Part shown: one piece after another, positions 1 to 29,334 of the stretch
How the letters are laid out: every line of letters begins with the position of its first letter
Position numbering within the stretch: position 1 is the first letter of the stretch
Source of the DNA: a virus
IMG/VR virus record: IMGVR_UViG_3300034522_000050
Coordinates: 1-29,334 of that record
Direction: 5' to 3' (one strand)
Length of the DNA: 29,334 bases
Program-made: the position numbers and the translations under genes
The notes under the pieces: generated by a model
Told to the model about the DNA's origin: nothing
Databases searched by the model: none
Seen by the model: the letters and a program-made list of their open reading frames with translations, nothing else

Positions 1-96
1 GCAGGCTTTGGGGAGTGAGGGGCTAGTGTTTAAGTGAAGGACGCTGGTGCTCGCACTGGATAAAACCCACCTCTAAAATGAAGCCATCGGAAACGC

Positions 97-134
97 AAAA
101 GCCCCTGAAAGGATTAAACCTTTCAGGGGCTTTT
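97..134. terminator. Perfect 16-bp hairpin terminator downstream of the tRNA-Ser attachment site
   Basis: Arms 97-112 and 119-134 are perfectly complementary around a 6-base loop (attaaa). A-rich and T-rich ends on the two sides allow it to act in both directions. Read on the minus strand it lies 13 bases past the CCA end of the tRNA-Ser 3' fragment, which is where the terminator of that tRNA gene would be. The 96 bases to its left are host flank in which I see no gene. Confidence 0.85.
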
Positions 135-147
135 GGTTATTCAATAA

Positions 148-173
148 TGGCGGAGAGATAGGGATTCGAACCC
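148..173 (-). other. Prophage attachment site: 3' end of a tRNA-Ser gene
   Basis: Read on the minus strand, this segment gives a T-loop core (GGGTTCGAATCCC) followed by TATCTCTCC, the discriminator G and CCA, as in bacterial tRNA-Ser with a GGAGAG-type acceptor stem. No 5' acceptor half, anticodon arm or long variable arm is found upstream (positions 174-250), and the outermost T-stem pair is mismatched (A/A). The tRNA is therefore only a 3' fragment. This is the usual scar left at the far end of a prophage that integrated into a tRNA 3' end. The intact tRNA and the integrase are expected beyond the right edge of the window (inference). Positions 1-147 are then chromosome and positions from 174 rightward are phage. 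Confidence 0.8.
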
Positions 174-549
174 CTTCTCGTGTCTCTCAGGACCGCTCCA
201 GACCAGCAAAAGCAGTGTTTCCGCACGCCGCATATGGCGTATTGAGGTCTACAGCGGCCCTGAATTTGCCCTAATTCTGCCCTAAACCCTCCAGTCTGAG
301 CAGCGCTGATCCGCTTAACTAAGCTGGTGATATTCCCGTGGCACCCGGCAAGCCTAAAGATGGGAAATATAAAAACTATTAAGAAGCTGGCTCCCGCTAG
401 GCCAAATCGGAGGGCAACCAGTTTGGATGCCGATTTCTGAATCCAATTATTGCTCACATGCACTGCCCAGTGAAATTCAATCTCGACAATATTGGGCATC
501 TGCTGCCAAGCTGCGCGAGTACGCAAATCAGTAGGGAAACTTCTGACTA
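174..549. other. Attachment-proximal region without a convincing gene
   Basis: About 375 bases between the tRNA fragment and the first gene. It contains the phased GCCCT repeats at 257-283. A minus-strand reading frame (137-526) crosses it and could encode one hydrophobic helix, but it runs through the attachment core into the tRNA and has no good start signal. No promoter for the downstream plus-strand gene stands out. Confidence 0.6.
257..289. repeat. Three GCCCT direct repeats in 11-bp phase, possible integrase arm sites
   Basis: GCCCT occurs at 257-261, 268-272 and 279-283, each followed by an A-rich tail (GCCCTGAATTT, GCCCTAATTCT, GCCCTAAACCC). Spacing is exactly 11 bp, about one helical turn, and the cluster lies about 85 bp inside the attachment core. 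Tyrosine integrases and excisionases of temperate phages bind short phased repeats in this position, so arm-type or Xis sites are the likeliest role. This is inference from position and pattern. Confidence 0.45.
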
Positions 550-1680
550 ATGATCAGCCTCAATGGCCCATCCTCAGGCGAATCAGCTAAGGAAAAACGT
601 GACAACTTCAGCAAGCCGATCATAAGAGCTCTGGCATTGCGTGCAGGGTATTGCTGCTCTCTGTCAGAGTGTAAAAGACCGACAGTCGGTCCCAGCGAAG
701 CTGGCCCGGACAAGCATGTCAATATTGGAGTAGCCGCTCATATAAGTGCAGCTGCGCCGGGCGGTCCGAGATATGACCCCACAATGACACCGGAACAACG
801 ATCCTCCATCATGAATGGAATTTGGTTGTGCCAGAGCCATAGTCGACTTATTGATGTGAATCCTGACGCTTTCCCTGTACACCGCCTCCATGAAATCAAA
901 CTAGCTCATGAAGCAGCACAGGTAGCTCGTTTAGCCGGAGCGAGCGATCCGCTTCATGACAGCGACTTTATTGCTCTTGGCCCCGACCTAGTCTTTACAG
1001 GCGAATTAATTGGCATCGAATCCAGCATATGGTCATTCCGATTGGATCACTTCGTTATCGGGGAGCTTGGTGACCTTATCCGTTTTGGAGAGGACTTCAC
1101 AAACCTAGATCCCTACGACCGGTTTGTTCTCGTCAATGCCCTTGGCGATGGGCGCGAACTAGCTTCAGCCCCCCGGTGGTCAAAGCAGCAACAACAGTTA
1201 TCACTCGCTGTGGCTGTCATTGAAAGCTTTCCCCGCACCGATGCCCATAACCTGCCTATGGACATAGCAGTTAACGATGACAATGATATTTTCATAGCGA
1301 ACGGAGACCTGGCAACCGTTCGCGGTTTGGATGCACTTCCACAAAAAATAAAGCACTGCCTGTCTACAAGCCGAGGGGAAGTTTTTCTTCAACCTTCTCT
1401 GGGCACACGAATTCGTGAATATTCACAAGTTTTCTTTGGCTCCCCCTGGCTACCTAGGCTGATAAAGCTCGAGACCATTCGGATGGCGTGCATACCACAC
1501 GTAGATCACGCCCCCTCCAAACCGACAACCCCGCTAATGGCCGTTCGTAAGGTAGAAGCCGTAGAGATGTTATCTACTCATAGCACTGACGGATTTTTCC
1601 CGTTCAGATTTCAGATGGATATCCAAGGGGTCGGCACCTGGAGCCGCGAAATCACAATTTATATTTCGCGTGATCTCTAG
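550..1680 (+). CDS. HNH endonuclease fused to a gpW/gp25-like baseplate domain
   Basis: A 376-residue protein. Residues 25-125 form an HNH-type nuclease domain: a zinc-type Cys cluster (C35, C36, C41), the AAHI motif (H64), a GGPRYD turn, N89 in NGIWLC, then C94 and H97. This layout resembles HNH domains of anti-phage effectors such as the Cap5 N-terminus. Residues 130-230 are unrecognised. Residues 237-315 read like phage baseplate gpW/gp25: an acidic DNDIFIANGDLATVRGL strand-turn, a helix, then STSRGEVFLQPSLGTRI. The gene stands alone on the plus strand next to the attachment site, where temperate phages often carry accessory cargo, and looks richer in AT than the structural genes. The ATG at 550 has only a weak upstream AGGGA. 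The HNH assignment is good and the gp25-like one fairly good. A role in phage defence or superinfection exclusion is inference. Confidence 0.75.
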   Translation: MISLNGPSSGESAKEKRDNFSKPIIRALALRAGYCCSLSECKRPTVGPSEAGPDKHVNIGVAAHISAAAPGGPRYDPTMTPEQRSSIMNGIWLCQSHSRLIDVNPDAFPVHRLHEIKLAHEAAQVARLAGASDPLHDSDFIALGPDLVFTGELIGIESSIWSFRLDHFVIGELGDLIRFGEDFTNLDPYDRFVLVNALGDGRELASAPRWSKQQQQLSLAVAVIESFPRTDAHNLPMDIAVNDDNDIFIANGDLATVRGLDALPQKIKHCLSTSRGEVFLQPSLGTRIREYSQVFFGSPWLPRLIKLETIRMACIPHVDHAPSKPTTPLMAVRKVEAVEMLSTHSTDGFFPFRFQMDIQGVGTWSREITIYISRDL

Positions 1681-1991
1681 GGCATGTCGTAATGTGCAAC
1701 CGCACTTTCCCAAACTGTCTTCTCTGCCATGATTAAACCCACCTGGATCGGAAAGCCTGATGATAGCGCCATCTCGCGCCTGGGGAGTCAATCCTCGATT
1801 GCCAACTTCTGGCCGCAGCAGCCGGAGTCAGCTTCCCAAGCATAACTAGGGGTCGATTTCCTTGACCCGCTCCACGTTTTCAAAGCTTCCAACCTTCCTC
1901 ACTTAAACTAGGAGACTGTTCAGGTTTCTGTTTCCGGTTCTTCGGCTCAGAATGATTCAAATCAGACACCAGCGCTTGGACGATACTCAGC
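1681..1991. other. Intergenic region between two convergent genes; nothing recognised
   Basis: About 310 bases between the plus-strand HNH fusion gene and the end of the minus-strand umuC-like gene. I see no credible reading frame, no hairpin with a T-tract, and no repeat. Confidence 0.5.
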
Positions 1992-3269
1992 CTACTTGCA
2001 CGCCACCGTCCACAGCTGATCAAGCTTGGTCGTATAACTCTGACTCATCATTTCGCGCCGCATACCCCACTCTGGATTGCTCGGCACACTGGCGGCTCGG
2101 AGAGTGCCTCGGCCCCACCGACCATTGATCTGGTCTAGCACCGCCATCACCCGGGTCGCCTCGGCAGGCTGAGAGATGGCAAACAGGTCGTCGGTGTACT
2201 CGCCGTGCCGGCACAGGTCCAACAGCAGCACTTCCGCTTTGCTGTAGTTGAACCCTGGACGGAACAAGCGTTCGAGCGCATCGACTGCCGCCTTGGTCAC
2301 TAGGCGAACGTCATCAGTCGGGTAAGGCAGGTCCACCACCACGCCATTGGCGTACTTGGCTTCCTCAGGGTTGAACATGCCGGTGCGGATGCTGACCCTG
2401 ATCTTCTTGCACAGGGACTTCTGGGCCCGTAGCTTCTCAGAAGCACGCATCATGTAGGTGGCCACCGCCTCCTTGATGGGCGATAGCTCCGTCAGCCTCA
2501 TGCCGAACATGCGGCTGCAGCAGATCTCCTGCTTTGGCGGATCCGGTTCATCCAGCTCCAGACAAGGCGTGCCGCCCAACTCCCTGGCCGTCTTCTCGAT
2601 CACAATGCTGAACTTCTTACGGAGCGTCCACGGATCGGCTTTAGCCAGATCCATAGCCGACTTGATACCCATGGCATCAAGATGAAGTTTCATTTTGCGA
2701 CCAACACCCCACACCTCCGCAACGTCTGTATTGCGTAGTACCCAGTCACGCTTAACCGGATCGGTGATGTTGACCACCCCACCGGTTTGGGACTGCAGAC
2801 GCTTCGCGGTGTGGTTCGCTAGTTTCGCCAGAGTCTTTGTGTGAGCAATTCCAACACCGACGGGTATGCCGGTGCAGCGAAGCACCTGGGCACGAATTTG
2901 CCTGCCTAATGGATCCAGCCCATCCATACCGGTCAGATCGGCGAAGGCTTCGTCGATGCTGTACACCTCAACTGACGGCACCATCGCCTCAATCACGCTC
3001 ATGACCCGCTCGCTCATATCGCCGTAAAGAGCATAATTTGATGAGAATGGAACAATGCCGTGCTGCTTGAGCTTGTGCTTAATCTGGAAATACGGCTCGC
3101 CCATTTTGACAAATGGCTTTGCGTCGTAGCTACGGGCGATGACACAGCCATCGTTATTGCTCAACACCACGATGGGCACCTTCGCCAAATCCGGCCGGAA
3201 TACCCGCTCGCAACTAGCATAGAAGCTGTTGCAGTCAACCAGCGCAAAGGTCGGTCGCTGCTTAGACAT
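1992..3269 (-). CDS. umuC: UmuC-like Y-family translesion DNA polymerase subunit
   Basis: 425 residues, close to the 422 of E. coli UmuC. It has the Y-family catalytic signatures VDCNSFYASCE (metal ligand D12, steric-gate region F16/Y17) and YSIDEAFADLTG (D106, E107). A helix-hairpin-helix-like segment (VWGVGRKMKLHLDAMGI) and a little-finger domain follow. A DDLF motif near the C-terminus may be the sliding-clamp contact. It would be the catalytic part of an error-prone polymerase working with processed UmuD. Its start overlaps the end of umuD by 8 bases, so the two are translationally coupled and share the LexA-regulated promoter. Plasmid and phage versions are often called rulB or mucB. A phage copy would raise damage tolerance and mutation in the lysogen (inference). 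Confidence 0.95.
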   Translation of the reverse strand: MSKQRPTFALVDCNSFYASCERVFRPDLAKVPIVVLSNNDGCVIARSYDAKPFVKMGEPYFQIKHKLKQHGIVPFSSNYALYGDMSERVMSVIEAMVPSVEVYSIDEAFADLTGMDGLDPLGRQIRAQVLRCTGIPVGVGIAHTKTLAKLANHTAKRLQSQTGGVVNITDPVKRDWVLRNTDVAEVWGVGRKMKLHLDAMGIKSAMDLAKADPWTLRKKFSIVIEKTARELGGTPCLELDEPDPPKQEICCSRMFGMRLTELSPIKEAVATYMMRASEKLRAQKSLCKKIRVSIRTGMFNPEEAKYANGVVVDLPYPTDDVRLVTKAAVDALERLFRPGFNYSKAEVLLLDLCRHGEYTDDLFAISQPAEATRVMAVLDQINGRWGRGTLRAASVPSNPEWGMRREMMSQSYTTKLDQLWTVACK

Positions 3270-3687
3270 GGCTGCGCACTGTGCTGGTGATCACACCCCA
3301 GATTGACAACTCATCCCCTTCGAGAACGTACCGCGCCGGGTATTTGGGATTTTCTGACAGAAGGACAACCTCCCGGCCGCGCTTACATAGGCGCTTGCAG
3401 ACGGGCTCATTGTTCAGCAGAGCCACCACCACATGCCCGTGCGCCGGCTCAATGGCACGATCCACCACCGCGAGATCGCCTTCGAAGATACCAATCCCCT
3501 GCATGCTTTCCCCGGTGATGGCTACCAGGTACACATGCGGTGCGCGGATATTCAGGACCTCATCCAATGAGATGTGCTGCTCAATATGATCCGCTGCCGG
3601 CGAAGGAAAGCCAGCGGGAACCTGGAACGAGCACAACGGCAACTTCGCGCCTACCTCAGCGATGGGACCCAGTATGGTGAAGCTCAT
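3262..3687 (-). CDS. umuD: UmuD-like self-cleaving SOS mutagenesis protein (S24 peptidase)
   Basis: 141 residues, matching the 139 of E. coli UmuD. It has the LexA/UmuD autocleavage layout: cleavage site A25-G26 followed by FPSPAADHIEQ, nucleophile S61 in TGESM, and general base K98 in the EPVCKRL segment. There is no N-terminal DNA-binding domain, which excludes a CI or LexA repressor. RecA-DNA filaments would trigger cleavage to UmuD', which activates the neighbouring UmuC. AAGG lies 7 bases upstream of the ATG. A sigma70-like promoter (TTGACC at 3745-3750, TTAACT at 3722-3727, spacer 17, minus strand) overlaps the LexA box at 3708-3723. Confidence 0.95.
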   Translation of the reverse strand: MSFTILGPIAEVGAKLPLCSFQVPAGFPSPAADHIEQHISLDEVLNIRAPHVYLVAITGESMQGIGIFEGDLAVVDRAIEPAHGHVVVALLNNEPVCKRLCKRGREVVLLSENPKYPARYVLEGDELSIWGVITSTVRSHV

Positions 3688-3707
3688 GATGCGGCCTTTT
3701 ACAATTA

Positions 3708-3723
3708 CTGTATGAACGTACAG
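3708..3723. promoter_or_regulatory. LexA (SOS) box between umuDC and the SRAP gene
   Basis: CTGTATGAACGTACAG fits the proteobacterial LexA consensus CTGT-N8-ACAG. It lies 21 bases upstream of umuD and 65 bases upstream of the divergent SRAP gene, and overlaps the -10 element proposed for umuD. One operator could control both directions. Confidence 0.85.
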
Positions 3724-3750
3724 TTAACTTTGTAGGACGCGCGCGGTCAA
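3722..3750 (-). promoter_or_regulatory. Predicted sigma70 promoter for umuDC
   Basis: On the minus strand, TTGACC (3750-3745) and TTAACT (3727-3722) are separated by 17 bases and end at the LexA box, so bound LexA would block the promoter. The -10 match is poor, so the exact boxes are tentative. Confidence 0.45.
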
Positions 3751-3788
3751 TTTTTCTGTAGGGGATTTCGACAAGCGGAGAGGTGCGT

Positions 3789-4538
3789 ATGTGTGGGCGA
3801 TTTGTACAGTACGAAGGAATGGCGATTTTTATTGAAGAGCTGAGCCCGCAAATACAGCTATTCAGCGGATACGACGCTCAGCCAATTGATCGATACAACA
3901 TCGCACCGTCGACGCGGGTGCAGGTGCTGCACGCAAATGAGGATGGGCTGCATATAGATGCAGTCAAATGGGGATGGGCGCCGTTTTGGGCGAAAGGTAA
4001 ACGTCCGGATCCGATCAACGCTCGGGTCGAGACCGTTACCACGGGGAAGTTTTTCAAACAGCTCTGGCCCAACGGCCGTGCAATTGTGCCCAGCGAAGGC
4101 TGGTATGAATGGGTGAAAGATCCGGATGACCCGAAGAAGAAACAGCCCTACTTCATCCGACTGAAGAGCCGGCGCCCGATGTTCTTCGGGGCGCTCGCAG
4201 AGGTCTCGCCTGGGCTGGAGCCTCGCGAGGGTGATGGGTTTGTCATTATCACCGCCGCAAGTGATCAGGGAATGGTAGACATCCACGACCGGCGCCCCCT
4301 GGTACTGACCCGCGATCATGCCAATGAGTGGCTTGACCCTGGCCTTACACCTTCGCAGGCAGAGGAAATTGCAAAGGAATTGTGCCAGCCCACGGAAGAG
4401 TTTGAATGGTTTCCGGTAGGCAAAGCCGTGGGAAATGTCAGAAATCAGGGGCCGCAACTGATCGAGCCGGATCCTTCATGCGAACCACCACATGACAAGA
4501 GCGACTGCGGAGATCCACACAAAGGTGAGCAGGATTGA
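3789..4538 (+). CDS. SRAP-domain protein (YedK/HMCES family), abasic-site DNA-protein crosslinker
   Basis: 249 residues. The start is set at the ATG at 3789 rather than the GTG two codons upstream, because SRAP proteins need Cys2 as the new N-terminus after Met removal. GGAG lies 8 bases ahead. Family residues are present: C2 in MCGRF, N77 and R79 in INARVET, E103 in PSEGWYEW, H166 in DIHDRRP (HDRMP in many homologues). The protein forms a thiazolidine crosslink with abasic sites in single-stranded DNA and protects them from error-prone processing. It diverges from umuDC across the LexA box, so SOS induction is likely. The last 25 or so residues are charged and probably disordered. Shielding replicating phage DNA or a counter-defence role would be inference. 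Confidence 0.93.
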   Translation: MCGRFVQYEGMAIFIEELSPQIQLFSGYDAQPIDRYNIAPSTRVQVLHANEDGLHIDAVKWGWAPFWAKGKRPDPINARVETVTTGKFFKQLWPNGRAIVPSEGWYEWVKDPDDPKKKQPYFIRLKSRRPMFFGALAEVSPGLEPREGDGFVIITAASDQGMVDIHDRRPLVLTRDHANEWLDPGLTPSQAEEIAKELCQPTEEFEWFPVGKAVGNVRNQGPQLIEPDPSCEPPHDKSDCGDPHKGEQD

Positions 4539-4562
4539 AAGCCCTGCGAGCTGCTTATCCAT
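4476..4562 (-). CDS. Possible 28-residue single-pass membrane peptide
   Basis: A short minus-strand frame starts MDKQLAGLS and continues as one hydrophobic segment rich in Leu, Val, Ile and Trp, ending WWFA. It overlaps the 3' end of the SRAP gene on the opposite strand. Such a charged start followed by one helix is typical of small membrane proteins, and no other holin-like candidate lies near the lysis genes. The ribosome-binding site is weak (GAGTAG), and it sits outside the lysis cassette, downstream of dam. Function is unknown and it may not be translated. Confidence 0.3.
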   Translation of the reverse strand: MDKQLAGLSILLTFVWISAVALVMWWFA

Positions 4563-4682
4563 CAGCTACTCAATGCCGGGTTGAAAGACACAGGTATGAG
4601 TTAGAGGGGCAACTATAGTTCAGCAAGCCCGGCGCGCCACCGCTCAAACACGGCGCCGACCGTTTTGCAACGATCTGCTTGG

Positions 4683-5477
4683 TCAGAACAAGCCGCCCAG
4701 CGCTGCTGGCTCCCAATTCATGATTATCAACTCTCCACTGACCCCTGCTTTCCCCTGCCGCTGATTAGATGTGCTGTACCGGATATCAACCGTTTCGAAA
4801 TGAAACCCCTCGAACACGCGTCTTATATCGGGGTGGTCGTTGATACTGACCATCACCTTGCCTTTGCAGCGCCGCATGAATTCAGCCATCCGCTCGTAGT
4901 TCTCAAAGGGAAAGTCCACGCCATAGCCGGCCGTCTGCCAGTAAGGTGGATCCATGTAGTGGAACGTATGGGCACGGTCGTAGCGCTCGGCACATTCAAG
5001 CCAGCTCAGGTTTTCAACATAAGTGCCAGACAAACGCTGCCACGCTGCAGACAGGTTTTCCTCGATCCGCAGCAGGTTAATTGCCGGTCCGGTCGTTGCA
5101 GTGCCGAACGTTTGCCCCGTCACTTTGCCGGCGAAGGCGTGGTGCTGCAGGTAAAAGAATCGGGCTGCACGCTGGATGTCTGTGAGGGTTTCAGGGCGGG
5201 TCATCTTCTGCCACTCGAACACCTGGCGGGAGCTGAGCGCCCATTTGAACTGGCGCACGAATTCCTCCAAGTGGTTCTGTACGACGCGATACAGCGTAAC
5301 TAGGTCGCCGTTGATGTCGTTGAGGACTTCAACCGGCGCGGCCTGGGGCCGCATGAAGTAGAGCGCGGCGCCGCCGGCGAAGACTTCGACGTAGCATTCG
5401 TGGGGTGGGAAGAGCGGGATAAGGCGGTCGGCCAGGCGGCGTTTGCCGCCCATCCAAGGGATGATGGGTGTGGACAT
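4683..5477 (-). CDS. D12-class (Dam-family) DNA adenine N6-methyltransferase
   Basis: 264 residues, close to the 278 of E. coli Dam. Dam-family landmarks are present: WMGGKRRLADRLI (residues 8-20), the SAM-binding EVFAGGAALYF (31-41), and the catalytic DPPY (176-179) followed by WQTAGYG. It should transfer a methyl group from SAM to adenine N6, perhaps in GATC, though the target cannot be read from sequence. It follows the lysis genes on the same strand after about 150 bases and has its own LexA box 18 bases ahead of the ATG (5496-5511). The nearest Shine-Dalgarno-like AAGG is 12 bases from the ATG, longer than usual. A role in protecting phage DNA from restriction or altering gene expression on induction is inference. 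Confidence 0.93.
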   Translation of the reverse strand: MSTPIIPWMGGKRRLADRLIPLFPPHECYVEVFAGGAALYFMRPQAAPVEVLNDINGDLVTLYRVVQNHLEEFVRQFKWALSSRQVFEWQKMTRPETLTDIQRAARFFYLQHHAFAGKVTGQTFGTATTGPAINLLRIEENLSAAWQRLSGTYVENLSWLECAERYDRAHTFHYMDPPYWQTAGYGVDFPFENYERMAEFMRRCKGKVMVSINDHPDIRRVFEGFHFETVDIRYSTSNQRQGKAGVSGELIIMNWEPAALGGLF

Positions 5478-5495
5478 ATAAAAGCAAGACCTTTG

Positions 5496-5511
5496 CTGTA
5501 TTTATAAACAG
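5496..5511. promoter_or_regulatory. LexA (SOS) box upstream of the Dam-like methyltransferase
   Basis: CTGTATTTATAAACAG fits CTGT-N8-ACAG and has the AT-rich alternating core of strong LexA sites. It lies 18 bases before the methyltransferase ATG on the minus strand, and its TATAAAT core could double as a -10 element. An imperfect inverted repeat without a T-tract (5516-5550) lies just upstream and might separate this unit from the lysis genes. Confidence 0.8.
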
Positions 5512-5626
5512 TGCTAGGCTCGCTCCGCTTTGTGCACGAAGCAGGAGCCTTGGCTGGACTTGCAGGGACGTTCTGCGGGGAAGGTGGCCGGGTTGGATGT
5601 TGACGCATCCTGCCCCGCCGCTCCTT

Positions 5627-6139
5627 TTACTTCGGTGTAGAAACTTCTTTTGCGTAGGCCTGACAGGCCAGCAGGGCGATCAATCCTTGGTCGCCGGCAT
5701 CGGTGATTCCGATAATTCGTTGAGCATGCGCTGGGTCAAGTTGGGCTCGACGGGCTGCATAAACCACGCCGACGGAGCCGGGGGCGGCAGGCACGTTGCA
5801 GCCACTGGCTGAATCCGTGGTGTCGAGAAGGACTGACAGCCGCAGATCAGCAGTAGCCAGGCGATCACGCAGCCTTGAAATATTTTTCTGTGCATCACTA
5901 AATTCCTTGAAATGCGCTTCGTCTATAGATTGAAGACGGCCTTCTAGGCCCAGGCGCTTGTCCTGCTCGATACGGGCCTGGGCGGCGGCGGCATTGCTGA
6001 CCGTGCTCAGGTCCGTTTGGAACTGGGCCGCCTGCTCGGCGAGCTTCTTGCCCATACGCCAGTCCTGGACCTGCCAGGTCCCCGCCGCGCTGATGACGAT
6101 GGTCAGCAGGATCGTCGCAAGGATATGACCGGGCGTCAC
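5627..6139 (-). CDS. Rz: Inner-membrane spanin (Rz-like)
   Basis: 170 residues from the GTG at 6139, chosen because GTGA overlaps the endolysin stop by 4 bases. One N-terminal membrane segment (HILATILLTIVISAAG, about residues 4-20) is followed by a periplasmic coiled-coil stretch rich in Ala, Gln, Arg and Glu. This is the i-spanin pattern: anchored in the inner membrane and reaching across the periplasm to the outer-membrane lipoprotein encoded in another frame of the same DNA. Together they fuse the two membranes in the last step of lysis. Sequence identity with lambda Rz is low, so the call rests on topology, position after the endolysin, and the nested Rz1. Confidence 0.8.
   Translation of the reverse strand: MTPGHILATILLTIVISAAGTWQVQDWRMGKKLAEQAAQFQTDLSTVSNAAAAQARIEQDKRLGLEGRLQSIDEAHFKEFSDAQKNISRLRDRLATADLRLSVLLDTTDSASGCNVPAAPGSVGVVYAARRAQLDPAHAQRIIGITDAGDQGLIALLACQAYAKEVSTPK
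5680..5895 (-). CDS. Rz1: Outer-membrane spanin lipoprotein (Rz1-like), nested inside Rz
   Basis: 71 residues from the ATG at 5895 (AAGGA 8 bases upstream; a GTG one codon earlier is possible). It lies wholly inside the Rz gene in another frame. The N-terminus is a lipoprotein signal: basic MHRKIF, hydrophobic core CVIAWLLLI, and lipobox ICGC giving a lipidated Cys. A proline-rich stretch (LPPPAPS) follows, as in o-spanins. The mature lipoprotein would sit in the outer membrane and bind the Rz coiled coil. Confidence 0.85.
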   Translation of the reverse strand: MHRKIFQGCVIAWLLLICGCQSFSTPRIQPVAATCLPPPAPSAWFMQPVEPNLTQRMLNELSESPMPATKD

Positions 6140-6645
6140 GACATCACCCCGCCCGCCAGCCTGTACTGCTTCAGCAGATCCTCCAGCCGATGTTCGCGCT
6201 GTCCGTACCCAGCGCCAGGCAGGCTGGCCCAGATATTTCGGCACTTCGAGATTGCCGTCTCGATCCGGCCCGCAAGCACATCAGGCAGCGCGCGGCATTC
6301 GCGAATGTGCTGCAGCGCCACCAGGTCCTGGCTGATCGGGCTGAAGTCCGGCAGCTTGAGCAGAGCCTTGTAGTGCGGCCAGTCCTTCAGCATCTGCTGA
6401 TACCGGCCGGAAGCGTTGGAGGCGAGCCCCCTGCTGTTGATGGGCTTCGATGCGCGCCCCTTGGCGAATGGGTGATCCGTGAAGTCCTTGAACACCTCGG
6501 GCTTGCGGTCGCTGCCGGTCACGATCACGTCGTAGCCATCCATGGCCGTGGCCGGCGAGGTACTGGTGCCCTCACTCCAAGCAAGCATGTCGAGGAACGC
6601 CAGCGCGTTACGGCCGCCGGCGATCGATTCAGAAAGTCGTGCCAT
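6136..6645 (-). CDS. R: Lambda R-type endolysin (GH104 lytic transglycosylase)
   Basis: 169 residues, close to the 158 of lambda gpR. It shares FLDMLAWSEGT (catalytic Glu E25), GYDVIVTG, DHPF, ASGRYQ, DFSPISQDLVALQ and NIWASLPGAGYGQ with lambda R. The enzyme cuts the glycan strand of peptidoglycan and forms an anhydro product. There is no signal peptide, so release would need a holin, and none is recognised in this window. Its ATG overlaps the stop of the GH19-like remnant upstream (TAATG), and its ribosome-binding site (GGAGA) lies inside that remnant. Confidence 0.95.
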   Translation of the reverse strand: MARLSESIAGGRNALAFLDMLAWSEGTSTSPATAMDGYDVIVTGSDRKPEVFKDFTDHPFAKGRASKPINSRGLASNASGRYQQMLKDWPHYKALLKLPDFSPISQDLVALQHIRECRALPDVLAGRIETAISKCRNIWASLPGAGYGQREHRLEDLLKQYRLAGGVMS

Positions 6646-6728
6646 TACATTTCTCCAGATAAAAAAATACCGGCTAGCGGGCCGGCGTTCGGGAGGATCT
6701 GCAGCAGTTGCTGCTCATTGATCGGCAT
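6645..6728 (-). pseudogene. 27-codon N-terminal remnant of a GH19-type endolysin
   Basis: The frame reads MPINEQQLLQILPNAGPLAG and then IFLSGEM before TAA. The first 22 residues look like the start of GH19 chitinase-type phage endolysins, where QQLLQILPNA is followed by AGVFV and a large catalytic domain. Here the match stops abruptly and the lambda R-type endolysin begins at once. An AGGAGA site lies 6 bases before the ATG. The simplest reading is that the original GH19 endolysin was replaced, leaving its translation-initiation region and first codons as a leader that now couples to the new enzyme. A functional leader peptide is also possible. Confidence 0.6.
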
Positions 6729-6743
6729 ACTTTTCTCCTGACG

Positions 6744-6766
6744 AAAAAAAGCCGCTCATTGGCGGC
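6744..6766 (-). terminator. Hairpin terminator after tail gene D
   Basis: On the minus strand GCCGC pairs with GCGGC around CAATGA and is followed by seven T. It separates the tail operon from the lysis genes. It belongs to a family of similar hairpins also found at 7845, 13737, 20296 and 23389. Confidence 0.75.
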
Positions 6767-6787
6767 CAATAACGGAACGTTAGTGGT

Positions 6788-7822
6788 TCAGTCGAGTTGC
6801 AGAACCGTTAAAGGCCCTTTCTTTTTCTTGCCCTTGGCGTCGGGCTTACCTTTGTTACCGGCATTGCACTCCACCGTGGTGGTCCACCCAGCCTGATTCC
6901 ACATCTGCTCAACGGAATCGGCTAGGTACTCACCATCCGCGCCATCCTTAAAGCCCTGTGCATTCAGGGGTGACTCCGCGAAGACGTCTGTGCGGCCACT
7001 CATTTCAAGACGCACACCGGCAGTTGAACGGTTAAACCCGGCAAGGCGTGCCTTGGCGGCCGCTTCAGCTGCCGACTTGTTCGCATGTATGTGCCGGTCG
7101 GTATGGACTGGCGGGTCACCTGCAGCGTTTTCATTGTCCACTTCCAGGGTGACCAGCTCACCACTGGAATCTTGGTACGCGGCGCGAGCCGACTTTTTTA
7201 CCGAGTCATCACCAAAACGAAACTGGTAACGGCTTACATCTGCTCTATGAATAATGACCGCCGACAGCGTCTTGCCGCTTGCACTTTTCCCAGTATCGCG
7301 GGGCAACACGAGAAGCTTGCCGTCCGCCACCTTGGCCGTGCAGTCGTACTGCTTTGCCAGGCGATTGATGTAGTTGAGGTCCGACTCTCCCATTTGGTCG
7401 GCACGCTCAACGATGGTTTCCACCGGACACTCCGGTTCCCAGCCGTTGCGTTTGGCGACGTCGGCCACAATGCTTGCCAGACTGACGCCCTCCCAGCTGC
7501 CACTGCGCGTTGTCTTGGCAGCGCTGCGTGTGTCGCTGGACTTGCTGCGAATAACGATGGTGTCCGGCGGGCCGGAGAACTCCACTTCGTCGACGGTGTA
7601 GCGGCCCAGCAAGGTCAGTTTGTCTTCTGCCCAACCCAGGTAGACGGCGATGTTCGCGCCGCGCTTGGGCAGCGCCAAGGCGCCGTCGCGGTCATCCAGG
7701 CGCAATTCGAAGTCATCCGAATCAACGCCGGGTTTGTCGATCGTTCGCGCCAAAAGCAGCCGATCGTTAATCAGGTTCGTGACGTCGACACCATCGGCCA
7801 CGATGCGGTGCACTGGTATCAA
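6788..7822 (-). CDS. D: P2 gpD-like tail/baseplate hub protein (late control D family)
   Basis: 344 residues, usual for the family (P2 gpD 387). Features shared with P2 gpD include DVTNLINDRLLLARTID, FELRLDDRDGALALPKRGANIAVYLGW, GRYTVDEVEFSGPPDTIVIRS and SDLNYINRLAKQYDCTAKV. The protein forms the hub at the tail end of the spike, like gp27 of T4. The TTG at 7822 is taken as start because GGAG lies about 10 bases ahead. A basic GKPDAKGKKKKG stretch precedes the C-terminus. Unlike in P2, no ogr-like activator follows. Confidence 0.93.
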   Translation of the reverse strand: MIPVHRIVADGVDVTNLINDRLLLARTIDKPGVDSDDFELRLDDRDGALALPKRGANIAVYLGWAEDKLTLLGRYTVDEVEFSGPPDTIVIRSKSSDTRSAAKTTRSGSWEGVSLASIVADVAKRNGWEPECPVETIVERADQMGESDLNYINRLAKQYDCTAKVADGKLLVLPRDTGKSASGKTLSAVIIHRADVSRYQFRFGDDSVKKSARAAYQDSSGELVTLEVDNENAAGDPPVHTDRHIHANKSAAEAAAKARLAGFNRSTAGVRLEMSGRTDVFAESPLNAQGFKDGADGEYLADSVEQMWNQAGWTTTVECNAGNKGKPDAKGKKKKGPLTVLQLD

Positions 7823-7844
7823 AGGAAATACTCCAGAAAATGAG

Positions 7845-7865
7845 AAGCCCCAATTGGCGGGGCTT
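7845..7865 (-). terminator. Intercistronic hairpin between X and D
   Basis: A perfect 7-bp stem (AAGCCCC/GGGGCTT) with a 7-base loop, followed on the minus strand by CTCATTTTC and then the TTTCTGGAG translation signal of gene D. The T-tract is interrupted, so it may attenuate or stabilise transcripts rather than terminate fully. Confidence 0.55.
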
Positions 7866-7901
7866 GTGGTGCGCTCAAGGCATTGCGAGATGACGCGCGG
7901 A

Positions 7902-8102
7902 TCAGCTCCAAAGCTGGACTGTGGCGTCTGTGCTTTCGATCACGTCAGGCAGCACGATGCGTATACCAGCCGCATAGGGTTGCGGCTGACGTGCAAGCCC
8001 CTCGTTGGCCTCCAGAACCGCCTCTACGGTGCCGCGCAGGTGGCCGTAGTAGTTGTGGCAGATCGTGTCCAGCAGGTCACCGTCAGACGTTCTGCATGTC
8101 AT
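7902..8102 (-). CDS. X: P2 gpX-like tail protein
   Basis: 66 residues from the ATG at 8102, matching the 67 of P2 gpX. A start two codons earlier (8108) is closer to the GGAG at usual spacing and cannot be excluded. Shared features are GDLLDTICHNYYGHLRGTVE, VLEANEGLA, a hydrophobic IRIVLPDV strand, and the terminal VQLWS. The fold resembles a LysM-like module, and gpX is an essential P2 tail component. It overlaps the end of gene U by 20 bases. In P2 it sits among the head-completion genes, so its place between U and D differs. Confidence 0.9.
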   Translation of the reverse strand: MTCRTSDGDLLDTICHNYYGHLRGTVEAVLEANEGLARQPQPYAAGIRIVLPDVIESTDATVQLWS

Positions 8103-8928
8103 CGCCATAGCGCACGAACTCCAAGCTAAAGGTTTGTTTGCGCGGCACACCGCCCTGCAGCAGACCGCCCTGCTCTTCAGTCACGGTCGTGAGGCACCAG
8201 TTGCCCAGCGCCATGCCGTAACCAGTGGTCAGCCCCAGCGGAGCCAGGCGCTGCCCAATCATGCGGATTTTGTCCAGCTGTTTAATGCCCCCCTTGAAAG
8301 CCGGGAAAATCACGCCGCGCAACGTGATCTTTTCGTCACCCATACCCACCGCCTGCATGGCCGGGCGCCGGCCAAGACGCTCCTGGCTGGCCCAGCGGTA
8401 CGCCGTGGTGCGCTGCAACCCTTCATACGCCGCCGTATTAAGGTTGAAGTAGAACGGCTCTGCGCTGGGCGCTGCAGGCGTCAGGATCATCAAATGCGCG
8501 AACGACCCGACGGCCTCGGGCGCAGGGGTCTTTTTTGGAGCCAGCGCTGCAGTCGGAACGACCGTTTCGACTTTAGGGCGGTCCTTAGTGATAAGCCTGT
8601 CAGTCGCAGCCTTAGCCCGGTCATACTGCTCTTTGAGCTTGCCGGCCTTCTCTGTGAGCGTACCGTAAGCCCGCTCAGCGCGATCATAGGTGCTGACGAC
8701 CTGGTTAACTTTGCTTTGTGCCCGACCAACGGCGCCGAGGACGCGATTCAATTTGGCGCCCATACCCGGCCCCACAAAGGGAATCCCTTCAAGCCCATCA
8801 GCTGCGCTACTAAGCTCGCCAATAGCAGCGTTAACCGGGCCCAATATGGTGCCAACCTGCTTTCTCCCCGATGCCCCCGCCTCGACCATGTATTTCAAGC
8901 CGTTTTGCAGACTGTTCAGATACTCCAT
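8083..8928 (-). CDS. U: P2 gpU-like tail protein with an extra N-terminal helical region
   Basis: 281 residues, whereas P2 gpU has 159. The gpU domain occupies roughly residues 140-281 (FAHLMIL, AYEGLQRTTAYRWASQERLGRRPA, GMGDEKITLRGVIFPAFKGG, FSLEFVRYGDD). Residues 1-120 form a predicted helical region with an Ala- and Lys-rich stretch (YGTLTEKAGKLKEQYDRAKA), and residues 120-140 are a Pro/Ala linker. gpU acts at the tape-measure end of the tail during assembly. The ATG follows GGGGGCTT 8 bases after the tape-measure stop. The extension might be a scaffold or hub contact, but its function is not known to me. Confidence 0.88.
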   Translation of the reverse strand: MEYLNSLQNGLKYMVEAGASGRKQVGTILGPVNAAIGELSSAADGLEGIPFVGPGMGAKLNRVLGAVGRAQSKVNQVVSTYDRAERAYGTLTEKAGKLKEQYDRAKAATDRLITKDRPKVETVVPTAALAPKKTPAPEAVGSFAHLMILTPAAPSAEPFYFNLNTAAYEGLQRTTAYRWASQERLGRRPAMQAVGMGDEKITLRGVIFPAFKGGIKQLDKIRMIGQRLAPLGLTTGYGMALGNWCLTTVTEEQGGLLQGGVPRKQTFSLEFVRYGDDMQNV

Positions 8929-8936
8929 AAGCCCCC

Positions 8937-11549
8937 TTAACTGTGAGATTCGTCCGACATGCTGCGCCGCGACGTGAGGCGGGCTTGGTCATCGAGCTTG
9001 CGTTGGATTTCCGGCATCAACTGATTGATCAGCTGTTGCGGGTCTTTTACATCGCCGTGGACGTTGATTTGGAAAACGGGCGCGAACGTGTTGCTTTGCT
9101 CAACGCGCGTCGGCTCGACCTGCGCCGGCGGCGCCGGCTTTGCCATCAAGGCAGAGGTCTGTGCATCCGGTTTTTTCATCAGCTCAGCCAGTACGCTACC
9201 GCTCTGCCCGTTACGCGTAACGCCTGGACCGTATGCCGATGCAAACTCGCCAAGGCTGGGCACTGCTGGCCCAGGACGTGCACGTGCAAGCATAGGCGTA
9301 ATGGGCGCAGCGCTCGCCGGATCAGGACCGCCAAAGAACGCTTTGCCCGCGTAACCTCCCAAAGCGCCGCCACCAGCACTGCCCAGGTAAGCGCCAATCA
9401 TGCCGCCGATGGCCGTGCCGATAATTGGCACCACAGAGCCGATAGCGGCGCCGGCCGCAGCACCCGCCAGAGTGCCCGCCAATGTGCCGGCTACCTCGCC
9501 ATACCCTTCGGCTTTTTCGTCTCTGGTCTCGGCGGTGTCATAAACCTCCTTGGCCCTGAAACCCGCACTGAGAAGCTCAAACGGTAATGAGCCGCGCCCC
9601 TGGCCACCGGTATTGATTCGCGGCGCCGTCGGCCCTTTCGGCACCAGCGACATCCCTGTACCTGGTGAAGGCGTGCCCACTGGCGGCTTCCAGCTGCTTA
9701 ACGCGCCTGGCTGGGCCGACGCTGGTGCGCCGTTTGAGTAAACGCGCATACGCGGCTTGGCGGTTTCTATCGGCGCCGCCGGCGCAGTTGAACGTCCACG
9801 CCCCCTGCCGCGATTCCACCAGCGACGGCGGCCACCACTTCGAGCGCTACCACCGCTGCCAGCTGCAGGGCCACCCGAGCCACCGCCCAACCCGAGGCCG
9901 TTAACAACCTCGACCTTTTGCACGACATTGGGATTGCCCATCAACGTACCGCGCCCGATGTTCATAACACCCCGGGCAATCTTGAACGCCTGGAACGCTG
10001 CCGCGCCTGCGGCCACAGCGCCGGCGATCATCACCGCACCACTGACCAACTTGGGCGATTCGTCCGTGATTCGCTTCAGCCCGCCCAGCACAGCCGTCAG
10101 GCCATCTGCAGCGGCATCGGAGAATGGCTTGATGGCCTGGCCGATGCTGGTCAATGACCCTTCAATGCTGTTGGTAGCCGCCTGCCATTTGGCCTTTGAC
10201 ACCTCCTGCGCCTTGGCCGCGTCCGACTCAATTTTGGCTTTGCCATCCGTAGCCTTGATGGTGGCCATGTCGTCCTTGATCGTTGACCCGTACTTGATTT
10301 GGGCCAACAAACCATCGCTCGCACTCTGATCGCTAACGATGGTGGCAAGCCCGGCCGCCTCAATAAGCGCGACCATGGCCTGCTCCTGCTCGGCGCTTCC
10401 ATCGGCCGAGGCTTTGACCTTCGCCTTTAGCGCTTCGACCTGCTTGGCCTTGGCTGGGTCCTGCTTTTTTACCAACTGACTGGTCAGCATGATGAAGGCG
10501 TCGACCGGGTTTTCAGCCTTGCCGCTTTTGGTCAGGGCGTTGATCGACCCAGCAAGGTCGTAGCCTTCCTTGGCGAAACGCTCTTGGCTGGTGCTGCTGA
10601 TCACCGCGTTCAGCAGGTTGTTCATGTTCGTGGCAGCAGAGGCAGAATCCTGCGTCTGCTTGTATTGCGACTGCAGGCTGGCACCGAGGAAGCGCACCGC
10701 CTCCGGCCCTTCCATGCCCAGGCGCTTGATCGTGCCCAGCAACTGGGGCATGTAACGCGCCATGTCCTTGGGACCAAATGCACCAATGTCGCCGGCGGCG
10801 GCCACCTGGCCCATCATGGCGCCCATTTCCTCTTTCTTGACGCCGGCTTCCTTGAAAGCGCTGAACAAGGTGGCGACGGTGGCCTGCTCCATGCCCTGAC
10901 CATTGATCAGGTCGGCAATCAACGGCGCGTACTCGGCCGATTCTTCCCAATCAATACCCTTTTCCACCAGGCCGCCAACCGCCTGTGCCAGCGCCTGCTG
11001 GCTCATTCCCTTCGCTGCTGCCACGTCGCTGATGGCCTTGGCAAGGCGCACCTCATCATCCGTCCCGGCCGTGTGAGCCCACAACGCAATCTGGCGAATC
11101 TGCGCCTCGTAGTTCGCCGAGACCATCGTGGGCACCGCCAGGGCAGCAACCCCCACGGCCACCGCCGCGCCCGTCTTGCGCAGCCCCTGCCCGCCTTCTT
11201 TGATTTGGTTACGGCCGGCGCTTTTCAGCTCGGCCGCACGCGCTTTACGCTCCAGATCAACGTACGCCTTGCCCAGGTTGCGAACCTCAACACCTTGACG
11301 GCGCAGGCCGTCCAGGCTGGCGTCCAGCTTGCGGCGCAGTCCATCGGCCGCAGCTGAACCTGTGAGATGCGCTTTGCGCCATTCCTCCTGCAGTTTCTTC
11401 GTCTCGCCTACAACAGACTGTAAAACCCGGGTCTTGGCCGCTGCACTGTCGAGGCGCTTTATACGGCCCTCGACGTCGTTGAAGGCCTTGCCGACCGAGG
11501 CGCTTACCGCGCCGCCGATCACCAGCCCAAGCGCTAATCCTTTCGCCAT
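8937..11549 (-). CDS. T: Tail tape measure protein (P2 gpT-like)
   Basis: 870 residues (P2 gpT 815). Residues 1-120 are basic coiled coil, followed by a hydrophobic stretch (AAVAVGVAALAVPTMVSA, about 128-145), a conserved helical region (YEAQIRQIALWAHTAG to VSDQSASDGLL), a second hydrophobic segment (VSGAVMIAGAVAAGAAAFQA, about 510), a Gly/Arg-rich low-complexity insert with RRRWWNRGRGRGRS (about 560-590), and a long glycine-zipper region (about 690-740). Length sets the tail-tube length. The hydrophobic segments fit insertion into the host membrane during DNA ejection. It follows E/E', as in P2. A 14-bp palindrome repeated elsewhere in the window lies in its coding sequence at 9209-9222. Confidence 0.93.
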   Translation of the reverse strand: MAKGLALGLVIGGAVSASVGKAFNDVEGRIKRLDSAAAKTRVLQSVVGETKKLQEEWRKAHLTGSAAADGLRRKLDASLDGLRRQGVEVRNLGKAYVDLERKARAAELKSAGRNQIKEGGQGLRKTGAAVAVGVAALAVPTMVSANYEAQIRQIALWAHTAGTDDEVRLAKAISDVAAAKGMSQQALAQAVGGLVEKGIDWEESAEYAPLIADLINGQGMEQATVATLFSAFKEAGVKKEEMGAMMGQVAAAGDIGAFGPKDMARYMPQLLGTIKRLGMEGPEAVRFLGASLQSQYKQTQDSASAATNMNNLLNAVISSTSQERFAKEGYDLAGSINALTKSGKAENPVDAFIMLTSQLVKKQDPAKAKQVEALKAKVKASADGSAEQEQAMVALIEAAGLATIVSDQSASDGLLAQIKYGSTIKDDMATIKATDGKAKIESDAAKAQEVSKAKWQAATNSIEGSLTSIGQAIKPFSDAAADGLTAVLGGLKRITDESPKLVSGAVMIAGAVAAGAAAFQAFKIARGVMNIGRGTLMGNPNVVQKVEVVNGLGLGGGSGGPAAGSGGSARSGGRRRWWNRGRGRGRSTAPAAPIETAKPRMRVYSNGAPASAQPGALSSWKPPVGTPSPGTGMSLVPKGPTAPRINTGGQGRGSLPFELLSAGFRAKEVYDTAETRDEKAEGYGEVAGTLAGTLAGAAAGAAIGSVVPIIGTAIGGMIGAYLGSAGGGALGGYAGKAFFGGPDPASAAPITPMLARARPGPAVPSLGEFASAYGPGVTRNGQSGSVLAELMKKPDAQTSALMAKPAPPAQVEPTRVEQSNTFAPVFQINVHGDVKDPQQLINQLMPEIQRKLDDQARLTSRRSMSDESHS
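9206..9223 (-). repeat. 18-bp repeat containing a 14-bp palindrome, copy 1 (inside tape measure gene)
   Basis: On the minus strand it reads GCGTTACGCGTAACGGGC, containing the perfect palindrome CGTTACGCGTAACG (9209-9222). The same 18 bases occur on the plus strand at 13777-13794. Function unknown. Confidence 0.6.
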
Positions 11550-11573
11550 GTCGCCACCCCATCACCATGGGGG

Positions 11574-11747
11574 CTACTCATCCCTGAGCCACCACACCAG
11601 TTCATAAAACGGCATCGTCTCGATTTCAGCCAGGGTAAACCCGGTGACCTTTGCAAGGCTCCGGGCTGCCCGACTCAGCTGGTCAAAACTAAACTTCGTC
11701 CTCTGTGACCAGACGAAAATAGCCACGCTGCAGGCGCATGTAATCAA
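11574..11747 (-). CDS. E': Tail chaperone extension E' (reached by frameshift from E)
   Basis: An open frame, +1 (or -2) relative to gene E, runs from after an in-frame stop at 11748-11750 to a stop at 11574-11576. Its distal part reads FDQLSRAARSLAKV, GFTLAEIETMPFYELVWWLRDE, resembling the GpE/E' proteins of P2-type phages. It has no ATG; only TTG or GTG codons could start it independently. By analogy with P2 E+E' and lambda G-GT it is probably made as an extension of E by ribosomal frameshifting somewhere in 11691-11747. TTT-C near 11723 and GTT-TAG at the E stop are candidate shift points. A -1 shift, as in P2, would hit a stop at once. The product would bind the tape measure during tail assembly. 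Confidence 0.7.
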   Translation of the reverse strand: MITCACSVAIFVWSQRTKFSFDQLSRAARSLAKVTGFTLAEIETMPFYELVWWLRDE

Positions 11748-12006
11748 CTACCGACAGCAGCTCCAGCTCCTTTTCAGGCACTTCACACAACCCGGTGAAC
11801 AGCAGCATTTCGGCCGCATTGTCATCCTTGGGGTGTTCGGCCTGGCTGGCTCGCGACTCCTTGAGCGTGGGGGATCGCATGGTTACTTTGTCGACCTGGA
11901 TACCGTTCATGGTGTAGGCCTTGGTCAGCTGAACAACCGCGCTCTCGGCGGTCACTGTCAGCCACTTCGGCAACACGTCACCAGCAGGCTTTTTCAAATC
12001 AGTCAT
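11689..12006 (-). CDS. E: Tail assembly chaperone gpE-like
   Basis: 105 residues, close to the 91 of P2 gpE. The sequence has VVQLTKAYTMNGIQVDKVTMRSPT, an acidic middle, and ELLSVVDYMRLQRGYFRLV near the C-terminus, a pattern common to tail assembly proteins located between tube and tape measure. An AAGGA lies 9 bases before the ATG. Position FII-E-E'-T is the same as in P2. It would wrap the tape measure with its frameshifted form E+E' before tube polymerisation. Confidence 0.88.
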   Translation of the reverse strand: MTDLKKPAGDVLPKWLTVTAESAVVQLTKAYTMNGIQVDKVTMRSPTLKESRASQAEHPKDDNAAEMLLFTGLCEVPEKELELLSVVDYMRLQRGYFRLVTEDEV

Positions 12007-12018
12007 GTTCTTTAGTCC

Positions 12019-12522
12019 TTAAATACCGAGGTCTTGGCGCATTTTTTCCAGCTGGTCCACGCCGTCGACGATGCGAATGGAGTTGACCGGATCGAACTCA
12101 AACCAAACCGTCCCGTCCACCTCCAGCTTGTAGTAGGTGACGTTTACGGCGTATTTGAACTCGGCCTTGGTGCCGGCCGACCAGTCGCCCGGATCTAGCT
12201 CCGTGACCATGCCGCGAATGGTGGCGGTTACGCCGGTGGTGAGACCGCCTTGGCCCTTGAACGAACCACGGAACGAGCCGCTGAACGCGTTACCGTCGGC
12301 TAGGCCAAACTTGGTCATGGACTCTTTACGCACGCCGGTCGTGGTAAACGCGGCGTCCATTTTTTCCAGGCCCATGTCCATGTCGATTTCGGCGTCCATG
12401 CCGCCACCACGGAACGCTTCCGTCTTGATCTTCATCTTTGGCAGCGTGAGGCTTGGCACGTCGCCCTTGAAGCTGGTGCCCGCGACAAACAGGTTGGTGT
12501 TGAAAAGCACTTGAGGAATCAT
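12019..12522 (-). CDS. FII: Major tail tube protein (FII)
   Basis: 167 residues from the ATG at 12522 (P2 FII 172); the frame is open upstream, but that ATG has GGGG ahead and follows the sheath stop by 11 bases. Tube-family features are IPQVLFNTNLFVAG at the start, LTLPKMKIKTEAFRGGGMDAEID, and VNVTYYKLEVDG near the end. The protein stacks as hexameric rings to form the inner tube through which DNA passes, inside the FI sheath. Confidence 0.93.
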   Translation of the reverse strand: MIPQVLFNTNLFVAGTSFKGDVPSLTLPKMKIKTEAFRGGGMDAEIDMDMGLEKMDAAFTTTGVRKESMTKFGLADGNAFSGSFRGSFKGQGGLTTGVTATIRGMVTELDPGDWSAGTKAEFKYAVNVTYYKLEVDGTVWFEFDPVNSIRIVDGVDQLEKMRQDLGI

Positions 12523-12533
12523 TGAGCCGCCCC

Positions 12534-13712
12534 TTACGAACGTGTATCGAGAACTTCGGTAATCCACTTGTTCGAAACATCAACAAGGAACGTTGGGTTT
12601 TCCGCCGGCGGCGAGTCAGTGAAGTGCACACCCCAATAAACTTTGCCCTGCTCCAGCTGCGTGGCGGTGTTGCGCTCGGTGTCGACGTAGACTTCGAAGT
12701 TGATCACCGCACCCTGGGCCTTAAGGTCACGCATGAAGGCGTTCAAGCCCTCCAGCACTTCCTTGACGTAGCCTTTGTTGATAGGCAAATCCACAGCCCA
12801 CTTGTGGCCGTAGAGCAAGGCGGCCATAACCATGTCCATGGTTCGCACACGCGTGACGAACGCCCACTTGGGATCACTGGACAGCGTGCGGTTGCCCCAC
12901 AGACGGAAACCGTCGTCGCGAATGATCGTGGTGATATTGGCGTTGTTGAGCAGGTTCGCGCGGCACGTCGGGTCACCGTCATTGAACTCCACCGGACGCT
13001 TGGTACCGGTAATGCCGACGAACTCTTTGTTCGACGGCGACGCCCAGAAACCGTAGGTGGCGTCAGTCCAGGCAAACAGGCCCGCCGTCCAGGCCGACGC
13101 CGGCGCATCGACGTCCGCGTTGGCCTCGGTATCCCAGAACTTAACGCCCGGGTCGACCAAGAACAGACGCTTGGAGCCGAAGCCTTCCGCGAACTGCATA
13201 GCCGCTTCGTCGGTGGTGTTCGGTCCGTCGATAATCGCGATGGCGCCGAGCTTTTCGGCCAGGGCGTCCATGGCCGTTGCGACCGGCAGTTTGGAAGAAT
13301 GCCCCGGGGCAATCAGCAACCGCGGCTGCGCGTTGAACAAGCTTTTGCCATCGAGCAGCGCCTGCAGGCCGGTACGGGTTCCGTCCGCTTTAACGCCACC
13401 AATCACGGCCGAGGTCATCGCGGCCTCTTCCTGCAGCGGCTCCAGGCCGACAGCGATGATTACAGCCTTGGCGCGCGTGTAGATTGCTTGGGCTGCGCGG
13501 GTGATAGGTGAGCTTTCACCAAACGCCGCGATGGCTTCGCGTTCGGTGGTCAGCATGACAGCAACGCCGGGCGTGGCCGCGCCCGGCGTGGCAAGAGCGG
13601 CCCAGCCCGGGGACAGTTCAGCTACCAGGCCGATGATCGAGGACGACGGCACGGAGATAGTTCGCGCACCACCCTGCACCAGGGTAGTGGTCACACCGTG
13701 AAAAAAACTCAT
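12534..13712 (-). CDS. FI: Contractile tail sheath protein (FI)
   Basis: 392 residues, like the 396 of P2 FI. Recognisable parts are FFHGVTTTLVQGGARTISVPSSSIIGLVAE at the N-terminus (shown in pieces in homologues), LLIAPGHSS, GPNTTDEAA, YGFWASPSNKEFVGITG, DDGFRLWGNRT and the C-terminal INFEVYVDTERNTATQLEQG. The protein forms the contractile outer sheath, which makes this a myovirus-type tail. It is preceded by a hairpin at 13737-13754 and a CTGGAGAG ribosome-binding site, suggesting its own translational setting in the operon. Confidence 0.96.
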   Translation of the reverse strand: MSFFHGVTTTLVQGGARTISVPSSSIIGLVAELSPGWAALATPGAATPGVAVMLTTEREAIAAFGESSPITRAAQAIYTRAKAVIIAVGLEPLQEEAAMTSAVIGGVKADGTRTGLQALLDGKSLFNAQPRLLIAPGHSSKLPVATAMDALAEKLGAIAIIDGPNTTDEAAMQFAEGFGSKRLFLVDPGVKFWDTEANADVDAPASAWTAGLFAWTDATYGFWASPSNKEFVGITGTKRPVEFNDGDPTCRANLLNNANITTIIRDDGFRLWGNRTLSSDPKWAFVTRVRTMDMVMAALLYGHKWAVDLPINKGYVKEVLEGLNAFMRDLKAQGAVINFEVYVDTERNTATQLEQGKVYWGVHFTDSPPAENPTFLVDVSNKWITEVLDTRS

Positions 13713-13736
13713 AAAGCGCTCTCCAGAAACGGAAAA

Positions 13737-13754
13737 ACCCGCTCATTGGCGGGT
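13737..13754 (-). terminator. Intercistronic hairpin upstream of the sheath gene
   Basis: On the minus strand ACCCGC pairs with GCGGGT around CAATGA and is followed by five T. The loop is the same as in the hairpin at 6751-6766. Just after it comes TTTCTGGAGAG, the ribosome-binding site of FI. Confidence 0.65.
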
Positions 13755-13776
13755 CTGGAATGGAACCTTTGTTTTT

Positions 13777-13794
13777 GCGTTACGCGTAACGGGC
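13777..13794 (+). repeat. 18-bp repeat containing a 14-bp palindrome, copy 2 (intergenic)
   Basis: GCGTTACGCGTAACGGGC, identical to minus-strand 9206-9223. The palindromic core CGTTACGCGTAACG is at 13778-13791, just downstream of the 13799-14119 gene and before the sheath hairpin. It could be a regulator or host-protein site. Confidence 0.6.
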
Positions 13795-13798
13795 CGGA

Positions 13799-14119
13799 TC
13801 AGGTCAGGGATTTGCCCCGGTCTGGCTCAATGTTTTTTTCGCAGTGGTCTGGTTCGAACCAATCGAGCAGTCGGCACAGCACACAGGCCCAGGGCTTGCC
13901 CTTACGCGCCGCCTTGCCCGCCCGTGAACTGATCGTTTCGTCTTCGTGCCCACCGAATGCGGTGTTGGCCAACTGGTCGAACGAGACAGCCAGGCGCCAG
14001 GCTCGCGAGCTGTTGAATACCACCGATACGAACATCCAACCCAACCCGATCACGGCCACCAACGCGCACAGCAGCACCAGGGCAATGCCGAGTAACACCC
14101 CCTTGATGCGCGCTACCAT
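13799..14119 (-). CDS. Small phage membrane protein of unknown function in the P2 Z/fun position
   Basis: 106 residues. One strong transmembrane segment (GVLLGIALVLLCALVAVIGL, about 7-27) is followed by a soluble part with FDQLANTAFGGHEDETISSRAG, WACVLCRLLDWFEPDHCEKN. The motif around FDQLANT, DETISSRAG and a terminal WxxDHC is common in uncharacterised proteins of temperate phages of enterics and pseudomonads. Its start overlaps the end of the fibre assembly gene by 7-8 bases. It occupies the slot between G and FI, where P2 carries Z/fun, a gene linked to lysogenic conversion, so a moron role is possible (inference). Confidence 0.75.
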   Translation of the reverse strand: MVARIKGVLLGIALVLLCALVAVIGLGWMFVSVVFNSSRAWRLAVSFDQLANTAFGGHEDETISSRAGKAARKGKPWACVLCRLLDWFEPDHCEKNIEPDRGKSLT

Positions 14120-14682
14120 ACGATAGCCCCGACTTCCTCCAGGGTCTCGGCCTTGTCCAGCAGATCTTCGGCGGCCTGACGCTTGCCAATGATCGCGCCC
14201 GAGTACGTGGCGTAACCCACCGCCTTCTCCTGCACGCGGGCTGCCAGATCCTCGACCGTCAGGCCGCGAACCTCAGCAATAGCTGACAGCAGCGGCGTAG
14301 CGCCGGAAGGATCTAGCAGCAGGCCTGCCGCCTCCTGAACCTGTTGCGGCCAGCTCTGCAGCTCGCCTGGCGGGTAGGTGCTGGTCAGGGCATTCAGTGC
14401 ACGTTCACAGCCAGCGTTGATTTCCACCAGCTTGTTAGCCTTGGCGGCGGCCACCTTGTTGGTGTCGTCAGCCAAGTAGTCCAGCACGCCCAAATACTGA
14501 GCATCTGACAACGAACAGGCCGGAATTTCTTGCGGCTGGCTCGGCAAATCCACTGCTACAAAGTAGCCGTTTTTTCGGTACTCCAGAGGCACCGACCAGA
14601 CGCGAACCTTCGCGTCAACCTGAATCATAGGCAGCACGATGCGCTGACCATCAAGCGTCAGGGTTCCATTTTCAATTTTCAA
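14113..14682 (-). CDS. Tail fibre assembly protein (P2 gpG position)
   Basis: 189 residues from a TTG at 14682; the frame is open further upstream, but AGGAG with 7-base spacing decides this start and the product begins MKIENGTLTLDGQ. The N-terminal 60 residues form a small beta-rich region (VRVWSVPLEYRKNGYFVAVD). The C-terminal half (AAAKANKLVEINAGCERALNAL to the end) is helical and resembles the helical C-terminal part of phage fibre-linked proteins such as DUF4376. Position right after the fibre gene matches P2 gpG, a chaperone for the fibre. A small hairpin (GCTCT/AGAGC) could partly mask the ribosome-binding site. Confidence 0.65.
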   Translation of the reverse strand: MKIENGTLTLDGQRIVLPMIQVDAKVRVWSVPLEYRKNGYFVAVDLPSQPQEIPACSLSDAQYLGVLDYLADDTNKVAAAKANKLVEINAGCERALNALTSTYPPGELQSWPQQVQEAAGLLLDPSGATPLLSAIAEVRGLTVEDLAARVQEKAVGYATYSGAIIGKRQAAEDLLDKAETLEEVGAIVW

Positions 14683-14755
14683 TTTCGCTCTCCTAAGAGC
14701 AAGGGTTCCCGCGCGGCGGGCTAGCCCAGAGACATGATGAAGGTTACCGATCCAG

Positions 14756-17326
14756 CTACACCTTCGCCAGGCGACTGCCGATGTAGGTATACGAGAGCGT
14801 TGCCACATTGATGAATTTCAGCGCGAACAGACCACCATCCGAACCCGTGCCATTGGTGCCGCCGTGGCATGCCTGGGTGTTAGTGCCAGAACCTTGAAAG
14901 AACCGATCCCCGTAGCTGCCATTGCTGGCCGACGAATCACCCGTGGCAGGTAAAAAAACATCGCGCAGGTCGAAATCGGTCCCCGTATCCTCCGCCATCG
15001 TTACTGGATAGGTGCCTGACGTGGGTGCGGTGCGGTTAGTGGACAAATACGTATGGTTTCCGTTGCGATCCCAAATTTTGCTATTTTTGGACGTGTCGGC
15101 AATCAGACCGTCAACCATTTGGTCAATGTTGCCCCACAAACCAACGATTCCGCGCCAACTCGCTTGCGCGACTAAAGCGCTATCTACCTCCAAAATGGAA
15201 CCTCCATCGACGTGGCCGCGACCTATCAGCGCCTGCGAGTCAGCACCGCCGATTTCGATCATTGCCAACGTCTGGATGGCGGAAAGCTGATAGATCGACC
15301 AAATTGCAAAACCACTCACACCGCCCGTGTTACGTGCCGCAGCCCGATTCTGCATGCCGGGAAGATTGACACTGACTTGCGGCATTAAGCCGGGCCTGGA
15401 GCCAAGCTTGGTTTCATCACTGGTACCCTGGTATTTCCCAACCCAAAACTGGGCCAGATTTGCGCCTGCATTCTTGAATGCCGGGTGTAAGGAAAATCCA
15501 TCAATGGGCTGATCGGATACCCATATCGCTTTCTTCCCAGCGTTAGCTCCCGACACAATTGTGTCGCGTCTCACGTAAAAGGCCGGAATCTTGACCATGT
15601 ACTGGCCGTCGATTAACTGATCTTGAATAGCACCGTAGATGATGTGCGAACTGAAGAACGAGGCGTCCGTAACCTTAGTGGCTCCGCTTTCATCCACGCG
15701 GGCCCAAGTGCCTGCGCCCCCGCCCGAGGCGAGCATCGCAATACCAATCACGTTAGCAAATTGCCCCTTGGTCGTGATCTTGATCTCAGCGCCCCATTCC
15801 GACCATCCCCGCGCTGTGCCTTCTTGGCGCGCCTGAAGGAAGTAACCCTGGACCCCAGCCTTAAGCTTTTTGGCCGGTACAACCATGCTCAACTTGTTAA
15901 CCGCATCTGCACCGCTGTCCCAGACGGGTTCGGCATATGTGCCGTCAGCAGCCCGAATGCGAACCTGGCTTGACTTGTGGCTATCTGCGCCTCCGATGGC
16001 CACAAACGCAGATAAAGTTATGGTCGGCTGCTCCGGCACGTCCGTCGCGTTGGCTGACGGCCCCGTGATGGACGGTGCAGCTACATAGGCAAACGATGCT
16101 GCTGCCGTGAAGCTCGCTACCGTCATCCATTCAGACCAGAGGTCGGCCACATCCTGAACTCGACTGCGCCAGTAATAGGTAGCCCCAGCTGTAACAGCGC
16201 CAGCCGGCGGCGAATAAGATACAGCCGCAGGCAACACTCCCGAATCGTGCGCAATATCGGCAAAGTTTGCAGTCTTGGACAACTGCACCTGCAGGGCCTT
16301 CTGTGCGTTGCCCGAGGGTGAGCTGTAGCCTGCAATCGCCAGCGATGGACGCTCCGTGACTCCCACAGCACCTGCCAAGGGCGTCGACAGCACGGGCGTA
16401 TTTGGCCGTAGCTCAGGGTTTATATAGCCGCCCAGGCCCGTTGTCTGGCCCAGCGCGACGATATGGGCAATGGTCATGGCTTCGTCTTCTACACCCAGAC
16501 GCAACCACCCGTCGCCACGCATGGGTAGGACATATTCGTAATCGGCGAAGCCGCCGGGGATATCGGCTCCAGTGCGTCGTAGCGACCAACCGGCTTCTTT
16601 CCAGATCGGCTGGTAGGCGTCACGGTAGTAGATCCGCGCTTTACCGGAGTTCAGCGTGCGACGAATCACCACCGCGCCACCATCAACATCGGCACCAATG
16701 TTGATCGAGCGCGTCAGATAGATGTCACCGGGGACAGCCGCCGCGTTCGACGCCCCCAATACTTTGATGCTGGAACGCTGCAAAAAGGCCGAAGGCCCCC
16801 AGTCACGCGCCATGTTCGCCGCTAGGCGTACACGAATACCTGACAGGACCGCCGAAACCTGCACCAATGCAGAGACCGGCGCAATGTTGCCATCGCCATC
16901 AAGTGCCGTCGGATCGGTCAACACATAGAATTCGCCGACGCGCAGGCCGCCGGTATCCGCCACATCAAGCGAATCGTCACCGTTCACACCTTGAACCACT
17001 GCCACCGGTGCAACATCAATCAAGGTGTAACCCTTTACGAACATTTCAAACTTGATGACGTTGTTACGGTAGGTCCAGTCAAGAGCCTGGGCCTTCTGGA
17101 CAGACACAGCGCTGGACGATTCGATACCGCCCACTCGCTGATCGAGCGACTGCAATTTCGCCTCGGCGCTTTGCTTGCTCGCCTGCTCATTGGCATGCAG
17201 CACCAAGTCGTTATCGAGTAGCGCTTGGTGGATGGGGTTCCAGGTATCAGGGTGGCCCACGCTGCTGGTGGTCAACGCCGGCAAACTGGTGGAAAGCTTC
17301 GGGTCTGGACTTGGGTTCAAAGGCAT
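14756..17326 (-). CDS. H: Tail fibre (P2 gpH position) with Fn3-like repeats and a C-type-lectin-like tip
   Basis: 856 residues. The N-terminus (PLNPSPDPKLSTSLPAL, HPDTWNPIHQALLDND) resembles baseplate-attachment segments. Residues 75-305 are a beta-rich stalk. About 305-405 and 410-515 look like two Fn3-type modules (first: TYYWRSRVQDVADLWSEW; second: GYFLQARQEGTARGWSEW). The last 300 residues look like a C-type lectin or formylglycine-enzyme-like fold: IPAFYVRRDTI, FWVGKYQGT, SIYQLSAIQTLAMIE, VGLWGNIDQMVDGLI, and the end GGLFALKFINVATLSYTYIGSRLAKV given here only by its landmarks GGLFAL and YIGSRLAKV. This domain is used by phages, including DGR targets such as Mtd, to bind receptors. No reverse transcriptase or template repeat lies nearby. 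GAGG lies 9 bases ahead of the ATG. Confidence 0.85.
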   Translation of the reverse strand: MPLNPSPDPKLSTSLPALTTSSVGHPDTWNPIHQALLDNDLVLHANEQASKQSAEAKLQSLDQRVGGIESSSAVSVQKAQALDWTYRNNVIKFEMFVKGYTLIDVAPVAVVQGVNGDDSLDVADTGGLRVGEFYVLTDPTALDGDGNIAPVSALVQVSAVLSGIRVRLAANMARDWGPSAFLQRSSIKVLGASNAAAVPGDIYLTRSINIGADVDGGAVVIRRTLNSGKARIYYRDAYQPIWKEAGWSLRRTGADIPGGFADYEYVLPMRGDGWLRLGVEDEAMTIAHIVALGQTTGLGGYINPELRPNTPVLSTPLAGAVGVTERPSLAIAGYSSPSGNAQKALQVQLSKTANFADIAHDSGVLPAAVSYSPPAGAVTAGATYYWRSRVQDVADLWSEWMTVASFTAAASFAYVAAPSITGPSANATDVPEQPTITLSAFVAIGGADSHKSSQVRIRAADGTYAEPVWDSGADAVNKLSMVVPAKKLKAGVQGYFLQARQEGTARGWSEWGAEIKITTKGQFANVIGIAMLASGGGAGTWARVDESGATKVTDASFFSSHIIYGAIQDQLIDGQYMVKIPAFYVRRDTIVSGANAGKKAIWVSDQPIDGFSLHPAFKNAGANLAQFWVGKYQGTSDETKLGSRPGLMPQVSVNLPGMQNRAAARNTGGVSGFAIWSIYQLSAIQTLAMIEIGGADSQALIGRGHVDGGSILEVDSALVAQASWRGIVGLWGNIDQMVDGLIADTSKNSKIWDRNGNHTYLSTNRTAPTSGTYPVTMAEDTGTDFDLRDVFLPATGDSSASNGSYGDRFFQGSGTNTQACHGGTNGTGSDGGLFALKFINVATLSYTYIGSRLAKV

Positions 17327-17337
17327 CGCGCAATTCC

Positions 17338-17703
17338 TCAGTATTCAAAGACAATTTCAATTTCGAGTTCGGTGCTGTCTTCGAACTCCTTGGGTTTCAT
17401 GACGCGGCGCCCCATAAGCACGCCTGCAGCAGTGAACACCGCCACTTCGCGTAGAACGTTGGCCCCCGCCTGCGAGCCCGTCAGAACGCCGCTGACAGTC
17501 AGCTCAGGGCCAACCACCGTATTGGTCACAGGCACACGGATAAACTCGGCATACAGCGACGTGTCCTCGTCCGGCGAATAAGCTTTGTCACTCGATCCGA
17601 AGGCCATAAACGCGGCCGGGGAAATAGCCGTGCCGTGCGCCGCACTCAAGGCCACCTGATGCCGATAGGTCAGTGCTACCGGGGTAGCGATGGGATTGCT
17701 CAT
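17338..17703 (-). CDS. Small tail/fibre-associated protein between I and H
   Basis: 121 residues from the ATG at 17703, which overlaps the stop of gene I by 4 bases (ATGA). The protein starts MSNPIATPVALTYRHQVALSAAHG and contains MAFGSSDKAYSPDEDTSLYAEF, VLREVAVFTAAGVLMGRRV and FEDSTELEIEIVFEY (partial landmarks). This pattern resembles the N-terminal baseplate-binding domain of P2-type tail-collar fibres, here as a separate polypeptide. It probably forms an adaptor between baseplate and fibre. The call rests on family resemblance and position; the exact role is inferred. Confidence 0.7.
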   Translation of the reverse strand: MSNPIATPVALTYRHQVALSAAHGTAISPAAFMAFGSSDKAYSPDEDTSLYAEFIRVPVTNTVVGPELTVSGVLTGSQAGANVLREVAVFTAAGVLMGRRVMKPKEFEDSTELEIEIVFEY

Positions 17704-18818
17704 AGCGGTTCCTGTGTAGTGATGCCGTTTTGTTTGGTGCGAATAACGCCGCTGAACCACAGCCCCGGCCCGCCGAGGTCATCCCCCAACAGCCAGGTAC
17801 CGTCCAGGCGCGATAACGCGAGGCGATCCAGCTGGGCGCCGGCAAGGCTCAACCCCTCATCCATAGGCCAGCCTTGCAGGGTCATTTCGCCGAGCGTCCA
17901 GCTACCATCCAGCGCGCGCCATGCATCGCCCAGTGGCGTCAGTGGAACGCGGCGCGGCCCCGCCATGGTCATACCCAGGCGCATGGTGATTTTCTGTTTG
18001 CTGTCGATATGGCCGTTATCCAGGGGAACCCCTGTCAGCACCCGGCCATCCAGTGGCCGACCGTCCAGCGCCCACCCACCATTGAGCAACAACGGCGCCT
18101 CACCGCCATCGAGCTTCCAACAGCCGTCAAGGGTGCGCCTAGCTGCAGGCTGAAAACGCCTGCACTTGTTGAGCTTGGTGCGCAGATGCGCGGCCAGCGA
18201 CTTCAAGGTGATGCGTGCATCAAACCCAAGATTCAAACCCGCGATCAGCGAAACCAGCTCGCTACGCGCCGGCGCGAAGTTTTCGGCCAGGGCGCGGATC
18301 TTGCGCTGATGCTCACGCGTCCAGATACCTGACGTGGCGTTCAAGCGAATGGCGTATTGCGCCCAATGGTTGAGCGCCGTACGCCGAACTATCTGCCCGT
18401 TGCTGGCCGTTTCAGGCGTCGTCAGCACCACCGCCCCGTCCAGCAGCCAACTGCCGTCCAGCACTCGACCGCCGGCCGCGATCCATTGAGCGTGATACTC
18501 GGCCTGTTCGATCAGTTCCAGCACCGGGTACCCAAAGGCGGCCAAGGCTTGCTTGATCGCCCAGGGCGTGCCGCGCTTGCGGTGCCACTGGATGGCGTTG
18601 CGAATTAGCTCACGGCGTTCCTCGTCCGTGGTTGCCAGCTCCCAAAAATCCACCGACAACGACCAGGCCAGTTGCGGCAGAAACTCAGGCGGGCAAAGAT
18701 CCGCGTTCCACAGCGTGCGAATAATGTCCGGGTTCAATCGGCGCACCGAACCGGCGTCGGCCAAGCCACGCTCCAGCGGCGTTGTATTGCTGGGCAGCAG
18801 AGCTGCAGGGCTACTCAT
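17700..18818 (-). CDS. I: P2 gpI-like baseplate protein with a repeat-bearing C-terminal extension
   Basis: 372 residues from the ATG at 18818, while P2 gpI has 176. The N-terminal gpI part is clear (LLPSNTTPLERGLADAG, CPPEFLPQLAWSLSVDFWE, RRELIRNAIQWHRKRGTPWAIKQAL). From about residue 118 on, an LDGxWxL motif recurs: 120 (LDGSWLLDG), 230 (LDGCWKLDGG), 245 (LNGGWALDG), 303 (LDGSWTLG), 338 (LDGTWLLG). The spacing is irregular. gpI forms the baseplate wedge with gpJ and gpW. The extension may form a small beta-repeat platform for the fibre or the 17338-17703 adaptor (inference). The start overlaps the end of J by 8 bases. Confidence 0.92.
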   Translation of the reverse strand: MSSPAALLPSNTTPLERGLADAGSVRRLNPDIIRTLWNADLCPPEFLPQLAWSLSVDFWELATTDEERRELIRNAIQWHRKRGTPWAIKQALAAFGYPVLELIEQAEYHAQWIAAGGRVLDGSWLLDGAVVLTTPETASNGQIVRRTALNHWAQYAIRLNATSGIWTREHQRKIRALAENFAPARSELVSLIAGLNLGFDARITLKSLAAHLRTKLNKCRRFQPAARRTLDGCWKLDGGEAPLLLNGGWALDGRPLDGRVLTGVPLDNGHIDSKQKITMRLGMTMAGPRRVPLTPLGDAWRALDGSWTLGEMTLQGWPMDEGLSLAGAQLDRLALSRLDGTWLLGDDLGGPGLWFSGVIRTKQNGITTQEPL

Positions 18819-19656
18819 AGTCCACCACCGGTTCCAGCACGATGCCAGTGCAGTACGGCGCGCCCTGCAGCTGCGCCGGAATGTCAGCAACCGGTGTCAG
18901 CAGTTCCACGTCAGCCACACCCGAAAGCCCCAGGGCCGCTGTCAGCTTGCTTTCCCTGACTGGCGTGTTGACGGAATGCTGCGCAAGCGCATACGCCTCT
19001 GCGGCCGCCTGGGCGGCCAACATGACAGGTTCATAAGCGGCGCCACTGGGGAAGTGCAAGCGCGCATGCAACGCCCAGGGGATCACAAACGCCCCCTCTA
19101 CTAACACCGTGTCATTGAGCGGCCGCACGTCTTCGGCATTCAGCGCCGCACGCACTGCGGCCAACACGTCATCTGCTGGAACGCCATCACCGATACGACT
19201 CAACACCGTGACGCGCACGACGCCCGGGGTTGGACGGTCGACCCGCACGCTGCGCACATCTTCATGGGCGCTCAACGCGTGATATTCGTAAGCCTTCAGC
19301 GGCCCGGCCGTGCTGTATCCGTAGGGAGCCAGGCGCCCGCGCGCCTTGAACGCATCGTCCAATTCATCATCCAGCCGCTTTGCATCGAGCAGGGCCAGAA
19401 CGCCGTCCAGATCGGTGCCCGCAGATGACGCCAGCAGTACCGCACGGGCAGCAGCATTGATGCGCGCCCGCAGGTTCAAGACCTCGTAGGTGAACAATTG
19501 AATCTGCTCCACAACAGGGTCCGATTCGAACGCGGCGGTGTATTGATCACCCATCGCGTCCCGGAACAGCTGCATGCGTTCCGCGAACTCTGTTTCAAAG
19601 TCGAGCGTTTCGATGACGTCCGGTACCGGCAGTTTGGACAGGTCCAAAATGTTCAT
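18811..19656 (-). CDS. J: Baseplate wedge protein J (P2 gpJ-like)
   Basis: 281 residues (P2 gpJ 302). Characteristic parts are LSKLPVPDVIETLDFETEFAE at the N-terminus, SAGTDLDGVLALLDAKRL, YEYHALSAHEDVRSVRV, RVTVLSRIGDGVPADDVLAAV and VADVELLTPVADIPAQLQGAPYC near the end (landmarks given in part). gpJ forms the baseplate wedge and helps connect it to the fibres. Its start overlaps the W stop by 4 bases and its end overlaps I by 8, typical of coupled baseplate genes. Confidence 0.95.
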   Translation of the reverse strand: MNILDLSKLPVPDVIETLDFETEFAERMQLFRDAMGDQYTAAFESDPVVEQIQLFTYEVLNLRARINAAARAVLLASSAGTDLDGVLALLDAKRLDDELDDAFKARGRLAPYGYSTAGPLKAYEYHALSAHEDVRSVRVDRPTPGVVRVTVLSRIGDGVPADDVLAAVRAALNAEDVRPLNDTVLVEGAFVIPWALHARLHFPSGAAYEPVMLAAQAAAEAYALAQHSVNTPVRESKLTAALGLSGVADVELLTPVADIPAQLQGAPYCTGIVLEPVVDYE

Positions 19657-19982
19657 GCGACCACCTCAATGTCGAAGGCCGGGGCGTCAGGGGCATCGCC
19701 CTGCAGACGCAGGGTTATTTGCCCGCCGATGATCGACACCACCGACACCTGGTGAAGCTCCACCCGCGGTTCCCAGCGCCCTACTGCACGCACTACCTCG
19801 GCCGACACCGCACCCTTCCAACCCTCGTTTACAGGGAGGTCGACGTAACGGCGGATCTTGCTGCCAAACTCAGGGCGCATCCGGCGACTGCCGATTGGCG
19901 TGGTCAGGATGACCTCAATGGATTGCCGCACATGGGCAATGCCGGACAGTGGTTGCCCCGTATGGCGGTCCATTCCGATCAT
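19653..19982 (-). CDS. W: Baseplate protein W (P2 gpW, T4 gp25-like)
   Basis: 109 residues (P2 gpW 115). The gp25 signature is clear: GIAHVRQSIEVILTTPIGSR, then RMRPEFGSKIRRYVDLPVN and WEPRVELHQVSV. It sits at the inner core of the baseplate wedge and starts sheath polymerisation. It provides an in-window comparison for the gp25-like domain of the HNH fusion at 550-1680. Confidence 0.95.
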   Translation of the reverse strand: MIGMDRHTGQPLSGIAHVRQSIEVILTTPIGSRRMRPEFGSKIRRYVDLPVNEGWKGAVSAEVVRAVGRWEPRVELHQVSVVSIIGGQITLRLQGDAPDAPAFDIEVVA

Positions 19983-19987
19983 TTATG

Positions 19988-20272
19988 TCACTCCGGCAGC
20001 AGCTCTAAATCTGGGTGGCTTTTTAAGAATTCGAACTGATCATCACCCAGAGCCTTTACACGCCCCTTGTTAACTGCAAGCGCTCGACCGTCCGGCATGA
20101 TCAGGGTGCGAGACGTGAAGACGTTGTCTCGAAAGATTCGTGCGGGGCCCAATGCTTTAGCTATCGGCGCCGGGGCTTCAGTGGCGTCGACGCTGGCCTG
20201 GGGTACACCCGGGACTTCGGCCAGTGAATTGGACTGGGCAATGTTCTTCTTTTCATCTCTATCGCTCGCCAT
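19988..20272 (-). CDS. Conserved phage protein of unknown function between V and W
   Basis: 94 residues from the ATG at 20272 (TGGAGA 8 bases ahead); the frame is open further upstream but has no better start. The N-terminal 50 residues are polar and probably disordered. The C-terminal half reads FTSRTLIMPDGRALAVNKGRVKA, FEFLKSHPDLELL (landmarks in part), as in uncharacterised proteins found next to gpV/gpW in Pseudomonas P2-like prophages. The position suggests a baseplate or spike assembly role. Function is unknown. Confidence 0.7.
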   Translation of the reverse strand: MASDRDEKKNIAQSNSLAEVPGVPQASVDATEAPAPIAKALGPARIFRDNVFTSRTLIMPDGRALAVNKGRVKALGDDQFEFLKSHPDLELLPE

Positions 20273-20289
20273 CGGTGTTCTCCAGGCAT

Positions 20290-20312
20290 AAAAAAACCCG
20301 CTCAAAGCGGGT
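20290..20312 (-). terminator. Hairpin terminator after spike gene V
   Basis: On the minus strand ACCCGC pairs with GCGGGT around TTTGA and is followed by a run of seven T. It is the most terminator-like of the five intercistronic hairpins. The next gene follows with CTGGAGA. Confidence 0.75.
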
Positions 20313-20325
20313 CGAAAACGTCAGG

Positions 20326-20886
20326 TCAGTGCTTGTGATTCGGGGTGTTGCCACCTTTGTCGATGATTGCGCCGTCGCTATCAATATTGCCGGTCACGTG
20401 CAGCGTGCCCTGAATCTGGGTGTTACCAACGAGCTTGATTGCCACCGATTCAACGGTGACCGAACTGTCCGTGAGCGTAAAGGTAGACGCGCCAACCTTG
20501 ATCGTCACCGTGCCAGTGGGCAACGTGATGTCGTAGGTATTGGCCTCCCAGTCGTAAACCAGCGACCCGCCATCATCAAAGCTCCAAACTTCCACATGAT
20601 CACGGCTATCCGGCGCAGCCCCCGCCTCACCAAACACACCAGCAATAAACCGGGCTGCAGATGGTTCACCGCTCGGGCTGAATAGCGTCCCTTGCTCGCC
20701 GAGGCTCGGCGCTCGCCAATGGCATGCTTTACCCGCAGCTATCCCATGCCAACGAACCCATGGGCTGATCCAGTCCAACGACTGAATCCGGACCTTACCT
20801 GCCATCAGGTCCACCGCGACCACCTTGCCGGACTTGATCATTGCCGCGATCATGCGGTCATGCTCACCGAGGACCGCGCGACTCAC
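20326..20886 (-). CDS. V: Baseplate spike protein V (P2 gpV-like)
   Basis: 186 residues (P2 gpV 211). The OB-fold part contains KVVAVDLMAGKVRIQSLDW, WHGIAAGKACHWRAPSLGEQG and LFSPSGEP. A repetitive beta-helix part (TGTVTIKVGASTFTLTDSSVTVE) follows, with a C-terminal GGNTPNHKH. P2 and related spikes end in an HxH-containing apex that binds iron, and the HKH tail fits this. The trimer pierces the outer membrane on contraction. It marks the start of the P2-type module; the next gene upstream belongs to the lambda-ordered part and overlaps it by 4 bases. Confidence 0.95.
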   Translation of the reverse strand: MSRAVLGEHDRMIAAMIKSGKVVAVDLMAGKVRIQSLDWISPWVRWHGIAAGKACHWRAPSLGEQGTLFSPSGEPSAARFIAGVFGEAGAAPDSRDHVEVWSFDDGGSLVYDWEANTYDITLPTGTVTIKVGASTFTLTDSSVTVESVAIKLVGNTQIQGTLHVTGNIDSDGAIIDKGGNTPNHKH

Positions 20887-21398
20887 GGGGCGTCCGCCGC
20901 CGCATTGATGCGTGCGTCAGCCTCATCAAATACAAGAAAAGCTGCGGACTGGTCCGGCCACGGCCATTCCTCCTCACCAAGCTGCAGGGCCTGGGTCCAC
21001 TCAACCAGCCAGACCGTATAACCATCCAACTCAGGCTTGGTCCAGTCCGGCACGGCTTGTACAAATTCTGCCGGCCCCACTCCATTGAGCCCCCAATACT
21101 GCGCACGGAGCAGCACGGCCAACTGCGCCACAAACTGCGCCGCTTGATGACTGGGCTGATGCTGCTCTGACCCAACCACCACGCGCGCTTCAAACTTGCC
21201 CACTAGCGCTGTCTGACCCGTGCCGTCATCTTCACCTGGTTCAATTTCAGCCAGCTCCAAGAACAACGCCGGCAGCGGCACTACTGTTCGCTCACCTATT
21301 TCTGGCCAGGTTGCAACTGTCTCCAACCCAGTCAAGCGTTCACCGATCTGCTGCTCGATGGCAGCAAAAAGATCATTCAACGTCAGCGGCTCATCCAC
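20883..21398 (-). CDS. Conserved phage protein in the lambda gpU (tail terminator) position
   Basis: 171 residues from the GTG at 21398, chosen for GAGG 8 bases ahead and overlap with the stop of the gpZ-like gene. Landmarks are IEQQIGERLTGLETVATWPEI, LPALFLELAEIEPG, TALVGKFEARVVV, YWGLNGVGPAEFVQAVPDW and LDGYTVWLVEWTQALQLG (in part). The family is common in prophages of pseudomonads and Burkholderia and has no firm function known to me. Its alpha/beta sequence and place after gpZ and before the tail genes fit a tail terminator or head-tail joining protein (inference). Confidence 0.75.
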   Translation of the reverse strand: MDEPLTLNDLFAAIEQQIGERLTGLETVATWPEIGERTVVPLPALFLELAEIEPGEDDGTGQTALVGKFEARVVVGSEQHQPSHQAAQFVAQLAVLLRAQYWGLNGVGPAEFVQAVPDWTKPELDGYTVWLVEWTQALQLGEEEWPWPDQSAAFLVFDEADARINAAADAP

Positions 21399-22056
21399 GT
21401 GAGTTACCTCGCAGGTACTTTTGAAGCTCAAAGTTCAGCTCCTGTTTCAGGATTTCCAGGAGTCGCTCATCGGCGCGGCGCGTCCAGGTTTCGAACAACG
21501 GGCGCACTTCTTCAAGCTGCACCATGGCTTTGGCAAGCGGGAAACGATCGCCGTTTTCTGCGATCCATCCCGAACTCGCTCCGCTGGCCGATGAGACATT
21601 GCTGGCCGGGTAGTCACCTGCGGAGAAGTGTTTGCTGGCTGTACGAATCCAGATATTGGCGTTCCCTCCGTAGACCCGTTTATAGAAAGCACCTTGGTAA
21701 CGACGCTTGCCTACGGATACGCCCGACTGGGTCTGCCGCGCACGCCCAGTCCGACTCGCCTCCAATGGGTCGATACCGAACCAAAGTTTCCCGCGCCCGG
21801 TATCCCCAGTGACAGGGTAAGAACGCAACCGCTGCCTTACCGCACGCATGGCGATACCCTGCTGCCTGGCGACTGCTCGCGCGATGTGAGTGCGCAACCA
21901 ACCGAGTGTCTTGTTGATTGCGCGACGCTGAGCAGCTGCTGCAGCCTTCGGCACCACCTTGGCAAAATCAGTCAGTGCCCTGATGTCAGCCGCCGATGGC
22001 TGAATACTGATCATCCCGCTGTTAGACGAAGTCTTGTAAAACGAGCCAATACTCAT
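21391..22056 (-). CDS. Z: Minor tail protein Z-like (lambda gpZ family)
   Basis: 221 residues (lambda gpZ 192). The gpZ pattern is present: IRALTDFAKVVPKAAAAAQRRAINKT, then WLRTHIARAVARQQGI, RQRLRSYPVTG, LWFGIDPLEASRTG and YKRVYGGNANIWIR (landmarks). gpZ of lambda is needed to finish a tail that can join heads and eject DNA. The start overlaps the connector stop by 4 bases (ATGA) and the end overlaps the next gene. The C-terminal 60 residues are helical and charged. Confidence 0.85.
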   Translation of the reverse strand: MSIGSFYKTSSNSGMISIQPSAADIRALTDFAKVVPKAAAAAQRRAINKTLGWLRTHIARAVARQQGIAMRAVRQRLRSYPVTGDTGRGKLWFGIDPLEASRTGRARQTQSGVSVGKRRYQGAFYKRVYGGNANIWIRTASKHFSAGDYPASNVSSASGASSGWIAENGDRFPLAKAMVQLEEVRPLFETWTRRADERLLEILKQELNFELQKYLRGNSRG

Positions 22057-22367
22057 GCCGTCATCCTCAAGACCAGAGCAAGCTGCCCTGCACCATCTGG
22101 CTCCAACCTCACCACGATGTACTCGCCCCCGCCGTCCATGGCGGGTAATTCGATAGTGACGCGCTGGGCTTTCTCAACCCCCACCGAATCAGCAACTCGG
22201 ATGACGAAGTTTGGCTCCCGCAATCCGGTGTTGAGCCGGCCCACCTGAGGTTGCAGCCAAGGCGCAGAGAACATGCCCAGTACTTCCCGACCTTCGATGT
22301 AACCGACGTCACCCAACGTCTCGTACACCACCGCATCGATATCGGAGATCAGATCGCGGAAAGCCAC
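22053..22367 (-). CDS. Head-tail connector protein in the lambda FI/FII position
   Basis: 104 residues from the GTG at 22367, three bases after the capsid stop; the frame stays open upstream inside the capsid gene. It begins VAFRDLISDIDAVVYETLGD and has VLGMFSAPWLQPQVG, REPNFVIRVADSVG and GGEYIVVRLEPDGAGQLALVLR (landmarks). This matches small phage proteins listed as gpFII-like or ATP-binding sugar-transporter-like. Its length is near that of lambda gpFII (117), which plugs the connector and binds the tail. No separate FI-like gene is seen. Confidence 0.8.
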   Translation of the reverse strand: MAFRDLISDIDAVVYETLGDVGYIEGREVLGMFSAPWLQPQVGRLNTGLREPNFVIRVADSVGVEKAQRVTIELPAMDGGGEYIVVRLEPDGAGQLALVLRMTA

Positions 22368-22369
22368 CG

Positions 22370-23365
22370 TCAGAGTTCCAGCAGGATCTGCGCCAGAGGC
22401 CGCGTGCATAAATGCAGCGGGTTGGACTGGGCCTCACCCGCTACGCCCTTGTTGAACGGCAGAGGCTCAAGCTTGCTGTAGTACGGGATGCCCTGAGTGT
22501 TCACCGTTTCCATGTAGTCAGCCGGTGCGAAGGACGAGATGTACAGATCCGGCACGCCTTCGGGGATCAGCAGGGCCTTGTCGTCATGGACGAACGAAAC
22601 ACCCGCCACCTTGCCGCGATATCGCTCCCAGACGATCCCGCCGAACTCGAAGCTTTCACGCGCATCGCCACGCAGGGACGCGGCTTGCATGGTGTTGAGA
22701 TACGTCTCTTTAACCGAGCGATGCACGATCAGCTTGTTCCAGAAATTCTTGCCGCAGAAGGCGCGGGATCCGGTACTGGTGATGCTGCCCAGCGCTTCCT
22801 CTTGCATGTCGAGCGCTTCACCGGCGCGGACACGCAGCTCGGTTTCTGGATTGCCCAAGCCCATGGGCAACTTCTTGCGAGTGACGCCAAACACCTTGTA
22901 GATGTCGAGCAGCGAGGTCTTGCCGTCCGCGTCCAGGATTTGCCCGTTCAGGGCGCCCATGCGTTGGAATTCGTGGGTCGCATCCAGCTGACGGCGAGCT
23001 TTCGCCAGGCGCTTGTTGACCACATCCTGCACCGCCTGTAACTCGCTACGCGTGCCAAATGCGCGGATGCCCTGGATCTCATCGGCCTTGATGGTGAAGC
23101 GTTCCGGCAGGTGCACAGTGTTGAACGGGATCAACGTCCGCTTGGTCCCACCGACCACCAGGCCGGACGTACCACGCTCACCCGCCGGCACCAGAGCCAG
23201 GGTGTCGCCGTCCTTCTCGATCTGCACGGTCAGCGTGCTGATGCCCTCTTCGCGGAACAGGCCAAGGCTGCTGATGCGGCCCGGCAGGTATTCCTGGTCA
23301 TTGATTGCAGCGGTCAACGACGAGACGCTGAACGCATCGTCTTCAAAAATGGCGATCTCGGCCAT
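22370..23365 (-). CDS. E_head: Major capsid protein (lambda gpE family)
   Basis: 331 residues (lambda gpE 341). It shows family features: AFSVSSLTAAINDQEYLPGRI, LGLFREEGISTLTVQIEKDG, GGTKRTLIPFNTVHLPE, a long helix-rich middle, and GIPYYSKLEPLPFNKGVAGEAQSNPLHLCTRP (landmarks in part). It polymerises into the icosahedral shell with the HK97 fold and is stabilised by the decoration protein encoded just upstream. A hairpin (23389-23407) and a CTGGAGAG site precede it. The gene name is qualified to avoid confusion with tail gene E. Confidence 0.95.
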   Translation of the reverse strand: MAEIAIFEDDAFSVSSLTAAINDQEYLPGRISSLGLFREEGISTLTVQIEKDGDTLALVPAGERGTSGLVVGGTKRTLIPFNTVHLPERFTIKADEIQGIRAFGTRSELQAVQDVVNKRLAKARRQLDATHEFQRMGALNGQILDADGKTSLLDIYKVFGVTRKKLPMGLGNPETELRVRAGEALDMQEEALGSITSTGSRAFCGKNFWNKLIVHRSVKETYLNTMQAASLRGDARESFEFGGIVWERYRGKVAGVSFVHDDKALLIPEGVPDLYISSFAPADYMETVNTQGIPYYSKLEPLPFNKGVAGEAQSNPLHLCTRPLAQILLEL

Positions 23366-23388
23366 GGGGTACTCTCCAGAAATGAAAA

Positions 23389-23407
23389 ATCCCGCACTTG
23401 GCGGGAT
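23389..23407 (-). terminator. Intercistronic hairpin upstream of the major capsid gene
   Basis: A perfect 7-bp stem (ATCCCGC/GCGGGAT) with a 5-base loop, followed on the minus strand by TTTTCATTTCTGGAGAG. It may be a partial terminator or a 5' stabilising hairpin for capsid mRNA. Confidence 0.65.
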
Positions 23408-23428
23408 GAATAAATGGGGTTGGCCGGG

Positions 23429-23773
23429 TTAGCGGACGATGACGAATTGAATGGCAAGGGCCTTTTCAGCAGCAGGATCGAGACCCGTCAGGTGTGCTTC
23501 GCTGATTTCCGCCAGTCGCACAATGGCGCGACCGCGACGCACAACGTCCGATTCACCCAGAGGGCCGTAGAGGATCGCGATGGCGTTCTCGGTGCCGTCT
23601 TCCGCCGTCGGCTCATACGGCGCGAATTCGCTGGTTGCCGTGATCAAGCCAAGCACCTGGCCTGGCTCAAGCGCCGCACCGGCAGCGACATTGATCGCCT
23701 CGCGGGAAATATTGCCTGCGCCCTCGGACAGCAGGAACTCACCTGCGTGCATCGATTCGACTTTGATGGTCAT
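23429..23773 (-). CDS. D_head: Head decoration protein (lambda gpD family)
   Basis: 114 residues, close to lambda gpD (110). Landmarks are HAGEFLLSEGAGNISREAI, AALEPGQVLGLIT, FAPYEPTAEDGTENAIAILYG and a C-terminal LAIQFVIVR. Trimers bind the outside of the expanded shell at the threefold sites and stabilise it against internal DNA pressure. Its start overlaps the protease stop by 4 bases (ATGA). Confidence 0.93.
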   Translation of the reverse strand: MTIKVESMHAGEFLLSEGAGNISREAINVAAGAALEPGQVLGLITATSEFAPYEPTAEDGTENAIAILYGPLGESDVVRRGRAIVRLAEISEAHLTGLDPAAEKALAIQFVIVR

Positions 23774-24900
23774 GCTCTTGCTCCTTTCGAGGTTCCGTTC
23801 TGCGCCGCCTGACGGGAGGCCCAGATCGATTGAGGGTCAGCCTGTTTGGCCTTGACCGGAACTGCAGGGTCGTTGTCCAGCGGCAGGCTATTGTTGATTT
23901 CAAAACCGCCGCCGCTCCCCACCAACTTGTCAAACAGACGCGCACGGACTGCTGCTTCGTCCAGACCTGCCGTGACGAACTCGCCGGTGAGTTCTGGCAG
24001 CCGCGCTGCGACGCACAGGCTGTGCAATGCTTTGGCATTGGTTAATGCAGCCTGAACCACCGCTTCGCTCTCCAGCTTCGTCGCAGCGAGTATCGGATCC
24101 ACCAGGTTGCTAATGCCTGCCGCCGCACAGCCTTGGGTGACGAGCAACGCCAGCTTGACAGCGTCCAGCACCGGAACTGGATCCGGTTCAGGCGGCTCGG
24201 ACTCGGGCTCTTCATCAAGCTGGGCAAGCAGCTCTGCCGGCGCGTGTTGGAAGCGCTGCAATACACTGCCCTGTCCAAGGCAGGCTTTGACCTTCAGGCC
24301 GTCACCCACTTCATCTGCCAGGCCGAGTGCTACCGCTTCGTTGGCCGTGAGCCAGGTCTCAGCGTTGACCATGCGTCGCAGTTCCGCCTCATCAATGTCC
24401 GGCGCCTTGGCCTTATAGGCCGCGATGATCGCTTCCAGGCTCTGATCCAGGGCATCCGCCACCTTGCGCAAGTCATCGGCATCACCGGCTGCGTAGGTCC
24501 AGGGGTTGTGAATCATCAACATCGCATTAGCCGCGATCACCACTCGGTGAGCGCCACACACCGCGACACCGGCGGCACTCGCGGCTAGTGCATCAATACG
24601 CCCGGTGCACCGCTCGCCTAATCGGGACAACGCGTTGTGAATCGCCAAACCATCGAAGAGTTCGCCGCCGATGCTGTTGAACGCTGCAATGACCGGCGAC
24701 ACGCCATCATCTATCGCGCGCAGGTCCTGCATAAACTGATTAGCGGTGATACCCCAGGCGCCGATCTCGCCATAGACGAAGATCTCAATACTGCGTTGCT
24801 CGGCTTCGCCACTGGCCTGGAAGGTGTACCAGCTCTTGTCGACGACTTTGACCTGCTTGCCCGCCTTGTCATAAACGCGGGGTTTCGTTTTTTTGCTCAT
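23770..24900 (-). CDS. C: ClpP-like prohead protease with C-terminal scaffold-like region
   Basis: 376 residues. The ClpP/S14-like domain covers about 35-205: IEIFVYGEIGAWG, IAAFNSIGGELFDGLAIHNAL, catalytic Ser108 in LAASAAG, His131 in MLMIHNPWT, and a helical insertion typical of phage proteases. A Glu/Pro-rich linker (EEPESEPPEPDPVPV, about 235-250) leads to a helical C-terminal part that could work as scaffold, as gpC and Nu3 share a reading frame in lambda. No separate scaffold gene is seen; an internal start may produce one. It processes portal or scaffold proteins during prohead maturation. Start overlaps the portal stop (ATGA). Confidence 0.93.
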   Translation of the reverse strand: MSKKTKPRVYDKAGKQVKVVDKSWYTFQASGEAEQRSIEIFVYGEIGAWGITANQFMQDLRAIDDGVSPVIAAFNSIGGELFDGLAIHNALSRLGERCTGRIDALAASAAGVAVCGAHRVVIAANAMLMIHNPWTYAAGDADDLRKVADALDQSLEAIIAAYKAKAPDIDEAELRRMVNAETWLTANEAVALGLADEVGDGLKVKACLGQGSVLQRFQHAPAELLAQLDEEPESEPPEPDPVPVLDAVKLALLVTQGCAAAGISNLVDPILAATKLESEAVVQAALTNAKALHSLCVAARLPELTGEFVTAGLDEAAVRARLFDKLVGSGGGFEINNSLPLDNDPAVPVKAKQADPQSIWASRQAAQNGTSKGARA

Positions 24901-26378
24901 GGTTGGTCCTTGTCATCAAACGTCTCGATGGCATCAAGAGTCGTGTAGTTGAGGCCGAGGTCTGTTGCCCTGGCGAGATCGGCAGCGTTTTCTGTGTCGA
25001 CCGTTTCCGCGTCATAGCCGGTGCGCAACACCATCTCGCTGCGAGAGGCAAAGCCCGCCTGCACTTCCATCCTACGCGCCTGGACGTCCTGTACCGGCTG
25101 GATGTAGGCCCAGCCTTGCGGAACCCAGCGCGTGCGCAGGTATTCGCGTCGACGTTGTGCGTAGTCTTCCAGCACCACGGCGCCGGACAACACAGCCATG
25201 TCCATCCACGCGGCGCGCACTGGGCGACACAGCTGATGCACGTACACGCCGAATTGCAGCTGTTCCAAACGCCGACGGAACTCGTTGAGAACCACGCGCA
25301 GCGCCCGATCGTTAACCTCCCGCATGTCGCCGGTGAGGATCTCGTAGGGTGTACCTGAACCTGCCGCCGCAGCCATCAGCTGCTGCCGCATGAAGTCCGG
25401 GTAATTGTTGCCGGCGTCCGGTGGTTTGGAGAATTCGACCTCTTCACCTGGCCCCAGCTCCTGCATGGTGCCGGGCTCCAGGGCGACCATCGGCGTGAAG
25501 CCGTCACGGTCGGTGGTAAGCAATTGCCCCGTTACTGGGTCGCGTGGTTGCTGCCCGCTGTCCGGGGCAGGCCGCTTGATGAAGCCAGCGAACAGGTTCG
25601 CCACTTCCTGACGGAACAGCACAGCGTCATCGTAGTTGTCCAAACTGCGCAGGCGCTTCAGCACCGGCGCCAAACGCGGAACGCCGCGCAACTGCCCCGG
25701 TTCCATGGGTTCGAAAATATGCAGCACCTGCGCCGCTGGCACACGCACCAATTGGTTGTAGCCCGCATTCAACGACGACGAGTCGCGCGGATGGGACAGA
25801 TACATCCAGTACGCCACACGCTTACCGGCCGGACTGAACTCGATACCCGCGCGAATCACGTTGCCGTTTTTGGTTGTCTCAAACTTGTCGTGCGGGACAA
25901 ACTCAGGTGCCAGCGCCTGCAGCTGCAGCGGCACCGCTAAACCCTCGCTGGGGCTGCGCGGCCGCAAGCGCACAAAACACTCGCCGGCCGCTTCCACGGT
26001 GCGTGCGACCAAGGCCTGCATGCCGTAGAAGTCGGTCAGCTCGTCAGCGTCCGCTTCATCCACCCAGTCATCCCACAGCTGCTGCTGAAGTTTGCGCAGG
26101 TCTGCGTCTTCAGTGGTCGGCCTGGGCGTGATGCCGGTACCGATCAGGTTGCTGACGCGCTTGTCGATGACGTTGAACGCGTACGGGTCATTGCGCACCG
26201 CCGCCCGCGAGCGCGCGCGCAGGTTGCGCAGTGCCGGGGTGTTGATGCTGTTGATGCCGTTGTCGGTGGCTTCCCAACTGGCCGAGCGACGGCCCTCACC
26301 GGCGCCTTCGTAACTGGCCTTGATGTTCGACGGCAGCAAGAATCCATTACGGGTCAGCGTCGGATAATGTCGAGCCAT
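24897..26378 (-). CDS. B: Portal protein (lambda gpB family)
   Basis: 493 residues (lambda gpB 533). Landmarks are YEGAGEGRRSASWEATDNGINS at the N-terminus, LRARSRAAVRNDPYAFNVID, LIGTGITPRP, DFYGMQALVARTVEAAGECFVR, VLHIFEPMEPGQLRGVPRLAPVL and GTPYEILTGDMREVNDRALRVVL (in part). The dodecameric portal sits at one vertex; DNA is pumped in through it by the terminase, and the tail is joined there. Stop and start with the gpW-like gene overlap as TAATG. Confidence 0.96.
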   Translation of the reverse strand: MARHYPTLTRNGFLLPSNIKASYEGAGEGRRSASWEATDNGINSINTPALRNLRARSRAAVRNDPYAFNVIDKRVSNLIGTGITPRPTTEDADLRKLQQQLWDDWVDEADADELTDFYGMQALVARTVEAAGECFVRLRPRSPSEGLAVPLQLQALAPEFVPHDKFETTKNGNVIRAGIEFSPAGKRVAYWMYLSHPRDSSSLNAGYNQLVRVPAAQVLHIFEPMEPGQLRGVPRLAPVLKRLRSLDNYDDAVLFRQEVANLFAGFIKRPAPDSGQQPRDPVTGQLLTTDRDGFTPMVALEPGTMQELGPGEEVEFSKPPDAGNNYPDFMRQQLMAAAAGSGTPYEILTGDMREVNDRALRVVLNEFRRRLEQLQFGVYVHQLCRPVRAAWMDMAVLSGAVVLEDYAQRRREYLRTRWVPQGWAYIQPVQDVQARRMEVQAGFASRSEMVLRTGYDAETVDTENAADLARATDLGLNYTTLDAIETFDDKDQP

Positions 26379-26584
26379 TAGAGTCCTTTGCCTCCGTGGG
26401 TGAGCCGAATCACGCGAGAGCGCGGCCCGGCGGCTTGGCTCAACGACGTGCGAATCTCGTCACGAGCCTTGAGCAGTTCGTCGATGGAGCGGTACTCCAC
26501 CGTGCGGTCGGTGTAGCGCACGGTCTTTTCACCGCGCGCAATGGCGCGCTCGATGGCTTCGAGGTGCTTTGGGGTAAACGACAT
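26378..26584 (-). CDS. W_head: gpW-like head-tail joining protein
   Basis: 68 residues, the same length as lambda gpW. The sequence has HLEAIERAIARGEKTVRYTD, VEYRSIDELLKARDEIRTSL and a basic end, the two-helix and beta-hairpin layout of the family. It binds the portal after packaging to retain DNA and make the site for the next connector protein. Position between TerL and portal is the same as in lambda. Confidence 0.93.
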   Translation of the reverse strand: MSFTPKHLEAIERAIARGEKTVRYTDRTVEYRSIDELLKARDEIRTSLSQAAGPRSRVIRLTHGGKGL

Positions 26585-26585
26585 A

Positions 26586-28616
26586 TCAGCGTCTCTTCAG
26601 GTAACCGCTGGTGGAGCTGCGGCGTTGAGGGGGTGCAGCGGGTCGCGGCTGGGCGAGAGGTGCAGCAGGTGGCGGTGCGGGTAGCGACTGACGCGCGGCG
26701 ACCGGTGCCGGTGCTGGTGTTTCGTCAGCGTCGACGCGCTCGCCCTGCATGGGCTTGACGCCCAACACATCGTCGAACAAACCGGACTGCGCCAGGGCCT
26801 GTCGCACCCGTTCCCAGTCGTGTTCCTGGTAGCGGTTGATGCCGAGGTAATGCGCCATCGCCAGGCAATACACCATCAGGTCGAGCGCTTCGTTTCGTTC
26901 GGCCTTGCCCTTGACCCACTCGATACGCTTGTAGCCTTTGACGTATCGGGCAACCTTGCGCTCGGCCACGCACTGGGCGAAAAACTCGTCCGGCAAGTCG
27001 TTGGCAAAGTGCAGCGATCCAGGGCCGTTCTCGAAGGCGTAGCGGTTGTAGATCCAGTCCTTCGCAGTGTCGGTACCGACAAACCACAACTCGGCGCCGC
27101 CGCGTTCGGTTTGGCCCTTCCAAGTCACATCGACCATGGAAGGCCGCTGAGCAATCACCGGTCTGCCGGGCTTGCTTGCGCCTTTGATCGCGAAGATGTT
27201 TCGCCAGCGCCGCACCCGGCAGAACTGGTACACCTCGTCGGTGTGGTGACCGCCGGAGTCGACGCCCGTTGCTAGGATCGCCAAGGCGATACCGCAAGGA
27301 TGCCGGTAACGGACCTTGAGCTTTTCGTCCAACACCGCCCATGTGCGCTCATCCGCTGGATCGCCCCAGATGACCTGGTGATCGACCACCCAACGTTCCA
27401 TGCCGACACCGAAGCCCATCACCATCATTTCCAGGCGGTTGGCCTGCACGTCGACGGCGCCGGTCAGCATCAGCACGCCCGTCGGCATACTGCCGAGGGT
27501 GTAGGTTTCCAGCCGTGCCCGAGCGACCAGCACTTCTGCCTTGGTCTGCTCTTGCGCGCTGTCCCAGACCTTGGCGAGACGAGTGTTGTAGAACACTTGC
27601 ATCAGGCCCATATCGCCCTTGGCTTGGGCCTTCTTGGCGTCTTCGAACTCCTCGGCAAGCGAGGCCCAGTCCTTCCAACCAATCGGCGAGTACAGGGCGT
27701 TGAGGTGAAAGCCCACAGTCTTGCCATCGCCATTGCCATGGGCACGCCACTCGCCACGGGCGAGCATGTCGGTCTTGTGATGCTCCTCGATCAGCACGTC
27801 ACATTCAGGCGCAGCGCACTCGTAGTGAACCGTGCTGTAGTCCTTGCTGTAGTGCAACCGCTCCCATTCCAATACCTGCATGTGCCCACAGGTGGGGCAC
27901 GGCACGTAGTAGTAACGCTGGTCGCTGGACTCAAACAGGTCCGCGATGCGCGAAGCGCCTTTGATCGTCGGCGAGCTGGAGAAGTAGATCTTCGCGTTGC
28001 GGCCAAAGTTGGTCGCCCGGGTTTCCGCCAGAACGATGGGGTCACCTTCCTGGCCGACATCGTTCTCCCATCGGTCAACTTCGTCGCCATAGATGTAGCG
28101 CGCCGACAGCTCGGACAGGTTGGCCGCAGAGCCCGCCGTCGTGACGTACAGGGCGCCACCCTCGAATTCCTTGGTGTCCATGGTGTTGCGCGCATCCCGT
28201 GAGCGGTTGGCCGCTACACGCTTCGCCAACTCCGGGGTTGCCTTGATGGTCTTGCTGATCCGCCCGGACACCCGCTTTGACAGGCTCAGACTGGGCAGCA
28301 GCGCCAGGATGTTGGACGGTGCCATGTGAATCAGTCCGCCCATCCAGTTCAAAGCGATCTGCGTTTTCATCAGCTGCGAAGCTACCATGGTGACCACTCG
28401 CCGGCATGGGTGCGCCGGCGACAGACAGCGCATGGGCTCGCGAGCGTACGGCGTTCGTTCGGTGCGGTACTGGCCGGGCTCAGGCGCGCCCGTGTCTCGC
28501 GGGATGCGCATGTACTCATCGGCCCACTCGTCGATCCAGAGGTCTGGGTCGGGTCGTAGACCACGGAAATAGGCCTCACGGTACGCACGGTCACCGTCAG
28601 GAAATTCCGTGGTCAT
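26586..28616 (-). CDS. A: Terminase large subunit (lambda gpA family)
   Basis: 676 residues (lambda gpA 641). The ATPase part has a variant Walker A (ASQLMKT, 79-85) and Walker B (YIYGDEVDRW, 174-183, with D178 and E179), plus the coupling-type SSSPT. A Cys-rich knuckle (CPTCG and a later C-x4-C) lies near 240-275. The nuclease part has acidic motifs GAVDVQANRLEMM and TGVDSGGHHTDEV and a late EALDLMVY. The C-terminal 60 residues are Pro/Ala-rich and probably disordered, ending in YLKRR, where lambda gpA contacts the portal. It cuts at cos and powers DNA packaging. Confidence 0.97.
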   Translation of the reverse strand: MTTEFPDGDRAYREAYFRGLRPDPDLWIDEWADEYMRIPRDTGAPEPGQYRTERTPYAREPMRCLSPAHPCRRVVTMVASQLMKTQIALNWMGGLIHMAPSNILALLPSLSLSKRVSGRISKTIKATPELAKRVAANRSRDARNTMDTKEFEGGALYVTTAGSAANLSELSARYIYGDEVDRWENDVGQEGDPIVLAETRATNFGRNAKIYFSSSPTIKGASRIADLFESSDQRYYYVPCPTCGHMQVLEWERLHYSKDYSTVHYECAAPECDVLIEEHHKTDMLARGEWRAHGNGDGKTVGFHLNALYSPIGWKDWASLAEEFEDAKKAQAKGDMGLMQVFYNTRLAKVWDSAQEQTKAEVLVARARLETYTLGSMPTGVLMLTGAVDVQANRLEMMVMGFGVGMERWVVDHQVIWGDPADERTWAVLDEKLKVRYRHPCGIALAILATGVDSGGHHTDEVYQFCRVRRWRNIFAIKGASKPGRPVIAQRPSMVDVTWKGQTERGGAELWFVGTDTAKDWIYNRYAFENGPGSLHFANDLPDEFFAQCVAERKVARYVKGYKRIEWVKGKAERNEALDLMVYCLAMAHYLGINRYQEHDWERVRQALAQSGLFDDVLGVKPMQGERVDADETPAPAPVAARQSLPAPPPAAPLAQPRPAAPPQRRSSTSGYLKRR

Positions 28617-28619
28617 AGG

Positions 28620-29222
28620 TCAGCTCGTAGTCATCGCTCGTTCAAGATCGGAGGAGGACATGCGCTCAGCCTCTTCCAGTGATTTACGGAGTGTCGCCGC
28701 CAGGTGTTTTTCGATGTCCCAAGGATCGGTCATGGCTGCCAGCTTGTGGGACAGTTGGGGCAATAGGCCGAACAACTGGTCGCGCAGATGGCGCCCCGCG
28801 TTATACGCCCCAAGCTCGACGGCATCCCTTGCAACCAGCGAGCCCTGCGCTTTGTGCAGCTCGATCTCGGCTAGTTGCGCCAGGTTGTGTTCGCGCATGG
28901 CGCGAGCCTTCTGGAAGTCGTGGCCCTTGGCGCCGACAGCAATAGTCTGCTGCGGCGCAGCCGTGTTAGTCGGCTCGACCAGGGGAGACAGTTGACTGTA
29001 AACGTCACGCTGGATCCGGTCCTGCTGGTGGCGAGCTGCGACGGCGGCCTTGCTGGGGTCGGCGGTTTCGAGGATCAACGCTTCGGTTGCTAGCACGTCC
29101 ACCATCTTGCCGTCCGGCGAAAGCACCAGGCGATTGTTGCCTTTCAGCCAAGTGATATAGCTCGGCGTCCTGCCGATGCGAACCGCGAAAGCGCTTTTAG
29201 ACAGGAACAATGGATCCGTCAT
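28620..29222 (-). CDS. Nu1: Terminase small subunit (Nu1-like)
   Basis: 200 residues (lambda Nu1 181). The N-terminus carries a winged helix-turn-helix-like segment (LSKSAFAVRIGRTPSYITWL) with LVLSPDGKMVDVLATEALI, as in Nu1-type DNA-binding subunits. The middle is polar, and the C-terminal half is helical (KARAMREHNLAQLAEIELHKAQG, in part) for contact with TerL. It recognises cosB and loads TerL. A near-consensus AAGGAGG lies 4 bases ahead of the ATG. It is the first gene of the late operon in this window. Confidence 0.9.
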   Translation of the reverse strand: MTDPLFLSKSAFAVRIGRTPSYITWLKGNNRLVLSPDGKMVDVLATEALILETADPSKAAVAARHQQDRIQRDVYSQLSPLVEPTNTAAPQQTIAVGAKGHDFQKARAMREHNLAQLAEIELHKAQGSLVARDAVELGAYNAGRHLRDQLFGLLPQLSHKLAAMTDPWDIEKHLAATLRKSLEEAERMSSSDLERAMTTS

Positions 29223-29232
29223 AAGCCCTCCT

Positions 29233-29272
29233 TTTCAACGGCTTTTCAATGGAAACCTTTCAATTTCAATGG
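29233..29272. repeat. Four TTTCAAY repeats upstream of TerS, possible terminase (cosB) sites
   Basis: TTTCAACGG (29233-29241), TTTCAATGG (29244-29252), TTTCAAT (29258-29264) and TTTCAATGG (29264-29272) are arrayed between TerS and the cos-like sequence, followed by an inverted ATTGAAT. In lambda the Nu1-binding R sites lie in this interval. The match is by position and repetition, not by sequence. Confidence 0.5.
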
Positions 29273-29313
29273 ATTGAATTTCAGTAAGCTGGCAACCCTG
29301 CCGCTAACGCTTT

Positions 29314-29334
29314 CCCGCGGGTTTCCTGCCCCGT
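29314..29334 (-). other. cos: cosN-like packaging site (lambda type)
   Basis: On the minus strand the last bases of the window read ACG, then GGGCAGGAAACC, then CGCGGG. Lambda cosN reads ACG, GGGCGGCGACCT, CGCGGG with the same spacing, and lambda cleaves to leave the 12-base overhang in the middle. The match to both flanks and to the first four bases of the overhang, and the location about 100 bases before TerS, support a cos site with a predicted overhang GGGCAGGAAACC. It is at the very edge of the window, so its far side cannot be inspected. Confidence 0.7.

Follow-up and report, generated by a model that had tools for sequence, protein, structure and literature searches.

A remnant of a GH19 endolysin gene, with a terminator-like hairpin, ahead of the lambda R-type endolysin gene of a Pseudomonas prophage

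The window, i.e. the complete 29,334-base IMG/VR virus record analyzed here, is derived from a Pseudomonas prophage and, like P2-like phages, has genes for gpD, gpU and tail-X. Its lysis locus raises the question of what the 27-codon reading frame (hereafter the stub) that stops exactly at the start of the endolysin gene is, and how it came to be there. The order on the minus strand is a gpD-like hub gene, a hairpin with a T-run, the sequence AGGAG, the stub, the TAATG overlap, the endolysin gene and the genes of Rz/Rz1-like spanins. The initial annotation had taken the stub for the beginning of a GH19 endolysin gene that had been replaced by a gene for another lytic enzyme. The individual features are as follows (sequences used for comparison are designated by L numbers):

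6788-7822, minus strand: baseplate hub gene of the gpD type, which flanks the lysis module on its upstream side (PF05954, E 4e-13; phrog_52, E 5e-109).
6743-6767, minus strand: first terminator-like hairpin (GGCCGCCAATGAGCGGCT and a T-run), 5' of the stub, from the terminator scan.
6735-6739, minus strand: Shine-Dalgarno sequence of the stub, AGGAG, read from the sequence.
6645-6728, minus strand: GH19 N-terminal stub ORF, 27 codons, reading MPINEQQLLQILPNAGPLAGIFLSGEM before the stop codon TAA, which overlaps the next ATG.
6661-6686, minus strand: second terminator-like hairpin, within the stub (GCCGGC CCGCTA GCCGGT A TTTTTTT), from GH19 codons ~16-22.
6656-6675, minus strand: junction zone between GH19-derived and R-derived DNA, from the homology boundaries of relatives.
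6653-6656, minus strand: GGAG, which lies within the last codons of the stub and is the Shine-Dalgarno sequence of the R-type gene, read from the sequence; this leader recurs in stub-less R genes.
6136-6645, minus strand: lambda R-type (GH104) endolysin, 169 aa (phrog_90, E 1.7e-57; PDB 1am7/3d3d, E ~1e-37).
5627-6139, minus strand: Rz-like spanin (phrog_2466, E 5e-49).
5680-5898, minus strand: Rz1-like lipoprotein, encoded within Rz (PF06085, E 1e-5, short of the curated cut-off).

The assignment of the 169-aa ORF to the lambda R type follows from its full-length match (residues 15-167, E ~1e-37) to the lambda lysozyme structures 1am7 and 3d3d, and its translation contains WSEGT, which we take to be the context of the catalytic Glu in R-type (GH104) endolysins; comparison of the ORF with Pfam gave no family match. 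The Rz-like gene probably begins with a GTG codon that overlaps the end of the R gene, as judged from the Rz of L016, which starts with VTPWQI. In L116, which has the same stub-R junction as the window, a different Rz-like gene follows the R gene, so the spanin module also exchanges independently.

Is the stub really derived from a GH19 gene? In one pairwise comparison, it was identical at 18 of 25 positions (E 4e-11) to the full GH19 endolysin encoded at the same locus in L001, and it carries the N-terminal segment of GH19 endolysins (PF00182 / phrog_181) with QILPNAG..AG.F. Relatives of the locus were gathered by anchoring on gpD, and homologues of the hub gene were found in L001, L002, L003, L008 and L016. 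Two of these relatives, L001 and L008, possess a complete GH19 endolysin 3' of gpD (PF00182 above the cut-off; starting MPINEKQLQQILPNAGRKAGVFVPG / MPLTQSQLLQILPNARPVAGVFVP), and their gpD and spanin genes are homologous to the flanks in the window. In L002 and L003 the same place is occupied by a SleB-type (PF07486-like) hydrolase, with a matching order of hairpin, T-run and Shine-Dalgarno sequence immediately 5' of the enzyme. Searches of family libraries with the 27 codons returned no family match, so the stub includes no GH19 catalytic domain, and a PF00182 search of the whole record found no GH19 gene, which is weak evidence as this search had no positive control match. The stub is a remnant and not a GH19 enzyme. 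Its beginning, with AGGAG before the ATG and the 18/25 identity to the GH19 protein, and its stop at TAATG, where the enzyme matching phrog_90 and 1am7/3d3d starts, agree with what had been noticed initially. A chance similarity between the stub and GH19 was rejected in view of the E-value, the full genes at the same locus and the many independent loci. A leader peptide unrelated to GH19 was likewise rejected as the origin of the stub, and is retained as its possible present function.

The GH19-derived portion ends at about codon 22-24; a junction about 22 codons into the old gene had been proposed initially. The last codons of the stub (about SGEM, 'TCTGGAGAAATG') are not GH19 sequence, because stub-less R genes have the same leader (TTTTTTTCGCCTGGAGAAATGTAATG in L019); they form the leader of the R gene, Shine-Dalgarno sequence included, and the R gene arrived with its own ribosome-binding site. 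The nucleotide homology to the window ends at 6663 in L001 and L008 and at 6726, the ATG of the stub, in the SleB-type loci L002 and L003, and it starts at 6675 (L010) or 6667 (L019) in R genes without a stub. With the GH19-side end at 6663 and the R-side start at 6667-6675, the joint falls at GH19 codons 21-24, inside the hairpin and T-run. The full GH19 allele L369 is identical to the stub of L016 through CCCTCGAGCCGGTATTTTTTTGCCTG, and the R leaders of L024 and L028 have (A)TTTTTTTGCCTG in common with L369, which makes this stretch a plausible crossover site. An origin of the T-run and the GGTAT spelling from the R side was dropped, since L369, a full GH19 gene, has the identical GGTATTTTTTTGCCTG spelling. 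Replacement of one lytic enzyme by another is therefore borne out by the full GH19 genes at this locus in L001 and L008 and by homology boundaries that meet at the stub hairpin; possibly the swap did not take place in this phage, which could have inherited an older block of stub and R gene.

The initial picture of a fossil of one precise swap holds with respect to the replacement, but the fossil is not private to this phage. The stub-R junction of the window recurs in L015, L016 and L116. A scan of viral contigs and 399 Pseudomonas-genus genomes with DNA patterns, in which several contigs were near-identical copies, revealed stubs ahead of at least four further enzyme types. Stubs precede other R-type genes (L034, L115, L091, L266), PF07486 hydrolases (L090, L097, L102, L103, L109), PF00959 (phage lysozyme) genes (L092, L093, L117, L267) and phrog_873 endolysins (L096, L107, L112), and in L100 (11541, plus strand) the stub runs on in frame into a full second GH19 endolysin, which results in two tandem N-termini. 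Five enzyme families (R-type, PF07486, PF00959, phrog_873 and GH19) are preceded by this stub; one member of each class was scanned against the family libraries and the rest were assigned by evident similarity to the scanned member. Wherever a co-directional enzyme gene lies directly 3' of the stub, its ATG is found 80-84 nt from the stub ATG, and this holds for every class. The stub pattern occurs in 3 places in the 399 genomes, so stubs are much rarer than full GH19 genes. Relatives do not all carry the frame ahead of R-type enzymes: most R-type genes are without it, and those frames that do occur correspond to alleles of full GH19 genes.

Named phages provide further cases. In D3, phi297 and PSA04 the stub reads MPITEQxLLxILPNAGPRAGVFVGA, followed by unrelated codons, and it is separated from the R-type endolysin by an HNH or hypothetical gene on the opposite strand. 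YMC11/02/R656 and P7869 have a lysozyme-type enzyme and a break at the hairpin; LC3I3 has a complete GH19. The stub accounts for small 'hypothetical' or unannotated frames in phages such as D3 and P7869. The D3 stub (L269 2501-2569; NC_002484.2 24666-24734) is unannotated and lies between the O-antigen polymerase gene and the opposite-strand HNH gene, ahead of the R-type endolysin orf31, and phi297 and PSA04 are alike in this respect.

What is special about the place where the breaks occur? Intact Pseudomonas GH19 genes contain, at codons 14-22, the stem AACGCC(G/C)GC..GC(C/G)GGCGTT followed by T's. This hairpin is present in 64 of 70 GH19 genes of a sample drawn by the enzyme body alone, and in 99 of 102 genes of a motif-based sample, as compared to 6 of 1380 sequence windows elsewhere in those genes. 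In 123 of 126 genes, codon 16 begins with a base that is complementary to the third, synonymous position of the Ala codon opposite it in the stem (G-C in 87, C-G in 30, A-T in 6); three other conserved Ala codons in the same 126-gene set show no link to codon 16 and vary freely. A further matched change is seen in L333, where TCC..GGA replaces GCC..GGC. The hairpin valine codon is GTT in 125 of 126 cases versus 80 of 784 elsewhere, and the hairpin phenylalanine codon is TTT in 123 of 137 cases versus 85 of 511 elsewhere, figures to be read as effect sizes, as the significance of this bias ignores relatedness. Several genes devoid of the hairpin (L329, L352, L360, L362, L363) are also devoid of the T-run and use TAC or TTC. 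The hairpin type switches about 10 times along the GH19 tree, with 8 independent pairs on the best tree and 3, all concordant, if only supported branches are considered; block exchange of N-termini could spread the paired arms together. Selection on the stem and T-run is seen in the intact GH19 genes, with relatedness only partly controlled, and an intrinsic terminator appears to be built into codons 14-22 of Pseudomonas GH19 genes. A further hairpin is found upstream of the ORF in 51 of 102 GH19 genes.

The stub of the window retains such a structure (6686-6669, minus strand), with 6 pairs, a loop of 6 and then ATTTTTTTAT, which has the layout of an intrinsic terminator (a G+C-rich stem of five or more pairs, a short loop and a T-run). 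Against the terminator reading, it folds only moderately better than shuffles (z -1.6), and the terminator scan of the window reported 6 sites versus 3.6 in shuffles. Two terminator-like elements lie between gpD and R; an Rfam search of 6100-6900 returned nothing at E <= 1. A majority of the closest stub-less R-type genes exhibit a hairpin, a T-run and a CCTGGAG leader immediately 5' of the start codon. The initial annotation had regarded the translation start as the part that was retained. This start may have been kept as a leader for the R gene, but what looks functional is the terminator-like hairpin, which is conserved in intact GH19 genes, and not the start alone.

We consider it probable, on the strength of these comparisons, that the stub is a recombination remnant: a GH19 gene would have been replaced by an R-type gene with the terminator and its T-run as the crossover linker, and the hairpin most likely still terminates transcription. 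The sequences themselves show the GH19 origin, the common locus, the junction, its repeated use with several enzymes and the conserved hairpin; crossover by microhomology, termination and any control through stub translation are inferred. GH19 codons 14-22 provide a terminator-like hairpin and a U-tract, and the R-type and other compared enzymes follow a similar hairpin, T-run and GCCTGGAG Shine-Dalgarno leader. A crossover by microhomology in the common T-run/GCCTG stretch would remove the GH19 body, and the new enzyme gene would join at a fixed distance 3' of the GH19-internal hairpin. Since the stub keeps its start site and ends at TAATG, it should be translatable up to the new gene, and since the hairpin of GH19 lies inside the ORF, the stub would give the replacement enzyme its usual preceding hairpin. 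Transcripts coming from the tail operon may be limited or gated at the retained hairpin before they reach the lysis gene. Termination could be relieved by a ribosome that passes through the hairpin as it translates the stub, or an antiterminator might offer an alternative route of read-through, as AlpA does at alpBCDE (PMC7969949). The stub of L109 has lost its ATG and that of L015 has a stop in the loop, so stub translation is not strictly needed everywhere. A bolder version, which we put forward only tentatively, is that the 5' end of GH19 genes across Pseudomonas phages is an attenuator that gates lysis and is opened only by leader translation or by a phage antiterminator, and that its 27 codons have become a portable cassette that drives at least five unrelated lysis enzymes.

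Or perhaps the stub is a selected regulatory uORF comparable to the pyrBI attenuator, whose link to GH19 is incidental or whose sequence was captured by GH19 as an N-terminus? The hairpin is indeed inside the ORF, which in most cases stops past the terminator, close to the next start; the ATG is retained in 30 of 33 stubs, most of them with a Shine-Dalgarno sequence, and coupled translation is able to suppress terminators of the pyrL type (PMC5021804). Conservation of the stub frame is not counted as proof of function, because codons 9-16 are dictated by the search patterns and the stubs are recent. In other genera, GH19 proteins (L281, L282) possess the corresponding N-terminal region and lack the hairpin, which indicates that GH19 came first, that the hairpin arose within a GH19 gene that already existed and that the segment in the stub is old GH19 sequence. 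Moreover, different stubs closely match different full GH19 alleles (stub L164 and L224 with 0 mismatches in 75 nt; stub L093 and L144 with 1 mismatch in 70 nt), which fits repeated truncation better than one old leader, and most R-type genes do without a stub. We therefore regard an origin as a functional leader as unlikely.

Compared to the recombination remnant with a retained terminator, an inert scar, in which both the stub and the hairpin would be without a role and would persist only through recency, is rather improbable. Several stubs are near-identical to living GH19 alleles along their whole length, and the ATG, the frame or the T-run has been lost in L109, L015, L271 and L275, as would be expected of such a scar; however, the hairpin and T-run are strongly selected in intact GH19 genes, and the hairpin-T-run-Shine-Dalgarno leader before most of the closest stub-less R-type genes suggests that the kept hairpin fills the normal place of a leader. 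Finally, slippage of polymerase or ribosome on the T7 run, joining the GH19 N-terminus to the R enzyme, can hardly be entertained, for although the R frame of the window is open from the T-run to its ATG (ATC TGG AGA AAT GTA ATG), the T-run is not kept at other junctions (CGTTTCTAC in L034, CGTTTTCATTTC in L117) and the R gene has its own Shine-Dalgarno sequence and an ATG that stub-less relatives also use.

Tailed phages exhibit modular mosaicism with boundary ('linker') sequences between modules. The stub junctions resemble it in that genes of differing origin are joined at short common sequences, and differ from the usual linkers in that the common sequence is a terminator in an ORF and each exchange leaves a recognizable N-terminal fossil. 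Exchange of lysis enzymes between phages is already known: in the recombination between a lactococcal P335 phage and the prophage bIL286, a lysis enzyme was likewise swapped for a different one while the neighboring genes stayed (PMC9371310). That exchange involved long flanking homology and took several genes (PMC9371310), whereas here the crossover falls at a terminator-like T-run near the 5' end of the old coding sequence, a stub of translated length is left and several enzyme families use one junction site. The exact crossover points of such exchanges are seldom visible; the repeated junction with its N-terminal fossil reveals the site, and the terminator and T-run common to unrelated enzyme genes suggest why exchanges occur there.

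With respect to regulation, lambda Q is an antiterminator that reads through a terminator ahead of the lysis genes. AlpA reads through an intrinsic terminator ahead of the alpBCDE lysis genes (PMC7969949). The stub locus shares with these systems an intrinsic-terminator-like element that immediately precedes Pseudomonas lysis genes or coincides with their start, but here the element resides inside the enzyme coding sequence; no antiterminator was identified within this record. The likeness to the pyrBI/pyrL attenuator consists of a short leader ORF with a Shine-Dalgarno sequence that reads across a terminator hairpin with its U-tract and stops close to the following start codon (PMC5021804), a layout found in the window and most other stubs with the exception of L015 and L109; unlike pyrBI/pyrL, the leader ORF is here a truncated enzyme gene. 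Neither this stub nor a terminator within the beginning of GH19 endolysin genes was described in the open-licence papers searched. The hairpin within the 5' codons of most Pseudomonas GH19 endolysin genes, backed by codon covariation, predicts control of lysis.

The genomic neighborhood of the lysis module includes a D12-class adenine methyltransferase directly behind the spanins (4683-5477, minus strand; PF02086; PADLOC MTase_II, E 6e-100), which is kept in L001, L002 and L016. Further toward the prophage end, positions 1992-4538 encode a UmuC-like polymerase (PF00817), an S24/UmuD-like peptidase and an SRAP protein (PF02586), an SOS-related cluster that adjoins this end. A 376-aa ORF at 550-1680 (plus strand), with no Pfam match, has an N-terminal HNH-type effector-like domain (PADLOC PDC-M68A, E 7e-25), with weaker matches to SAVED_HNH and other endonuclease effectors, and a C-terminal half that received no assignment; it lies at the prophage end and may be a defence gene.
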